A DNA stretch of 64,000 nt, taken from contig CP032507.1 in NCBI GenBank assembly GCA_008375315.1, positions 3,434,071-3,498,070 on the forward strand. The letters are read 5' to 3'. Of this stretch, positions 1 to 64,000 are shown piece after piece (position 1 is the first letter of the stretch; each line of letters opens with the position of its first letter). This stretch comes from Ectothiorhodospiraceae bacterium BW-2. GTDB lineage: Bacteria; Pseudomonadota; Gammaproteobacteria; Thiohalomonadales; Thiohalomonadaceae. The notes beneath the pieces were generated by a model. That model made no database searches, was not told the DNA's origin, and was given only the letters and a program-made list of their open reading frames with translations. The position numbers were made by a program, and so were the translations under genes.

Positions 1-295
1 CCCCGATCCACCACGGTGCCCAAGGCGGCAGTGTCAATGCCAACAGCCAACCGGTAAGTAGCGCCGAGCCATCTAGCAGCGCCGGTTTAATCGGTTTAGC
101 CGCTATCTTGAGTGACAACGCCTCAGCGACAATCGCCGCGATAATGGTCACCAAAAACAGAAATATCGCCGGCCAGCCGTAGTGCCACAACCCAAAAAGG
201 GTCGCCGGTAGCAGCGCTAGGATCACCCAACCCATAGTCGCCGGAACGGAGCGGGCGCTATGGGTAAAAGGCCCAGCCGTGAGTGGTGCCATCAT
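1..295 (-). CDS. rnfD: RnfD, RNF electron transport complex subunit D (5' part, cut by window edge)
   Basis: RnfD is a membrane subunit of the RNF complex that carries covalent FMN and helps couple ion flow to NADH:ferredoxin electron transfer. Only about 98 N-terminal codons are present; the gene runs off the left edge. The translation begins MMAPLTAGPFTHSARS, then a hydrophobic helix, and has the RnfD-typical LLDGSALLTGWLLALTLPP segment. The ATG at 295 overlaps the rnfC stop in an ATGA arrangement, so the two are translationally coupled; the ATG at 292 is an alternative start. The FMN-binding threonine lies outside the window. The family call rests on similarity to known RnfD/RsxD N-termini and on gene order. 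Confidence 0.9.
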   Translation of the reverse strand, partial: MMAPLTAGPFTHSARSVPATMGWVILALLPATLFGLWHYGWPAIFLFLVTIIAAIVAEALSLKIAAKPIKPALLDGSALLTGWLLALTLPPWAPWWIG

Positions 296-1767
296 AAGAG
301 AGCCTCCTCCGCCCGCTTCTTCGCCTCAGCTTCCCGTTTGCGTTTTAATAACTGCTCCCGTTTAGCCCGTTTAATCGCCTCCATTCGTGCGCTTCGCGCT
401 TCGGCTAGCCGTTTGGTCTCCCCCTGCTGATGCTGCTGCCGCTGTCGAGCGGCCAGCTCCCCTTTAGCGTAGTTAAAGTGGTGTACCAGCGGAATGTGTG
501 ACGGGCAGGCCCAAGAGCAGCTACCACAACCGATGCAGTCGAGCAGCCCCAATTTGACCGAACTATCGAGATTACCGCTACGAATATGGGCCGCCATCTC
601 CAACGGCACCAGACCGCAAGGACAGGCCTCGACGCAGCCCCCACAGCGAATACAGGGACGAGGGGTATCGGCACTCACCTCGCGAGAGGTCAACGCCAAC
701 ACACCATTACTCCCCTTCACCAGCGGCACCCTAAGTGAAGGGATCGGCTGCCCCATCATCGGTCCACCACTAATGAGCTGTGCCGGCTGCTCCGATAGAC
801 CGCCACAGTAGTCGATTAGATCCTGTAACGGCGTACCAAGCGGCACCTCAAGATTTTTCGGCTGCCGCACCGCCCCACCACTGACAGTCACTAGGCGCGA
901 AATGAGTGGCCGTCCGGCATAGAGCGCCTCATGCACCGCAAAAGCGGTAGCGACATTGTGCACCACCACCCCAATATCGGCAGTTAAGCCTCGCGCGGGG
1001 ATCTCCTCGCCAGTTAATATCTGTAGCAGATGCTTCTCAGAGCCCATCGGATATTGAGTCGGAATAGAGACAATAGTGATCTCTGGCCACTGTGCCGCCG
1101 CCTGCTGCATCGCCACAGTCGCTTCGGGCTTATTGCGCTCAATCGCAATCGTAACCCGCTCGACCCCTAAAGCGTGAGCCATCAACCGAACGCCACTGAT
1201 AACCGCCTCTGAGCGCTCCTGCATCAGCCGATCATCGCAAGTCAAGTAGGGTTCACACTCCGCGCCATTAATCACCAGCGTATGCAGCTGATAGCGTTGA
1301 CGCAAATTGAGCTTAACCGCACTAGGAAAGGTCGCCCCCCCCATGCCGACAATGCCGGCGGCGGCCACCCGACCGGCCAGCTCTTTAGGGCTCAAAGCGA
1401 AGGGATCATCCAGAGGCTCAATAGCGGGGTGCCACGCCTCCTCGCCATCGGGCTGTAGTGTCACCGTCGTGACCAGCAGCCCAGAGGGATGGTGCGCCGG
1501 ATAGCCCCCGACCCCCATCACCCGCCCCGAAGTAGGGGCGTGTACCGGTGCCGAGATCATCCCCTGACTACGAGCGATCATCTGCCCCTTTTTGACCCGC
1601 TCTCCGCGATGCACCATTGGCGTCGCCGCAGCACCGATATGTTGCTGTAGCGGAATATGGAGTAGCGGCGACAGCGGTAGCGACTCCACAGCGACCCCAC
1701 TAGAGAGCTGTTTGCGCTCCTCAGGGTGGACTCCGCCACGAAGGGTAAACAGTTTTAACATCGACAT
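292..1767 (-). CDS. rnfC: RnfC, RNF complex NADH-binding iron-sulfur subunit
   Basis: RnfC is the peripheral subunit that oxidises NADH and passes electrons into the RNF complex; in diazotrophs this supplies reduced ferredoxin/flavodoxin to nitrogenase. The protein is 491 aa when started at the ATG at 1767 (MSMLKLFTLRGGVHP), which has a CTGGAG ribosome site 7 nt upstream; an in-frame extension to 1857 runs into rnfB and is rejected. Visible features are a glycine-rich GIVGMGGATFPSAVK loop (NADH/FMN-binding region) and two 4Fe-4S motifs, CIRCGGCVEACP and CIGCGSCSWACP, near residues 370-420. The last 60 residues are a charged, probably coiled-coil tail rich in Lys, Arg, Glu and Ala. It lies 20 bp after rnfB. 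Confidence 0.96.
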   Translation of the reverse strand: MSMLKLFTLRGGVHPEERKQLSSGVAVESLPLSPLLHIPLQQHIGAAATPMVHRGERVKKGQMIARSQGMISAPVHAPTSGRVMGVGGYPAHHPSGLLVTTVTLQPDGEEAWHPAIEPLDDPFALSPKELAGRVAAAGIVGMGGATFPSAVKLNLRQRYQLHTLVINGAECEPYLTCDDRLMQERSEAVISGVRLMAHALGVERVTIAIERNKPEATVAMQQAAAQWPEITIVSIPTQYPMGSEKHLLQILTGEEIPARGLTADIGVVVHNVATAFAVHEALYAGRPLISRLVTVSGGAVRQPKNLEVPLGTPLQDLIDYCGGLSEQPAQLISGGPMMGQPIPSLRVPLVKGSNGVLALTSREVSADTPRPCIRCGGCVEACPCGLVPLEMAAHIRSGNLDSSVKLGLLDCIGCGSCSWACPSHIPLVHHFNYAKGELAARQRQQHQQGETKRLAEARSARMEAIKRAKREQLLKRKREAEAKKRAEEALL

Positions 1768-1787
1768 TTTAGAACTCCAGGGCAGCC

Positions 1788-2315
1788 TCAGGCCGCTATC
1801 GGTTGAGGCCAGTACCAGGTCTGGAGCGTCGGTTTCAGCTCCCGCATCTCGATACACTCAGTCGGGCAGACATCAAAGCAGTTGCCGCAGCCGGTACAGG
1901 CATCAGAAAAGACCGCGTGCATCATCTTCGGCCCCCCCATAATCGCATCGGTCGGGCAGCGCTTAAAACATTTGGTACAGCCGACACAGAGGTGCTCATG
2001 AATAAAAGCGACGGTAGGGACTCTCTCCTCAACTTCAGAGAGATCGACACTCACCCCCAACTTCGCCGCTAGCGCCTCGACCAGCGCCCGGCCTCCCGGG
2101 GGGCAGAGAGTGACCGGTGCCTCCCCCGCCACCACCGCCGCCGCCGCCGGCGTACACCCCGGATAGCCACACTGGCCACACTGCGAGCCGGGCAACAGCT
2201 CCTCGACTTCGGCCTGTAACGGATTCCCCTCTACCGCCAGATATTTAGCGGCATAACCGAGCAGAGCGCCCATTAGCATCCCCATCAACAGCGTAATTCC
2301 AATTGCGGCAATCAT
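1788..2315 (-). CDS. rnfB: RnfB, RNF complex ferredoxin-type subunit
   Basis: RnfB relays electrons between RNF and soluble ferredoxin. It has 175 aa: an N-terminal membrane anchor (about residues 3-25), a four-cysteine cluster motif beginning CGQCGYPGC and ending with the Cys of TLCPPGG, and two bacterial ferredoxin motifs, [12 protein letters not shown] and [12 protein letters not shown]. The size matches the short gammaproteobacterial RnfB. It sits 38 bp downstream of rnfA in the same operon. Confidence 0.96.
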
Positions 2316-2353
2316 AACGAGACTCTCCCTACGATTTAGATTAACTGATTAAC

Positions 2354-2932
2354 TTAACCCGAAGTTAGACCGGCAAAGCCCATAAAGGCGAGCGACAGCA
2401 GCCCAGCCACCACATAGGCAATAGGTGCCCCCTGAAACAGCGCCGGCACGGCCGCTAAAGCCAACCGTTCACGCAGGCCGGCAAACATCACCAGCACCAG
2501 CGTAAAGCCGAGCGCTGAACCGAACCCATAGAGCAGACTAGCGACAAAGCCGTTCTGCTGCTGCACATTAAGCAGCGCCACCCCTAACACAGCGCAGTTT
2601 GTCGTAATGAGCGGTAAAAAGATCCCCAACACCTGATAGAGCGCTGGCGAGCTTTTCCGCACCACCATTTCGGTAAACTGCACCACCACGGCGATCACCA
2701 AAATGAAGCTCAAGATACGCAAAAAGCCGAGATCTAGCGGTTGCAAGATCCAGTGCTCCAACAGCCAGCTAGCCAAAGCGGCCAAGGTTAAAACAAATGT
2801 GGTCGCCAACCCCATCCCCAGCGCCGAGTCGAGCTTGCTTGAGACACCCATTAAGGGACACAACCCCAGAAATTTCACCAGCACCACATTATTGACTAGC
2901 GCGGTTGAGAGGATAATCAACATAAACTCCAC
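2354..2932 (-). CDS. rnfA: RnfA, RNF complex membrane subunit A
   Basis: RnfA is an integral membrane subunit of the ion-translocating core, paired with RnfE. The protein shows six hydrophobic helices and family signatures [19 protein letters not shown] and [17 protein letters not shown] chose a GTG start at 2932 ([15 protein letters not shown]), giving 192 aa, very close to the 193 aa of E. coli RsxA; GGAG lies 9 nt upstream of it. The internal ATG at 2923 would leave a short first helix and its only upstream GGAG is too close. It is the first gene of the operon, facing nifL across a shared control region. Confidence 0.94.
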
Positions 2933-3048
2933 GGTTTGATACTCCGATCGCCATTGACGCCCGCTAGGGCACAATAACCGTACCAATAGTCGTTTTATTT
3001 TTCAGCTCAACCACATAGAGAATGCCGCTTCGATGGCTGTGATACCAT

Positions 3049-3064
3049 TGTCTGCTATACCACA
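3049..3064. promoter_or_regulatory. NifA upstream activator site (distal)
   Basis: TGTCTGCTATACCACA fits the NifA enhancer consensus TGT-N10-ACA exactly. It lies about 89 bp upstream of the nifL -24 element and 33 bp from the second site. The motif is nearly symmetric, so it could serve either nifL or the divergent rnf operon. Confidence 0.6.
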
Positions 3065-3081
3065 CACTCCGCGCCCCCCCT

Positions 3082-3097
3082 TGTCATGTTTGCAACA
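3082..3097. promoter_or_regulatory. NifA upstream activator site (proximal)
   Basis: TGTCATGTTTGCAACA is a second exact TGT-N10-ACA. Its start is 33 bp (about three helical turns) from that of the first, so both would lie on the same DNA face. It is about 56 bp upstream of the -24/-12 promoter. Confidence 0.65.
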
Positions 3098-3150
3098 ATC
3101 CCCCTCCCCCAGTGCAGAGCCACCGGTGTGAGGGTAATAAAAACTGTTCT

Positions 3151-3168
3151 TTGGTATAAGAATTGCTT
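3151..3168 (+). promoter_or_regulatory. sigma54 (-24/-12) promoter of nifLA
   Basis: TTGGTATAAGAATTGCTT has the invariant GG (3153-3154) and GC (3165-3166) separated by exactly 10 bp, as RpoN promoters require; the -24 half (TGGTAT) is weaker than TGGCAC. Transcription would begin near 3178, leaving a leader of about 28 nt before the nifL ATG with its AGGAA site. With the two NifA sites upstream, this predicts NifA autoactivation. Confidence 0.65.
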
Positions 3169-3205
3169 AAAATAGCCCACCAGCAGAACCTTAGGAACCG
3201 TCGTT

Positions 3206-4816
3206 ATGCAGTCGCACAAAACTCACTCCCCGCAGATGACTAACCGCTTTACCCCTCCCCTTCCCGACACACTCCCCGCTGAAGTCGTTGAGGCGATCGG
3301 GTTATCCGGTTACGGGGCACTGCTCCCCCAACTGCTCTTTATCGAAGCGGTTGAGCAGGCACCTATTGCGATATCCATTACCGATGCTAAGGCTAATATT
3401 ATCTATGTAAACCAACAGTTTAAATTGGTAACGGGCTACTCACGCGAGGAGGTCATTGGCCACAATGAGTCGATCCTCTCCAGTCGCTCTACCCCCCAAT
3501 CGATCTACCACGATCTATGGCGTACGATTCAGCAAAAACAGATCTGGCGCGGTAACCTAGTCAACGCCCGTAAAGATGGTGAGGAGTATCTAGCCGAACT
3601 GATTATCGCCCCGGTACTGCTCTCCTCGGGCGACATCGGCTACTTTCTCGGGATGCACCGCGATATCACCCAGCGCCACCAACTGGAACAGGAGCTCCAG
3701 TTTCAAAAACAGATGAGCGATGCCGTGCTCGACGCCGCGCCGATGGCAATGGCAGTACTCAATCAGCAGCGCCAGATAGTCCGCCATAACCACGCCTATC
3801 ACCTACTCAGCATCGACTTTAACCAAAAGCCGGTCACCGATCTGTTAATTAACGCCATTGAACGGCAGACGCAGTCTCAATTCGCCGACATGGTTAAACA
3901 GCAGCAGGGGTTCAGCAACCTAGAGATTCGACTCGATCTAGCCAACCACCACTCGCCACGCTGGTTTAGCTGCTCTGGGGTCTCGATTACCCGTCTTAGT
4001 CAGCAGACCGCCAACTACTTCAAACAGTCCAGTAGCGATCACTGCTGCCTGCTCTTAATCGCCAACGATATCACCCATACCCGCCAGCGACTCCATCAAG
4101 CGCAACTCAATATGCTGCGCAACACCATGGCCGAGCAGCAGGTGATTCAGACCATGCGCGAGGGGCTATCGGGAGCTATCTACCAACTACAACTGCCGCT
4201 AAATATGTTGCGTGCGGCTATGGCGCTCCCAGAACATAGTGATGGCCAGTCGCTACAGCAGGCGATTATACAGGCGCTCCACCTTAGTGATCGGGCCATT
4301 ATCAATCTACAACAGACCATGCCCGCACCGGTTAATGAGCAGCTAACCGCTATCGATCTAAACGAAACCATTCGTGAAATGCTACAGTTAGCGACTGAAG
4401 AGCTACTCGCTAACAGCGTTATCGTTGACTGGTTACCCGCCATGGTGCTGCCTCCCGTTAAGGGTCAGCGCAACTGTCTGCGCGGCCTATTTAAATATCT
4501 ACTCGATAACGCCCTGCAGGCGGTCAAAGAGTCGGGACGCGACCACCGTGAGATCCGTCTGCAGACCCACGCCACTAACGACTCCATTACTGTCGAGGTG
4601 ATCGATAACGGCAGCGGCATTTCGGAACGGGAACGGTTTCGTATCTTCGAGCCATTCTACTCCGGCTGGCGCCAGACCAAAGGCCATGCCGGCATGGGGC
4701 TGACCATGGCACAAGAGATTATGAACAACCACAACGGCTCCATTACCCTAGATGAGAACTTTATTGGCGGCTGCCGACTACAACTCACCTTTCCGATGAG
4801 CGATCTAGGGAGCTAA
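3206..4816 (+). CDS. nifL: NifL, flavin/PAS sensor anti-activator of NifA
   Basis: NifL binds NifA and blocks it when oxygen or fixed nitrogen is present, sensing redox through FAD in its first PAS domain. The protein is 536 aa. PAS1 spans about residues 45-155 ([25 protein letters not shown]) and closely resembles Azotobacter NifL; a second PAS follows at 170-290. The GHKL domain keeps the N box (DNALQAV, 434-440), G1 (DNGSGI, 467-472) and G2 (HAGMGL, 494-499). The H-box position has YQLQLP (326-331) instead of a histidine, which fits control by protein contact rather than phosphotransfer. It is 2 bp from nifA, so coexpression is expected. Confidence 0.92.
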
Positions 4817-4818
4817 CT

Positions 4819-6372
4819 ATGGGGCCATACTCTGACGCTGAACCACTAAGCTCACGCCACCTTGAAGTTGAACTAGCCACCCTCTACGCCGTTAGTCAGA
4901 CCTTAAGCCGTTCGCTCGATTTTCGGGAGACACTGCTAGAGGTGTTAAAAAATCTAAACGATATCGGCCAGCTCCACCACGGCATGATCACCCTCTTAGA
5001 TGAAGAGAGCGGAGATCTACTAGTCACAGCGCTACACGAAGATCCAGGCGTTAACAGCTCGGTACGCTACCGCCGTGGCGAAGGGGTCTTAGGTACTATT
5101 CTCGAAAGCGGTGAGCCTCTCCTCATCGGCCGTATTGCCGATGATAACCGCTTTTTAGATCGTCTCGGCATCTATGAGCGCACCCTCCCCTTTATCGGCG
5201 TTCCCATCTACATCGGCGAGGAGGTTGCCGGCGTTCTCGCAGTACAGCCCGAGTCGTGTTACGCCGATTTGAGCAAGCATCAACGCTTTGTCGAGATGAT
5301 CGCCAATCTCATTGGACAGAGTGTGCGCCTAGCCCGCCAAATCAGAGCCCAACAGCGAGCGCTAGAGAGTGAACGAGACTCACTGCGGCGCAAAGTACGC
5401 TCTGATCACAGCTTTGCCAATATGATTGGCCGCTCTCGCTCAATGCAGACTATCTTTGATCAAATTCGACAGGTCGCCAAATGGGATACCACCGTGCTCA
5501 TTCGGGGGGAGTCGGGCACTGGCAAAGAGCTCATTGCCAATGCGATTCACTACAACTCCCAGCGCAGTAACGGCCCCTTTATCAAACTCAACTGTGCGGC
5601 ACTACCCGATAATCTGCTCGAATCGGAGATATTTGGCCACGAAAAGGGGGCCTTCACCGGTGCGGTCTCTCAACGCAAGGGGCGCTTCGAACAGGCGCAC
5701 GGCGGCACCCTCTTTTTAGATGAGATTGGCGAAATTTCCGCCGCTTTTCAGGCCAAACTATTACGAGTGCTGCAGGAGGGCGAGTTTGAGCGGGTCGGTG
5801 GAACTCGAACCCAAAAAGTCAATGTGCGCATTATTGCCGCTACGAACTGCGATCTCGAATCTGGCGTCAAAGAGGGTGATTTTCGCCAAGATCTCTACTA
5901 CCGTCTCAATGTGATGCCGCTCCACCCCCCACCGCTACGGCAACGGATGGAGGATATTCCCGAACTCGCGCGTTTTTTAATCACCAAAATCGGCAAAAAT
6001 CAGGGGCGCACGATTACAATCGACGACAAGGCGCTAGCGCTGCTGCTGCGCCACGACTGGCCCGGCAATGTGCGCGAGTTAGAGAACTGCCTAGAGCGAG
6101 CGGCAGTGATGAGTGATAACGGTCAAATCGACCCCCGTGCAGTACAGATGGCCGGCATCAATCCCGCCTCCCCCCTCTCCACAGCCGCCACGACTCCGGC
6201 GACTACCGCTATCGATCTGAGCGATCCGGAGTTAGATGAGCGGGAGCGAGTCATCGCCGCCCTAGAGCAGACCGGATGGGTTCAGGCCAAAGCGGCGCGG
6301 CTATTAGGGATGACCCCTAGGCAGATAGCCTACCGCATTCAGACGCTAAATATTGAAGTTAAGCAGTATTAA
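4819..6372 (+). CDS. nifA: NifA, sigma54-dependent activator of nitrogen-fixation genes
   Basis: NifA activates nif promoters from TGT-N10-ACA enhancers. The 517-aa protein has a GAF domain (about 20-170), a linker coiled coil, a AAA+ domain with Walker A GESGTGKE (230-237), the sigma54-contact loop GAFTGA (277-282) and Walker [12 protein letters not shown] (295-305), and a C-terminal Fis-type helix-turn-helix (about 475-515, [18 protein letters not shown]). No cysteine cluster is seen between the AAA+ domain and the HTH, as in NifL-controlled NifA proteins; oxygen control would come through NifL. nifB, which often follows, is absent; an accessory island begins instead. Confidence 0.95.
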
Positions 6373-6516
6373 TTCAGCTAGCTGCTCCCGACTCATCTTT
6401 GCTAGCTGTTCTGCGCTTAATTTGAGATCTTTGAGCGGTGCCTAGCGCTTATCGGGGCGACTCTCAAAAGTGAAACACATTTTGAGGCTAATGTTACGCT
6501 ATGGTGCCGTAAGGTT

Positions 6517-6834
6517 ACGCCCGGAGCACTTTTTAGCTATCTAACAGCCGTCATGCGGGGGAGTGAACCCCGGTATCTAGGTCACAATCCCGCGGGTGCG
6601 GCGATGATTGTGCTGCTGTTGCTATCACTAACAGGGCTCTGTGCTACCGGTATTCTCTATACCACCGATCTTTTTTGGGGGGTAGAGTGGGTCGAAGAGC
6701 TACATGAAGCACTAGCTCATCTGCTGTTAGGTTTAGTCGCGGTACATATTATCGGTGTCATCTTCACCGGCAGACGCCATCAGGAGAATCTGCCTCGGGC
6801 AATGATTACCGGCTATAAACGACCTCTTAATTGA
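6517..6834 (+). pseudogene. 3' fragment of a cytochrome b561-type (dihaem membrane cytochrome b) gene
   Basis: The frame reads ALFSYLTAVMRGSEPRYLGHNPAG, then two hydrophobic helices with histidines in LHEALAHLLLG and VAVHIIG, and ends RAMITGYKRPLN. This matches the C-terminal half of soluble-haem-partner cytochrome b561 proteins (normally about 180-220 aa). Homology-like sequence starts near 6517 and the frame is open only from 6421, with no credible N-terminal haem helices, so the 5' half is missing. An ATG at 6553 could give a 93-aa product, but without two of the four haem-bearing helices. It is probably a remnant left when the neighbouring island rearranged. Confidence 0.6.
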
Positions 6835-7018
6835 CACCATTTAAAGGGCACCCACGGGGGGGTGCCCCTACGCAAACATAAAACTGTGTAGAACGCTGTA
6901 AGCTGTTCACGCATTGCCGCTGCTAGCCCTAGGTTTTCGATTTTGTCGAGAATCGGTTTATCGTACTCATTAGTCAGAACCACCACCTTCTATTGCCTTG
7001 CTGTTACTCGACGACGGT
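6835..7018 (-). repeat. Palindrome plus decayed ATPase fragment at the downstream end of the array
   Basis: This holds a GGGCACCC...GGGTGCCCC palindrome (6846-6868) followed by a minus-strand fragment reading NEYDKPILDKIENLGLAAAM, homologous to the Walker B region of the array genes but diverged from all four. It repeats the composition of the spacers between the copies, so the array unit extends past the last full gene. The b-type cytochrome fragment stops right beside the palindrome. Confidence 0.7.
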
Positions 7019-8587
7019 TTAATCGACCGCCCGCCAATCGGCCTGTAGCAGGTTTCGTTGTACCGTACTAAAGACTAATCCTAGCTCAAACACCCCTTTG
7101 CCGCTGCCGCGATACTTTTTAGCATACTCTTTCTGTTCGATCTGTTTCAGGGCGGCGTTTGGCTCTCCCTGCTCTACCGGAGTTGCCCGCTTGTCGATCT
7201 TAATTTCGGTGATGTAGGTGTAGCCCTCAACCTGAATCACCAAATCGACTTGGCCGTGGTTAGTGATATCTTCGGGAATAATGGTCGCATTGAGGCTGGC
7301 AAAGAAGGCGTAGAGCACGCTGGCGTAGTAGCCTTCCGCTTCGGGCAGGTCGTTGTTGGTGAAGTTGCGCCATGGAATGCTGGCAAACAGGCGCTTGATG
7401 GTGGCGATGAGGTCGGGCAGGTTGGCACTTTGCAGCGCTTTAACCAACGCACTTTTGTAGGCGAGCCGTTGGGCACCAATGCCGCTATAGTCGCTGGAAA
7501 ACTGGTTATAGAGGGCAGTTTGCACCTCGTGATTGGGTATGGTTAGCCGATAGGCAATCTCATCGGCCACCCTAGTCACTTTATCAATCGTCAGATAGCC
7601 GCTCTGAAACAGTAGCGTGATCGGGTCGATATTTTCGATATCAAACGAATCGAGAATCTCTTCACCCACCTCAATAGCCTCCAAATCGGGCAGAAAGTAG
7701 CGATTTTGCTGAAACAGTTTGATTAAAAACGATGGGCTGCCGGTCTCAAACCAGTAGTTGCGGTAGGTTTGATTTTTGGCGATAAATAACAGAATATCGA
7801 AGGGATTGTAAACGGATTCACCAAGAAAATTGTAGCCGTTGTACCAGCGTTTTAGCTTCTCCCAATCGACACCGGTAAGATGTTCTGCAAAGGAGGTTTC
7901 AAGGTCTGTTTGGGTGTAGCCGCAGATGGTGGCATAGTTATCATCGAGAGTCATATCCATTAACTGGTTAATGCCGCTGAAGATACTCACCTTGCTAAAT
8001 TTGGTGACGCCGGTCATAAAGATAAATTGGATTGAAGCATCCATCCCCTTCATCACCGAGTAGAGGTTTTTCACCCCTTCGCGCAGTTCAGCAGCGCGGT
8101 CTGGGTGTTCGATGTTATCGAGGATTGGTTTGTCGTATTCGTCGATAAGAATGACTACCTTTTGGCCATATTTCTCTTCGGCGGCGCGAATGAGATGTTC
8201 AAAGCAGCCGGGGGCATCCTCTTTATCCCAGTCACACTCAATCTGCAGACGGCGCTGGTTGTCATAGAGAATATTGAAAATCCGCTTATCCAGTTGCGCC
8301 CGTGTCTGCATCGAACCACTGGCAAAGTCGATTTTTATCACCGGAAAGGTGCGGCTCCAGTCCCATTTATCTTCGATATACAAGCCGCTAAACAGCCGGC
8401 GATTGCCCTCAAATAGCTCTTTTAAGGTATCGACCAGCAGGCTTTTACCAAAGCGGCGTGGACGGGAGAGGAAGTAGCGCCCCATTTTCTGCGCCATCGG
8501 CAGGAGGATGTCGGTTTTGTCGATATAGACCATCTGCTCATCAATGATGGAGGAGAGAGTGTTAATGCCTATCGGTAGGTGTTTCAT
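7019..8587 (-). CDS. AAA-ATPase-like / PD-(D/E)XK nuclease family protein, array copy 1
   Basis: 522 aa, of the predicted AAA-ATPase (PF09820-like) plus PD-(D/E)XK (PDDEXK_9, formerly DUF1703) family, whose cellular role is not established. Walker A is RRFGKS (44-49), Walker B VVILIDEYD (144-152), a sensor-like stretch TGVTKFSKVSIFSGINQL follows, and the nuclease site is D448 with E461-I-K463. All key residues are intact. This copy is nearly identical to copies 2-4 except for a private block at residues 90-135 (DNA 8183-8320), where SGSMQTRAQLDKRI replaces the AGAVFHSRSELDQEI of the others. The start ATG overlaps the stop of a short upstream ORF by 4 bp; GGAG lies 12 nt upstream. It is the most downstream copy. 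Confidence 0.88.
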   Translation of the reverse strand: MKHLPIGINTLSSIIDEQMVYIDKTDILLPMAQKMGRYFLSRPRRFGKSLLVDTLKELFEGNRRLFSGLYIEDKWDWSRTFPVIKIDFASGSMQTRAQLDKRIFNILYDNQRRLQIECDWDKEDAPGCFEHLIRAAEEKYGQKVVILIDEYDKPILDNIEHPDRAAELREGVKNLYSVMKGMDASIQFIFMTGVTKFSKVSIFSGINQLMDMTLDDNYATICGYTQTDLETSFAEHLTGVDWEKLKRWYNGYNFLGESVYNPFDILLFIAKNQTYRNYWFETGSPSFLIKLFQQNRYFLPDLEAIEVGEEILDSFDIENIDPITLLFQSGYLTIDKVTRVADEIAYRLTIPNHEVQTALYNQFSSDYSGIGAQRLAYKSALVKALQSANLPDLIATIKRLFASIPWRNFTNNDLPEAEGYYASVLYAFFASLNATIIPEDITNHGQVDLVIQVEGYTYITEIKIDKRATPVEQGEPNAALKQIEQKEYAKKYRGSGKGVFELGLVFSTVQRNLLQADWRAVD

Positions 8588-8817
8588 GTAAGTAAGTTAC
8601 TCCGCTTGCCTAAGATAACGGGTTCCCATGCGCCTGCGTGGGAACGAGAAATATAGACCATGTCGTTGTCGATTAACATCGTTATCACCGTAGGGGCAGG
8701 CCCCTGTGCCTGCCCTGATGTCGTCCAATCATAATATGGGTACCGGCAAGATGGGTACCCACGGGGGGGTGCCCCTACGCAAACATAAAACTGTGTAGAA
8801 CGCTGTAAGCTGTTCAC
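8584..8817 (-). pseudogene. Short composite ORF overlapping the start of copy 1
   Basis: 77 codons. The C-terminal third reads MLIDNDMVYI (an N-terminal piece of an array-type ATPase) running into SRSHAGAWEPVILG, which is the translated palindrome. The upstream part is translated palindromic repeat. Its TGA overlaps the ATG of copy 1 (ATGA). It is probably fused debris that stayed open, but it could act as a coupling leader. Confidence 0.45.
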
Positions 8818-8925
8818 GCATTGCCGCTGCTAGCCCTAGGTTTTCGATTTTGTCGAGAATCGGTTTATCGTACTCATTAACCAGAATCACCACCTTCTAT
8901 TGCCTTACTGTTACTCGACGACGGT
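8588..8925 (-). repeat. Array spacer 1 (338 bp): three palindromes between ATPase gene fragments
   Basis: Between copies 1 and 2. It contains a GTTCCC...GGGAAC palindrome (8622-8645), a decayed ATPase start, a GGGCAGG...CCTGCCC palindrome (8694-8715), a GGGTACCC...GGGTGCCCC palindrome (8753-8775), and a Walker B-region fragment whose NEYDKP motif lies near 8860-8885. It is 16 bp longer than spacers 2 and 3 because a short segment around GGGTACC is duplicated (about 8738-8756). Confidence 0.8.
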
Positions 8926-10497
8926 TTAATCGACCGCCCGCCAATCGGCCTGTAGCAGGTTTCGTTGTACCGTACTAAAGACTAATCCTAGCTCAAACAC
9001 CCCTTTGCCGCTGCCGCGATACTTTTTGGCATACTCTTTCTGTTCGATCTGTTTCAGGGCGGCGTTTGGCTCTCCCTGCTCTACCGGAGTTGCCCGCTTG
9101 TCGATCTTGATTTCGGTGATGTAGGTGTAGCCCCCAACCTGAATCACTAAATCGACTTGGCCGTGGTTGGTGATATCTTCGGGAATAATGGTCGCATTGA
9201 GGCTGGCAAAGAAGGCGTAGAGCACGCTGGCGTAGTAGCCTTCCGCTTCGGGCAGGTCGTTGTTGGTAAAGTTGCGCCACGGAATGCTGGCAAACAGGCG
9301 CTTGATGGTGGCGATGAGTTCGGGAATATCGGCTTGTAGCAGCGCATGATAGAGCGTGCGTTGATAGCCGAGTTTTACAGTGGCACTGTTTCGGGTGTAG
9401 CTATCAATGAGGTAGGTATTTAAGGCATGACGCACCTCTTGGTTGGGGATTCCTAAGCGATATAGCTGCATTCCAAAATCTTCGAACCTCTCGCGGATAG
9501 TCAGATAGCCGCTCTGAAACAGCAGTGTGATCGGGTCGATATTTTCGACATCAAACGAATCGAGAATCTCTTCGCCCACCTCAATAGCCTCCAAATCGGG
9601 CAGAAAGTAGCGGTTTTGCTGAAACAGTTTGATTAAAAACGATGGGCTGCCGGTCTCAAACCAGTAGTTGCGGTAGGTTTGATTTTTGGCGATAAATAGT
9701 AAAATATCGAAGGGGTTATAGACTGACTCACCGAGAAAGTTATAGCCGTTGTACCAGCGTTTTAGCTTTTCCCAATCGACACCGGTAAGATGTTCTGCAA
9801 AGGAGGTTTCAAGGTCTGTTTGGGTGTAGCCGCAGATGGTGGCATAGTTATCATCGAGAGTAATATCCATTAACTGGTTAATGCCGCTGAAGATACTCAC
9901 CTTGCTAAATTTGGTGACGCCGGTCATAAAGATAAATTGGATTGAAGCATCCATCCCCTTCATCACCGAGTAGAGGTTTTTCACCCCTTCGCGCAGTTCA
10001 GCTGCGCGGTCTGGGTGTTCGATGTTATCGAGGATTGGTTTGTCGTATTCGTCGATAAGAATGACTACCTTTTGGCCATATTTCTCTTCAGCGGCGGCAA
10101 TCAGATGGGAAAAACAGTTGGGGATGCTTTGACGATCCCAGTCACACACAATCCCCAAGCGCTGCTGGTTGCGATCCAGAATCGCCATAATCTCTTGATC
10201 GAGTTCGCTGCGACTGTGAAATACAGCGCCAGCAAAGTCGATTTTTATCACCGGAAATGTGCGGCTCCAGTCCCATTTGTCTTCGATATACAAGCCGCTA
10301 AACAGCCGGCGATTGCCCTCAAATAGCTCTTTTAAGGTATCGACCAGCAGGCTTTTACCAAAGCGGCGTGGACGGGAGAGGAAGTAGCGTCCCATTTTCT
10401 GCGCCATCGGCAGGAGGATGTCGGTTTTGTCGATATAGACCATCTGCTCATCAATGATGGAGGAGAGAGTGTTAATACCTATCGGTAGGTGTTTCAT
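8926..10497 (-). CDS. AAA-ATPase-like / PD-(D/E)XK nuclease family protein, array copy 2
   Basis: 523 aa, same architecture as copy 1, with the ATPase motifs and the GQVDL...EIK nuclease motif intact. Its private block is residues about 335-392 (DNA 9322-9495): it reads TIRERFEDFGMQLYRLGIPN and onward where copies 1, 3 and 4 share TIDKVTRVADEIAYRLTIPN. This block lies between the ATPase and nuclease domains and carries one extra residue. In the 90-135 region it matches copies 3 and 4, not copy 1. The ATG overlaps a short ORF stop by 4 bp. Confidence 0.88.
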   Translation of the reverse strand: MKHLPIGINTLSSIIDEQMVYIDKTDILLPMAQKMGRYFLSRPRRFGKSLLVDTLKELFEGNRRLFSGLYIEDKWDWSRTFPVIKIDFAGAVFHSRSELDQEIMAILDRNQQRLGIVCDWDRQSIPNCFSHLIAAAEEKYGQKVVILIDEYDKPILDNIEHPDRAAELREGVKNLYSVMKGMDASIQFIFMTGVTKFSKVSIFSGINQLMDITLDDNYATICGYTQTDLETSFAEHLTGVDWEKLKRWYNGYNFLGESVYNPFDILLFIAKNQTYRNYWFETGSPSFLIKLFQQNRYFLPDLEAIEVGEEILDSFDVENIDPITLLFQSGYLTIRERFEDFGMQLYRLGIPNQEVRHALNTYLIDSYTRNSATVKLGYQRTLYHALLQADIPELIATIKRLFASIPWRNFTNNDLPEAEGYYASVLYAFFASLNATIIPEDITNHGQVDLVIQVGGYTYITEIKIDKRATPVEQGEPNAALKQIEQKEYAKKYRGSGKGVFELGLVFSTVQRNLLQADWRAVD

Positions 10498-10787
10498 GTA
10501 AGTAAGTTACTCCGCTTGCCTAAGATAACGGGTTCCCATGCGCCTGCGTGGGAACGAGAAATATAGACCATGTCGTTGTCGATTAACATCGTTATCACCG
10601 TAGGGGCAGGCCCCTGTGCCTGCCCTGATGTCGTCCAATCATAATATGGGTACCCACGGGGGGTGCCCCTACGCAAACATAAAACTGTGTAGAACGCTGT
10701 AAGCTGTTCACGCATCGCCGCTGCTAGCCCTAGGTTTTCGATTTTGTCGAGAATCGGTTTATCGTACTCATTAACCAGAATCACCAC
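10494..10787 (-). pseudogene. Short composite ORF (97 aa) overlapping the start of copy 2
   Basis: The ORF strings together a Walker B piece (MVILVNEYDKPILDKIENLG), two translated palindromes, the N-terminal scrap MLIDNDMVYI, and the translated GTTCCC palindrome SRSHAGAWEPVILG. All stay in one frame, and the stop overlaps the ATG of copy 2. An almost identical ORF precedes copy 3. Confidence 0.45.
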
Positions 10788-10819
10788 CTTCTATTGCCTT
10801 ACTGTTACTCGACGACGGT
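10498..10819 (-). repeat. Array spacer 2 (322 bp)
   Basis: Same order as spacer 1 without the 16-bp duplication: GTTCCC palindrome 10532-10555, GGGCAGG palindrome 10604-10625, GGGTACCC palindrome 10648-10669, then the Walker B fragment. It is nearly identical to spacer 3, indicating recent duplication of a gene-plus-spacer unit of about 1.89 kb. Confidence 0.8.
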
Positions 10820-12388
10820 TTAATCGACCGCCCGCCAATCGGCCTGTAGCAGGTTTCGTTGCACCGTACTAAAGACCAACCCCAACTCAAACACCCCTTT
10901 GCCGCTGCCGCGATACTTTTTGGCATACTCTTTCTGTTCGATCTGTTTCAGGGCGGCATTTGGCTCTCCCTGCTCTACCGGAGTTGCCCGCTTGTCGATC
11001 TTGATTTCGGTGATGTAGGTGTAGCCCCCAACCTGAATCACCAAATCGACTTGGCCGTGGTTGGTGATATCTTCGGGAATAATGGTCGCATTGAGGCTGG
11101 CAAAGAAGGCGTAGAGCACGCTGGCGTAGTAGCCTTCCGCTTCGGGCAGGTCGTTGTTGGTGAAATTGCGCCACGGAATGCTGGCAAACAGGCGCTTGAT
11201 GGTGGCGATGAGTTCGGGCAGGTTGGCACTTTGCAGTGCTTTAACCAACGCACTTTTGTAGGCGAGCCGTTGGGCACCAATGCCGCTATAGTCGCTGGAA
11301 AACTGGTTATAGAGGGCAGTTTGTACCTCGTGATTGGGTATGGTTAGCCGATAGGCAATCTCATCGGCCACCCTAGTCACTTTATCAATCGTCAGATAGC
11401 CGCTCTGAAACAGCAGCGTGATCGGGTCGATATTTTCGATATCAAACGAATCGAGAATCTCTTCACCCACCTCAATATCCTCCAAATCGGGCAGAAAGTA
11501 GCGATTTTGCTGAAACAGTTTGATTAAAAACGATGGGCTGCCGGTCTCAAACCAGTAGTTGCGGTAAGTTTGGTTTTCACTAATAAACAGCAGAATATCG
11601 AACGGGTTATAGACAGCATCACCACAGAAGTTATAGCCGTTGTACCAGTGTTTCAGCTTCCCCCAATCGACACCGGCGAGATGGTCAGCAAGGATCGTCT
11701 CCAAATCGGTTTGGGTGTAGCCACAGATGGTGGCAAATTGCGGACTCAGGGTCATATCCTTTAACTGGTTAATACCACTAAAGATACTCACCTTGCTAAA
11801 TTTGGTGACGCCGGTCATAAAGATAAATTGAATCGAGGCATCCATCCCCTTCATCACCGAGTAGATATTTTTCACCCCTTCGCGCAGTTCAGCAGCGCGG
11901 TCTGGGTGTTCGATGTTATCGAGGATTGGTTTGTCGTATTCGTCGATAAGAATGACTACCTTTTGGCCATATTTCTCTTCGGCGGCGGCAATCAGATGGG
12001 AAAAACAGTTGGGGATGCTTTGACGATCCCAGTCACACACAATCCCCAGGCGCTGCTGGTTGCGATCCAGAATCGCCATAATCTCTTGATCGAGTTCGCT
12101 ACGACTGTGAAATACAGCGCCAGCAAAGTCGATTTTTATCACCGGAAAGGTGCGGCTCCAGTCCCATTTATCTTCGATATACAAGCCGCTAAACAGCCGG
12201 CGATTGCCCTCAAATAGCTCTTTTAAGGTATCGACCAGCAGGCTTTTACCAAAGCGGCGTGGACGGGAGAGGAAATAGCGTCCCATTTTCTGCGCCATCG
12301 GCAGAAGGATGTCGGTTTTGTCAATATAGACCATCTGCTCATCAATGATGGAGGAGAGAGTGTTAATACCTATCGGTAGGTGTTTCAT
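10820..12388 (-). CDS. AAA-ATPase-like / PD-(D/E)XK nuclease family protein, array copy 3
   Basis: 522 aa, motifs intact as in copy 1. Its private block is residues about 210-271 (DNA 11576-11761): KDMTLSPQFATICGYTQTDL and then LADHLAGVDWGKLKHWYNGY, FCGDAVYNPF and ISENQ, where the other three read MDMTLDDNYAT, FAEHLTGVDWEKLKRWYNGY (copy 4 has SGV), FLGESVYNPF and IAKNQ. Outside that block it follows copy 2 in the first half and copies 1 and 4 in the 335-392 region, so it is a mosaic. The ATG overlaps the upstream short ORF by 4 bp. Confidence 0.88.
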   Translation of the reverse strand: MKHLPIGINTLSSIIDEQMVYIDKTDILLPMAQKMGRYFLSRPRRFGKSLLVDTLKELFEGNRRLFSGLYIEDKWDWSRTFPVIKIDFAGAVFHSRSELDQEIMAILDRNQQRLGIVCDWDRQSIPNCFSHLIAAAEEKYGQKVVILIDEYDKPILDNIEHPDRAAELREGVKNIYSVMKGMDASIQFIFMTGVTKFSKVSIFSGINQLKDMTLSPQFATICGYTQTDLETILADHLAGVDWGKLKHWYNGYNFCGDAVYNPFDILLFISENQTYRNYWFETGSPSFLIKLFQQNRYFLPDLEDIEVGEEILDSFDIENIDPITLLFQSGYLTIDKVTRVADEIAYRLTIPNHEVQTALYNQFSSDYSGIGAQRLAYKSALVKALQSANLPELIATIKRLFASIPWRNFTNNDLPEAEGYYASVLYAFFASLNATIIPEDITNHGQVDLVIQVGGYTYITEIKIDKRATPVEQGEPNAALKQIEQKEYAKKYRGSGKGVFELGLVFSTVQRNLLQADWRAVD

Positions 12389-12678
12389 GTAAGTAAGTTA
12401 CTCCGCTTGCCTAAGATAACGGGTTCCCATGCGCCTGCGTGGGAACGAGAAATATAGACCATGTCGTTGTCAATTAACATCGTTATCACCGTAGGGGCAG
12501 GCCCCTGTGCCTGCCCTGATGTCGTCCAATCATAATATGGGTACCCACGGGGGGTGCCCCTACGCAAACATAAAACTGTGTAGAACGCTGTAAGCTGTTC
12601 ACGCATCGCCGCTGCTAGCCCTAGGTTTTCGATTTTGTCGAGAATCGGTTTATCGTACTCATTAACCAGAATCACCAC
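12385..12678 (-). pseudogene. Short composite ORF (97 aa) overlapping the start of copy 3
   Basis: Near-identical to the ORF before copy 2: Walker B piece, translated palindromes, MLIDNDMVYI scrap, then SRSHAGAWEPVILG, ending in an ATGA overlap with copy 3. Confidence 0.45.
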
Positions 12679-12710
12679 CTTCTATTGCCTTACTGTTACT
12701 CGACGACGGT
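12389..12710 (-). repeat. Array spacer 3 (322 bp)
   Basis: GTTCCC palindrome 12423-12446, GGGCAGG palindrome 12495-12516, GGGTACCC palindrome 12539-12560, then the Walker B fragment. It differs from spacer 2 by only a few bases. Confidence 0.8.
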
Positions 12711-14279
12711 TTAATCGACCGCCCGCCAATCGGCCTGTAGCAGGTTTCGTTGTACCGTACTAAAGACTAATCCTAGCTCAAACACCCCTTTGCCGCTACC
12801 GCGATACTTTTTGGCATACTCTTTCTGTTCGATCTGTTTCAGGGCGGCGTTTGGCTCTCCCTGCTCTACCGGAGTTGCCCGCTTGTCGATCTTAATTTCG
12901 GTGATGTAGGTGTAGCCCTCAACCTGAATCACTAAATCGACTTGGCCGTGGTTGGTGATATCTTCGGGAATAATGGTCGCACTGAGGCTGGCAAAGAAGG
13001 CGTAGAGCACGCTGGCGTAGTAGCCTTCCGCTTCGGGCAGGTCGTTGTTGGTGAAGTTGCGCCACGGAATGCTGGCAAACAGGCGCTTGATGGTGGCGAT
13101 GAGTTCGGGCAGGTTGGCACTTTGCAGTGCTTTAACCAACGCACTTTTGTAGGCGAGCCGTTGGGCACCAATGCCGCTATAGTCGCTGGAAAACTGGTTA
13201 TAGAGGGCAGTTTGTACCTCGTGATTGGGTATGGTTAGCCGATAGGCAATCTCATCGGCCACCCTAATCACTTTATCAATCGTCAGATAGCCGCTCTGAA
13301 ACAGCAGTGTGATTGGGTCGATATTTTCGATATCAAACGAATCGAGAATCTCCTCACCCACCTCAATAGTCTCCAAATCGGGCAGAAAGTAGCGGTTTTG
13401 CTGAAACAGTTTGATTAAAAACGATGGGCTGCCGGTCTCAAACCAGTAGTTGCGGTAGGTTTGATTTTTGGCGATAAATAACAGAATATCGAAGGGATTG
13501 TAAACGGATTCACCAAGAAAATTGTAGCCGTTGTACCAGCGTTTTAGCTTCTCCCAATCGACACCGCTAAGATGTTCTGCAAAGGAGGTTTCAAGGTCTG
13601 TTTGGGTGTAGCCGCAGATGGTGGCATAGTTATCATCGAGAGTCATATCCATTAACTGGTTAATGCCGCTGAAAATGCTCGCCTTGCTAAATTTGCTCAC
13701 CCCGGTCATAAAGATAAACTGAATTGCCGCATCCATCGCCTTCATCACCGAGTAGAGGTTTTTCACCCCTTCGCGCATTTGGGCGGCTCGTTCGGGGTGT
13801 TCAATGCTATCAAGAATCGGCTTATCGTACTCATCAATGAGGATGACCACCTTTTGGCCATATTTCGCTTCAGCGGCGGCAATCAGATGGGAAAAACAGT
13901 TGGGGATGCTTTGACGATCCCAGTCACACACAATCCCCAAGCGCTGCTGGTTGCGATCCAGAATCGCCATAATCTCTTGATCGAGTTCGCTGCGATGGTG
14001 AAATACAGCGCCAGCAAAGTCGATTTTTATCACCGGAAAGGTGCGGCTCCAGTCCCACTTATCTTCGATATACAAGCCGCTAAACAGCCGGCGATTGCCC
14101 TCAAACAGCTCTTTGAAGGTATCGACCAGCGTGCTTTTGCCGAAGCGGCGCGGGCGCGACAGAAAATAGGCTCCCGGTTGGGCGGCCAGTTTTCCGACCA
14201 ATGCGGTTTTATCAATATAGACCATATCGTTATCACGAATTTTGGCCAGTGTTTGAATGCCTATCGGTAGGTGTTTCAT
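12711..14279 (-). CDS. AAA-ATPase-like / PD-(D/E)XK nuclease family protein, array copy 4
   Basis: 522 aa, first gene of the array in the transcription direction. Walker A (RRFGKS), Walker B (VVILIDEYD) and the D-ExK nuclease site are intact. Its private blocks are the N-terminus (residues 9-52, DNA 14124-14255: QTLAKIRDNDMVYIDKTALV against NTLSSIIDEQMVYIDKTDIL) and residues about 137-207 (DNA 13659-13871: AKYGQ, SIEHPERAAQM, KAMDAAIQ, VSKFSKAS). From about residue 275 it is nearly identical to copies 1 and 3. The ATG overlaps the stop of a 43-aa ORF by 4 bp. Confidence 0.88.
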   Translation of the reverse strand: MKHLPIGIQTLAKIRDNDMVYIDKTALVGKLAAQPGAYFLSRPRRFGKSTLVDTFKELFEGNRRLFSGLYIEDKWDWSRTFPVIKIDFAGAVFHHRSELDQEIMAILDRNQQRLGIVCDWDRQSIPNCFSHLIAAAEAKYGQKVVILIDEYDKPILDSIEHPERAAQMREGVKNLYSVMKAMDAAIQFIFMTGVSKFSKASIFSGINQLMDMTLDDNYATICGYTQTDLETSFAEHLSGVDWEKLKRWYNGYNFLGESVYNPFDILLFIAKNQTYRNYWFETGSPSFLIKLFQQNRYFLPDLETIEVGEEILDSFDIENIDPITLLFQSGYLTIDKVIRVADEIAYRLTIPNHEVQTALYNQFSSDYSGIGAQRLAYKSALVKALQSANLPELIATIKRLFASIPWRNFTNNDLPEAEGYYASVLYAFFASLSATIIPEDITNHGQVDLVIQVEGYTYITEIKIDKRATPVEQGEPNAALKQIEQKEYAKKYRGSGKGVFELGLVFSTVQRNLLQADWRAVD

Positions 14280-14407
14280 GTAAGTAAGTTACTCCGCTTG
14301 CCTAAGATAACGGGTTCCCATGCGCCTGCGTGGGAACGAGAAATATAGACCATATCGTTGTCGATTAACATGGCCACACTATTCATGCCTATCGGTAGAT
14401 TTCTCAT
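14276..14407 (-). pseudogene. N-terminal remnant of a fifth array ATPase fused to the GTTCCC palindrome
   Basis: 43 codons: MRNLPIGMNSVAMLIDNDMV is clearly the start of an array-type ATPase (compare MKHLPIGIQTLAKIRDNDMV), then the frame enters the palindrome (14314-14337) as SRSHAGAWEPVILG and stops in an ATGA overlap with copy 4. It shows how the shorter scraps in the other spacers arose: a paralogue was truncated at the palindrome. Confidence 0.65.
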
Positions 14408-14425
14408 GTTATGACTCCATTACTC

Positions 14426-14479
14426 CTACTCCAGATAGTCGGTGATGCTCAGTTTTGGGTTGAGTTTAGGTTTTAACAT
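14426..14479 (-). pseudogene. N-terminal scrap of a Uma2-type nuclease gene
   Basis: A 17-codon ORF, MLKPKLNPKLSITDYLE then stop, resembles the N-terminus of Uma2-family (DUF820) restriction-endonuclease-like proteins (motif K-L-S-x-x-D-Y-L). The rest of the gene is missing; the ATPase scrap starts 18 bp further on. Confidence 0.4.
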
Positions 14480-14731
14480 ACACTTTACCTCTGCGGCGCT
14501 GTCGCTCGACATCAATAAAATCCTGTTCGATTAGCAGATACTCCTATAGCGATGGCAGGGTGCGGTAGATGTCAGCTTTGTGGTGTTTATCGTAAAAGCG
14601 GGTCGATTTAAAGAGCACTTCGACTAGTCGCACCGGTTGGGTTTGGTAGTGCGGATTTCGGTGATCTTTTCGCCCGCTAAATAGTCGGCAACGCTCAATT
14701 TTGGCAGTTTTTTGGATGGAGAGCTTAACAT
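14466..14731 (-). pseudogene. Uma2-family (DUF820) nuclease gene, deleted, frameshifted and stopped
   Basis: The ATG at 14731 opens MLSSPSKKLPKLSVADYLAGE, a Uma2-like N-terminus. The middle is deleted, and in another frame the text resumes QTQPVRLVEVLFKSTRFYD and YRTLPSL, then an in-frame TAG, then EYLLIEQDFIDVERQRR, which is the family's C-terminal region. A frameshift, a stop and an internal deletion leave no functional product. Confidence 0.6.
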
Positions 14732-14895
14732 GGGGGGATACCTTTACATTTTGGTGTAAATTTTGGTGAAAAGAGCCGTTCAGCACGCTACACTCTGGCC
14801 ATCATACGACAAAACCACGAGACAACTACCGCAACCTAACTCGCTGCCGTTGGTGACATCGCGAGACAGAAAGGAAAAGGGTGGCCAATAAATCG

Positions 14896-14904
14896 TGATA
14901 TAAT
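14896..14904 (+). promoter_or_regulatory. Extended -10 promoter candidate for lspA
   Basis: TGATATAAT gives a perfect TATAAT (14899-14904) with the extended TGn. No good -35 is seen. It would leave a leader of about 90 nt before lspA. Confidence 0.4.
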
Positions 14905-15001
14905 AACGGCCTTCAGCCATCGAAGCTATAGTAATCGAATGGCAGACGACAGTTATAAATTTCCTTTTAAAACAATTAGTTAACTAAAGCAGTTACCATT
15001 A

Positions 15002-15490
15002 ATGATGCTAAAATATCTACTACTAACCCTACTGGTGCTGATTTTAGATCAGTGGACTAAGCAGCTCGCCACCGCCCACCTCCTCTACGCCACGCCGGTG
15101 GAGGTGATTCCGTCGCTGCTCAACTGGACGCTACTGCACAACACCGGCGCCGCCTTTAGCTTTTTGAGCGATGCCGGTGGCTGGCAGCGCTGGCTCTTTG
15201 CCACCTTAGCGATTGCAATCTCGGCCATTATGCTACTCTGGCTTAGTCGGCTAAAGTCGCACCAGCACTGGTTGGCCATCGCCTTAGCGCTTATTTTGGG
15301 TGGGGCTATCGGTAACTTGTGGGATAGACTCGCTCTGGGCTATGTGGTCGATTTTATCGATATCTACTATCAGCAGTGGCACTGGCCGGCGTTTAATATC
15401 GCTGACTCGGCGATTAGCCTCGGTGCGGTGATGCTAATTATTGACACTTTCCGGCAGCAGGATGATAAGAGCGATGAGGGGGGGCAGTGA
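15002..15490 (+). CDS. lspA: Lipoprotein signal peptidase (signal peptidase II)
   Basis: An inner-membrane aspartyl protease that removes signal peptides from prolipoproteins after diacylglycerol is added. 162 aa with four hydrophobic helices. Conserved family segments are LDQWTKQ, HNTGAAFSF, GGAIGNLWDRL, VVDFID and FNIADS; the last two hold the catalytic aspartates. It is followed after 3 bp by fkpB, the usual partner; ileS, which often precedes it, is not here. Confidence 0.96.
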   Translation: MMLKYLLLTLLVLILDQWTKQLATAHLLYATPVEVIPSLLNWTLLHNTGAAFSFLSDAGGWQRWLFATLAIAISAIMLLWLSRLKSHQHWLAIALALILGGAIGNLWDRLALGYVVDFIDIYYQQWHWPAFNIADSAISLGAVMLIIDTFRQQDDKSDEGGQ

Positions 15491-15493
15491 GAC

Positions 15494-15904
15494 ATGGGTG
15501 AAGAGATCACGATCGACTTTCGCCTTACCCTGACCGATGGCACCTTAATTGATGAGAGTGGTGAGGAGCCGCTACGCTTTACTCTCGGGGATGGCTCACT
15601 ACTGCCCGCTTTCGAACAGCGCATTTTGCCACTACCGCTTAACGAACCCCATACGCTGCTATTTACCCCAGAGGAGGCGTTCGGCCACCACGACCCCGAT
15701 AATCTCCACTGGCTGCCGCTGTCGAGCTTTTCTGAACCGCCGCTTATCGAAACGGTGATGGCCTTTACCCTCCCTGATGGCCAAACGGTGCCGGCAACGA
15801 TTGTCGAGATCGTCTCAGAACAGGTGCGGGTCGATTTTAACCACCCCCTTGCCGGTCAGCCTCTGCTGTTGTGGCTGAGGGTAGTCGATAGAGAGTCTCG
15901 ATAA
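15494..15904 (+). CDS. fkpB: FKBP-type peptidyl-prolyl cis-trans isomerase (SlpA/FkpB type)
   Basis: A cytoplasmic prolyl isomerase/chaperone of the SlyD/SlpA class. 136 aa: an FKBP core (TIDFRLTLTDGTLIDES, FTLGDGSLLPAFEQ) with the insert-in-flap domain including PEEAFGHHDPDN, and a C-terminal VDFNHPLAGQPLLLWLRV strand. The metal-binding His-rich tail of SlyD is absent, which favours SlpA/FkpB. The lspA-fkpB order is standard; ispH does not follow. Confidence 0.92.
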   Translation: MGEEITIDFRLTLTDGTLIDESGEEPLRFTLGDGSLLPAFEQRILPLPLNEPHTLLFTPEEAFGHHDPDNLHWLPLSSFSEPPLIETVMAFTLPDGQTVPATIVEIVSEQVRVDFNHPLAGQPLLLWLRVVDRESR

Positions 15905-15908
15905 GATC

Positions 15909-15950
15909 GGGGGCAGTGGCCACTAGGGCAGCAGCCACTTAAAGCCCCCC
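15909..15950. terminator. Hairpin between convergent fkpB and htpG
   Basis: The arms GGGGGCAGTGGC (15909-15920) and GCCACT...GCCCCCC (15934-15950) can pair, with a small internal TAAA bulge. There is no T-run on either strand, so intrinsic termination is uncertain; the convergent position supports it. Confidence 0.4.
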
Positions 15951-15964
15951 AACCGCTCGCCGTT

Positions 15965-19669
<3,705 letters not shown>

Positions 19670-19693
19670 GACAATATGTAAGGAGAAGGCTTT

Positions 19694-20095
19694 ATGCTAT
19701 ACCAAATTATCTATGTCAGTACCGCTAGCCGTGAGATGCCTACCAATCAGTTAGCTGATATTTTGCAACAGGCGCGTGAAAAGAATAGCCGCTTGGGTAT
19801 TAGTGGCATTCTACTCTACAATCGTGGCACCTTTATTCAGGTGCTAGAGGGAGAGAGAGCGGTCTTGAGCGAACTGCTGCGCACCATTGAGCACGATACG
19901 CGGCACTACAATCTGATTACTATTGATGAGGCCGAGATCGAACAGCGCGACTTTCCCGAGTGGAGTATGGGCTTTGGTCAGATTAGCGACTCGCAACTGG
20001 AGAGTCTGGAGGGGATAAACGACTTTATGCAGACCGGCGAGCTGCCTGCTACCGTCCATGGTGCGATTCGCGATATTTTGGACGACTTTCGTTAA
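19694..20095 (+). CDS. Single-domain BLUF blue-light photoreceptor
   Basis: BLUF proteins bind FAD and change hydrogen bonding at a Tyr-Gln pair on blue-light absorption. 133 aa. The key residues are all present: Tyr7 (LYQIIYVS), Asn31, Gln49 (FIQVLEG), Trp90 and Met92 (EWSMGF). There is no output domain, so it probably acts through a partner. It has a strong AAGGAG site and sits 24 bp after pgm. Signalling target unknown. Confidence 0.9.
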   Translation: MLYQIIYVSTASREMPTNQLADILQQAREKNSRLGISGILLYNRGTFIQVLEGERAVLSELLRTIEHDTRHYNLITIDEAEIEQRDFPEWSMGFGQISDSQLESLEGINDFMQTGELPATVHGAIRDILDDFR

Positions 20096-20194
20096 CTCAA
20101 TCGATCCACTGGCGATAGGGTTAACGGGTAAATAGTGTTACCCTAACGCCTTCTGATTTAACTTCTGACTTGGTATAGAACATAGCTGCTACCT

Positions 20195-20914
20195 ATGAAT
20201 GATCCGCTACGCATAACCCTGATTATTATTGCCGTTCTGGTAATTTTGGCTCTGGTTATCCACGACAGGCTCAAGGCGCGTCGTCCCCACTCCATGGGGG
20301 CGAAACGGCGCCAGAAGGGACGCCGTCACGAAACGCCTGCCCCAACGGAGATCCCCTCCCCTCACGCTGAAGACGATTTTGATATTATCCTGCGGACTAA
20401 ACCGGCAGCGGTGAGCCAGAGTCCCACTAAAGCTAATACTGAGACTACCTCTGAGGCTGTGGCAGCCCCTTCGCCGCCTCCCCCCTCCCCCTCCCCGCCG
20501 CCGCCTCAGCTACCCGAGGAGGTCTTAACGCTAACGATTCGCGCTAGTAGCGGCTACGCCTTCGCCGGCGAATCGCTACGGGAGATTATCGAACAGCTCG
20601 GGTTTCAGTTCGGTAAGATGAGTATCTTCCATCGTATGGACAGGGGCGAGCCGCTCATCAGTCTAGCCAACATGGTCAACCCCGGTACCTTTCCTGATGG
20701 TAATTGGGAGGAGTTCACCACCCCCGGGCTAGCTATTTTTGCCCAACTTCCAGCGACCCAACCGGGGAGTGAGTTAGTCGAGGAGCTACTACAGTTAGGC
20801 GAGGTGCTCGCTAATAGATTGCAAGCACACCTCTGCGATGGGCAGGGGCAGCCGCTAGCAGAGGATGTCAAACGGCAGATGCGGGCAGTGGCCGAACCCT
20901 ATCCGCCACGATAG
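20195..20914 (+). CDS. zipA: ZipA, FtsZ-anchoring cell division protein
   Basis: An inner-membrane protein that tethers and bundles FtsZ at the division site. 239 aa: one N-terminal membrane helix (about residues 6-22), a basic stretch, a Pro-rich linker (about 85-108), and the C-terminal FtsZ-binding domain with family text RMDRGEPLISLANMVNPGTF and LQLGEVLANRLQAHLCDGQG. The linker is short, as in many non-enteric ZipA proteins. ligA, often next to zipA, is absent. Confidence 0.92.
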   Translation: MNDPLRITLIIIAVLVILALVIHDRLKARRPHSMGAKRRQKGRRHETPAPTEIPSPHAEDDFDIILRTKPAAVSQSPTKANTETTSEAVAAPSPPPPSPSPPPPQLPEEVLTLTIRASSGYAFAGESLREIIEQLGFQFGKMSIFHRMDRGEPLISLANMVNPGTFPDGNWEEFTTPGLAIFAQLPATQPGSELVEELLQLGEVLANRLQAHLCDGQGQPLAEDVKRQMRAVAEPYPPR

Positions 20915-20917
20915 ACG

Positions 20918-21732
20918 CTACTTCAGCCGCTGTAGCGCCAGATCGTAGTCGAAATGATCGACCGCTTCGGCCACCTGTCGTAGCTGCTGTCGCAGCGCCC
21001 CCTCCGGTAGCTGCTTTAACATCGACTCTAGGGTGTCGCTACTCTCAAAGCTGCTCTGCTGTAACTGCTGCCGCAATCTCTGTCGCAGCGCCTGCCACGC
21101 CTCGCTCTCAACGACAACCGGTTCGGTGATAGCTGGCGCTGGCGCTTCGGCTCGACACTTCGCCGCTACTTCGATCGCTAGCTCAGCTAGCGCGTTTTCG
21201 ATGGTGTCGATTAAGGCGCTAATCACCGCTTGCCGTTGCGGTAGCTCACGACTTTCGCGCTCTAGCTCGCTTGCGGCAATCAATATCGACTCTAGCCCCA
21301 AATTACCGGCCAGCCCTTTAATGGTGTGGGCATAACGGATGGCCGCTTCGCTATCCTCACTCTGTTCAGCCTCTCGGTAGCGTGCACCAAAGTTAGCGCT
21401 ATCTTGCTCGATAAATTGCCGTACAAGCTTACAAAACAGCTCCCAATTAGCCACAGTATTGGCCATGGCGGTATCGCGATTGACCCCCGCTAGCTGAGGA
21501 AAGTCGCCGTCCGCCTCCTCTGTGGCCGGTGCAGCGACGATCTGCCGCGGCTTAATCCACTCATTGAGTGTCGTCACCATCTGCTCTAGCACGATAGGTT
21601 TGGCGATGATGGCATCCATACCGGCCTCAAACGCCCGCTGCTGATCGCTCTCCATCACATTGGCGGTCATCGCCAAAATCGGCAGTCGTGACCACCGATC
21701 TAGACGGCGTATCTGTCGGGTCGCCTCGTAGC
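20918..21732 (-). pseudogene. 3' part of an IS-split hybrid sensor kinase (end of REC2, Hpt domain)
   Basis: The frame continues from GYEATRQIRRLDRWSRLPILAM through the REC lysine (IIAKPI) to a histidine phosphotransfer domain with YAHTIKGLAGNLGLES. It completes the receiver whose first half (VLMDCQMPLMD) lies at 23631 and beyond, on the other side of the insertion element. Without a start site it is unlikely to be expressed as a receiver; an internal start could in principle make a free Hpt protein. Confidence 0.85.
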
Positions 21733-21816
21733 CATCCCCTGAGTGTCAAGATACCCTGAGACCACCCCTGATGAGAAATGAATGTAGAATCAGGGGGGCA
21801 ACAGAGGAGATACACG

Positions 21817-22221
21817 ATGCCCAAAGATACTACCGTTTTACCCTCCAACGAGGTTACCGACCCCGATGAAGAGAAGCGCTCCTACCGCAAATTTAGTGAG
21901 GAAGAGAAGCTTCGGATCCTAGCAGAAGCAGAGCAGTGCAAGGAGCCGGGTCAGCTAGGCGAGCTGCTGCGCAAAGAGCAGATCTACAGCTCCCATCTGA
22001 CCAAATGGCGCCGACAACTGCAAGCACAGGGGCAGGCTGGCCTGAAAGGGAAACAGAGTGGTCGCAAACCGAGCCTAGACAAGCGAGATAAGGAGATAGA
22101 GCGTTTAAAGAAGGAAATTCAGCGTCTTAGCCAACGGTTACAGCAGACCGAAGGGGTGATTGCGCTCCAAAAAAAAGCCTTCAGCTTATTGGAGCAGATG
22201 AACACAGAGATAAGCTTATGA
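21817..22221 (+). CDS. IS3-family transposase OrfA
   Basis: 134 aa from the ATG at 21817, which has an AGAGGAGA site; an in-frame ATG at 21778 is less likely. It carries a helix-turn-helix region (YRKFSEEEKLRILAEAEQC to SSHLTKWRRQLQAQG) and a long C-terminal leucine-zipper-like coiled coil (KEIERLKKEIQRLSQRLQQ), as expected for the DNA-binding partner of IS3 transposase. Its last 4 bp overlap orfB. Confidence 0.9.
   Translation: MPKDTTVLPSNEVTDPDEEKRSYRKFSEEEKLRILAEAEQCKEPGQLGELLRKEQIYSSHLTKWRRQLQAQGQAGLKGKQSGRKPSLDKRDKEIERLKKEIQRLSQRLQQTEGVIALQKKAFSLLEQMNTEISL
22169..22176 (+). other. A8 slippery run, candidate -1 programmed frameshift site in the IS
   Basis: Eight A residues sit 45 bp before the end of orfA, read CAA-AAA-AAA-GCC. 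A -1 slip enters the orfB frame, which I checked codon by codon to be open from 22167 to the orfB ATG. This would make the OrfAB fusion transposase typical of IS3 elements. Confidence 0.6.
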
Positions 22222-23267
22222 GATTAGTTGAAAAAGAGTGCCCCAGTTCGGTGAGCATAAGAGCCGCTTGCGATAGCCTAGCGCTCTCGCGTGCAGGCTA
22301 CTACCGCCGACAGGCTCCGGTTGTCTCCCCCCGAGCGAGCCTTCCAAGACCCGTCGCAGCCAATGCGCTGAGTGAGGCAGAGAGGCAAGCCGTTCTGGGG
22401 CTTTTGAACAGCGAACGATTCTATGACCAACCTCCGGCAGAGATCTATGCTAGCCTGCTGGATGAAGGGAAATATTACTGTTCAATCAGTACGATGTATC
22501 GGATCCTTCGTGCTAATCAACAGACGGGAGAGCGGCGAGCTCAAAAACCGGCCAAATCACACGCTATCCCCCGATTACGGGCGACCCGCCCGAATGAGGT
22601 TTGGACATGGGATATCACTAAGCTTCCCACCACAGAGCAGGGTAACTTCTTGAATCTCTATGTGGTGATGGATCTCTACAGCCGTTTTATTGTGGCTTGG
22701 ATGGTCTCAAGGAAGGAGAATAGTGAGCTCTCCAAGCTGTTAATCAGTGACGCAGCGGCTCGCTATCGGGTCGCGCTCAGTGGCTTAACACTGCATCAGG
22801 ATAGAGGTGTGCCGATGACCGCCAGAGGCTATCTCGACTTGATGGCCGAACTGGGGATCACCTGCTCCCACAGCCGTCCACGAGTCAGTAACGACAATCC
22901 GTTTAGCGAGAGTCAATTTAAAACACTCAAGCAACAACCCGATTATCCTCAACGATTGACAGGAGTTGACCATGCCAGAATATGGTTTAGTGACTATGTT
23001 GACTGGTACTGTTTCCACCACCACCATCGAGGGATTGCGTGGTTCACTCCAGAGCAGGTATTTACCGGTCGTTACAAGGAGGTTAGCGAGCAGCGTGAAC
23101 AGGCGCTGAAGCAGGCCTATCAGCAGCATCCGAAACGCTTTATTCATGGTGAGCCCAAGGTTAAGCAACCCCCTACTGAGGTATGGATTAACCCCGCTCT
23201 ACCGGAGGAGGGGGTGGGGTCGCTGGAGGTCAACTATCCAACCCTGAATAGAGCGAAGGAGAGATGA
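22218..23267 (+). CDS. IS3-family transposase OrfB (DDE integrase core)
   Basis: 349 aa. The catalytic D-D-E is visible in TWDITKLP, LHQDRGVPMT and NPFSESQFKTLK, with the usual YRILRANQ region before the core and WYCFHHHHRGIAWFTPEQV after it. The ATG overlaps the end of orfA (TTATGA). It appears intact, so the element may still be mobile or only recently inserted. Confidence 0.92.
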   Translation: MRLVEKECPSSVSIRAACDSLALSRAGYYRRQAPVVSPRASLPRPVAANALSEAERQAVLGLLNSERFYDQPPAEIYASLLDEGKYYCSISTMYRILRANQQTGERRAQKPAKSHAIPRLRATRPNEVWTWDITKLPTTEQGNFLNLYVVMDLYSRFIVAWMVSRKENSELSKLLISDAAARYRVALSGLTLHQDRGVPMTARGYLDLMAELGITCSHSRPRVSNDNPFSESQFKTLKQQPDYPQRLTGVDHARIWFSDYVDWYCFHHHHRGIAWFTPEQVFTGRYKEVSEQREQALKQAYQQHPKRFIHGEPKVKQPPTEVWINPALPEEGVGSLEVNYPTLNRAKER

Positions 23268-23625
23268 GTGACGGTGCCGCTAGTGGGTCTATCGTCGATG
23301 GCTTTAGCCGGTTGTGGTGGCTGAATGACAGAGCGTTATCCATAGCCCGCCCCCCGGAGACCCCCTTATTATCGTAGGGGGGCGGGCTGTGGGTAACGCG
23401 GTGCAGGAGGGAGGTTCCTAGATTAGGGGTTGCAGTTCGCCTTGCAGCTCCCCCTTGCTGAAGGGCTTGGCTCTTGCGGCAAAGGGCCATGAGGGTCATG
23501 TTCGCTCCTTGTTGCGTCATGACTCAACATAGGCGAAATTTGCCGGTGAGGGCAGTGGCAATCACCGGCTAGATTTAGAGCTTTATTTTTTTAACAACTG
23601 GTCTCAAATTACTTGACAGCTTCCG
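23268..23625. other. Long 3' segment of the IS with a 21-bp-stem hairpin
   Basis: This holds no convincing gene. A hairpin with arms 23335-23355 and 23377-23397 pairs 21 of 21 positions, two of them as G-U. It contains GTAGGGG followed by GGGCGGGC, reminiscent of the palindromes in the ATPase array. On the minus strand an ORF opens at the ATG at 23499 (MTLMALCRKSQAL) behind an AGGAGCG site, but its later sequence is low-complexity read-through of the hairpin. Confidence 0.5.
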
Positions 23626-23630
23626 CATCC

Positions 23631-25907
23631 ATGAGCGGCATTTGGCAATCCATCAATACCCCATCAAAAGGCTCCCCTTGATTGAGCTGTGCAATCGCTT
23701 CAGCCCCGTTAGTCGCTATCGTTATCTCTGCGCCTAACTGTTGTAGCAAGGTGTGCGCGAGCTCTCTATTGGTGGCGTTATCCTCGACTAGTAGCAGATG
23801 GGCTCCGCCAAAAGTGGGTGCGACGGCCTGTGCCGATGCCAATTTAGGGTGCGGTTTGGTAGATCGTTGGGAGTGGAACAGCAGTTCGATCAGGGTGTCA
23901 TAGAGCAGATTAGGGAGGACCGGTTTGGTGAGTACCGCCTGTAGTTCGAGATCGGCAGTCGCTTCGGTAAGCTCCGCCTCATTGTGGGCTGAGAGTAGAA
24001 TCACCTGCGGCTGCTGACCCTCTCTTAACCGCTGCCGCATCAGGCGCACCGTCTCTAAGCCATCAATCGGCTCCATCCGCCAGTCGATAATCATCGCATC
24101 AAAGCGTCCCCCATCGGCTAGGTGGCGCAGCGCCTCTGTCCCTGAATCGACCGCTGTCACCTCACAGTCGTAGCTTTGTAGCAGGTTGAGTAAAATATTG
24201 CGCACGACAATGTTGTCATCGACAACCAGCAACCTCCGCCCCTGTAACCCCGGCGCGACAACCGAGCGCTTCTCTTCAACCATGCGCTCGGCACGAATGG
24301 TAAAGTAAAAGTTTGAACCCTCACCATAACGGCTGTTGACACCGATGGTGCCCCCCATCATCTCGCACAGCCGCTTACTAATGGTCAACCCTAGCCCCGT
24401 GCCGCCATAGTGGCGCGATACCGAGCTATCGCCTTGGGAGAAGGCCTGAAACAGATTGGCCAATCTGTGCTTCGGTCAGGCCGATACCGCTATCGATCAC
24501 CTCAAACAGCAGTCCAATATCGCGCTCACTCTGCTCTAACCCGGGGTAGCGGCTAGTCTTTACCACCACACTCCCCTGCTCGGTAAATTTAATCGCATTA
24601 CCGACTAGGTTGATCAATATCTGCCCTAAACGCATCGAGTCACCTAGCAGTCGCTGCGGCAGCTCTCGTTGGGTATCAAACAGTAGCTCTAGCTGCTTCT
24701 CCTGCGCCCGAATTCGGGTAATGGAGGCGAGACTATCGAGCAGCTCTTCGAGTGTAAAGGGCTGCGGATGGAGTTCTAGCTTGCCCGCTTCGATTTTAGA
24801 GAAGTCGAGAATATCGTTAATAATTCCCAGTAGCAGCTCTGCTGAGCTGTTGACCGTCTCGATATAGTGGCGCTGTCGGCTCGAAAGCTCCCCCTGTAGC
24901 GCCAGTCGGCTCATGCCTAAGATGGCATTCATGGGGGTACGGATCTCGTGGCTCATATTGGCCAAAAATTCGCTTTTAACTCGGGTAGCCTCCTCGGCTC
25001 GCTGCCGTAACTCCTTCTCCCGCAGCGCCATATCGCTTAACAGTTTGACTAGCTCGTCGGTTGAGTTATGAAAACTCTTCTCAATGCTCAGATCACGAAC
25101 CACGGCGACACAGAGCTGCTCACCATGCAGTAGCATCGGCGAGAGGCGTAGCTCAACCGGAAAGGGCTCATCACGACCATACGCAACACCATTGGCACTT
25201 TTGAGCAGATAGTTCCCTTGGCTCAGAGAGGTGAGCTCTTGCCATAGCTGCGCAACATTCAGCTCGATACAGCTATCGATCTTTAGCGGCGCTGACCAAC
25301 TCTGCTCTTCGGTAGCAAAGAGTCGCTGCGCTTCCTGATTACAGCTTAATAGCCGACCCTGCTGATCAAAGACCACAATCCCTTCTGGGCTGGAGTTTAA
25401 TACCGCCTGATTAAAGTGGTACGCCTCACTTAGCTCTCTATCTTGCTGCTGTAGCACTTGGCGTAGATGCTTAAATCCGACCACGACTCGACCTAGGTGA
25501 CCGATGGTGATACCGGGCAGTGGTGCATTGTAGTCGCCTAACTCTAACTTTTCGAACGCTTGGTAGAGCGCCATCAGTGGGTAAGTCACTAATTTGCGCA
25601 AAAAAAGCATCAGCACCAGCGAGACCAGAGCCATCATAAAGACTAACTGGAGCAGCCAGAACCATTTGCGCTGCGCTAGTACCTGCTCAAACTGCGTTTG
25701 AGAGAGCTGTTGAAAATCGTGCAGCAGCTCAAGATGGTTAAAGGGAAACCAGACCCACCAAAAAAAGAGCAAAATGGAGCTAGTAAGCGCGATTAGTGTT
25801 AGCAGCAGTCGCCCCCGCAAGGAGTTCAGCGGGCGTCGTAAAAACGGTTTTAACTCCTCTAAAGTTACCCGACGATGAGAGGGGGGCCGACTCTCACGGT
25901 AAAGCAT
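23631..25907 (-). pseudogene. 5' part of a hybrid sensor histidine kinase, frameshifted and IS-interrupted
   Basis: Two membrane helices flank a short periplasmic loop, then a HAMP-like segment, a PAS domain (NSSPEGIVVFDQQGRLL), HisKA (MSHEIRTPMNAILGM), a HATPase domain, one complete receiver (VVDDNIVVRN, IIDWRM, LTKPV) and the first half of a second (LLVEDNATNREL, VLMDCQMPLMD). One extra base near 24457-24463 throws the HATPase out of frame between TEAQI and ANLFQAFSQ, and the IS cuts receiver 2. Restored, it would encode about 1030 aa with C-terminal Hpt. It starts 12 bp after the REC-REC gene. Confidence 0.88.
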
Positions 25908-25919
25908 GGTCGGTAGCGG

Positions 25920-27434
25920 TTAGTGGCGAGGCAGGGAGAGGGTAAAGGTTGTCGCGATCGCATCGCGAATCTCAAACTGTACCTCGCCTCTCAATAGGGT
26001 CGCAATCTGCCGAATCAGATAGCAGCCAAGCTTTGGGTGCGACTCAGTTCTCCCCCCCTGCGATCGCTCAAATAGCCGCTTATGCAGCGCTGCCGGAATC
26101 GCGCCTTGGTTGTCTATCTTAAGTTCTAGCTGCTGCTCTGTTCCTTGTAGCTGTAACGAGACTCGAGTTGAGTCTGGGGCGGCCTGAGCGGCATTGCGCA
26201 GGAGGTTCATTATCATGCCGTAGAGTAGCTGTCGATCACAGCTCATAGTGTAGTCGCTACCGTCGGCAACTTTAAACTCAAACCGCAACGCTTTGGACTC
26301 AAACTGCCGCTCTACAAAGCGCAGCGTATGCTGTACTACCCGTTTTAAGTCGATTCTCTCTCGCTGTAACGGAATTTTACCCTGTTCAAGTTTATAGAGA
26401 TCTATCGTCCTTAGGGTCATATCAACCAGTTGAAAGATCGACTGCTCCACAATCCCTACCGCCGAGTCGGGGGTTAGGTCGATGAGCGCCCGCAGGGCAT
26501 CTTTTAACAGCGGATTGGGGTTCGCCTCGGTCACATAGGCCATATCCCCCTTTAGGCGGGCGTTCTCTAACAGCATATCGAGCTGTTCGCGTCTATCTTC
26601 GTGGGCGCGACTAATACGCAGCTGGTTGCGCACCCGCGCTTTAAGCACCACCGGACTCACCGGTTTGGGAATATAGTCGGCAGCACCTATCTCTAGCCCT
26701 TGGGCTATGTCGGCGGAGGAGGTGCGGCTGGTAAGAAAGATTACCGGAATGGCGGCCCACTCCTCATTCGCCTTGAGCCGTTTGCAAAGTTCAAAACCGC
26801 TCATATTGGGCATCATGACATCAAGTAGAATGAGATCGGGAGTGGGTGGGGTGGCGACAACTCTTAGCACCTTACTCCCCTCATTCGTAGCACGAATATT
26901 AAACTCCTCTTTGAGGATATTGCCGATGAGCTTAATGTTGCTCGCAGCGTCATCGACTAGCAGAATCGTCGGCTTCTCACTCTTAGCGAGAGAGGGCGCT
27001 CTCTCCTCCGCCACGGCAGCAGCGGGTGCGAGTAGTTCCCCCTTAGTCAGCCCCTCCATTCGCACCACTTGCGCTATTTTTTGGGCAAACATTTTGGCGG
27101 TAAAAGGTTTGACCAAAAAGCCGTTCACGCCTAGTTTAACCATCTCGTTTAAGAGCTTACGACTCCCTTCTGAGGTCATAATCAGCACTTTCGCCTGCAC
27201 CGACTCCGACTCCTCACGCAGGTAGCGCAGCAGCTCGATACCGGAGAGTTTTGGTAGGTAGAAGTCGATCACGACTAGATCGAACGGATGTTTGGCTAGT
27301 AGGTTCTTCGCCTCCTCGCCATCTGCCGCTAGCTGAGTCCCCTGTATCCCAAGACGGCTTAATGTCTGTTTTAGCAGACTTCGTAGCTGCTCATGCTCAG
27401 TAACCACTAGCATGTTCAAATTTTGTACCGACAC
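25920..27434 (-). CDS. Tandem-receiver protein with degenerate histidine-kinase-like C-terminus
   Basis: 504 aa, cytoplasmic. Receiver 1 (about 5-130) has the phospho-Asp in VVIDFYLPK and a KPF lysine; receiver 2 (about 155-275) has LLDVMMPNMSG and PKPVSP. The C-terminal 200 residues resemble HisKA-HATPase, but the H-box position reads TEANPNPLL with no histidine, and the G2 box is weak (KLGCYL), although NLLRNAAQA and DNQGAI survive. It is therefore probably a pseudokinase output. It precedes the broken hybrid kinase by 12 bp, its presumed partner. A paralogue lies at 45852-47441. Confidence 0.85.
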   Translation of the reverse strand: MSVQNLNMLVVTEHEQLRSLLKQTLSRLGIQGTQLAADGEEAKNLLAKHPFDLVVIDFYLPKLSGIELLRYLREESESVQAKVLIMTSEGSRKLLNEMVKLGVNGFLVKPFTAKMFAQKIAQVVRMEGLTKGELLAPAAAVAEERAPSLAKSEKPTILLVDDAASNIKLIGNILKEEFNIRATNEGSKVLRVVATPPTPDLILLDVMMPNMSGFELCKRLKANEEWAAIPVIFLTSRTSSADIAQGLEIGAADYIPKPVSPVVLKARVRNQLRISRAHEDRREQLDMLLENARLKGDMAYVTEANPNPLLKDALRALIDLTPDSAVGIVEQSIFQLVDMTLRTIDLYKLEQGKIPLQRERIDLKRVVQHTLRFVERQFESKALRFEFKVADGSDYTMSCDRQLLYGMIMNLLRNAAQAAPDSTRVSLQLQGTEQQLELKIDNQGAIPAALHKRLFERSQGGRTESHPKLGCYLIRQIATLLRGEVQFEIRDAIATTFTLSLPRH

Positions 27435-27471
27435 TGTAATGCGACTATCCCTTAAGTTTTCATCGTGTTCA

Positions 27472-28071
27472 TTATCGACCCAATGCCCCCTCCTGTCCAG
27501 AGAGGAGGTTACGAATATTTTGCCGGTGGCGCAGTAGTAGTAGTAGAGAGATCACGACAAAGAGCTGCCAGATGATGGCCGGCTGTTCGAACCACCAGCC
27601 GTAGAGGGGGGTTAGCAGGGCGGCAATGAGCGCCGCTAAAGAGGAGATACGAAACAGCTTCGCGACTACCAACCAAGTCAACAGCGCAGCGAGTGCCACC
27701 GGCCAGGCGAGCACTAGGATCACCCCAAACGCGGTTGCTACCCCTTTACCGCCCCGAAAACCGAAAAAGAGCGGCCACAGATGGCCGAGCAGGGCGGCTA
27801 GGCCGACGGCGGCGAGCTGGGGATCAGAGAGACCGAGCGCCAGCCCCACTCCGACCGGAATCACCCCTTTCACCATATCGCCTAATAGTGTCACCGCCGC
27901 CGCCTTTTTACCGCCAATGCGCAGCACATTGGTCGCCCCCGGATTGTGAGAGCCTTGGGTACGCGGATCGGGCAGACCCATGAGCCGACAGACGATAATC
28001 GCCGCCGATAGTGAGCCGATTAAATAGGCCGCTAGCGGCAGCAGCAGCACAATTGCTGAGAGTTCGACCAC
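27472..28071 (-). CDS. plsY: PlsY, acyl-phosphate:glycerol-3-phosphate acyltransferase
   Basis: A membrane acyltransferase making lysophosphatidic acid from acyl-phosphate and glycerol 3-phosphate. 199 aa, five or more hydrophobic helices. The three conserved loops are visible: GSHNPGATNVLR, GDMVKG and GHLWPLFFGFRGGKGVAT. It lies 9 bp after minE, probably co-transcribed. Confidence 0.95.
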   Translation of the reverse strand: MVELSAIVLLLPLAAYLIGSLSAAIIVCRLMGLPDPRTQGSHNPGATNVLRIGGKKAAAVTLLGDMVKGVIPVGVGLALGLSDPQLAAVGLAALLGHLWPLFFGFRGGKGVATAFGVILVLAWPVALAALLTWLVVAKLFRISSLAALIAALLTPLYGWWFEQPAIIWQLFVVISLLLLLRHRQNIRNLLSGQEGALGR

Positions 28072-28080
28072 CCTTCCCTC

Positions 28081-28359
28081 CTAACGAGCTGGAGGATCAT
28101 CGGGCAGAGTCACATTGACCTCCAGTACTTCATAGTTCTCTTTACGGCCCATATTAATCTGCACATCATTGTCGTTATCAAATTTGACATACTTTTTGAT
28201 AACATCAATGATCTCTTGTTTAAGCTGCGGCATAAAGTCGAGATGTCGCGAGCTTCGCTCTACAGCAATCACCATCTGCAGCCGCTCTTTAGCGACTCTA
28301 GCGGTACTCGTCGGCGGCTGCTTGGAGCCAAATATAGCTTCAAATATTGGTAACGGCAT
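28081..28359 (-). CDS. minE: MinE, cell division topological specificity factor
   Basis: Drives MinCD oscillation by stimulating MinD ATPase. 92 aa, standard length. The MinD-contact helix is RVAKERLQMVIAVER (about 21-35), and the dimer strands include DVQINMGR. The ATG directly abuts the minD stop codon. Confidence 0.96.
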   Translation of the reverse strand: MPLPIFEAIFGSKQPPTSTARVAKERLQMVIAVERSSRHLDFMPQLKQEIIDVIKKYVKFDNDNDVQINMGRKENYEVLEVNVTLPDDPPAR

Positions 28360-29169
28360 CTATCGTCCCATCAGTTTTTGCAAAATGCTCTTCTTGGATG
28401 GAGTCAAAAAGCGCATTGGCCGATCTTCCCCCAAGTAGCGGGCGACAATATCGTGATAGGCCTGCCCCGCATCCGATTTGTCGTTTAAAATCACCGGTGT
28501 TCCAGAGTTGGAGGCGTTGAGTACCGCCTCCGACTCGGGAATAGCACCGAGCAGTGGAATACTTAAAATGTCGGTAATGTCGTCGGTGCTTAACATCTCC
28601 CCCTCTGCAACTCGGTCGGGGTTATAGCGAGTGACTAGCAGATGGGTCTTCACCCGCTCTCCCCGCTCGGCCTTGCGTGATTTGCTGTCAAGAATCCCCA
28701 AAATTCGATCTGAATCCCGCACTGAAGAGACCTCAGGGTTGGTCACGATGAGCGCCTCATCGGCAAAATAGAGCGCCATATAGGCCCCATGCTCAATCCC
28801 AGCCGGCGAGTCACAGACGATATAGTCAAACCCCTCATTTTCGAGATCGCGCATAGTTCTCTCGACCCCCTCCGGCTCAAGGGCCAGTTTATCCCGCGTC
28901 TGCGATGCCGGTAAGATGTAGAGATTCTCGACCCGTTTATCCTTAATCAGTGTCTGATGCAGATTGGCATCGCCTTGAATATAGTTAATAAAATCAAAGA
29001 CAACTCGCCGTTCGCAGCCCATAATTAAGTCGAGGTTACGCAGGCCGACATCGAAATCGATAATGACCGTTTTATGCCCTTTCAGAGCCAGCCCAGTTCC
29101 AAAGGCGGCACTAGAGGTGGTTTTACCAACCCCCCCTTTACCGGAAGTCACCACTATTTTTTTGGCCAA
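28360..29169 (-). CDS. minD: MinD, septum-site-determining ATPase (TTG start)
   Basis: A membrane-cycling ATPase that recruits MinC. Deviant Walker A GKGGVGKTTSS, then DFDVGLRNLDL and a C-terminal amphipathic membrane helix (RFLTPSKKSILQKLMG). I place the start at TTG 29169 (MAKKIVVTSG), behind GGAGG with 8 nt spacing, giving 269 aa against 270 in E. coli; the ATG at 29199 would add ten non-conserved residues and swallow the ribosome site. A 165-bp gap separates it from minC. Confidence 0.95.
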   Translation of the reverse strand: MAKKIVVTSGKGGVGKTTSSAAFGTGLALKGHKTVIIDFDVGLRNLDLIMGCERRVVFDFINYIQGDANLHQTLIKDKRVENLYILPASQTRDKLALEPEGVERTMRDLENEGFDYIVCDSPAGIEHGAYMALYFADEALIVTNPEVSSVRDSDRILGILDSKSRKAERGERVKTHLLVTRYNPDRVAEGEMLSTDDITDILSIPLLGAIPESEAVLNASNSGTPVILNDKSDAGQAYHDIVARYLGEDRPMRFLTPSKKSILQKLMGR

Positions 29170-29334
29170 ACTAGATATCCTCCACTGTATAGACAGCACA
29201 AAATTGACACTGACGGGTTAACTGTCTCCAATTTTTGCCCGCTCTATCGATATAGTATATCAATTTGACGCCCGGGGTTAAAATGGCGAATGGAGAACCC
29301 AACCAAAATTGCTCCGCAGCCTTAGCTGTCGAGA

Positions 29335-30057
29335 CTAAATCGATTTGACAATAATTCTATCATCTTCAAGAAAAACCTGAGTCGGTTCGGCCCGATGCTG
29401 GCTGTTATCTTCGAATAGCTGGTAACTTCCGGCAATGGAGACTAGTTCAGCCGCCATATTGTGGCAAAAGATACGCGCTAAGCTATCCCCCTTCACCCCA
29501 GCTAGCGCCCGTCCGCGCAACGCCCCATAGATGTGGATACAGCCATCGGCGAGCACTTCGGCACCCGCGCTGACCGAACCGACGATAATCAGATCCCGCC
29601 CCTGATCGGCGTAAACCTGCCGTCCAGAGTGAACCTGCTGCTCCACAATTTTGGCCGCATACTTAACCAGTGGCTCCTGAGCGGGTGGGGGGGCAATCGT
29701 CGCCTCTGTCTGCCCCTCGTTGCGTCCGATGCGCCCCTCTAGGACTCCTATACCGGCCGCAATTGCGCATCGGAGCTGATGCGGATTGCCATTACGCACC
29801 GCAATCGGGATCAATCCTTTCAGTTTTAACAGCGAAAAGAGCGCTGAGGCGTCAAAACTGGTCGCATCCTCCTCCTCGCTCACCGGCTGTAGATCGACGA
29901 TCACTGGGGTGTTATTAAACATCTCCGGTGCCCTAGTTACCTTCTCTTCTAGGTGCGCCTCAATCGAACCGATATCGAGTCGATTGATTCGCAAAATAGT
30001 CATCGGTTCCAGCCCCCCCTTCAGGATAAACGGAACCTCGCTCTTCTCTGACATCAT
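29335..30057 (-). CDS. minC: MinC, septum-site inhibitor of FtsZ
   Basis: Blocks FtsZ assembly away from midcell with MinD. 240 aa from the ATG at 30057 (MMSEKSEVPFILKGG). The N-terminal FtsZ-binding domain (1-105) is followed by a short linker (EGQTEATIAPPPAQEP) and the C-terminal beta-helix domain with SGRQVYADQGRDLIIVGSVS, GAEVLADGCIHIYGALRGRA and AELVSIAG. The in-frame extension to 30111 is not conserved-looking. It is the first gene of minC-minD-minE-plsY. Confidence 0.93.
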   Translation of the reverse strand: MMSEKSEVPFILKGGLEPMTILRINRLDIGSIEAHLEEKVTRAPEMFNNTPVIVDLQPVSEEEDATSFDASALFSLLKLKGLIPIAVRNGNPHQLRCAIAAGIGVLEGRIGRNEGQTEATIAPPPAQEPLVKYAAKIVEQQVHSGRQVYADQGRDLIIVGSVSAGAEVLADGCIHIYGALRGRALAGVKGDSLARIFCHNMAAELVSIAGSYQLFEDNSQHRAEPTQVFLEDDRIIVKSI

Positions 30058-30219
30058 GACTCTAACTCTTCCAGTAGTTAAACGACAGGTTGGAGACTCG
30101 CTCCAGCCCATGACGGTGGCGCCGACTCACCTTTAGCGCACCGAAGCGCTGTTCATAGAGCAGCAGCTTTGTTATTCTTGCCGCCAGATTATAGCAACCC
30201 TCACCGACAGATAGTACCA

Positions 30220-30423
30220 ATGATCACATTTCAGTTGAACGGACAACCCCATCAGTGTGAGGCAGAGACTAGCCTTGCGGCCCTACTGCAGCAGCTAGGC
30301 CTAGCCGAAAAACGGCTTGCAGTGGAGCTTAATGGCGATGTCGTGCCTCGCTCCCGCTTTGAGCAGACCCTACTTAAGGCCGATGCGGTGGTCGAAATTA
30401 TTCATGCCATAGGCGGCGGTTAA
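30220..30423 (+). CDS. thiS: ThiS, sulfur carrier protein for thiamine thiazole
   Basis: A ubiquitin-like carrier whose C-terminal Gly-Gly is thiocarboxylated to donate sulfur to the thiazole ring. 67 aa from the ATG at 30220 ([16 protein letters not shown]); the ending HAIGGG carries the reactive diglycine. It is followed after 17 bp by thiG. No TPP-riboswitch core was recognised in the 160 bp upstream. Confidence 0.92.
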
Positions 30424-30440
30424 ACCTAAAGGAGTTCCCC

Positions 30441-31223
30441 ATGCCATCTGATACGCTAACCATAGGCCAACGCCAATTTAGTTCACGGTTAATGACCGGT
30501 AGCGGCAAATATCGCGATCTCGAACAGACGCGAGAGGCGACCGAGGCGGCTGGTGCCGACATTGTCACCGTAGCGATTCGCCGTACCAATATCGGCCAAA
30601 ACCCCGACGAGCCGAATCTACTCGATATCCTCCCCCCCGAACGCTATACCCTGCTCCCCAATACCGCCGGCTGTTTTAGTGTCGAAGAGGTGCTGCGCAC
30701 CTGCCGTCTAGCACGAGAGCTACTCGATGGCCACACGCTAGTTAAGCTAGAGGTGCTCTCCGATCCCAAGACTCTCTATCCCGATATGTCGGCAACGCTA
30801 GTGGCCGCCGAGCAGCTAGTGGGCGAAGGCTTTGAGGTGATGGTCTATTGTACTGACGATCCGATTATGGCCAAACGGCTCGAACAGCTCGGCTGTGTCG
30901 CGGTGATGCCGCTCGCCGCCCCTATCGGCTCGGGTCTTGGTATTATTAACCCTTTTAATATTCGTACTATTGTCGAAAACGCCTCGGTGCCGATTATTAT
31001 TGATGCAGGTTTAGGCACCGCCTCTGATGCGGCCCGAGCGATGGAGCTAGGGTGTGATGGGGTATTAATGAACAGCGCCATCGCCACCGCCGACAATCCG
31101 GTATTGATGGCCTCGGCGATGAGAAAGGCGGTAGAGGCGGGACGGGAGGCATTTCTCGCCGGCCGTATGGCCAAACGACGCTTCGCCTCCGCCTCCTCGC
31201 CGTTAACCGATCTCTTCTTTTGA
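30441..31223 (+). CDS. thiG: ThiG, thiazole synthase
   Basis: Builds thiamine thiazole phosphate from deoxyxylulose 5-phosphate, dehydroglycine and ThiS-thiocarboxylate. 260 aa, TIM-barrel. Signatures: RLMTGSGKY, the Schiff-base lysine in [21 protein letters not shown], and the phosphate-binding [29 protein letters not shown] lies just upstream. The pair thiS-thiG is followed 6 bp later by trmB, a common gammaproteobacterial order. Confidence 0.96.
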
Positions 31224-31229
31224 GCTGTT

Positions 31230-31910
31230 TTGACGGTGCTGCGCCCCATTCGTTCGTTTGTGCGCCGTGAGGGGCGTTTTACTCCGGCGCAACAACGCGC
31301 CTTTCGCGACCACTGGGGGCAGTATGGGATCGATCCTACCGCCTCCCCCTTCGAACCGACACACTGGTTCGCTACCGAGCAGCCGCTAACGCTGGAGATC
31401 GGCTTCGGTCGGGGCGAGTCGCTGCTAGCGCAAGCCTTGGCAGAGCCTAAGGTCAACTTTATCGGTGTTGAGGTCTATCGCCCTGGAATGGGCAGACTAC
31501 TCGCGCAGTTAGCCCAAGAAGAGGTTGAGAATGTGCGGCTCATTCATGCCGACGCGGCCGAACTACTAGCGCACTATTTTTTAGCGGGGTCGCTTCAGCG
31601 CTTGCAGCTCTTCTTTCCCGATCCTTGGCCTAAAAAACGCCACCATAAACGGCGCTTGGTGCAGCAGCCGTGGCTCTCGCTAGTACACCGAGTACTGGTC
31701 TCTGGCGGACTACTCCATCTAGCAACCGACTGGGAAGAGTATGCCCTGCAGATGCAGGCTGAAATAGCACGCCATGACGGATTTGAGAACAGCTACCCTG
31801 AGAGCGGCTTTGCCCCCCGTCCGCCATGGCGTCCTGTGACCAAATTTGAGCAGCGAGGTCTCAAACTTGGCCACCAGATCTACGATCTACTCGCTACAAC
31901 ACGAGACTAG
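31230..31910 (+). CDS. trmB: TrmB, tRNA (guanine-N7-)-methyltransferase
   Basis: Makes m7G46 in tRNA. About 226 aa. Motifs: RSFVRREGR, the SAM loop LEIGFGRGESLL, LFFPDPWPKKRHHKRRL and the C-terminal TKFEQRGLKLGH. No ATG start is available; TTG at 31230 or GTG at 31236 (VLRPIRSFVRR) are the candidates, and the ribosome site is weak in both cases, so the exact start is unsettled. It overlaps the convergent hemerythrin gene by 4 bp. Confidence 0.93.
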   Translation: MTVLRPIRSFVRREGRFTPAQQRAFRDHWGQYGIDPTASPFEPTHWFATEQPLTLEIGFGRGESLLAQALAEPKVNFIGVEVYRPGMGRLLAQLAQEEVENVRLIHADAAELLAHYFLAGSLQRLQLFFPDPWPKKRHHKRRLVQQPWLSLVHRVLVSGGLLHLATDWEEYALQMQAEIARHDGFENSYPESGFAPRPPWRPVTKFEQRGLKLGHQIYDLLATTRD

Positions 31911-32338
31911 GCAGCGATTGCTCTCTCGGCTATTGGAAAAAAGTCGTTCGATTCAGCCTCAATCCTTTTCAAGATGACGCTAAACATATCGGTGGTCTCC
32001 TGAATAAACTCCTCTCGGTTTTTATCCTTTACCTTAGAGATGCCGTTTTTACACCAGCGCTTCTCATACTGCATAAACAGCTTTTTAATTTCGCGCGAAT
32101 TCTCCTTAAAGCGACCGGCGAGCTGCTGAATATCGTGATCAGAGTGAGCTAACATCTGCGCATAAAGAGAGCTCTCCTCTAAAGTCAGGTGGTTTTTAAT
32201 GTTGTCACGAAAGCTATCAAACATCTCATGGCAGAGCGTAGTCTGACAGACACTCGGCTCCTTAATTAAGACATTTAATACTCGACACAACTCATCGATA
32301 TGCTGACTCTGTTGTTGTAACTGCTGTAGTGTACCCAT
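31907..32338 (-). CDS. Hemerythrin-like (HHE) domain protein
   Basis: 143 aa, all-helical. Histidines and carboxylates occur in the HHE spacing: QHIDELC, LCHEMFDSF, NHLTLEESSLY and a late EAESNDFFP, suggesting a di-iron four-helix bundle of the type used for oxygen or NO binding. AGAGGAAC lies before the ATG. Substrate and partner cannot be told; protection of oxygen-sensitive enzymes is a guess only. Confidence 0.7.
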   Translation of the reverse strand: MGTLQQLQQQSQHIDELCRVLNVLIKEPSVCQTTLCHEMFDSFRDNIKNHLTLEESSLYAQMLAHSDHDIQQLAGRFKENSREIKKLFMQYEKRWCKNGISKVKDKNREEFIQETTDMFSVILKRIEAESNDFFPIAERAIAA

Positions 32339-32652
32339 AGGATTGTTCCTCTACTGATTGTATAAAATTTAGAATATGTTCAAGTATTAACCGGCAACTA
32401 TCAGTTGCAAAGTGATATTGGCCACTAAGACTATCCACTCTATGTGGCACTGTTATTTCAAACAGATGACGATTGCTGTCATCTTTGCGCTTGGTAAGCG
32501 ACATCAGTTATAACGGGTATTTCCGTTAAATACAAGGAGTTTTTGGAAAGAGCTAGGGGAAATCGCACCAACGCTAGTTGAGCCTAATTCGTGGACTAAA
32601 CAGCTTAAAAATAACAGACTAGCGGCTATGTGTTATTGGCACAGTAGGCCGC

Positions 32653-33225
32653 TCAATTATCGGCAGCCCCCTGGTTAATCCACTCTTTTAACAGGGCAAT
32701 CTTACCGCTATCGTACAGAGCGTAGCGGTTAATATCGTGCAGATTGTAGCTCACCTCGCACCCTAGCTCACTGGCGATAGCATCAGCGACTTCGGCGACC
32801 ATAACAGCGACGACTAAAGATCGATCGGCTCTGCCTGGGTGAATCAGCGCTAGCTGATGACAGTCGCCACTACGCACCGCTTGCCACGCCGGATAGTCCG
32901 CTGCCACGGTTTTAGCGACCGTTGCTGCATAGAAGCGCTCTTTGGTCTGCATATCTGGCCCTAATTCGCTAAAATCGCCCGCCATCGGGTTATGGCAACT
33001 AAAGCCACAGCCAGAGAAGAGCACCTGCCACATCTGTTCATAGCGCGGTTCGGTTAACTCCCTCTGACCAAACTCAACCTTAGCTGGCCGCTCAATTTTC
33101 GCCTCTGGGGCGAGCCACTCCTCATCACTCTCGGGCGGGGAGTCGCGCAATGTTTGGGTCACCACTATCGCCACGACCCCCACAGCAATCGCTACCCCTG
33201 CCCAAAGTGGAGCTAACCGACTCAT
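32653..33225 (-). CDS. Membrane-anchored protein with a single CX3CH (atypical cytochrome c-like) motif
   Basis: 190 aa from the ATG at 33225, which has GAGGAG 6 nt upstream. An N-terminal membrane helix (5-24) is followed by a periplasmic domain with CGFSCH at 73-78, a CX3CH rather than the usual CX2CH, in a sequence reading FSGCGFSCHNPM, typical of cytochrome-like electron-carrier domains. A second Cys-His pair (GDCHQLALIHPG) follows. The gene begins 10 bp after the transglutaminase-like gene. Covalent haem is plausible but unproven. Confidence 0.6.
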   Translation of the reverse strand: MSRLAPLWAGVAIAVGVVAIVVTQTLRDSPPESDEEWLAPEAKIERPAKVEFGQRELTEPRYEQMWQVLFSGCGFSCHNPMAGDFSELGPDMQTKERFYAATVAKTVAADYPAWQAVRSGDCHQLALIHPGRADRSLVVAVMVAEVADAIASELGCEVSYNLHDINRYALYDSGKIALLKEWINQGAADN

Positions 33226-33235
33226 GCAGATCTCC

Positions 33236-34729
33236 TCACCCCGAACCAAGTACCGCTTCGACTCTGCCGCGATAGTTAGGCATCGACTCCCCTACGCGGG
33301 CGTTAATATAGGTCGGATCACAGATCACAAACCGCTTGCCTTGGTGTTGCAGGCTATCTCCTGCCACCGAAGTGGTAAAGTGGACGGCCGTCGCCATGTG
33401 GCCGGGGTATTGAATCCCGACCACCTCAAGCCCTAATAGCCGAGTCACTAGATGGCGAAAGAGTACCGCTCGATCTTCGCAATCGGAGGCGGGGTAGCTG
33501 AGTGTCTGCTGCGCAAAGAGATAGCGCTCGCCACCAAACTGATCCTCATCGCGCATATAACGAAAGGCAGTTTGAACAAAGCGCAACAAAATATTAACCG
33601 CCTCGACTTCACTCTGGCCGGCGATAATCTCCTGTAGCCGAGTTAGCATCGACTGCTCCGCCTCCTGATCCACCGGTGCCTGAAATAGCACCGATAGCCC
33701 TACCTGCGGATAGGTATCGTAGTACTGCACTAGGCTAGCATTAAAGGCGACCGGAACCTCGTAACTGCGCTCCCCATAGCGAAAACTGAGCAGTCGAGCC
33801 ATGGGCGTCTCTCCTAGCTGTGGTGGTTGGATGGTGGCAATGGTCATCTTTCGCTCTGCCTGACTAAAATGACCCTTGTAGATTCGCAACGACCCCGGCT
33901 CATCGAACACATCGAGCGTGGTTAGATTGTAGTAGCGCTCCCCCTCCAGCTTAAAGTAGGGGATGCCGTACACCTCATCGGTGACAACCGCTAGTAGATA
34001 GACAGTGTCACGGTTATAGCCAATTTTGACCTGATAACCGCTCTGATTTAGCAAAAACCAGCTCAACAGGCGCTGCTGTAGCGCGGCATCCTGTAGGGTT
34101 AGCGTGTACTGCTGTACCAGTAGATAGTAGCCCCAATCGTTCAAATCTAGCGCCTCAGCCTGCCGTTTCAGGCTAGCCACGATGGGAAGATAGTCGCTTC
34201 CCGATAGCTGTTGCCAGTAGCCTCCTAGGGTGCGATTATCGATCTCCCCGGTTAGCTGATAGCGATCTAGGCCGCGTTTTGGTAGTACCATCTCGGTACC
34301 GAAAAAGCGCACTCGCATCTCATCGGCGGTGACCGCCGTAGCGCTCTCTACCTTCCGCTGCGACTCAAGGGGCTCCGCCTCGGCCGACTCAAAGGCGCTA
34401 AAGTAGTCCCCTAACAGCCGCCGAAGGTCGATATCGTGCAGCTCCGTCGGTGCCTCTATCGCCGCCGCCACCTCACGCTCACGAGGTTCGGGTTCGGCGA
34501 TCGGTGCCTCGGTCAATTTTGGTACAGTGTAGAGCTGCTCTGCCTTAAAGGCCTCAAACTGCCGCCACTCTTGCTGTAGTTGGTCGGCAAACTGCTGATT
34601 CACCGCAGCCAGATAGCTCTGAAACGCCCCCACCTGCCCCTGAAGGTAGCGCTCATAGTCGCTCTCCCCTCTTCCCACCATCGGCCATAAGGTGGCGACC
34701 ATAGCGGCTACTGTCAACAAACGCAGCAT
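33236..34729 (-). CDS. Periplasmic transglutaminase-like (papain-fold) protein
   Basis: 497 aa with a signal peptide (MLRLLTVAAMVATLWPMVGRG), a coiled-coil-prone segment, a central beta-rich region, and a C-terminal transglutaminase-like domain. The Cys-His-Asp triad is probably C417 (ASDCEDRAVLF), H450 (TAVHF) and D471 (VICDPTY). Such domains act as peptidases or cross-linkers; the substrate is unknown. It is followed by the CX3CH protein in one transcription unit and lies just downstream of the flagellin gene. Confidence 0.7.
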   Translation of the reverse strand: MLRLLTVAAMVATLWPMVGRGESDYERYLQGQVGAFQSYLAAVNQQFADQLQQEWRQFEAFKAEQLYTVPKLTEAPIAEPEPREREVAAAIEAPTELHDIDLRRLLGDYFSAFESAEAEPLESQRKVESATAVTADEMRVRFFGTEMVLPKRGLDRYQLTGEIDNRTLGGYWQQLSGSDYLPIVASLKRQAEALDLNDWGYYLLVQQYTLTLQDAALQQRLLSWFLLNQSGYQVKIGYNRDTVYLLAVVTDEVYGIPYFKLEGERYYNLTTLDVFDEPGSLRIYKGHFSQAERKMTIATIQPPQLGETPMARLLSFRYGERSYEVPVAFNASLVQYYDTYPQVGLSVLFQAPVDQEAEQSMLTRLQEIIAGQSEVEAVNILLRFVQTAFRYMRDEDQFGGERYLFAQQTLSYPASDCEDRAVLFRHLVTRLLGLEVVGIQYPGHMATAVHFTTSVAGDSLQHQGKRFVICDPTYINARVGESMPNYRGRVEAVLGSG

Positions 34730-34770
34730 GAACTACTCCTTAAGGATAAGAAAGTCTGTGATGAGAACGA

Positions 34771-35580
34771 CTACCTTAGCAGTGATAGGGCGCTCTCCCG
34801 CGCCACATTGCCCTGCACTAGCATCGCGGTAGCGCTATCTTGCAAAATACCCGCCCGCACTAGCGCGGCGGTCTCGCTGCCATAGTCGGCATCGGCTAGC
34901 CGTCCACTCGCCGCTGCGTTAACCTCATTGGCGCTCACCCGCTGTTGGTAGGCCGAAGCGAGACGACTCTGATCGGCTCCGAACTGCGCCTGAAACGAGG
35001 AGATTAAATCGGTCGCCCCGTCACGACTCTCCATCGCCGTTGAGGCTCCGGTTAAGGTGCTGATATCGGCTGTCATTAACGCCACCATCTCCGCCCGAGC
35101 GGCAACATCAATGGTATTAACTCCTAGAGATTCGCCCCTATCGGCACCGGCCTGCACATCGACCGTCCCCTCATTCGCAAGGAGTGAGATGCCGTTAAAT
35201 TCGGTACGACCGAAGATATCGCCGATATTTTGCTGCAACTGCTGAAACTCCGCCTGTAGATTGGCTCGATCGCTATCGTTCAGGCTCCCATTCGCCGCCT
35301 GCACCGCAAGCTCGCCCATCCGGCTAACCGACGCATTGACCTGCGCTAGGCTATTTTCCGCCACCTGAGTCAGCGAAATCGCATCATTAATGTTGCGCGT
35401 TGCCTGCGTATCACCGCCGAATTGAGCCGCCATACGGGCAACAATGGCGAGCGCCGCCGGATCATCGGCAGCTTGGTTAATACGGCGCCCTGAACCGATG
35501 CGCTCCATGGCGCTCCCCTGCTCTCTTTCGGCACGATAGAGCGGTGCAGTGGATGAGAGTGGGCTGTTTGGATTAATCAT
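34771..35580 (-). CDS. Short flagellin, isolated from other flagellar genes
   Basis: 269 aa from the ATG at 35580 (GAGGAG, 8 nt spacing); the upstream ATG at 35622 adds a non-flagellin stretch. The D0/D1 N-terminal region is clear (ERIGSGRRINQAADDPAALA, MGELAVQAANGSLNDSDR, TEFNGISLL), as is the C-terminal end (VNAAASGRLADADYGSETAA, SALSLLR). There is almost no D2/D3 insert. The extreme N-terminus, MINPNSPLSSTAPLYRAERE, differs from the usual MxINTNxxSLxAQ pattern. No flagellar assembly gene is in the window. Confidence 0.85.
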   Translation of the reverse strand: MINPNSPLSSTAPLYRAEREQGSAMERIGSGRRINQAADDPAALAIVARMAAQFGGDTQATRNINDAISLTQVAENSLAQVNASVSRMGELAVQAANGSLNDSDRANLQAEFQQLQQNIGDIFGRTEFNGISLLANEGTVDVQAGADRGESLGVNTIDVAARAEMVALMTADISTLTGASTAMESRDGATDLISSFQAQFGADQSRLASAYQQRVSANEVNAAASGRLADADYGSETAALVRAGILQDSATAMLVQGNVARESALSLLR

Positions 35581-35813
35581 AGCGATAACTCCTCGCAATT
35601 GGTAATGACAAGATTGCATCAACGATCTCTACCGCTCATTATAGACCCTATTGCGCCAAAAAGTGCTAGAGAGTGACTACTCTTTGTCGATAGTGGCTAA
35701 CTCGGCAATAAATGGATTGAGAAAAACGGGCACTGGCGGTAAACTTCCGCCTCGCTCCATAGAGCAATTAACAGACTATCACCGTTGCACTACTGACATT
35801 TAGGAACTACGAT

Positions 35814-36653
35814 TTGCCAACCATTGCGATCACTGCTATTGCCGTGCTGGCCTATCTACTGGCCACTTTATCGCTCTACCTGCGTCTAGTGAACTCATCG
35901 ACCGCTAGCGCTATCGCCCAGAGCCGCTATCGCGGACTACTCTCGCACCGCTTTGCGCTAACGACACTCCTCTTAGCGCTGCTGCTGCACGCCACCGCTC
36001 TTTGGCAGCAGATAGAGCCCTTAACCACGCTCAATTTAACCCTCTTCTACGCCCTCTCGCTCGCCGCTTGGTCGATTAACCTTTTAGCGCTCATCCCCCC
36101 CGTCTGTAGCCGTACCGATACCCCCGGGCTCATTACCTACCCCATCGCGATGCTCTCGCTACTGTTAGCCGCTACTTTGTCGGTTGAGGAGAGTCACCTA
36201 GCGTCGCTAGCGGCCGGCGTTAAACTGCATATCTTTCTCTCTATTTTGAGCTATAGTCTGCTTAGTCTGGCGGCACTACAGGCACTACTGCTCGCCTTTC
36301 AGGACTCGTTGCTGCGCCGTCGCCGCTTTTTACGCGCTATCTCCCTCTTCCCCCCCCTTGAACGGATGGAGTCGAGCCTATTTCGCACGATTGGACTAGG
36401 GTATATTCTGCTAACCGCCTCGCTCTTAAGTGGTGCTACCTATCTTGAAGATATGGTGCAGCAGCATCTGATCCATAAAACAGTGCTCTCAATCGTCGCT
36501 TGGCTCATTTTTGCCACCCTACTCTGGGGGCGGCTCAGTCGTGGCTGGCGTGGTGCTACGGCCATTCGTTGGACTCTGGCAGGCTTTATCGCTCTACTAC
36601 TCGCCTATTTTGGCAGCAAATTTGTGCTAGAGTTACTGCTTAACCGCCCCTGA
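35814..36653 (+). CDS. ypjD: YpjD/CcsA-family inner-membrane cytochrome c assembly-type protein
   Basis: 279 aa with about eight hydrophobic helices; belongs to the CcsA/CcmC/YpjD group with the conserved late segment (KLHIFLSILSYSLLSLAALQA, GYILLTASLLSG). In gammaproteobacteria YpjD typically lies next to ffh and a CorC-like gene; here the CorC-like gene follows after 18 bp. The start is TTG with AGGAAC upstream. A haem-handling role is inferred from the family only. Confidence 0.82.
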   Translation: MPTIAITAIAVLAYLLATLSLYLRLVNSSTASAIAQSRYRGLLSHRFALTTLLLALLLHATALWQQIEPLTTLNLTLFYALSLAAWSINLLALIPPVCSRTDTPGLITYPIAMLSLLLAATLSVEESHLASLAAGVKLHIFLSILSYSLLSLAALQALLLAFQDSLLRRRRFLRAISLFPPLERMESSLFRTIGLGYILLTASLLSGATYLEDMVQQHLIHKTVLSIVAWLIFATLLWGRLSRGWRGATAIRWTLAGFIALLLAYFGSKFVLELLLNRP

Positions 36654-36671
36654 ATAAAGGATCCCCAACTC

Positions 36672-37964
36672 TTGTTAAATGAAGTCTCCATCAGTACCCT
36701 ACTCTCGGTTCTGGTCGTGCTAATTATGGTCTCAGCCTTCTTCTCCGGCTCCGAAACTAGCATCTTCAGTCTCAACCGTTATCGACTTAAACATCTGCGC
36801 AATAAAAATCACCCCGGTGCCACCCGCGCCTACGATCTATTGCAGCGCCCCGACCGCCTTATCGGTATTATTCTGCTCGGCAATAACTTTGTGAATATCC
36901 TCGCCTCCGCTATCGCTACCATTGTCGCTATACGGCTATTAGGTGAGAGCGGTGTCGCCGTCGCGACTCTGGTACTGACGGTGGTTATTCTACTCTTTGC
37001 TGAGGTCGCCCCCAAGACAGTCGCTGCGCTCTATCCAGAGCGATTTGCCTTTCCGGCCAGCTTTTTACTCAAACCGCTCCTTAAAATCTTCTATCCGTTA
37101 GTCTATGTCATTAATGCCATCGCCAATACCATGCTCAAGCTAGCTGGCCTAAGTGTGGAGCATGGCCAAAACCAGAGTCTAAATACCGAAGAGCTGCGCA
37201 CAGTGGTGCATGAGGCGGGCAGCTCTATCTCCGGCAACCATCGCCGTATGCTACTCAATATCTTCGATCTGGAGAATGTCACTGTCGAAGATATTATGGT
37301 GCCCCGCAACGAGATTGTCGGTATCGATCTGGAGAGTTCGCTCGAAGAGATCCACCACCTGCTAATTAACTCACAACACACTCGCCTGCCGGTCTATCGC
37401 GGTGATATCGATAATATGGTCGGCTTTATCCACCTGCGTAAGGTGCTCTCACTGAGTAAACGCCAAGAGATTAGCAAAGAGGCAGTGGAGCAGATCGTCA
37501 GACCCACCTACTATATTCCCGAATCGACCCCGCTAAGCCGCCAGCTCCTCAATTTTCAGCGTGAGCACCACCGTATCGGGCTAGTGGTCGATGAGTTTGG
37601 CGATATTCAGGGATTGGCCACGCTAGATGATATTTTAGAGGAGATTGTCGGCGAATTTACCACCGATCCCTCCAGTAATATTCGTGAAGTGCATCAGCAG
37701 AGTGACGGCACGCTACTGATTGATGGTACAATTTCGATTCGGGAGCTCAACCGTCTGCTCCACTGGGAGCTCAATACCAGCGGCCCGAAAACCCTAAATG
37801 GCAAGATATTGGAGTATATGGAGACGATCCCTGAACCGGGCACTAGCCTGTTACTCGATGGCTACCCGATAGAGATCATTCAAACCAGTCACAATATTGT
37901 CAAGACTGTTCGTATCGATCCGGGGCTAGCTCGGGTTGTCTCGCCTGTGACCCTAGGTCACTAA
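36672..37964 (+). CDS. CNNM/HlyC-CorC family membrane protein (DUF21-CBS-CorC)
   Basis: 430 aa: DUF21 membrane domain (about 5-180, SAFFSGSETSIFSLNRYRL, LFAEVAPKTVAALYPER), a CBS pair (about 205-335, VEDIMVPRNEIVGIDL, VVDEFGDIQGLATLDD), and the C-terminal CorC_HlyC domain. It resembles YfjD/YtfL-type divalent-metal transporters of the CNNM class, probably magnesium or cobalt efflux. It starts at TTG with AAAGGA upstream. The usual ypjD neighbour supports the call. Confidence 0.88.
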   Translation: MLNEVSISTLLSVLVVLIMVSAFFSGSETSIFSLNRYRLKHLRNKNHPGATRAYDLLQRPDRLIGIILLGNNFVNILASAIATIVAIRLLGESGVAVATLVLTVVILLFAEVAPKTVAALYPERFAFPASFLLKPLLKIFYPLVYVINAIANTMLKLAGLSVEHGQNQSLNTEELRTVVHEAGSSISGNHRRMLLNIFDLENVTVEDIMVPRNEIVGIDLESSLEEIHHLLINSQHTRLPVYRGDIDNMVGFIHLRKVLSLSKRQEISKEAVEQIVRPTYYIPESTPLSRQLLNFQREHHRIGLVVDEFGDIQGLATLDDILEEIVGEFTTDPSSNIREVHQQSDGTLLIDGTISIRELNRLLHWELNTSGPKTLNGKILEYMETIPEPGTSLLLDGYPIEIIQTSHNIVKTVRIDPGLARVVSPVTLGH

Positions 37965-37982
37965 CCTGTCTGGAGAGTCCTC

Positions 37983-38618
37983 TTGAGAAAGTTAACCCTC
38001 TATTTTAAAGATAAGAAGCTGGAATCCCATCCAGTTCATGATGGTACTCTGATAGGACGAGACAGTCGCTGCGATATTGTTATCGACAGTCTCGCTATCA
38101 ATAAGCAGCACGCGCGGCTCGATTTTATCGGCAAAACCGTCTCGATCGTCAATCTCGGTAGCGGCTTTCAGATCAACGGTACGCAGCAGCAGACTAGCGC
38201 TCTGCTACAGCCGGGGGATGAGATCGGTATCGGCAAGCATACCCTCCTCTATCAGGAGGAGGAGTCGTTCAACGACGAGCTATCCGAGCCACAGCACGAT
38301 CCGACGGCTAACAGCGATGATAATGAGAGTGGCGTGCTACATCGCACAAAGCCGCAGGAGGCCTTTTTACAAATTATGAATGGTGCTAATGTAGGCAAGA
38401 CCATTACCCTCAATCGCAATATGACCAATATCGGTAAGGCCGGAGTCCAGGCGGCGGTGATTATTCGTCGCGATTCGGGCTTCTATCTCTCCCACCTCGA
38501 AGGGAAGAGTTCGCCGCAGGTCAATGGGAGGGCGATTGGCGACAACAGCCATCAGCTCGAAAATGGCGATCAACTACAGCTTGGCAACATTAAACTGCTC
38601 TTTACTCTAGGAAGTTAA
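37983..38618 (+). CDS. Double FHA-domain protein
   Basis: 211 aa. FHA1 spans about 1-95 (LIGRDSRCDIVIDSLAINKQ, with GR, S and H in place for phosphothreonine binding); after an acidic linker, FHA2 spans 120-211 (NIGKAGVQAAVIIRRDSGF, PQVNGRAI), where the arginine of the GR pair is replaced. FHA domains bind phosphothreonine, but no Ser/Thr kinase is in the window. Start TTG, 18 bp after the CorC gene; the last base overlaps the PilZ gene start. Confidence 0.85.
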   Translation: MRKLTLYFKDKKLESHPVHDGTLIGRDSRCDIVIDSLAINKQHARLDFIGKTVSIVNLGSGFQINGTQQQTSALLQPGDEIGIGKHTLLYQEEESFNDELSEPQHDPTANSDDNESGVLHRTKPQEAFLQIMNGANVGKTITLNRNMTNIGKAGVQAAVIIRRDSGFYLSHLEGKSSPQVNGRAIGDNSHQLENGDQLQLGNIKLLFTLGS

Positions 38619-38977
38619 TGATCGAAAAACGCAATTTTAGCCGCATTAAGGTCGATGCCGACGCCGTGCTGAGCGTTGCCACCCACCACTACCGCTGCCA
38701 CATTATCGATATTTCGTTAAAAGGGGCGCTGCTAGAGCTAACCGATGAGGCTGCCGCTCTTAAGCCACAGATGGGCTGCACCCTACAGCTACAGCTCGCC
38801 GATAGCGATATTGTGATCGAGATGGCAGGCCACCTCGCCCACATTCATGCCCCCACCGTGGGTATCTGCTGCGAGAATATCGATCTCGACAGCATTACCC
38901 ACCTAAAACGGATCGTTGAGCTCAATTTAGGTAGCACCGAGCTACTAGAGCGGGAGTTAAAAGAGCTGATTGCCTAG
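38618..38977 (+). CDS. PilZ-domain c-di-GMP-binding protein
   Basis: 119 aa, single domain. The c-di-GMP motifs are present: KRNFSRI (RxxxR-type) at residues 4-10 and DISLKGALLE (DxSxxG) near 31. The ATG overlaps the FHA stop (TAATG), so the two are coupled. It is a candidate receptor for the diguanylate cyclases and phosphodiesterases encoded further right. Confidence 0.87.
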   Translation: MIEKRNFSRIKVDADAVLSVATHHYRCHIIDISLKGALLELTDEAAALKPQMGCTLQLQLADSDIVIEMAGHLAHIHAPTVGICCENIDLDSITHLKRIVELNLGSTELLERELKELIA

Positions 38978-38985
38978 TCAGCCAG

Positions 38986-39921
38986 CTACTTCAAAAAATA
39001 GGTCTCGCTAATGGCCTGATTGATCTTAATTAGCGCCAGCTCTAACTCATCAATAAACTGGTGTAGCTGCGCCTGATCCATCAGATCGGGGTGGGAGATC
39101 TGAATCATCTCCAGCATCTGTGCCACTCGTAACAGTGGCCTATCCCGCTTCGGCAGCCGCTGCAGACAGCCGTTGACCTCAGAGACGGTATGGTAGAGCG
39201 CTCGCGGAAAGAGCCGCTCTTTAAACAGAAACTTTAGCACATCAAAGCGCCGCACCCGTGACTGCATCGCCCGCCGATAGGCCTGATAGGCAGAGAGCGA
39301 CTTTAACAGCGTCATCCACTGAATATTCTCAAAAGTCGCTAGCTCCTCCTGCCCGGTCTCAGGGAGTGTCGTTACCGAGCGAACATCGATAATTCGTAGT
39401 GTCATATCGGTGCGCTCTAAATTGCGCCCCATCTTTAAAAACTCATACCCCTCATCGTGAATCATCGTACCGGCTAGCAGTCCGGTAATCTGCTGCACCC
39501 GACTGATAATCTGATTTAAGTAGTCGTGACGATAGCGACGCTCAATACCGCGATAGGCGCTATCGCGAGCATAGATCCGTAGTTCGTTAATCTGCTCCCA
39601 CGCCTCCTTAGGCAGATAGTCGCGCACGGTACGAATATCCTCTCGCGCCGCCTCTAGTGACGATAGCATGGAGCCGGGATTCTCGGGATCGTTAAGTAAG
39701 AAGGTGATCACCGAACGCTCATCGTACTGCTCATAGCGCTGGCAGTAGAGCTCATCTGCACTGCCGATGGTGATCATCGGCTTCCACCCCGGGCGCAGCT
39801 TCAGTGGCAGATCCATGAGTAGATTGCTATTGACCAAGATCAGTCTAGCCCCATTTTCGACCCGCTCCAGATAACGCGCCATCCAGTAGAGGTTCTCTGC
39901 AACACGAGACAGCATCATCAC
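38986..39921 (-). CDS. Alpha-E domain protein (DUF403)
   Basis: 311 aa, helical, beginning MMMLSRVAENLYWMARYLER, the signature of alpha-E proteins, with repeated RxxE motifs (RDSAYRGIERRYRHDYL). These are always paired with a circularly permuted ATP-grasp ligase, thought to make a small peptide or modify proteins; product unknown. The start overlaps the ATP-grasp stop by 4 bp. The transglutaminase often completing this cluster is absent here. Confidence 0.9.
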   Translation of the reverse strand: MMMLSRVAENLYWMARYLERVENGARLILVNSNLLMDLPLKLRPGWKPMITIGSADELYCQRYEQYDERSVITFLLNDPENPGSMLSSLEAAREDIRTVRDYLPKEAWEQINELRIYARDSAYRGIERRYRHDYLNQIISRVQQITGLLAGTMIHDEGYEFLKMGRNLERTDMTLRIIDVRSVTTLPETGQEELATFENIQWMTLLKSLSAYQAYRRAMQSRVRRFDVLKFLFKERLFPRALYHTVSEVNGCLQRLPKRDRPLLRVAQMLEMIQISHPDLMDQAQLHQFIDELELALIKINQAISETYFLK

Positions 39922-41378
39922 TCACTCTCCTCCACAATCCAAGTATCCTTGCTTCCCCCCCCCTGCGAGGAGTTCACTACCGTTGAGCCGCGACGCATCG
40001 CTACTCGGGTTAAGCCCCCGGTGGTAATGGCCACACTCCCCTCCATACCGCTCAAAATAAAGGGGCGCAGATCGATGTGTCGCGCCTCAAAACGGTTCTC
40101 AATCACCGTCGGGGTGGTCGAGAGACAGAGCATCGGTTGGGCGATATAGTTGCGCGGGTTTTTATTGATTAGCTGCCGAAACTGCTCTCTCTCCGCCTGC
40201 TCGGCATGGGGTCCGATGAGCATGCCATAGCCACCCGACTCGTTAGCCGGTTTTACCACTAACTGCTCTAAGTGGTGCAGCACATAGTCGCGCTGTTCAA
40301 CATCGTCACAGAGGTAGGTCGGTACATTATCGATTAGCGGCTCTTCGTTCAGATAGTAGCGCACCATGTCGGGAACATAGGCATAGACGACCTTATCATC
40401 GGCCACTCCCGCCCCAGGGGCGTTCACTAGCGTCACCCGACCCGCCTTCCAAGCCCGCATCAGCCCCGGCACCCCGAGCACCGAGTCGGGGTGAAACAGC
40501 TCCGGGTCGAGAAAGAGATCATCGATGCGGCGATAGATCACATCGACCCGCGCATGGCCGCTAATGGTGCGCATATAGACGCAGTCATCGTCACCGACCA
40601 CTAAATCGCGCCCCTCTACTAGCTCTGTCCCCATCTGTTGGGCCAAATAGGCGTGTTCGAAATAGGCCGAGTTGTAGATGCCGGGGGTGAGCACCACAAT
40701 TTCGGGTCTCTCCTGCCCCTCCGGTGCCATCGAACAGAGCATATCATAGAGCTGTGAGGGGTAGTCATCGACTGGCAAAATGGTATGCTGCTCAAACAGC
40801 TCTGGGAAGGTGCGCTTCATAAGGTGGCGATTTTCGAGCATATAGGAGACGCCGGAGGGGACACGCAGATTATCCTCCAGCACATAGACCTTGCCCTGAT
40901 CGTCTCGTACCAGATCGCTGCCACAGATATGGGCCCAAATATGGCCCGGGGGGGAGACGCCGACACACTCAGGGCGAAAGTTACTAGAGCTATCGAGAAT
41001 ATGGCGCGGGACAATTCCCTCATTCACAATCTGCTGCTGGTGGTAGAGATCGTCGATAAAGTGGTTCAGCGCCCTAACCCGCTGCCGCAATCCCGCCTCA
41101 ATCTGACGCCACTCAGAGGCGGCAATAATGCGTGGAATGACATCGAACGGCCAGGCACGGTCAATACTGCGCCCCTCATCTTCTGAGTAGAGGGTAAAGG
41201 AGATCCCCATCACCTGAATCGCTAAGTTAGCGGCATTAATTCGCTCACTCAGCTCGATATCGGTCAGACGGTTAAAGTACTCTCCTACCTGCCTAGCCGC
41301 AGAACGAAACCGCCCCTGAGTATCAATTAACTCATCAAAACAGCCGTTACTACGGTAGTGGTGCCATCGCTCGTTCAT
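39918..41378 (-). CDS. Circularly permuted ATP-grasp ligase (DUF404/DUF407 type)
   Basis: 486 aa. Conserved text: RIIAASEWRQIEAGLRQRVRALNHFIDDLY, LEDNLRVPSGVSYMLENR, LTPGIYNSAYFEHAYLA, VIYRRIDDLFLDPE, VNAPGAGVADDK and VVKPANESGGYGM, the last a nucleotide-binding loop. The family predicts carboxylate-amine ligation with ATP; the substrate is not known. Translationally coupled to the alpha-E gene. Confidence 0.92.
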   Translation of the reverse strand: MNERWHHYRSNGCFDELIDTQGRFRSAARQVGEYFNRLTDIELSERINAANLAIQVMGISFTLYSEDEGRSIDRAWPFDVIPRIIAASEWRQIEAGLRQRVRALNHFIDDLYHQQQIVNEGIVPRHILDSSSNFRPECVGVSPPGHIWAHICGSDLVRDDQGKVYVLEDNLRVPSGVSYMLENRHLMKRTFPELFEQHTILPVDDYPSQLYDMLCSMAPEGQERPEIVVLTPGIYNSAYFEHAYLAQQMGTELVEGRDLVVGDDDCVYMRTISGHARVDVIYRRIDDLFLDPELFHPDSVLGVPGLMRAWKAGRVTLVNAPGAGVADDKVVYAYVPDMVRYYLNEEPLIDNVPTYLCDDVEQRDYVLHHLEQLVVKPANESGGYGMLIGPHAEQAEREQFRQLINKNPRNYIAQPMLCLSTTPTVIENRFEARHIDLRPFILSGMEGSVAITTGGLTRVAMRRGSTVVNSSQGGGSKDTWIVEESE

Positions 41379-41494
41379 GGGGGTAAAACTCCTTTAACCG
41401 CTCTTAAACGGCTGCCAATATCAAACATGTCGTGGGAGTTTCAAATCATAACCCCGATTTATGCTTTTGTCATTATCGATAACGACTTTGGAGG

Positions 41495-44400
41495 CTATCG
41501 CAGTAACTTCTCCAGCGCTGCTAAGAGTTGATCTCGCTGCTGTTGTAGCTGTTGTAGCTGCTGCACCTGTTCGACCTCTCCCTCTCCTTTTTGATGCGAC
41601 ACCTGTTGCAATAGCGCTATCGCCCGCTGGTGGATAGCGGTATGCAGTTTTATGATATGGGCAGTCGTTGCAGCATCGGTATCGGTGTAGGGTGCTAGCC
41701 CCTGTGCGGCCACCCATTTACCAAAACGGCACTGGTGCGGCTCCAGAGCTGGGGGGGACGGCTGCTGCTCTAGCAGATGGCGCTCTAGGGCGCTTATCCA
41801 AGCGCGATGCTCTACCATCGCAAACAGCAGAGGTAGTTCGTGACGCTCTACCCGTCTTATCTGAGCACAAGCGGCATCGTGCTGCCACTGCGCTAGCCAC
41901 TGCGCTACTGCTGCAGCTGGCATCGGTCGAGAGATCGCATACCCCTGCCCTAATAGACAGCCTAGCCTTAGCAACATCTCGCCATGGGCACGAGTCTCCA
42001 CCCCTTCAGCAATTAGCTGGCGCTGAAACGACTCGGCTAGGCCAACAATCCCCTCCAAAATCGCCAAGTCATCGACACTCTCCAACATATCGCGCACAAA
42101 GCTCTGATCGATTTTAAGGAGCTGCGCCGGTAGCCGCTTCAAATAGGTTAACGAGGCGTATCCGGTTCCAAAATCGTCCAGCGCAAAGGTGACCCCAAGC
42201 GCCTGGCAGGCGTCAATCGTCGCTGAAACGAGCGAGATATCCTCCAACGCACTCGACTCCAACACCTCTAGCTCTAGCTGGATGGCGACATCTGGATGGC
42301 GTGTAAGTGCTAATTCGAGCTTATCGACAAAGTCGCGTTCCAGAAAGTGGCGTCCGGCAATATTGACACTAACCGGTAGCTTGATCCCCTGCCTCTGCCA
42401 CTGCTCCATCTGCGATAGCGCACTCTCCACCACCCACTCACCGACCTCAATAATTAACGAATGGTTCTCTATCTGTGGTAAGAAGGCGGCCGGTGGCAGT
42501 AATCCCCGCTGCGGGTTCTGCCACCGAATGAGCGCCTCAAAACCGATCACTTCCCCGCTGTGCATATTCACCTTCGGCTGATAGAAGAGCACAAACTCCT
42601 GCCGCTCTAGCCCTTGGCGAATCCTCTCTATCGACTCATGCCGTCCTCGCATTTGGCGGTCGTGCTCGGCATCAAAGAGATGGTAGCGATTTTTGCCCTG
42701 CTGTTTGGCGATATACATCGCCTGATCGGCCTGTCGCAACAAGAGATCCGCATCGACCTCTTCGTTCTGCGGATAGTAGGTCACCCCTAGGCTGGCCGAT
42801 ATCTGTAGCCGACTCCCCTCAATCTGCATAGGCTTAGCTGCAGCGTGCAGCACACGCTGCAATAGCGGCAGACAGTCATCACATGGCTCGACCTCCAGCA
42901 GCACCGCAATAAACTCATCGCCACCGATACGGGCGAGTGTGTCCCCCTCTCGTAACGCCGATTTCATCCGCTGTGATAGCTCGACTAACACCCTATCGCC
43001 GATAGCGTGGCCGTAGTTATCGTTAATCTGCTTAAAACCATCCAGATCAAGATAGACCACCGCTAACCGACTCTGATGGCGCTGTGAGTGCGCAAGCGCC
43101 TGTGCCATGCGATCGTTGAGGAGGACTCGGTTCGGCAGGTGGGTTAACGCATCGTAGTGGGCGATATGCTCTAGCTGCTGCTGATGCTGCTTTAGTAAGG
43201 AGATATCGGAAAAGAGCGCCACATAACGACTAATCTGACCATGGTCATCATAGATGGCACTAATCGTCAGCAGCTCTGGATAGACATCACCGCTCTTACG
43301 CCGATTCCATATCTCGCCACTCCACCGCCCCTGCTCTATTAAAGAGCACCACATCGCCTGATAGAAGCGATGGCTATGGCGACCGGAGGCAAGAATGTGG
43401 TGAGTTTGACCGAGCACCTCTTGGCGCGAATAGCCGGTAATACGGCTAAAGGCGCGGTTGACATCGATAATAGTCCCCCTCGCATCGGTAATCGAAATTC
43501 CTTCGCTCGCATGTTCAAACACACTCGCCGACTGCCGTAGCTGCTCCTCTATCTGCTTGCGTTCAGTAATATCACGCACCAGCGCCACGATCTGCTCTCC
43601 TCGATTGAGCACCATCTGTCTTAGATTGACCTCAACCCAAAATAGGGTGCCCTCTAGCCGCCGCGCCTGCCAATCGAAGCTCTGCGGCCCGTCAGTTCGC
43701 ACGCGAGCGATATGCGCTAGCGCCTCTTTAAGTGAGTAGGGCGGATGGTTGCTGCTCATCTCCGCTAGAGTGAGAGTTAACGCCTGCTGCCGACTACAGC
43801 CATACATTTCACACATACGACGATTGACATCCAGCACCGCCCCGGTATCGGCATCAAGGATAAAGATAGCATCGCCTGCGGCATCAAAAATGGCGCGAAA
43901 GCGGTTCTCACTCTCGGCTAGCGCCTCAACCCGCTCGCGCACCATGCTGGTCATCGCGTTAAAATTATCGGCCAAGATACCGATCTCATCCTGTGTCGGC
44001 ACCTCAATTGGCTGACTATAGTTCCCAGCACTAACGCGGCGAGTTGCCGCAAGTAGCTGAGCAAGGTGGCGCGTGAGTAGATAGCCCGCTGAGGTCAGCA
44101 GCAGTAGCGAGAGAAATATTTCCAGCGCTGCAATTATCAGACTCTGTGTTAAGACCCGCCCCCGCAGCGTCAACAGCGCCTGTAGCGAGAGCCCGAAAGC
44201 CACCCGACCTACTTCGGTATCTCCCGAAAGGGTCAGGGGCGTGACGGTATCATAGGTTAGATCGTCTAGCGCCTCGGCCACGGAGCTATCAATATCCCCC
44301 ACCTCATGCCGCGCGATGCTACCGCTATGAGCTAGCAGCCGACCGCGCATATCGTAGAGAGTGAGATAGCGAAACTCACTCCTCTCGCCCCCTGAGAGCT

Positions 44401-44650
44401 GCGATAAAATCGCCTCAATCTCGCTATGATCGCGCTGAAACACCAGCCCCGCTAGCGAAGCGTTCAACAGCGGCGTCAGCGACTCTAAGCGCATCCGCGT
44501 CTGCGAGTCGAGCGCCTCGCTAACTAGCCGATAACTGTTCGCTAGCAGCAGCGACAACATTATCGCCTCAATGATAAGCGCGGTAACGACCAGTTTAAGG
44601 CGAATAGATCGCTGCCACGGCAGCTTCTCATCATGGTTAACCTCTGCCAT
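41495..44650 (-). CDS. Membrane GGDEF-EAL protein with PAS domains and C-terminal zinc-binding CZB domain
   Basis: 1051 aa. A periplasmic sensor region lies between helices at 18-38 and 168-192, followed by HAMP (about 190-245), two PAS domains (250-365, 375-485), GGDEF (RIGGDEF, motif 576-580), EAL (GFEALIRW, 703-710) and a C-terminal CZB domain (about 925-1000: EHRAWISALERHL, HQCRFGKW, LHTAIH). Both GGDEF and EAL signatures are intact, so synthesis, hydrolysis or both of c-di-GMP are possible; CZB suggests zinc control as in E. coli DgcZ. A Gln-rich coiled coil ends the protein. It lies 7 bp after the binding-protein gene. Confidence 0.92.
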   Translation of the reverse strand: MAEVNHDEKLPWQRSIRLKLVVTALIIEAIMLSLLLANSYRLVSEALDSQTRMRLESLTPLLNASLAGLVFQRDHSEIEAILSQLSGGERSEFRYLTLYDMRGRLLAHSGSIARHEVGDIDSSVAEALDDLTYDTVTPLTLSGDTEVGRVAFGLSLQALLTLRGRVLTQSLIIAALEIFLSLLLLTSAGYLLTRHLAQLLAATRRVSAGNYSQPIEVPTQDEIGILADNFNAMTSMVRERVEALAESENRFRAIFDAAGDAIFILDADTGAVLDVNRRMCEMYGCSRQQALTLTLAEMSSNHPPYSLKEALAHIARVRTDGPQSFDWQARRLEGTLFWVEVNLRQMVLNRGEQIVALVRDITERKQIEEQLRQSASVFEHASEGISITDARGTIIDVNRAFSRITGYSRQEVLGQTHHILASGRHSHRFYQAMWCSLIEQGRWSGEIWNRRKSGDVYPELLTISAIYDDHGQISRYVALFSDISLLKQHQQQLEHIAHYDALTHLPNRVLLNDRMAQALAHSQRHQSRLAVVYLDLDGFKQINDNYGHAIGDRVLVELSQRMKSALREGDTLARIGGDEFIAVLLEVEPCDDCLPLLQRVLHAAAKPMQIEGSRLQISASLGVTYYPQNEEVDADLLLRQADQAMYIAKQQGKNRYHLFDAEHDRQMRGRHESIERIRQGLERQEFVLFYQPKVNMHSGEVIGFEALIRWQNPQRGLLPPAAFLPQIENHSLIIEVGEWVVESALSQMEQWQRQGIKLPVSVNIAGRHFLERDFVDKLELALTRHPDVAIQLELEVLESSALEDISLVSATIDACQALGVTFALDDFGTGYASLTYLKRLPAQLLKIDQSFVRDMLESVDDLAILEGIVGLAESFQRQLIAEGVETRAHGEMLLRLGCLLGQGYAISRPMPAAAVAQWLAQWQHDAACAQIRRVERHELPLLFAMVEHRAWISALERHLLEQQPSPPALEPHQCRFGKWVAAQGLAPYTDTDAATTAHIIKLHTAIHQRAIALLQQVSHQKGEGEVEQVQQLQQLQQQRDQLLAALEKLLR

Positions 44651-44657
44651 GATCGCG

Positions 44658-45521
44658 TCAGTGCGGTAACGCTTTAAACAGGCGAAGTACGCCGGTAAAT
44701 GGGTCGAGTGAGCGCATCGTCTCCTCGTCTAACGGGCGAAAATCGATCTGCCCCGTCGTACTAAAATAGCGCTGCCCCGCGGCACTCGTGGCAAAAGAGA
44801 GCAGCGCCTGCCGTAGCTGCCGATAACGAGCCTCCCCTAGACGGGGATGGGAGAGGAGTAGAAATCCGGGCACCGACTCGGAGCGATAGATCTCCTTGAG
44901 CGCCGCCCTCTGAGCCTCTGGGGCTCGTTGCCATAAGATAGTACCGGTCGCCCCCGCATCGGCCTCGCCGCGCACGACCGCCTCAATGACATTAGAGAAG
45001 CTGGCGGTCTGAATAAACTCCACCTCCCGCTCCAGTTGCAAACCACGCAGCGCCAAGGCGTGGTTAACTAGCTGATAGGTCATAGAGAGCTTCGCGCCAA
45101 TAGCCAGTGAGTGGTGTTTCAGATCATCTAGCTGCTGCAGCGCCCCCTCTTTACGAGTCACGACCAGCACCTCAATCCTCCATCCGCTCTGCGCTAGCGG
45201 CTGAAAGGCGCTCTGCTTCTGCGCCAGCCGCCCTAGGTGGGGGGCGGTAAAGATCAGATCATAGTCGCCCCCTCGTGTCCTATCGATAAAAGCGTTAAAG
45301 TCGGGGGCAGAACGCAACTCCACTTCTCGACCTAACTGCTGCTGTAGGTAGTCGGCCAGTGGCGAGAAGTAGGTCACAATCTCACTCGGTGAGAGATAGG
45401 GGTAGATCCCAAAGACCAACGACTCACCCGGCGGCTCTGTCGCGGCCCATGCCGACGACCCCCACCCCAAACCCAACAACAGCCAAAGCAGCGCTAGGCT
45501 GCGGCGCAGATACGGCTCCAT
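44658..45521 (-). CDS. PhnD-like periplasmic substrate-binding protein
   Basis: 287 aa from the ATG at 45521 (AAGGAGG with 6 nt spacing), with a signal peptide ending SSAWA. The phosphate/phosphonate/phosphite-type binding fold is indicated by VFGIYPYLSPSEIVTYFSPL, DYDLIFTAPHLG, and VVRGEADAGATGTILWQ. No ABC permease or ATPase accompanies it; it is the first gene of a two-gene unit with the GGDEF-EAL-CZB protein, so ligand sensing for that protein is the likely role. Ligand unknown. Confidence 0.85.
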   Translation of the reverse strand: MEPYLRRSLALLWLLLGLGWGSSAWAATEPPGESLVFGIYPYLSPSEIVTYFSPLADYLQQQLGREVELRSAPDFNAFIDRTRGGDYDLIFTAPHLGRLAQKQSAFQPLAQSGWRIEVLVVTRKEGALQQLDDLKHHSLAIGAKLSMTYQLVNHALALRGLQLEREVEFIQTASFSNVIEAVVRGEADAGATGTILWQRAPEAQRAALKEIYRSESVPGFLLLSHPRLGEARYRQLRQALLSFATSAAGQRYFSTTGQIDFRPLDEETMRSLDPFTGVLRLFKALPH

Positions 45522-45760
45522 CTCCCCCCTCCTTCGTAATGCCATTCACTCGTGCCCCCCTTTGTGCTCAGATGGCCAAACGATAAGCACAGCCCCCTGC
45601 GGTAATGCGGGGACAAACTTTTTTTCAATCCTCCAATATTGCCACACCGACGCGATAATGACTACAGCCCCAGCTATCAATTTTATCCGTAAATAAAAAT
45701 TATTTTTAACCCCAGATAAGTCAAGAGGGCTAACCCTCCCTCCAGCGTCGAAAAGCTCTT

Positions 45761-45789
45761 TTGACAGTGAAAGCCCGATTAGTTACCAT
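45761..45789 (+). promoter_or_regulatory. sigma70-type promoter candidate
   Basis: TTGACA (45761-45766), a 17-bp spacer and TACCAT (45784-45789, four of six matches). It lies within the 306-bp intergenic stretch 45546-45851, which holds nothing else I recognise. The start point would be about 55 bp before the REC-REC gene. A second TTGACA near 45805 lacks a well-spaced -10. Confidence 0.45.
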
Positions 45790-45851
45790 TGGCTACCCCT
45801 AAAGGTTGACACAATTTCAATGTTATAACACTTTAACTATACGAAAACGAC

Positions 45852-47441
45852 ATGAGTGATTCTCCGCTGAATGAGACCCCGAGCACCTCTCACAATATCG
45901 AACTAAATCAGTTACATATCTTGCTGATAGAGACCCACCAGACGACTCGAATCAGCATTAAAAACCAGCTCTATAAGATGGGTATTCGTGATATCTCCCA
46001 AGCTCAGAGCTACGATGAGGCTAAAAAAGTGATTAACCGTCAGGAGTTCGAACTTAGTGCCATCGTCTGCGACTGGGATCTGGGCAATACCACCGGCCTA
46101 GAGCTCCTCAAAGAGCTGCGTGGCGGTGAGCGATACCGCTCGATTCCCTTTCTACTCATGGCCGCCACCAAAGTCAAAAGTGATATTATTCGCGCCATAC
46201 AGGCGGGGGTCAGCGGGGTTATGCTCAAACCCTTTAATGGCAAAACCCTGCAAGAGAAGCTACACCAACTCATCTATAGCCCCGAAAAGCGCCCCCTTTC
46301 GACCCGCTCCCCACAAGCAAAAGCTGACACAAACACCGCCCCCTCCCCCCGCTCCCCCCAAGAGAAGCGGAGCAAAATTTTGGTAGTCGATGATCAGCCC
46401 GACAATATTATGCTTATCGGCGATATTCTACAGGCTGACTACCGAGTTGTCGCCGCCACCGATGGCGAGAAATTTCTGCAAACAGTACAAAAAAATCCCG
46501 ATATTGAGCTCATCCTACTCGATATCATGATGCCGAAAATCAATGGTATCGATGCCTGCCGCGCCCTAAAGAGAAGACCAGAGTTTGAACACATTCCGGT
46601 GATTTTTGTGAGCGCACTCTCTGATGTCATTGATCTACAAAAAGGTTTTGCCGCCGGCGCGGTTGACTACATAACTAAGCCGATTGAGCCATCGATTCTA
46701 CTCGCTCGGGTCAAGGCCCATATCCACCTCAAACAGAGTATGGATAGCATGAAAAACGAGGTCGATACCCTAGCAGAGACCGCGCGGCTACAGCTCGAAA
46801 TGGAGCAGCTACACCACATCAACATGAAAAAACCGATCGCCGATCTACTAACCCGCACCCTCCGTCTTAGCAAAAGTCGCGGTATCGATGAGGAGGCGCG
46901 ACGGGAGCTAGAGCAAATCGGCCAAGACGCTAAACAGCTAATGCGTCAAGTCAACCGCACCCTAGTCCTGACCCAAATCGAAAATAACAGCTACCAACCC
47001 GACTGCAACTTAGTCAACTTGCGTGAAGTCATCGAGACGGTAAGTAGCGAACTAGCCAAATCGTCCCCCCTCAAACCCCAACTGAGCTGCCAAGGAGAGG
47101 GGATCATTCGGGCAGAGCAGCTACTGTGCCAATCCATCATCGAAAATATACTCCTTAGCGCCCTGACCATCGCGCCCAATCCAGCGACGATAACGATGCA
47201 GCTACAGGGGCTAAAAAAAGGGCAGCAGTTTACGGTGACAGTGCCAATCCTGCTCCACCGCACCCTAGTGGAGGAGTTTTTCCAGAAATTTACCCACGAA
47301 AAGGATGGCCTGCCGGGAAAAGCCTACTCCGCCCAACAGATGGCCAGACTACACGGTGGCGATCTAATCCTAGAGCAGCAGGGTGAGACGACACAGCTAC
47401 GGCTAACACTGCTAAATAACCCCACGATCTGCCGCGATTAA
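45852..47441 (+). CDS. Tandem-receiver protein with highly degenerate kinase-like C-terminus (paralogue)
   Basis: 529 aa, same plan as the protein at 25920-27434. Receiver 1 (about 20-145) has Asp in VCDWDLGN and LKPF; receiver 2 (about 175-290) has VVDDQPDNIML, LLDIMMPKING and TKPIEP. The C-terminal GHKL-like domain has lost the catalytic G1 aspartate (it reads TVTVPILL) and most of the G2 box, more than its paralogue. ATP binding is doubtful. It is followed after 6 bp by a membrane protein gene. Confidence 0.82.
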   Translation: MSDSPLNETPSTSHNIELNQLHILLIETHQTTRISIKNQLYKMGIRDISQAQSYDEAKKVINRQEFELSAIVCDWDLGNTTGLELLKELRGGERYRSIPFLLMAATKVKSDIIRAIQAGVSGVMLKPFNGKTLQEKLHQLIYSPEKRPLSTRSPQAKADTNTAPSPRSPQEKRSKILVVDDQPDNIMLIGDILQADYRVVAATDGEKFLQTVQKNPDIELILLDIMMPKINGIDACRALKRRPEFEHIPVIFVSALSDVIDLQKGFAAGAVDYITKPIEPSILLARVKAHIHLKQSMDSMKNEVDTLAETARLQLEMEQLHHINMKKPIADLLTRTLRLSKSRGIDEEARRELEQIGQDAKQLMRQVNRTLVLTQIENNSYQPDCNLVNLREVIETVSSELAKSSPLKPQLSCQGEGIIRAEQLLCQSIIENILLSALTIAPNPATITMQLQGLKKGQQFTVTVPILLHRTLVEEFFQKFTHEKDGLPGKAYSAQQMARLHGGDLILEQQGETTQLRLTLLNNPTICRD

Positions 47442-47447
47442 CCCGAC

Positions 47448-48200
47448 ATGAGCCCCACCCCCTCCAACTACTATTCGGTGCAGGTGACTAAAGTTAACCC
47501 GTACCACCTCGACATTCTCACTATTCAGCTCGAAAGCGAGCTACAGTTACCCCCTAAAGAGCTAAGAGAGGGCTTAGAGCATCCACCCTATCTCCTCCCC
47601 ATTGAGTTTGACTCCCTCGCCCAAGTCCGGCAGATCTGTCGCAAGATCAAAAATCACGGCTGTAAAGTAGCGGTAGAGCAGCACTACGATTTCGATAGTT
47701 TAGATATCGACAGCGATACCGAAGGGGACGGCTCGGAACCCTCCCCCTCACCGTGGCCAGATCGACTCTGGCGCTGGATGAGGTGGCTGATAGCGGCACT
47801 TATCATTGTAGCCGTTGGGGTTGGAAGTTGGCTGCTGCTACCAGACGATCCGCAGGAGGACTCGACAGCACAACCGCAGAGTAGCCCCCGCGCCCCCCCT
47901 CAGCCTCCGCCATTTTTATCCCAATCCGATACCGATCTCTCGCTATCAGAGCTCTTTACTCGAATCGACGAGCAGCAGCTCTCCATCACTGAGCGCCAAA
48001 ACTACTCAGAGCACTATCAACATCAGGCAGAGGAGAGTATGCAGCAGATGGTTGGTTTTCTCACTTTTGCAATCGCCTTTAACCCCAATAACTACCGCGC
48101 TTGGAAAAAATTACACCACACCTATCTCACCATGGGCATGAGCGTTAAAGCCGATGAAGCCGATGAGATAGTCAGCCGCTTTCCGGTGGTTCCTGAGTAG
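47448..48200 (+). CDS. Unrecognised single-pass membrane protein
   Basis: 250 aa, no family recognised. Residues 8-80 look like a small alpha/beta domain (YSVQVTKVNPYHLDILTIQL, PYLLPIEFDSLAQVRQICRK). An acidic, Pro/Ser-rich link leads to one membrane helix (about 112-132), a Pro-rich linker, and a helical C-terminal domain with TPR-like text (AFNPNNYRAWKKLHHTYLTMG). It starts 6 bp after the REC-REC gene and is probably translated with it, so a role as its membrane partner is reasonable but unproven. Confidence 0.6.
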   Translation: MSPTPSNYYSVQVTKVNPYHLDILTIQLESELQLPPKELREGLEHPPYLLPIEFDSLAQVRQICRKIKNHGCKVAVEQHYDFDSLDIDSDTEGDGSEPSPSPWPDRLWRWMRWLIAALIIVAVGVGSWLLLPDDPQEDSTAQPQSSPRAPPQPPPFLSQSDTDLSLSELFTRIDEQQLSITERQNYSEHYQHQAEESMQQMVGFLTFAIAFNPNNYRAWKKLHHTYLTMGMSVKADEADEIVSRFPVVPE

Positions 48201-48204
48201 CTCT

Positions 48205-50889
48205 TTATCGTGACAATAGCTGCTCAACCCCCACCAGCGCCTCCGCTAGCGCCTGCTGTAGCTGCTGCTGCATAGGTTCGATCTCGGCCCACGCCTGCCG
48301 GCGCAGCGCCTGCTCTAACTGCTCTGCTGCTAGGGAGAGCTTAACCGCGCCTAGTGTCGCCGCTAGCCCTTTCAGAGTATGGGCAGCGCGTACCGCCCCC
48401 TGCAGCTCCCCTCGCTGATAGTCACTCAAACAGCTTAGCCGCAGCTCCTCTGCTCTCGGTTTAAACTTCGCTAGCAGTTTAAGATAGCGCTGCTGTTTAC
48501 CGCCTAAATAGCGCAACCCCGCCTCAATATCGAGCCCGGTGACTGCGTTAGGCAGCGGTTCAGCATCCAGAACAGACTCCACAACAGCAGGCGCTAGCCC
48601 CCGACTCGCTAAGTCGGGCAGCCATTTGGCCAGCATGCTATAGAGCTCTACCGGTGCTATCGGCTTGGTTAAATAGTCGTTCATACCAACCGCCATAGCT
48701 CGCTCATAGTCACTTCGCATCGCGTTTGCCGTCATCGCGATCACCGGTAGGTTGTCCCATCTAGGATGGCGTCGAATCTCCTCTGTGGCACTGTAGCCAT
48801 CCATTACCGGCATCTGACAATCCATTAACACAATATCAAAAGAGTGCTGTTGTAGCTGCTGCAGCGCCACGGCACCCTGTTCGGCGATCACGACATCGAC
48901 CCCCACCTCAACCAAAATATCGGTCGCTAGCTCCCGATTGAGCTCATTATCCTCCACTAACAGCGCCTTCGCCCCTTGTAGGTTACGAAACAGGGCCTCC
49001 TCCCCTAAGGCTAACTGCGATCGTCGGGGCGAGAGCTCCCCCATCTGCCGCTGTAACACCACGGTAAAGTGGAACTTAGAGCCCACCCCTAGCTCACTCT
49101 CTACCCCGATCTCGCCTCCCATCAACTCAGTTAGCCGTTTACAGATCGCCAGCCCAAGCCCTGTACCCCCATAGCGGCGGGTGGTACTGTTATCGGCCTG
49201 TTGAAACGGCTGAAATAGCTCGCTCAACTGCTCCGCACTTATACCGATACCGCTATCGGTGACACTAAAACGCAGCCTCACCTGCGTCTCACTCGCCTCC
49301 CCATCTAACGCCACCTCCACTTCGACCACGCCGCCGCGAGGGCAAAATTTAACCCCATTGCCTCCTAAGTTATTGAGAATCTGCAACAGCCGCAGCGAGT
49401 CTCCCACCAAACCTACCGGCACCTCCTCGGCTAGAGTCACCGTGAGGATCACCCCCGCCTCCTCAGCCCTAAAGCCGATAATCTCCTTAAAATCCTCCAG
49501 CAGATCTTCTAGCCTAAAGGGTATCTGCTCTAGCTGTAACTTACCCGCTTCGGTTTTAGAGAAGTCGAGAATATCGTTCAAAATGCCCAACAGGTTAATG
49601 CCGGCGCGGTGGACTTTGGCCATATAGCTCTGCTGTTTGACCCTATCGCGACTTTTGCAGGCCAGATCGGCCATGCCAATAATCGCATTCATCGGGGTGC
49701 GAATTTCATGGCTCATATTGGCTAAAAAGAGGCTTTTGGCCCGACTCGCGCTTTTGGCCTGCTCTATTGCAACCATTTTTTGCTGCAGTAGCTCCCCTAA
49801 GTCGTGATTAAGTGCCGAAATCTGCTGCTGTTTGTCCAATATCTCCTCTTCGTAGGCTAAAAAGGCCTGCTCCAGAGCAGCTAGCTCATCGCCCCCTCCA
49901 TAGGAGACAACCCGTTTGGTTTTTGAAAGGATGAGCGTCGTGGTTCGCTCTAATCTGCGGGTTAAGTAGCGGGTAAAGATAACGGTGATAGCTAGTAACA
50001 GTATCAGCGTCAGTAGCACTAGTAGCTGCAACTCTTGACTTAACTTGGTTAACTCCTGATCAAAGTAGCGTTGTGGCACCATTTTATAGAGCTGGGCATC
50101 AAAGGTTTTATAGTGTACCGGCTCAACAAAGTTCCAGAACCGTTGCCCATCAAGTGTTAGCTGTGTCGCGCTGCGCCACTGCGGCTGCTGCAGTAGCTGT
50201 GTTGTCAGCGTCTGCTGGCTTAGCTCAACATGTTGGGTCTCAAATGCCAACAGAATAGTCGTCTCAACTGGCGAGCTGATGATCATCTTGCTCTGGACTT
50301 GCTGCAATAGAAAGGTTGCTAGTAGCACCCCCTGATACGACCCCACTCGATCAGCGCGGTAGGGGAGCGATAGATCGATAACTAGCTGTTCGGTAGAGTG
50401 ATCAAAATAGGGCAAGCTAAAGTAGATCCCCCCATTTAGCAGCGGATGGCGAAAACGGGGATCATTAAAATAGGAGAGCTGCTGTTGTTGCCGCAATAGG
50501 GCATCGGGGTGCACCTCCGAGACAGTTAGCCACGCCCGACCTTGCAGGGAGAGCGCCTGTAACTGAATCAGCGCCTCATCGGCACCAATAAAGGAGAGAA
50601 AGTCGGCGCGATTGGCAAGGTGGTCTGCCTCATTTAGACGGGTAAAGGTCGTTAACAGCTTGAGCGACTGTTCAAATCGCTTCAATTCGGTTAGTAACTC
50701 GTCTCGGTGAAGGCGATTTTGCACCTCAACACTATTGGTCAGCTCCCTAAAACTCTCTTGTTGATAACTCTGTCGCAAAAAACCGAGTAGCATCAAAAAC
50801 ACGAGAAATAGCGGCAGTACAATACACAGCAGAATTTGGTGACTAAGTCTTAAGCCGCGACTCACCCTTCCCCTGCTCCCATTGAACAC
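48205..50889 (-). CDS. Membrane hybrid sensor histidine kinase (HisKA-HATPase-REC-Hpt)
   Basis: 894 aa. The N-terminal helix (about 17-40) and a second helix (about 285-310) enclose a large periplasmic sensor of Cache-like size. A HAMP-like linker and coiled coil lead to HisKA (MSHEIRTPMNAIIGM), HATPase (DSGIGI, GGTGLGLAICKRL), a receiver (LLVEDNELNREL, VLMDCQMPVMDGY, LTKPI) and a C-terminal Hpt (AHTLKGLAATLGA). All phosphorelay residues are intact. It is the last gene of a five-gene minus-strand run and the closest intact relative of the broken kinase at 20918-25907. It may sense through the tandem binding protein encoded just upstream. Confidence 0.92.
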   Translation of the reverse strand: MFNGSRGRVSRGLRLSHQILLCIVLPLFLVFLMLLGFLRQSYQQESFRELTNSVEVQNRLHRDELLTELKRFEQSLKLLTTFTRLNEADHLANRADFLSFIGADEALIQLQALSLQGRAWLTVSEVHPDALLRQQQQLSYFNDPRFRHPLLNGGIYFSLPYFDHSTEQLVIDLSLPYRADRVGSYQGVLLATFLLQQVQSKMIISSPVETTILLAFETQHVELSQQTLTTQLLQQPQWRSATQLTLDGQRFWNFVEPVHYKTFDAQLYKMVPQRYFDQELTKLSQELQLLVLLTLILLLAITVIFTRYLTRRLERTTTLILSKTKRVVSYGGGDELAALEQAFLAYEEEILDKQQQISALNHDLGELLQQKMVAIEQAKSASRAKSLFLANMSHEIRTPMNAIIGMADLACKSRDRVKQQSYMAKVHRAGINLLGILNDILDFSKTEAGKLQLEQIPFRLEDLLEDFKEIIGFRAEEAGVILTVTLAEEVPVGLVGDSLRLLQILNNLGGNGVKFCPRGGVVEVEVALDGEASETQVRLRFSVTDSGIGISAEQLSELFQPFQQADNSTTRRYGGTGLGLAICKRLTELMGGEIGVESELGVGSKFHFTVVLQRQMGELSPRRSQLALGEEALFRNLQGAKALLVEDNELNRELATDILVEVGVDVVIAEQGAVALQQLQQHSFDIVLMDCQMPVMDGYSATEEIRRHPRWDNLPVIAMTANAMRSDYERAMAVGMNDYLTKPIAPVELYSMLAKWLPDLASRGLAPAVVESVLDAEPLPNAVTGLDIEAGLRYLGGKQQRYLKLLAKFKPRAEELRLSCLSDYQRGELQGAVRAAHTLKGLAATLGAVKLSLAAEQLEQALRRQAWAEIEPMQQQLQQALAEALVGVEQLLSR

Positions 50890-50905
50890 AGCACCACTCT
50901 CAAAG

Positions 50906-52684
50906 TTATTGGTTGATAATGATGTGTAGTTTTTCGCTCACCGTATCGGGCAACTTAACTCCCATCCGTTGGGCGCTCTCTAAATTAATCAGATAGTCAG
51001 CTTTGAGATAGCGATTATTGAGCTGCTGAGGCGGTATCTTCTTGAGCAGTATGGCGTTACTCATCTCGACTAGGATATCCATCATTCGTTGCAAATCTGG
51101 AACCACGCCATAGAGTAGCCCCTGCTCAACATCGTGCCGAGTTTGGGCCACGACGGGAGTACGGTGCTGCCACTGCCACGCCACTAGCTTCTGAATATCG
51201 GCCCGTGGCAGGGAGGAGGGAAAGAGCAGTAGCAGATCGACCCGCTGGGTTAGCTGCTCTAGTAGGGGGTCGATATCGTGCTGATAGTGGACAATCTCTA
51301 GCGCCATCTGCTGCGCCTGAAATAGCTGCCGAGACTCGATACAGTCAAGACGGGAGGCTAACGCCTCATCTGCGTGAATAATCCCCACCACCCGTTTAGT
51401 CTCCGGTTTGACGCTATGGATAAACTCAGCTAGCGCCTTAAACGATGAACGATAGAGATAGACAATCGCCTTTTCATCCTCCTCACCCTTTGTAGCTGGA
51501 GAGTACAGAGTGACCCCCACCGCGGGTTGTGACCCCAAATCGGGCAACATCCCCTCAAGGACATTCCCAGTCAACAGAATTAAATCGGCCGTTACCGTCT
51601 CTATCTCATCAAAGTAGTCGAGGGTGAGATTCTCTTTGATACGATAACCGCTCTGTGCCATCTGTTGCAGATAGGCGTCAACCAACCATTGAGGAGAGCG
51701 GTTCGCAAGCGCCACCCGATAGTGCCCCTCAATAAGGGGAGCCGCCGCCTCCGCCGCCAGCGCAGTCTCAAGCGGCTGGCTAGCGATCCCGATAATGTGC
51801 GAACTCTCTACAAACTCGGGATTTAATTTGATCTGTAGCGCATCAGCCGCCCTCAAATTGACCCAATTGTCGGCCGAAAAGTAGCTCAGTGGTAGATCTT
51901 TGGCCGCTCTACCGTTAAGCATACTCTCCATGTAGTCAACCAGTTGTACTGCGATCTGTTGATAGTTGGTGGTATAACCGGCCACCAGCCCCATCTCGAC
52001 ATGTGTGGCAACTTGGGTTATCACCGGTATCCGATAGCGGTGCTGTAGCTCGACAAGCAGCGGGATTAGCGGCGTCGGTACTGAGGGGGGAAAGAGAAAC
52101 ACCACCTCGTAATGGGTTGCAATCTGCGCCATCAGCCGCTCTAAATCGGCCGCATCGCGATAGGTCTCAACCGCCATATTTAGCTTAATCTCCTCTGCCG
52201 CCTGTAGATATTGCTGGGTGTGTTGAGTTAGTCCTGACGAGTCGTTATAGATAAGCACCGCGCGGGTGACCCCCTCCACAATACGGCTCATATCGTCAAA
52301 AGCCTTCTTTAGATGGGCGGTACGATAGACTCCGGTCACCCTCTCCTGCATCTCCTTAGGGATGGCATAGGAGCCTTGCATAGTCAAAAAGAGAATCGGT
52401 ACTTGAGGCTGAATCTCGTAGAGTTGGGTAATTCGATCACCGGAGGAGTAGAAGATATCGACGCCCGCCTCAATCGCCTCTGCCGTTGTGTTATTGAGAT
52501 CAAACGCAATCGTGGTGAGGTTCTCCCCCTCAATATAGCCGCGCTTGCGCAGCTCAATGGCTATCTGGTCGTAGATAGGTGCCGAATGCTGTTTGGGTAT
52601 CCCTAACCGAAACGGTGCCTCGGCCCAAAGCGGCGGCGACAGCAGCCCCACTATCAAACAGAGTAGGGTCATCAATCTATCCAT
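50906..52684 (-). CDS. Tandem-duplicated ABC-type periplasmic binding protein
   Basis: 592 aa: a signal peptide (MDRLMTLLCLIVGLLSPPLWA) followed by two tandem domains of the ABC_sub_bind (PF04392-like) type, about 25-300 and 315-592. Repeated landmarks confirm the duplication: VFLFPPSVPTPL against LLLFPSSLPRAD, QVATHVEMGLVAGYTTNYQQ against QTRHDVEQGLLYGVVPDLQR, and DNWVNLRAADALQIKLN against DYLINLESAQRMGVKLP. There is no transporter nearby; hybrid kinases lie 2 bp upstream and 16 bp downstream. A sensory role is inferred. Confidence 0.85.
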   Translation of the reverse strand: MDRLMTLLCLIVGLLSPPLWAEAPFRLGIPKQHSAPIYDQIAIELRKRGYIEGENLTTIAFDLNNTTAEAIEAGVDIFYSSGDRITQLYEIQPQVPILFLTMQGSYAIPKEMQERVTGVYRTAHLKKAFDDMSRIVEGVTRAVLIYNDSSGLTQHTQQYLQAAEEIKLNMAVETYRDAADLERLMAQIATHYEVVFLFPPSVPTPLIPLLVELQHRYRIPVITQVATHVEMGLVAGYTTNYQQIAVQLVDYMESMLNGRAAKDLPLSYFSADNWVNLRAADALQIKLNPEFVESSHIIGIASQPLETALAAEAAAPLIEGHYRVALANRSPQWLVDAYLQQMAQSGYRIKENLTLDYFDEIETVTADLILLTGNVLEGMLPDLGSQPAVGVTLYSPATKGEEDEKAIVYLYRSSFKALAEFIHSVKPETKRVVGIIHADEALASRLDCIESRQLFQAQQMALEIVHYQHDIDPLLEQLTQRVDLLLLFPSSLPRADIQKLVAWQWQHRTPVVAQTRHDVEQGLLYGVVPDLQRMMDILVEMSNAILLKKIPPQQLNNRYLKADYLINLESAQRMGVKLPDTVSEKLHIIINQ

Positions 52685-52686
52685 TC

Positions 52687-55629
52687 TCAGCCTGCCCCTA
52701 AGTTGTCAAGGTATAAAGTTGCCATGGCCTCATTTTTGTACAGCGCATGGCTCAGCTCGCCGATAATCGCCAACGCCTGCTCAAATTCAAACTCCTCCAC
52801 TGCCCGCTCTAGCCGCCGATAGTCGCTAAAATCGAGACTCGATTTGAGTGTCGCCAAGGCCTGATCATCGACATCGGCACGCAGTAGCACCGTCTCAAGC
52901 TGCTGTAGCGCAGCCACAATGTCGCGCTGGTCGATGGTTGGGGAGGTGGTTAATGTCGTCGCTACAGCAGGAGTGGCCTCAGCGAGCCACGACTGTAGCT
53001 GCTGCCACTGCTGCTGCCATAGCTGATAGTGATCAGGTTGTGGTGGTCGCGCCGCTGCTGCCCGCTGCTGTAGGCGGTTAAACAGCTCGTTGAGACTATC
53101 GAGAGCTAAGTTAGCGCTCACCCCTTTGAGGGTGTGGCAGAGAGCGGCCAGCTCATCCCACCGTTGCAGCTCACTTAGCTGCTGCAACTGTTGTGGCAGC
53201 GGTTGGTAGTCACGACAGAAGCTAGAGAGCGCCCGACAGTAGGCCACCTCATCACCCCATAGCGCTAATCCGCGCTGATAGTCGAGCCCCGCCATTGGGG
53301 GCTGTTTCTCCCCGCCACCATCTTCGGTCTCTAGCGGCTGCCGGCAGTAGCGCTGTAGTAGCCGATTTAGGCAGCTAAAATCGATAGGTTTGGTCAAAAA
53401 CTCATCGGCACCGGCTGCCTGCGATAGCGCTCTTTGTTCCGGCATCGCATTAGCCGTTAGCATCACAATCGGGGTTTTAGGTCGCGTTAACTGCGACTCT
53501 AGTTGGCGAATGCGCCGCACTGCCTGTAACCCATCCATTTTCGGCATCAACATATCCATTAAGATCAGATCGACCGGCTGCTGCTGCCACAGCTCGACAG
53601 CCTGCTCGCCATCATTAGCGATCACAATCTGGTGCTGTTTTAGGCGTCGGATTATCAGTTCGCGATTGACGGCAATATCCTCCGCTAACAGCAGGGTGAG
53701 TGGGTATGATGTCTCACACGCTGCCCCGTCAATATCGCTATTCGGCAGAGAGAGCACATCGGTTTCCGCCCTCGGTAGCGGTAGCTCAAACTGAAAGCAG
53801 CTCCCCTTGCCCAGCTCACTCTCAACCCAAATCCGTCCCCCCATCAGTTCGACTAGATCGCGCGAGATGGTCGTGCCAAGACCACTGCCCCCATATTGGC
53901 GGCTAATCGACTCATCGGCTTGGGCAAAGCGTTCAAATATTCGCTCTAGCCGCTTCGAGTCAATACCGATGCCGGTATCGCTCACACTAAAATAGAGTCT
54001 ATCCGCCACCTGTGTCGGTTTGACACCAATGATCACCCCGCCTTTGGTGGTAAATTTGACCGCATTCACTGCTAAGTTAAGGATAATCTGCCGCAAACGG
54101 GTCGGATCTCCCACCACACAGTCACTCACAGCGTGATCGATCCACAGTTCAAAATAGAGCCCCTTCTCTTGCGCTTGAATGGCTGCGATACTCCGCACCT
54201 CGTCGAGTAGCTGTTGCAGGCTAAAGGGGAGCTGCTCTAACTCCAGCTTGCCCCCCTCTAGTTTGGAGAGATCGAGCACATCATTCAGCAGTGTTAACAT
54301 CAGTTTGGCCGCTGTCGCGATGGTCGTAAGCTGTTTATGCTGCTTTGGCCGCAGCGGCTCCTCTAGTAGTAGATCGGTTAGGCCGATAATCGCATTCATC
54401 GGAGTCCGAATTTCGTGGCTCATATTGGCAATAAAGGTCGATTTAGCTCGATTAGCCTCCTCTGCCGCCTCTTTTGCCAGCGCTAGCTGCTGCTCTACCT
54501 GCTGCCGTTCGGTCACATCCTGTACGGTGCCGATAAGACGCACCATCTCGCCGTTCGCCGAAAATTGCGCCTCGCCCCGCTCATGTACATAGCGGACTTC
54601 GCCATCAGGACGAAGGATGCGGTGAACGACCTCATGTACCCCGCACTGCTGCGCAGCGCTCTCGCTACTAGAGACTAGCGCTCTATCATCGGGGTGGATC
54701 GACTGCTCAAACAGCTCTATTGAGGGGGTAATCGCGTAGGGCTCATACCCAAAGATGCGGTAGATTTCGGCCGACCACTCTAGCTCCCCCGTCACTAAAT
54801 TGGCCTGCCAGTGGCCCAAATGGGCCATCTCTTCTGCCTGTAGTAGCGCTAGCTCGGCCATTTTCCGTTCGTGGATATCAAGCACCACCCCGAGCATATT
54901 TTGCGCCTCGCCAGCACGGTTACGGATCACATCGCCCCGCTCTTGTACCCAGTACACCTCGCCACTAGGCCAGAGCACTCGGTGCTCGATATTATAGATC
55001 GCCCCCTCGCTAATGCAGCGATTAACCGCCTTTACCACTCGGTCACGATCTTCGGGGTGAATCGCCTGCAAAAAGTTCTCATAGCTAGTCTCCAGCTCGC
55101 CGGAAGGGTAACCAAATAGTGAGGCGATTCGCTCCGACCAGTAGAGCTCGCCGGTAGCGATATTCCAGTCCCAGGTGCCGATATTGGCAAATATCTGGCT
55201 TCGTCTAAGCCTATCGGAGAGCTTTCGTGCCTGCTGCTCCATCTGTTTAATGCGGGTGACATCGGTTCGAATCGAGATGTAGCGGTAGGGGGTACCCTCC
55301 TCGGTGACAAACGGTACGATAGTCGATTCGACCCAGTAGAGTTGACCATTTTTAGCTCGGTTACAGATCTCCCCTTGCCAAATCTGGCCACGACTGATGG
55401 TCTGCCACATCTGACGATAGAAGTCGCTATCGTGGGTGTTCGATTTGATTAGGCGATGGTTCTGTCCTAATAGCTCCTGGCGACTATAGCCGGAGATTTG
55501 GCAAAAGAGTTCGTTAACCTGCACAATGGTGCCGCCAGCATCGGCGACACTGACAATGGTATGGTGGTTAAGCGCCTGTAGCTCCTGCTCCCACTCTTCA
55601 CTAGCCTGCTGACGGGAGGAGAGGTTCAA
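52687..55629 (-). CDS. Cytoplasmic hybrid sensor kinase with three PAS domains, REC and Hpt
   Basis: 980 aa, no membrane helix. PAS1 (about 20-135, VADAGGTIVQVNELFCQISG), PAS2 (145-255) and PAS3 (260-380, both with PAS/PAC text such as IHPEDRDRV), then HisKA (MSHEIRTPMNAIIGL), HATPase (DTGIGI, GGSGLGTTISRDL), a receiver (LLLAEDIAVNREL, LILMDMLMPKMDG, LTKPID) and Hpt (CHTLKGVSANLAL). All phospho-sites are intact. It is 2 bp from both neighbours, the HD-GYP regulator upstream and the tandem binding protein downstream. Confidence 0.93.
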   Translation of the reverse strand: MNLSSRQQASEEWEQELQALNHHTIVSVADAGGTIVQVNELFCQISGYSRQELLGQNHRLIKSNTHDSDFYRQMWQTISRGQIWQGEICNRAKNGQLYWVESTIVPFVTEEGTPYRYISIRTDVTRIKQMEQQARKLSDRLRRSQIFANIGTWDWNIATGELYWSERIASLFGYPSGELETSYENFLQAIHPEDRDRVVKAVNRCISEGAIYNIEHRVLWPSGEVYWVQERGDVIRNRAGEAQNMLGVVLDIHERKMAELALLQAEEMAHLGHWQANLVTGELEWSAEIYRIFGYEPYAITPSIELFEQSIHPDDRALVSSSESAAQQCGVHEVVHRILRPDGEVRYVHERGEAQFSANGEMVRLIGTVQDVTERQQVEQQLALAKEAAEEANRAKSTFIANMSHEIRTPMNAIIGLTDLLLEEPLRPKQHKQLTTIATAAKLMLTLLNDVLDLSKLEGGKLELEQLPFSLQQLLDEVRSIAAIQAQEKGLYFELWIDHAVSDCVVGDPTRLRQIILNLAVNAVKFTTKGGVIIGVKPTQVADRLYFSVSDTGIGIDSKRLERIFERFAQADESISRQYGGSGLGTTISRDLVELMGGRIWVESELGKGSCFQFELPLPRAETDVLSLPNSDIDGAACETSYPLTLLLAEDIAVNRELIIRRLKQHQIVIANDGEQAVELWQQQPVDLILMDMLMPKMDGLQAVRRIRQLESQLTRPKTPIVMLTANAMPEQRALSQAAGADEFLTKPIDFSCLNRLLQRYCRQPLETEDGGGEKQPPMAGLDYQRGLALWGDEVAYCRALSSFCRDYQPLPQQLQQLSELQRWDELAALCHTLKGVSANLALDSLNELFNRLQQRAAAARPPQPDHYQLWQQQWQQLQSWLAEATPAVATTLTTSPTIDQRDIVAALQQLETVLLRADVDDQALATLKSSLDFSDYRRLERAVEEFEFEQALAIIGELSHALYKNEAMATLYLDNLGAG

Positions 55630-55631
55630 GG

Positions 55632-56666
55632 CTATCTCTCCACCCCTTCAATCCAGCGCGAACGGATCTCGATAACCTCTGGTAGATGGTCAAGCAATCG
55701 TTTAACTAATTGAGGATCAAAGTGCTCCCCCGCCTGATCCTGTAGCAGCTCGACTGCCTTCTCTAACGGCCACGGCTCCTTGTAGGGGCGACGGGTGGTG
55801 AGGGCATCAAAGACATCGGCCACTGCGACAATGCGCCCCTCTAGTGGAATAGCCTCTGCCGCTAGCTGCCGCGGATAGCCTTTACCGTTCCACTTTTCGT
55901 GGTGAGTTAGGGCGATATTTTTCGCCATTGCAAACAGCTCTGAGTCGGAACCGACCTGTTCGATAATCTCCGCCCCAATCTGCGGGTGCTCTTGAATCAC
56001 TGCAAACTCCTCGGCCGTCAAACGCCCCGGCTTTTGCAAAATATGGTCAGGAATACCAATTTTACCAATATCGTGCATCGCGGCGGCGTTAAGCATCAGT
56101 TCGCAGCTATCGCTGTTCCAGCCAGAGACCCGCGCTAATAGCTCACTATAGCGTGACATCCGTTGTACATGCATACCGGTCTCGTTATCTTTAAACTCAG
56201 CCGCTTTGCCGAGCATAATGAGGCTCTTAAAACGGGTATCGCGCAGTTCGTGGTGCTGATTACGCAGCTGCTGCCGACACTGCTGCTGCTGCTGGAGCAG
56301 CGCTAAATGGGTTTCGACCCGCCGCCGCACAATCGCCGGTCGTAGCGGTTTGGTAATGTAATCGACGGCACCGAGCTCAAAACCGCGCGCCTCATCGCCA
56401 ATATCGTCTAACGCTGTGACGAAGATGATGCCAATCTCTGAGGTACGGTGATCGTGTTTAAGTCTATCGCAGACGGTAAAACCATCCATCTCCGGCATCA
56501 TCACATCGAGCAGAATTAGATCTGGCTGCTGCTCCAGCGCATTATGGATCGCTTCACTACCCGATTTGGCAAACATTAGCGTATATTGATCTTTTAATAT
56601 CTGTCGTAATAGGTGTAGATTGCGTGATTCATCATCCACGACCAATATTTTACTGCTGGTGCTCAT
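55632..56666 (-). CDS. Response regulator with HD-GYP c-di-GMP phosphodiesterase domain
   Basis: 344 aa. The receiver (1-125) has phospho-Asp54 (LLDVMMPEMDGF) and TKP; a coiled coil leads to the HD-GYP domain with H198-D199 (MHDIGKIGIP), HHEKWNGKGYP (GYP 263-265) and ADVFDALTTRRPYK. All metal-binding residues are present, so active c-di-GMP hydrolysis is likely, probably switched by the neighbouring hybrid kinase. Confidence 0.94.
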   Translation of the reverse strand: MSTSSKILVVDDESRNLHLLRQILKDQYTLMFAKSGSEAIHNALEQQPDLILLDVMMPEMDGFTVCDRLKHDHRTSEIGIIFVTALDDIGDEARGFELGAVDYITKPLRPAIVRRRVETHLALLQQQQQCRQQLRNQHHELRDTRFKSLIMLGKAAEFKDNETGMHVQRMSRYSELLARVSGWNSDSCELMLNAAAMHDIGKIGIPDHILQKPGRLTAEEFAVIQEHPQIGAEIIEQVGSDSELFAMAKNIALTHHEKWNGKGYPRQLAAEAIPLEGRIVAVADVFDALTTRRPYKEPWPLEKAVELLQDQAGEHFDPQLVKRLLDHLPEVIEIRSRWIEGVER

Positions 56667-56741
56667 AGCTGTTAAATGCTCTCTCTACTGATCTTGACTT
56701 GCCAAAACGCATGGTAACGCTTTTATTGCCTTTACCATAGT

Positions 56742-57965
56742 CTAAATCGCCTCTATGATCTGATTTTTACCACCCTTTTTCGCATCGTACATCATATTAT
56801 CAGCACTGGTTAGAATGTCGTCAAATGTAGCTCCATTATGAGGGTAATAGGCGATACCGATCGACACACCCACTTGACACGCGATACCCTGCTCCTCTAG
56901 GCAAATCGGCCGGTTAATAACTGCCAATATCTTTTTTGCAACGGTAAGTGCTGCCCTATCCTCTTTGGAGATATCAGCCACAAACAGGGTAAACTCATCC
57001 CCACCGAGGCGGGAGACCATATCTTCGCTACGAATCATTGCTTTCAGTCGATTGGCAATTTCGAGTAAAACCCGATCCCCAGCCTGGTGACCATAGTTAT
57101 CATTCACCGCTTTAAATCCATCTAAATCGAGAAAAAAGAGCGCCGCCGATCCCCCTTTTCGCTGTAGATGAGATAACCTTTGGGTCACATAGGTGGTAAA
57201 CATTGAGCGGTTAGGCAGTGCGGTTAGCGTGTCGTGAGAGGCCAGAAAGTCGAGCTCACGGGTGCGTTCAGCCACCCGCTGCTCTAACTCCTGCTCAAAT
57301 TGATCGCGCCGGTTAATCTCTAGTTTTAGATGCTTAGTGACCCATAGCGCTAGGGCAATACTGCTTAAAATCCCACTCGCTAGCAGTAGCAGCAACTCAA
57401 TCGTCGCCGTCATTATCTGGCTACGCATTGACTCCGCCACTTCGCTAATTAGCTGCCGCTGTAGCGCAATAAACTCCTCCATCAGCGCCATCGCCCGCTC
57501 CTGAGAGGGGAGTGACTGTTGCCAAAAGAGGGTGTAGGCGGCCGCAAACTCCTCTCCTAGCAGCAGTTCAGAGATTTGAGACTGAACTCTGCCGGTATTG
57601 AGTGTTTGGGTATGTTGCCGCTCTAGGAGCTCTCGCTCCCGCAGGCTAAGTGGCATCGACAAGAGCCGCTCGCGGTTGGCAAAATAGTTGGCCATCACAG
57701 TGCCCATATCCATTAGTAGCTGATCGAGTGCAAAGGGATCTTTGACCAACAACATATTTTGTATCGCTAGCGAGCGCTCGCGGGCCATCTTTAGCTGCGA
57801 CCCCATTAAATCGATCTTAGTGTAGTGATCGTGAATCACCACCTCCACCTGTCTATCGAGCCGGTTAATGACCCAAAGAGAGATAACCGTTAGGCAGAGA
57901 AAGAGCGTCACCAACCAGACAAAGACCAGATTAATCGATCTAATTGTCGCTTGAGTAGTGCTCAT
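56742..57965 (-). CDS. Membrane diguanylate cyclase (GGDEF)
   Basis: 407 aa. Helices at about 13-33 and 187-209 flank a helical periplasmic domain of four-helix-bundle type. The GGDEF domain (240-407) has SHDTLTALPNR, DLDGFKAVNDNYGH and the active-site RLGGDEF (321-325). No canonical RxxD inhibitory site was noticed before the motif (RSEDMVS). First gene of the run that continues to 48205; the 75-bp gap before the HD-GYP gene may hold a separate promoter. Confidence 0.93.
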   Translation of the reverse strand: MSTTQATIRSINLVFVWLVTLFLCLTVISLWVINRLDRQVEVVIHDHYTKIDLMGSQLKMARERSLAIQNMLLVKDPFALDQLLMDMGTVMANYFANRERLLSMPLSLRERELLERQHTQTLNTGRVQSQISELLLGEEFAAAYTLFWQQSLPSQERAMALMEEFIALQRQLISEVAESMRSQIMTATIELLLLLASGILSSIALALWVTKHLKLEINRRDQFEQELEQRVAERTRELDFLASHDTLTALPNRSMFTTYVTQRLSHLQRKGGSAALFFLDLDGFKAVNDNYGHQAGDRVLLEIANRLKAMIRSEDMVSRLGGDEFTLFVADISKEDRAALTVAKKILAVINRPICLEEQGIACQVGVSIGIAYYPHNGATFDDILTSADNMMYDAKKGGKNQIIEAI

Positions 57966-58061
57966 GCAACTAGCCGCTTTGTGATCTCAAGCCGAGAAGC
58001 CAACAGAGGAGTGTATGGCATAGCATGGTGGTTAACTATGTTATTTAAATTATATTGTAAA

Positions 58062-58138
58062 TGGTCGGGGTGGAGGGATTCGAACCCCCGACCCACTGCT
58101 CCCAAAGCAGTTGCGCTACCAGGCTGCGCTACACCCCG
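58062..58138 (-). tRNA. tRNA-Pro (UGG anticodon)
   Basis: 77 nt including encoded CCA. The acceptor CGGGGTG pairs with CACCCCG; the anticodon arm reads CTGCTTTGGGAGCAG, giving TGG; the T-arm is GGGGGTTCGAATCCCTC. Confidence 0.95.
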
Positions 58139-58183
58139 AAAAAGAGCCGCAATTCTAACTAACCTCCCCGCTATTAGCAAGAT

Positions 58184-59221
58184 TTAATTGCGTTTTTGAG
58201 CGCTAAGTTCAGCCGCTATCATGACGGGGGTTAAAGATTGAACATCGTCACGATTAAAACAGACCACACCACCACATAACTCATACCAAGCCGCCCCCCC
58301 ACTCCACTTCGCTAGCGGGCGTGTTCCCTGATAGCGGCGAGGGAACAGATATAGCCTATCAGGTCGGTAGAGTAGGTTGTAACTGACCCCCTGTTCATGA
58401 AGGTGTGCAATCGCTCGCCACCCCTCCTCGGCGCCACTGAAACTCATCACCTCTGTCGGGTAGGGATCGCTGCCGCCATGATGGCACCACTGCCTTGACT
58501 CAACAGGTAACGGCGCTTGGCGCACAAAGAGCTGAACATGGAGGTGATTGACCGAAGCAAAGGCTCCATAGCTGTTATATCCCCCCCCTATGCCGGTGAT
58601 CCTCTCTCCTAGCCATCGCATGACCCCCCACAGATAGTTATGATCGGCCTCGGTCAAATATTGTGCCGCCTCTCGTTGCCGTTCAGGCACTAGCAGCAGG
58701 TGGTAATCGATAAAAGGAAATTTGTTATAGAGCAGATCGACCGCTCGCCCCTGTAGCTCCCCCTGCCATAGAGTTTCGGCGCGTAAGAAGGGTCGGTTAA
58801 AGTGGAACCCTTGCGCATCAAACGGCTTGTGGTTGGTCACGACTCTCTCTTTGGCCGCACGAGGCGGACGCAACGCCCGTAACGGGTTAAACTGTAGCTC
58901 CCACCGACCACACTGGTGCGTTTGAGCCGGCTGCAAAGCCGTCAGACCGATAGCCATGAGCTTTAAAAATACCAACACATCGTCCTCACTCTCGCTCAAA
59001 GAGAGGCCCCGACGCAACTGCTGGCGCAGGGTATCGGCCTGGCGCTCAAACAGCGGCACGAGGGAGGGGCTTAAGGAGCGCCACAACGCCGGCTGTTGAA
59101 TCGCATTAGCTAACACCAAAATCGTGGCACCAAGGCTCTGCTGCTCGGCTACTCGCTGTAGCTCTGCGGCAAAGGTGGCACTCAGTTGGGCTAAATCAGC
59201 AAATAGCTGCTCCTCGGTCAC
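58184..59221 (-). CDS. HIT-like/GalT-fold nucleotidyltransferase or phosphorylase (DUF4922-like)
   Basis: 345 aa. The catalytic HIT-type motif is VNHLHVQLFV (His-x-His-x-Gln), preceded by FNRPFLRAETLW and LLYNKFPFIDYHLLLVPE, a layout seen in Ap4A-phosphorylase and GDP-galactose-phosphorylase-like enzymes. It probably transfers or removes a nucleotidyl group; the substrate cannot be assigned. It lies 12 bp after the DHH phosphoesterase gene, suggesting linked nucleotide turnover. Confidence 0.7.
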   Translation of the reverse strand: MTEEQLFADLAQLSATFAAELQRVAEQQSLGATILVLANAIQQPALWRSLSPSLVPLFERQADTLRQQLRRGLSLSESEDDVLVFLKLMAIGLTALQPAQTHQCGRWELQFNPLRALRPPRAAKERVVTNHKPFDAQGFHFNRPFLRAETLWQGELQGRAVDLLYNKFPFIDYHLLLVPERQREAAQYLTEADHNYLWGVMRWLGERITGIGGGYNSYGAFASVNHLHVQLFVRQAPLPVESRQWCHHGGSDPYPTEVMSFSGAEEGWRAIAHLHEQGVSYNLLYRPDRLYLFPRRYQGTRPLAKWSGGAAWYELCGGVVCFNRDDVQSLTPVMIAAELSAQKRN

Positions 59222-59233
59222 AAAGAGGCCCGT

Positions 59234-60085
59234 TTAAGTGGGGTTGAGCGGAAACGGTAGCGTGACAGCGGTCGAAAATCCGGCCGCATTACGGTGCCCT
59301 CCGCCACCAAAACGGGTGGCGATTTCGGCCACATTCACCCCCTGTTTGCCGTTTGAGCGCAGTGACCAGCTACGCTTATCAACCATATCCTGATAGCTAG
59401 CCGCAAAGGGGCGCTGCTGCGACAGCTCGCCTAACAGTTCGCTAGTAATCTCAGACGGGGCATTGACTACCGGCACTCGATAGCCGCAAATGTCGGCCTC
59501 AAACGCCCGCCGTTTGTATCGTTCAACCATCTGGCTGCGAAAGCGATTGATCACCGCCCCCTCCTGCTGTAGCTGTTGGCGCATGGCGGGCTGCGCCATC
59601 CACTGCTGCCAACGGGCGATTTCAAACGGGTAGGAGCTGAGCGCGGTAGTCACATCGATACTCTCTGGTCGCGTAAAGCGCCATAGATCTCGATCCTCAA
59701 TATCGAGCAGTAGCTCCGGTACTGCGCTATGCGGATGAAAATAGCGCCAACTGAGCGTAGCGCCCGACTGCTCCATATCGAAATGGAGCCGCAGGTTATC
59801 GATCTCAGACTCTAATCCAGCCAAATCCTCTGCTGCGCTAAGGTGGTGATCGATAATCACCACCTGCTGGCTCTGCTGGCATAGCGTTCGCAACACCTCT
59901 CGCTTGTAGCTAAAGTCGAGCAGATAGAGAGTTCGATTGGCGACATCGGGCGGCAGATCACCATGCCGACCCTCAAATAGTTCACACCCTTCGGTGCCAA
60001 AATGGGCGACAGCAGCGCAGGCCGCCCCAAAACCATCGAGGCAGTTAGCGTGGTAGATAAGTAGGGGGGAGATGGTAGATAACAT
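59234..60085 (-). CDS. DHH/DHHA1-family phosphoesterase
   Basis: 283 aa. The signature VIIDHHLSA (DHH) and metal-binding HANCLDGFGAACA and LLDFSYKRE lie in the N-terminal domain; the C-terminal DHHA1 motif is FGGGGHRNAAGF. The family hydrolyses short oligonucleotides or cyclic-dinucleotide products (NrnA/GdpP-like). In a genome rich in c-di-GMP enzymes, degradation of pGpG is possible but is inference. It lies 22 bp after ppiD. Confidence 0.85.
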   Translation of the reverse strand: MLSTISPLLIYHANCLDGFGAACAAVAHFGTEGCELFEGRHGDLPPDVANRTLYLLDFSYKREVLRTLCQQSQQVVIIDHHLSAAEDLAGLESEIDNLRLHFDMEQSGATLSWRYFHPHSAVPELLLDIEDRDLWRFTRPESIDVTTALSSYPFEIARWQQWMAQPAMRQQLQQEGAVINRFRSQMVERYKRRAFEADICGYRVPVVNAPSEITSELLGELSQQRPFAASYQDMVDKRSWSLRSNGKQGVNVAEIATRFGGGGHRNAAGFSTAVTLPFPLNPT

Positions 60086-60107
60086 GCTATTTCGACTAGA
60101 GTTAACG

Positions 60108-61967
60108 CTACTGCGGAATCACCACTTCCGCTTGGCTACGGAGATAGTCGAGCGTTGCTTGCAGATCGTACTCACTCAGCGCCTGCTGCAATCGTGTCAG
60201 CTGCGACGGCCCCTCTGCCGGCAGTTCGGGAGTGATCACACGGTAGAGCGCCACTACCGCCTGACGCCCATCGGCCAGTTCGATATGGTCAAACAGCGGC
60301 GCCTGCTCTGGGTGCGGTAGTTTAAATAGCGCCCGAACTAGTTCCGGATCGGGTTCAGTAGCGCTACGCTTGAGCGCCTCAATCCGCTCCCAACTCAGCG
60401 TAGGATCAAGCTCACCGCCCTGCGCTAACTGCTGCTGTAGCTTAAGCGCCTCCTTTTGGGCCGTCTCAACCGCCTGCTGCTGACGCAACTGCTCTAGGAT
60501 TGTGGTTCGCACCTCCTCTAGCGGCTGCTGCTGTTCGGCGATGCGCTCATTCACTCTCACCACAACAATATGATTTTTATCTAGCTCCACCACTTCGCTG
60601 TTATAGCCGTTGAGCAGTACCTCATCATTAAAGGCCGCTTGGCGCACCGCGCCAATATCGGTGATCCCGCCGCCCCCCCGATGACGGGAGAAGAGTTCGC
60701 TAGTTTGAATCTTTAAACCGATCTCTTCAGCGGCAAGCACCAGTGAATCGGGGTGTTCATAGGCCAAATTGGCCAGCTTATCGGCCAAATCGTAGAACTT
60801 CTCATCGGATCGTTGCTGCTGAATCTCCTGCTTAAGTTGATCTTTCACTTCAGCAAAGGATTTACTCTCCCCGCCGCGAATCTCATTTAGCTTGATAAGG
60901 TGGTAACCAAAACTGCTCCGTATCGGTTGACTAATCTCACCCGCTTGCAGGGTAAAAACTGCCTCTTCAAAGGCATCATCCATCACCCCACGACCAAAAA
61001 AACCCAGCTCACCCCCTTGAGAGGCGGAGCCTGGATCTTGTGAATGGGTTTGAGCTAGGGCGGCAAAATCGGCCCCCTGCTGTAGCTGCTGATAGAGCTC
61101 TTCAGCCTGTGCTTTCACAGCAGCCTCATCGCCTCCTACCTCTAGCAGAATATGGGCGGCAGAGCGCTCCTCTTCGGTACGGTAGTTGAGCTTTTGCGCC
61201 TCATAGCGGCTCTGTAGCTCCGCCTCTTCCACTGCGATATCGACAGCGAGATCGGCCTGATTAAGCTCCAGATAGTTGATCGAGATCCGCTCTGGCGTGC
61301 GATAGGTGGGCAGATTCTGCTGATAGAAGGCCTCAATATCGGCTTCAGCCACCTCTGTCTGCTCTAAGTAGCTCTGTGGCTGCAACAGTAGATAGCCGAC
61401 ATCGCGCTGCTGATGCTGTAACTGGTAATAGGCGGCCGCTTCGGTGGGGGTAATAAAGGCGCTAGCGTGGATGCTGTTACGAAACTGCTGCTGCAACATA
61501 TCTTGAGCCATCTGCCCCTCAAAATAGGCCGGCGACATCCCTTGTCGAGCTAACAGGGTCTCATACTGCTGTGGATCAAATTGACCCTCGTTATGAAATA
61601 GCTCAATCGCACGAATCTCCTGCGCTAACTGTACCGCCCCGATCCGCATCTGCTGTTTAGCAGCCTGCTGTAATACGATCTCATCCTCAATCAGTCGTTG
61701 CAAAATTTGCTGTTTCATCGCCTGCTCAGAGAAGAGATTAGCCGGCAGCTCGCCACCGAACATCTCCTGCAGCCGAGTGCGCTGGCGATAGTAGGCGCTC
61801 TCTAGCTGGCGTTTGGTAATCTCACTTCCATTGACTGTCGCAGCCGGCAGATCTTTCCCGCCACCCATATATTGATTGAGTCCAAACAGCGCGAACGGAA
61901 TAATAATTAACCCCACAATCACCCAGGCGATCCAGCTCTGTGCCCGATTACGAATAAAGTTCAGCAT
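60108..61967 (-). CDS. ppiD: PpiD, periplasmic membrane-anchored chaperone/peptidyl-prolyl isomerase
   Basis: 619 aa from the ATG at 61967 ([19 protein letters not shown]). An extension to 62006 would start inside the tRNA terminator and is rejected. One N-terminal membrane helix (about 12-32), a SurA-like N domain ([18 protein letters not shown]), and a central parvulin domain ([26 protein letters not shown]). It assists outer-membrane and secreted protein folding at the Sec translocon. The usual gammaproteobacterial order lon-hupB-ppiD is kept, with two tRNA genes between. Confidence 0.94.
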
Positions 61968-62004
61968 ATAGGTTACACTCTCTGACTCTGCGTTTTTTTG
62001 AGAC

Positions 62005-62034
62005 AAAAAAAAGGGCGCAACAGATGCGCCCTTT
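62005..62034 (-). terminator. Rho-independent terminator after the tRNA genes
   Basis: On the minus strand AAAGGGCGC, loop, GCGCCCTTTTTTTT: a GC-rich stem followed by a run of T. It closes the hupB/tRNA-Val/tRNA-Asp unit just before ppiD. Confidence 0.88.
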
Positions 62035-62039
62035 GAGTT

Positions 62040-62116
62040 TGGCGGAGCGGACGGGACTCGAACCCGCGACCCTCGGCGTGACAGGCCGATATTCTAACCA
62101 ACTGAACTACCGCTCC
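62040..62116 (-). tRNA. tRNA-Asp (GUC anticodon)
   Basis: 77 nt with encoded CCA. The acceptor GGAGCGG pairs with CCGCTCC; the anticodon arm reads CGGCCTGTCACGCCG, giving GTC; the T-arm is GCGGGTTCGAGTCCCGT. Confidence 0.96.
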
Positions 62117-62128
62117 AAAACATTAACT

Positions 62129-62204
62129 TGGTGGGTGCTGCAGGGATCGAACCTGCGACCCTCGCCTTGTAAGGGCGATGCTCTCCCAGCTGAGCTAAGC
62201 ACCC
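62129..62204 (-). tRNA. tRNA-Val (UAC anticodon)
   Basis: 76 nt with encoded CCA. The acceptor GGGTGCT pairs with AGCACCC; the anticodon arm CGCCCTTACAAGGCG gives TAC; the T-arm is GCAGGTTCGATCCCTGC. It is 12 bp upstream of tRNA-Asp on the same strand. Confidence 0.96.
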
Positions 62205-62229
62205 AATCTTTACTCCAACTCAATGACGG

Positions 62230-62502
62230 CTATTTTACCGCATCCTTTAACAGTTTACCAGCTTTAAATGCAGGAATTTTTGCTTCGGGTATATTAATCG
62301 TCTCCCCACTAGACGGATTGCGGCCAGTACGGGCCGCACGAGTACGAACTAAGAAGGTTCCGAAGCCAACCAGACGGACTTCATCCCCCTCTTTTAAGGC
62401 CGATATAACGGCGGCCGTCATGCCATCAATCGCTTTACCGGCTGCCTCTTTTGATATATCGGCATGTTTGGCAATGGCGTCAGCGAGTTCAGATTTATTC
62501 AC
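62230..62502 (-). CDS. hupB: HU-beta, nucleoid DNA-binding protein
   Basis: 90 aa histone-like protein, the exact usual length. [20 protein letters not shown] opens the dimer core; the DNA-binding arm contains [19 protein letters not shown] and the ribbon-tip proline in RNPSSGE. It lies between lon and tRNA-Val, the conserved gammaproteobacterial location. Confidence 0.97.
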
Positions 62503-62626
62503 AGATAATCCCCCTGTTTTAGTAATAAAATTTCAGTAATCAAATAGGGTGTACCGCAGCCGCACCCCAGTTATGAGGCCATTTTATACCAAGTCGGCTA
62601 AAAATGTGTCAAGAAGTTTGCCCATC

Positions 62627-64000
62627 TCAGTGAGTCTGTATCGGCAGGGAGGCATGTTCTCTGCGTGTCATCTCAGCCCCCTCCTGCACAGCCATATCGA
62701 TATCATCGAGTGGAATCGGCTCGCGGGTCAGCGCTAAGCGAATGACCTCATCGATCCAGCGTACAGGGGTAATCGTTAGTGAGCCTTTGACATTGTCGGG
62801 CACATCTTTCAGGTTACGCCGGTTCTCCTCTGGAATAATAACGGTTTTAATACCACCCCGATGGGCCGCTAGCAGCTTCTCTTTTAATCCCCCAATCGGC
62901 AACACTTCGCCACGAAGGGTAATTTCGCCGGTCATGGCCACATCCGCTTTAACGGTAATGCCCGCTAGCGCCGAAATTAGCGCGGTGCACATACCGATAC
63001 CGGCACTCGGCCCATCCTTAGGGATCGCTCCCTCTGGGACATGGATATGGATATCGCGATTTTCGTAGAAATCGGCCGCAATACCGAGTGCTGCCGCACG
63101 GCTCCTAACGACACTAATCGCGGCCTGAATCGACTCTTTCATGACATCGCCTAGCTGTCCGGTGATGGTATGTTTGCCTTTACCAGGCATCACCGCAGTC
63201 TCAATCCGTAACAGCTCGCCACCGACTTCAGTCCAAGCTAAACCGGTCACTTGGCCGATCTGATCGTGCTCATCGGCTAGGCCGTATCGGTGGCGCTTAA
63301 CCCCCAGATATTCCTCCAGATCGGCCACCGCAATCACCGCTGTCTCAGAGCTCTTCTGCTGCAATACCCTACGAACGACTTTACGACAGAGTTTAGCGAG
63401 CTCCCGTTGCAGATTGCGCACCCCCGCCTCACGGGTATAGTGGCGAATAACGGCCATCACCGCCTCGTCGGTAATCTCCATCTCCCCCTGCTTGAGGCCG
63501 TTAGCCTGCTGCTCTTTGGGAATCAGATAGCGACGAGCGATATTTAGCTTCTCATCTTCGGTGTAACCGGCAAGACGAATCACCTCCATTCTATCGAGTA
63601 GCGGCGCGGGAATTTTCATCGAATTAGAGGTGGCGATAAACATCACATCAGAGAGATCATAATCTATCTCCAGATAGTGATCGCTAAAAGTGTGGTTCTG
63701 CTCCGGATCAAGTACCTCTAGCAGTGCTGAGGCTGGATCTCCACGAAAATCAGCCGACATTTTGTCGATCTCATCTAGCAAAAACAGCGGGTTACGAGTA
63801 CCAACTTTGGTAAGATTGTGAATAATTTTGCCGGGCATGGAGCCAATGTAAGTACGGCGATGGCCACGAATCTCTGACTCATCCCGCACCCCACCGAGTG
63901 CCATACGGACAAATTTACGGTTTGTCGCTCGCGCAATCGATTCGCCAAGCGAGGTCTTACCAACCCCAGGCGGCCCGACCAAGCATAAAATTGGCCCTTT
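62627..64000 (-). CDS. lon: Lon ATP-dependent protease (3' part, cut by window edge)
   Basis: A cytosolic AAA+ serine protease that degrades misfolded and regulatory proteins. About 457 C-terminal codons are present; the substrate-binding N-terminus lies beyond the right edge. Visible: Walker [18 protein letters not shown], Walker [11 protein letters not shown], sensor text [14 protein letters not shown], and the protease domain with catalytic Ser in [11 protein letters not shown] and Lys in [14 protein letters not shown]. The frame is open to the window end. Confidence 0.97.

What the first reader, a model, noticed from the sequence alone, without database searches (positions are those of the whole stretch)
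7019..14279. Four tandem ATPase-nuclease genes, each with its own private divergent segment
The four 522-523 aa copies are nearly identical except for sharply bounded blocks. Copy 1 differs alone at residues 90-135, copy 2 at 335-392, copy 3 at 210-271, and copy 4 at 9-52 and 137-207. Catalytic ATPase and nuclease motifs are kept in all. Blocks of clear divergence inside otherwise identical genes are what segmental gene conversion or cassette shuffling from a wider paralogue pool would leave. Neutral divergence after duplication would scatter the changes. This could be a diversifying system, for example a defence or self/non-self recognition locus. That function is inference; the mosaic itself is visible.
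Basis: partly seen in the sequence, partly recalled or inferred. Interest (0 to 1): 0.78.

Follow-up and report, generated by a model that had tools for sequence, protein, structure and literature searches.

The report
Segment-shuffled ATPase-nuclease gene arrays
Four neighbouring bacterial genes for the same ATP-driven nuclease really are patchworks with one or two foreign-looking segments each, and dozens of relatives here and in unrelated bacteria vary most at the same two surface segments, as if a set of related nucleases were being diversified by gene-to-gene copying; their function is unknown.

Summary
Confirmed, and wider than reported. The four genes (AAA-ATPase_like + PDDEXK_9, "DUF1703") carry five sharply bounded tracts. 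Synonymous divergence is about 0.8-1.65 inside the tracts and about 0.1 outside, so the tracts are old alleles exchanged by recombination, not fast-evolving patches. No donor copy remains in this one-contig genome. The genome holds about 32 further family genes at eight other places, in three more subfamilies, with the same kind of mosaic. In subfamily B, 12 of 15 module pairs show all four allele combinations, and a ~330-bp tract is shared exactly by copies 1.6 Mb apart.

Paralogue sets from other phyla diverge mainly at the same two segments: a helical hairpin between strand 2 and Walker B, and the winged-helix/linker region. Silent sites agree (p = 0.00025 and 0.022). The predicted fold is an NLR-like (STAND-type) ATPase joined to a nuclease domain resembling Wolbachia CidB/CinB.

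Best reading: a co-existing repertoire of ATPase-nucleases, homogenised and re-assorted by gene conversion, with two surface modules kept diverse. Diversifying selection, defence or self-recognition is not shown. Intragenic recombination among DUF1703 paralogues was already reported in Cardinium and midge Rickettsia; the fixed structural modules and combinatorial, cross-phylum evidence appear new.

The parts
7019..8587 (-). copy 1 (c1), 522 aa AAA-ATPase_like + PDDEXK_9 protein
8188..8321 (-). private tract of copy 1 (residues ~90-135): helical hairpin between strand beta2 and Walker B
   Evidence: pattern; dS 0.8-1.0, dN/dS ~0.5-0.6; structure
8926..10497 (-). copy 2 (c2), 523 aa
9310..9499 (-). 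private tract of copy 2 (residues ~334-396): winged-helix wing plus following helices leading to the nuclease
10820..12388 (-). copy 3 (c3), 522 aa
11559..11780 (-). private tract of copy 3 (residues ~204-277), mostly silent plus about 16 residue changes
12711..14279 (-). copy 4 (c4), 522 aa; first gene of the array in transcription order
14117..14259 (-). private tract of copy 4, N-terminal (residues ~8-54, includes Walker A, motif kept)
13651..13867 (-). second private tract of copy 4 (residues ~138-207, includes Walker B), almost only silent changes
   Evidence: dN/dS ~0.05
8588..8925 (-). spacer between copies 2 and 1; near-identical spacers at 10498-10819 and 12389-12710
8786..8896 (-). 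remnant of a family member (Walker-B fragment, 57-59% identical to residues 143-179); also at 6879-6989, 10680-10790, 12571-12681
   Evidence: tblastn
14333..14407 (-). N-terminal remnant of another family member (MRNLPIGMNSVAMLIDNDMVYI...), upstream of copy 4; its 3' part recurs in every spacer
8636..8646 (-). CGTTCCCACGC element about 50-60 bp upstream of each copy (also 10546, 12437, 14328)

Best explanation
The array is one of nine places in this genome that carry genes for an NLR-like (STAND-type) ATPase fused to a PD-(D/E)XK nuclease (PF09820 + PF08011, formerly DUF1703). Shown: the genes multiply as tandem units; they exchange segments by homologous recombination or gene conversion within and between loci; most of each gene is kept near-identical inside an array, while old, strongly diverged segment alleles persist in different combinations. 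Shown: over many genomes the divergence is concentrated in two structural modules, the helical hairpin between beta2 and Walker B and, more weakly, the winged-helix wing plus linker helices before the nuclease. Inferred: the modules are specificity surfaces (trigger recognition or partner choice) on an ATP-controlled nuclease, so an array is a repertoire of simultaneously encoded variants rather than a switch with one expression site. Most likely use (inference, about 40%): conflict with mobile DNA, phages or competitors, with nuclease activation on recognition.
For: Domains, motifs and purifying selection in the background. Block structure with dS 0.8-1.65 inside and ~0.1 outside. About 36 family genes at nine places on a single contig. 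In subfamily B, 12 of 15 module pairs show all four allele combinations and 17 of 18 haplotypes are distinct; 90 of 153 pairs have permutation-significant shared runs, including an exact tract (alignment columns 287-617) between loci 1.6 Mb apart, and a near-identical 136-bp spacer occurs at the same two loci. The same segments diverge in paralogue sets of Methylomicrobium, Methylotuvimicrobium, Desulfamplus, Haliscomenobacteraceae, Thiomicrospira and others. Silent differences at amino-acid-identical codons are enriched at residues 81-140 (p = 0.00025) and 321-380 (p = 0.022), circular-shift test over 17 sets. In subfamily B, about 25% identical to the window's copies, the entropy peak is the same hairpin. 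Fold: best matches are archaeal STAND-type ATPases (Z 15.7-18), then plant NLR resistosomes and CED-4 (Z 13-15); the nuclease part matches CidB/CinB (Z 12-13). Helix 96-114 varies on one face only, as a surface element would. For a conflict role: subfamilies C and D sit beside caspase/CHAT genes, and D directly follows a diversity-generating retroelement.
Against: dN/dS is below 1 in every tract (0.04-0.62), and two of the five tracts in the window are mostly or almost silent, so no positive selection is shown. Fast-evolving modules could stay as islands simply because conversion needs sequence identity. No donor of the window's tracts was found. No defence-database match, no defence-island context for the window's array (neighbours are Rnf genes, a PAS kinase plus sigma-54 activator pair, an FKBP-type gene) and no functional data. 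Fold similarity shows no function.
Confidence: 0.6

Rival explanations
1. Heterology-limited concerted evolution without selection for diversity. Gene conversion homogenises stretches that are similar enough; loosely constrained segments (hairpin, linker) fall below the identity needed and persist as divergent islands that occasionally move when conversion spans them.
For: dN/dS below 1 in all tracts; the two modules are also the most variable parts between genomes (entropy 2.5 and 2.4 bits against 1.0-1.9 elsewhere); tract edges sit at the edges of conserved sequence.
Against: Three of four copies share the same allele at each module, so modules are converted readily; two tracts of the window (137-207, 203-277) lie in conserved sequence; alleles re-assort freely in subfamily B.
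Confidence: 0.3
2. The gene is itself a selfish, mobile element. Its ATPase-nuclease cuts at or near related copies, and repair from another copy spreads and mixes the genes; the mosaic is a by-product.
For: The PF09820 + PF08011 architecture appears to be what is elsewhere called CR-NTPase8 + CR-REase7, described as mobile CR-effector-like elements and as the Tribolium Medea1 factor (PMC11342252; PMC6387759; that the Pfam and CR names coincide is my inference). Patchy distribution: only 2 of 19 other genomes of the same order have a member. Copies at nine places; one gene-plus-spacer unit is shared between distant loci.
Against: No common element ends beyond gene plus short spacer at the loci compared; most copies sit in tandem arrays; no cut-site or homing evidence.
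Confidence: 0.25
3. Oligomer insulation: co-expressed paralogues diversify the surfaces through which protomers meet, so that each assembles only with itself.
For: Resembles NLR/CED-4 oligomerising ATPases; variable helix face; overlapping genes in arrays L033 and L038 suggest co-expression.
Confidence: 0.15
4. Expression-site switching (antigenic-variation type), with one expressed copy and silent donors.
For: Remnants of family members lie in the spacers.
Against: Nearly all copies are intact full-length ORFs, under purifying selection in the window, each with its own start, some overlapping as operons; no recombinase gene among the neighbours examined.
Confidence: 0.05
5. Short-read assembly artefact.
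For: Near-identical repeats are prone to misassembly.
Against: Single contig; private blocks are unique to one copy; many independent genomes show the same pattern.
Confidence: 0.02

Closest known systems
DUF1703 (AAA-ATPase_like + PDDEXK_9) expansion in Cardinium cCpun and midge Rickettsia (Siozios et al. 2019, PMC6387759)
   Same: Same two-domain architecture, many paralogues in one genome, intragenic recombination detected between paralogues.
   Different: There the paralogues average 39% identity and are discussed as possibly secreted symbiosis factors (10 of 25 with predicted signal peptides). The words tandem and hypervariable do not occur in its main text. Here arrays are near-identical outside sharply bounded modules at fixed structural positions, seen across phyla.
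CR-effector-like elements, Tribolium Medea1 and Wolbachia CifB nucleases (PMC11342252)
   Same: An NTPase plus REase architecture; the nuclease domain's best structural neighbours here are CidB and CinB.
   Different: Those are eukaryote-directed or selfish killer elements; nothing ties the window's genes to a eukaryotic host.
STAND ATPases: archaeal PABY2304/SSO1545, bacterial Avs, plant NLR, CED-4/Apaf-1
   Same: Predicted NBD-HD-WHD fold (Z up to 15.7 for the window's copy, 18 for subfamily B). Plant NLR clusters are also known for exchange between paralogues (own knowledge).
   Different: No separate repeat-type sensor domain; the variable parts lie inside the ATPase module and linker.
HsdS target-recognition-domain shuffling in type I restriction systems
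   Same: Works like it: exchange of variable modules between conserved stretches gives combinatorial variants (own knowledge).
   Different: No shared fold, no invertase or modification enzyme seen; the modules carry no positive charge that would suggest DNA reading.

Membership tests
DUF1703: AAA-ATPase_like (PF09820) + PDDEXK_9 (PF08011) | both Pfam domains above curated cut-off, in this order | tested here: met
   204.7 and 66.6 bits for copy 1; 206 and 66.3 for copy 4
DUF1703: AAA-ATPase_like (PF09820) + PDDEXK_9 (PF08011) | atypical Walker A RPRRFGKS and Walker B DEYD (as described in PMC1913061) | tested here: met
   LSRPRRFGKS and ILIDEYD in all four copies
DUF1703: AAA-ATPase_like (PF09820) + PDDEXK_9 (PF08011) | PD-(D/E)XK catalytic D...ExK | tested here: met
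   GQVDLVIQ...EIK in all four copies
DUF1703: AAA-ATPase_like (PF09820) + PDDEXK_9 (PF08011) | ATP hydrolysis and nuclease activity | not testable with these tools
   needs a bench assay
STAND/NLR-type signalling ATPase | NBD-HD-WHD fold of the ATPase module | tested here: met
   AF2 model pLDDT 89.8; Z 15.7 to 2qen/2fna, 13-14 to NLRs and CED-4; subfamily B Z 18.0; predicted fold only
STAND/NLR-type signalling ATPase | separate C-terminal sensor/repeat domain | tested here: not met
   protein goes from winged helix and linker helices directly to the nuclease domain; therefore not filed as an NLR
STAND/NLR-type signalling ATPase | trigger-dependent oligomerisation | not testable with these tools
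   no oligomer modelling or biochemistry available
Known anti-phage defence system (PADLOC-DB 2.0.0) | significant match to a defence protein model | tested here: not met
   best E 0.0049 (GajA, 74 residues) and 0.038
Known anti-phage defence system (PADLOC-DB 2.0.0) | protects against phage | not testable with these tools
   needs phage challenge
Silent-cassette antigenic variation | one expressed full gene plus truncated silent donors | tested here: not met
   four intact ORFs in the window and about 33 apparently intact in the genome
Diversity-generating retroelement target | variable segment differs from a template at adenines only | tested here: not met
   differences in the window's tracts fall on all four bases, with a length change in one

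The most novel reading that the evidence does not exclude
A bacterial, genome-wide repertoire of compact NLR-like ATPase-nucleases whose recognition surfaces (two modules inside the ATPase and its linker) are re-assorted by gene conversion: an innate-immunity-like or kin-recognition repertoire in many phyla that existing defence catalogues have missed.
Probability: 0.25. Interest if true: 0.88.

Novelty: new variant of a known kind. Interest (0 to 1): 0.62.

Why it matters
The family is widespread, often multi-copy and without known function. Showing that its paralogues diverge at two fixed structural modules, and that alleles of these modules are re-assorted between loci, points to where specificity would reside and makes it testable by module swaps. 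If the modules read a trigger, this would be a bacterial counterpart of NLR gene clusters with a nuclease as output. It would also bear on the origin of the CifB and Medea1 nucleases, whose nearest architecture is this one.

Tried and rejected
Donor search: no other subfamily-A gene in the genome (the rest about 30% identical), no viral contig, and 33 homologues elsewhere about equally close to private and majority alleles, so no donor can be named. Non-overlap of the five tracts across copies, which might suggest one donor tiled over the copies: p = 0.049 by simulation, too weak to use. DNA reading through an Orc1/Cdc6-like hairpin and wing (recalled resemblance): the modules are neutral to slightly negative and not rich in Lys/Arg, so not favoured. 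Retroelement mutagenesis of the tracts: differences fall on all four bases, rejected. Mobile-element ends: no shared boundaries beyond short spacers, apart from subfamily D flanks. Promoters: no sigma-70-like match in the array, fewer than chance expects, uninformative. No solved structure by sequence, no NCBIfam model. Three literature searches failed on syntax or returned nothing. The plain Foldseek list was led by AAA+ proteins with large rmsd and was not used alone. No species name could be obtained for the genome.
Full report
OBSERVATION. Copies 1 and 4, the two scanned, are AAA-ATPase_like (PF09820) plus PDDEXK_9 (PF08011) proteins, and all four share the motifs. At DNA level they are 87-91% identical overall, but the differences fall into blocks: copy 1 alone differs at gene nt 267-400, copy 2 at 999-1188, copy 3 at 609-830, copy 4 at 21-163 and 413-629. 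Among 303 columns where one copy differs from three, the identity of the odd copy changes 43 times along the gene, against 223 (minimum 190) in 10,000 shuffles. The spacers of 322-338 bp are near-identical, so the unit of duplication is about 1.9 kb. One short stretch near nt 757-800 groups copies 2 and 3 against 1 and 4, so 'private' is a slight overstatement.

WHAT THE BLOCKS ARE. Inside the blocks synonymous divergence is 0.79-1.65 substitutions per site; in the remaining 225 codons it is about 0.08-0.12 uncorrected. Both silent and replacement changes are therefore old, and the blocks are segments from a long-separated lineage, not patches of rapid protein evolution. dN/dS is 0.35-0.62 in the N-terminal block, in 90-136 and in 333-397, and only 0.04-0.15 in 137-207 and 203-277. 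In the background, replacement differences are almost absent (2-5 per pair), so all four copies are under purifying selection as proteins. No other gene of this subfamily exists in the genome. Among 33 homologues elsewhere the closest share about 70% of the conserved part, and taken together they are about equally close to the private and the majority allele at the hypervariable blocks. The donors are unknown.

THE REST OF THE GENOME. The window lies in a single 4.07-Mb contig with about 36 family genes at nine places: subfamily A (the window), B (five places, 21 genes, at least three of them broken), C (two places, eight genes), D (one place, three genes). All show block mosaics. In B the evidence for recombination is formal: with modules defined on the common alignment and alleles at 88% identity, 12 of 15 module pairs show all four combinations and 17 of 18 copies have a distinct combination. 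Of 153 pairs, 90 have a shared run of polymorphic sites longer than expected from shuffled sites, among them a 202-site exact run (alignment columns 287-617) between copies 1.6 Mb apart. These loci also share a 136-bp spacer almost letter for letter. The C-terminal module mostly follows the locus, while the N-terminal, hairpin and wing modules cross loci. In the window's own array the four-combination test is negative, as it must be when every allele is private; exchange is inferred there from block structure and dS.

OTHER GENOMES. Relatives were fetched from many phyla. Tandem or multi-copy sets in Methylomicrobium, Methylotuvimicrobium, Desulfamplus, Thiomicrospira, Haliscomenobacteraceae and other MAGs show divergence in the same places. 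Over 17 sets the ranking of 20-residue windows by replacement divergence agrees (Kendall W 0.34). To avoid misalignment effects I counted only silent differences at codons whose amino acid is identical in both genes: these too are enriched at residues 81-140 (p = 0.00025) and 321-380 (p = 0.022) in a circular-shift test that keeps tract autocorrelation. The N-terminal block is not enriched by this test (p = 0.30). The sets were picked for having close paralogues nearby, and several come from the same genome, so the p-values are indicative.

STRUCTURE. The model of copy 1 is good (mean pLDDT 89.8, pTM 0.86). Residues 90-136 are two helices (96-114, 125-140) between strand 83-87 and the Walker B strand 144-149. 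Residues 334-396 are the wing hairpin of the winged helix and the helices that lead to the nuclease. Helix 96-114 varies with helical periodicity (none of 5,000 shuffles as strong), as a surface helix would. In subfamily B (about 25% identical, model pLDDT 84.5) the highest variability is at 95-160, again the helices between strand 87-93 and Walker B strand 158-163. The ATPase part aligns best with archaeal STAND-type ATPases 2qen and 2fna (Z 15.7 for A; 18.0 and 16.6 for B) and then with plant NLR resistosomes and CED-4 (Z 13-15); the C-terminal part aligns with the nuclease domains of Wolbachia CidB and CinB (Z 12-13).

MECHANISM. Shown: tandem duplication, ectopic exchange of segments, persistence of old module alleles in new combinations, concentration of divergence at two structural modules. 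Inferred: the modules are specificity surfaces, and the copies act side by side as a repertoire, because nearly all are intact and some overlap as operons. Defence or another conflict role is my preferred guess at about 40%. For it: subfamilies C and D lie beside caspase/CHAT genes, and two D genes lie just downstream of a diversity-generating retroelement or its remnant. Against it: no PADLOC match, a housekeeping neighbourhood for the window's array (Rnf genes, a PAS kinase with a sigma-54 activator, an FKBP-type protein) and dN/dS below 1. A neutral alternative, conversion limited by sequence heterology, would also leave islands at fast-evolving segments; it explains less well why three of four copies share each module allele and why two tracts of the window sit in conserved sequence. 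A selfish-element reading is supported by patchy distribution (2 of 19 other genomes of the order) and by the literature on CR-like elements.

PRIOR WORK. Knizewski et al. 2007 defined the two domains and the unusual Walker A (PMC1913061). Siozios et al. 2019 reported 25 paralogues in Cardinium cCpun with intragenic recombination, the same in midge Rickettsia, a homologue in the Medea element, and no known function (PMC6387759). A 2024 study places CifB nucleases next to CR-NTPase8 + CR-REase7 elements (PMC11342252). A 2023 review lists PF09820 among domains found in RADAR, PARIS1 and Old-tin (PMC10952713). Not found in the searched library: fixed hypervariable modules, combinatorial alleles or cross-phylum arrays. 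Only open-licence papers were searched.

VERDICT. The recombination explanation is right; the functional suggestion is plausible but unproven. New variant of a known kind.

Noticed in passing
L035 (G000:C1:983000-999000): A diversity-generating retroelement lies in the subfamily-D locus: a reverse transcriptase gene (996406-997425, PF00078), a template at 996273-996396, and variable repeats at the 3' ends of two FGE-sulfatase-domain genes (987893-988016 in a caspase-PEGA-FGE gene; 997918-998041). Mismatches fall on template adenines (coding strand) in 11 of 12 and 16 of 17 cases. Two ATPase-nuclease genes sit directly downstream of this cassette or its remnant.
   Followed up: partly
L034 (G000:C1:870000-885000): Two caspase-domain genes (PF00656, with PEGA and weak CHAT matches) lie between the two subfamily-C ATPase-nuclease genes.
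   Followed up: partly
window 14345-14960 (minus strand): Upstream of copy 4 lies a degenerate reading frame with in-frame stops (LVEVLFKSTRFYDKHHKADIYRTLPSL*EYLLIEQD...) that looks like a Uma2/DUF820-type nuclease remnant (recognised from memory, not tested), next to the N-terminal remnant of a family member.
   Followed up: partly
G000:C1:94405-97455: Ten copies of a roughly 130-bp element related to the middle of the array spacers (GTAGGGGC...GCCCCTAC type) lie close together within 3 kb; a MITE-like repeat cluster.
   Followed up: no
L036 (G000:C1:1217500-1237400) spacers: Palindromic GTTCCCACG...CGTGGGAA elements lie at six places in the subfamily-B array and at only two other sites in the genome; degenerate versions flank copies in other arrays, the window's included. 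They might promote recombination or act as terminators.
   Followed up: partly
L036: G000:C1:1222266-1223456, 1229269-1231070, 1233886-1234908: Three broken copies (truncated or split) inside the nine-gene subfamily-B array: birth and death of copies is under way.
   Followed up: partly
window 6373-15001: The sigma-70-like promoter scan finds none where about ten are expected in shuffles; odd, possibly a composition effect.
   Followed up: no
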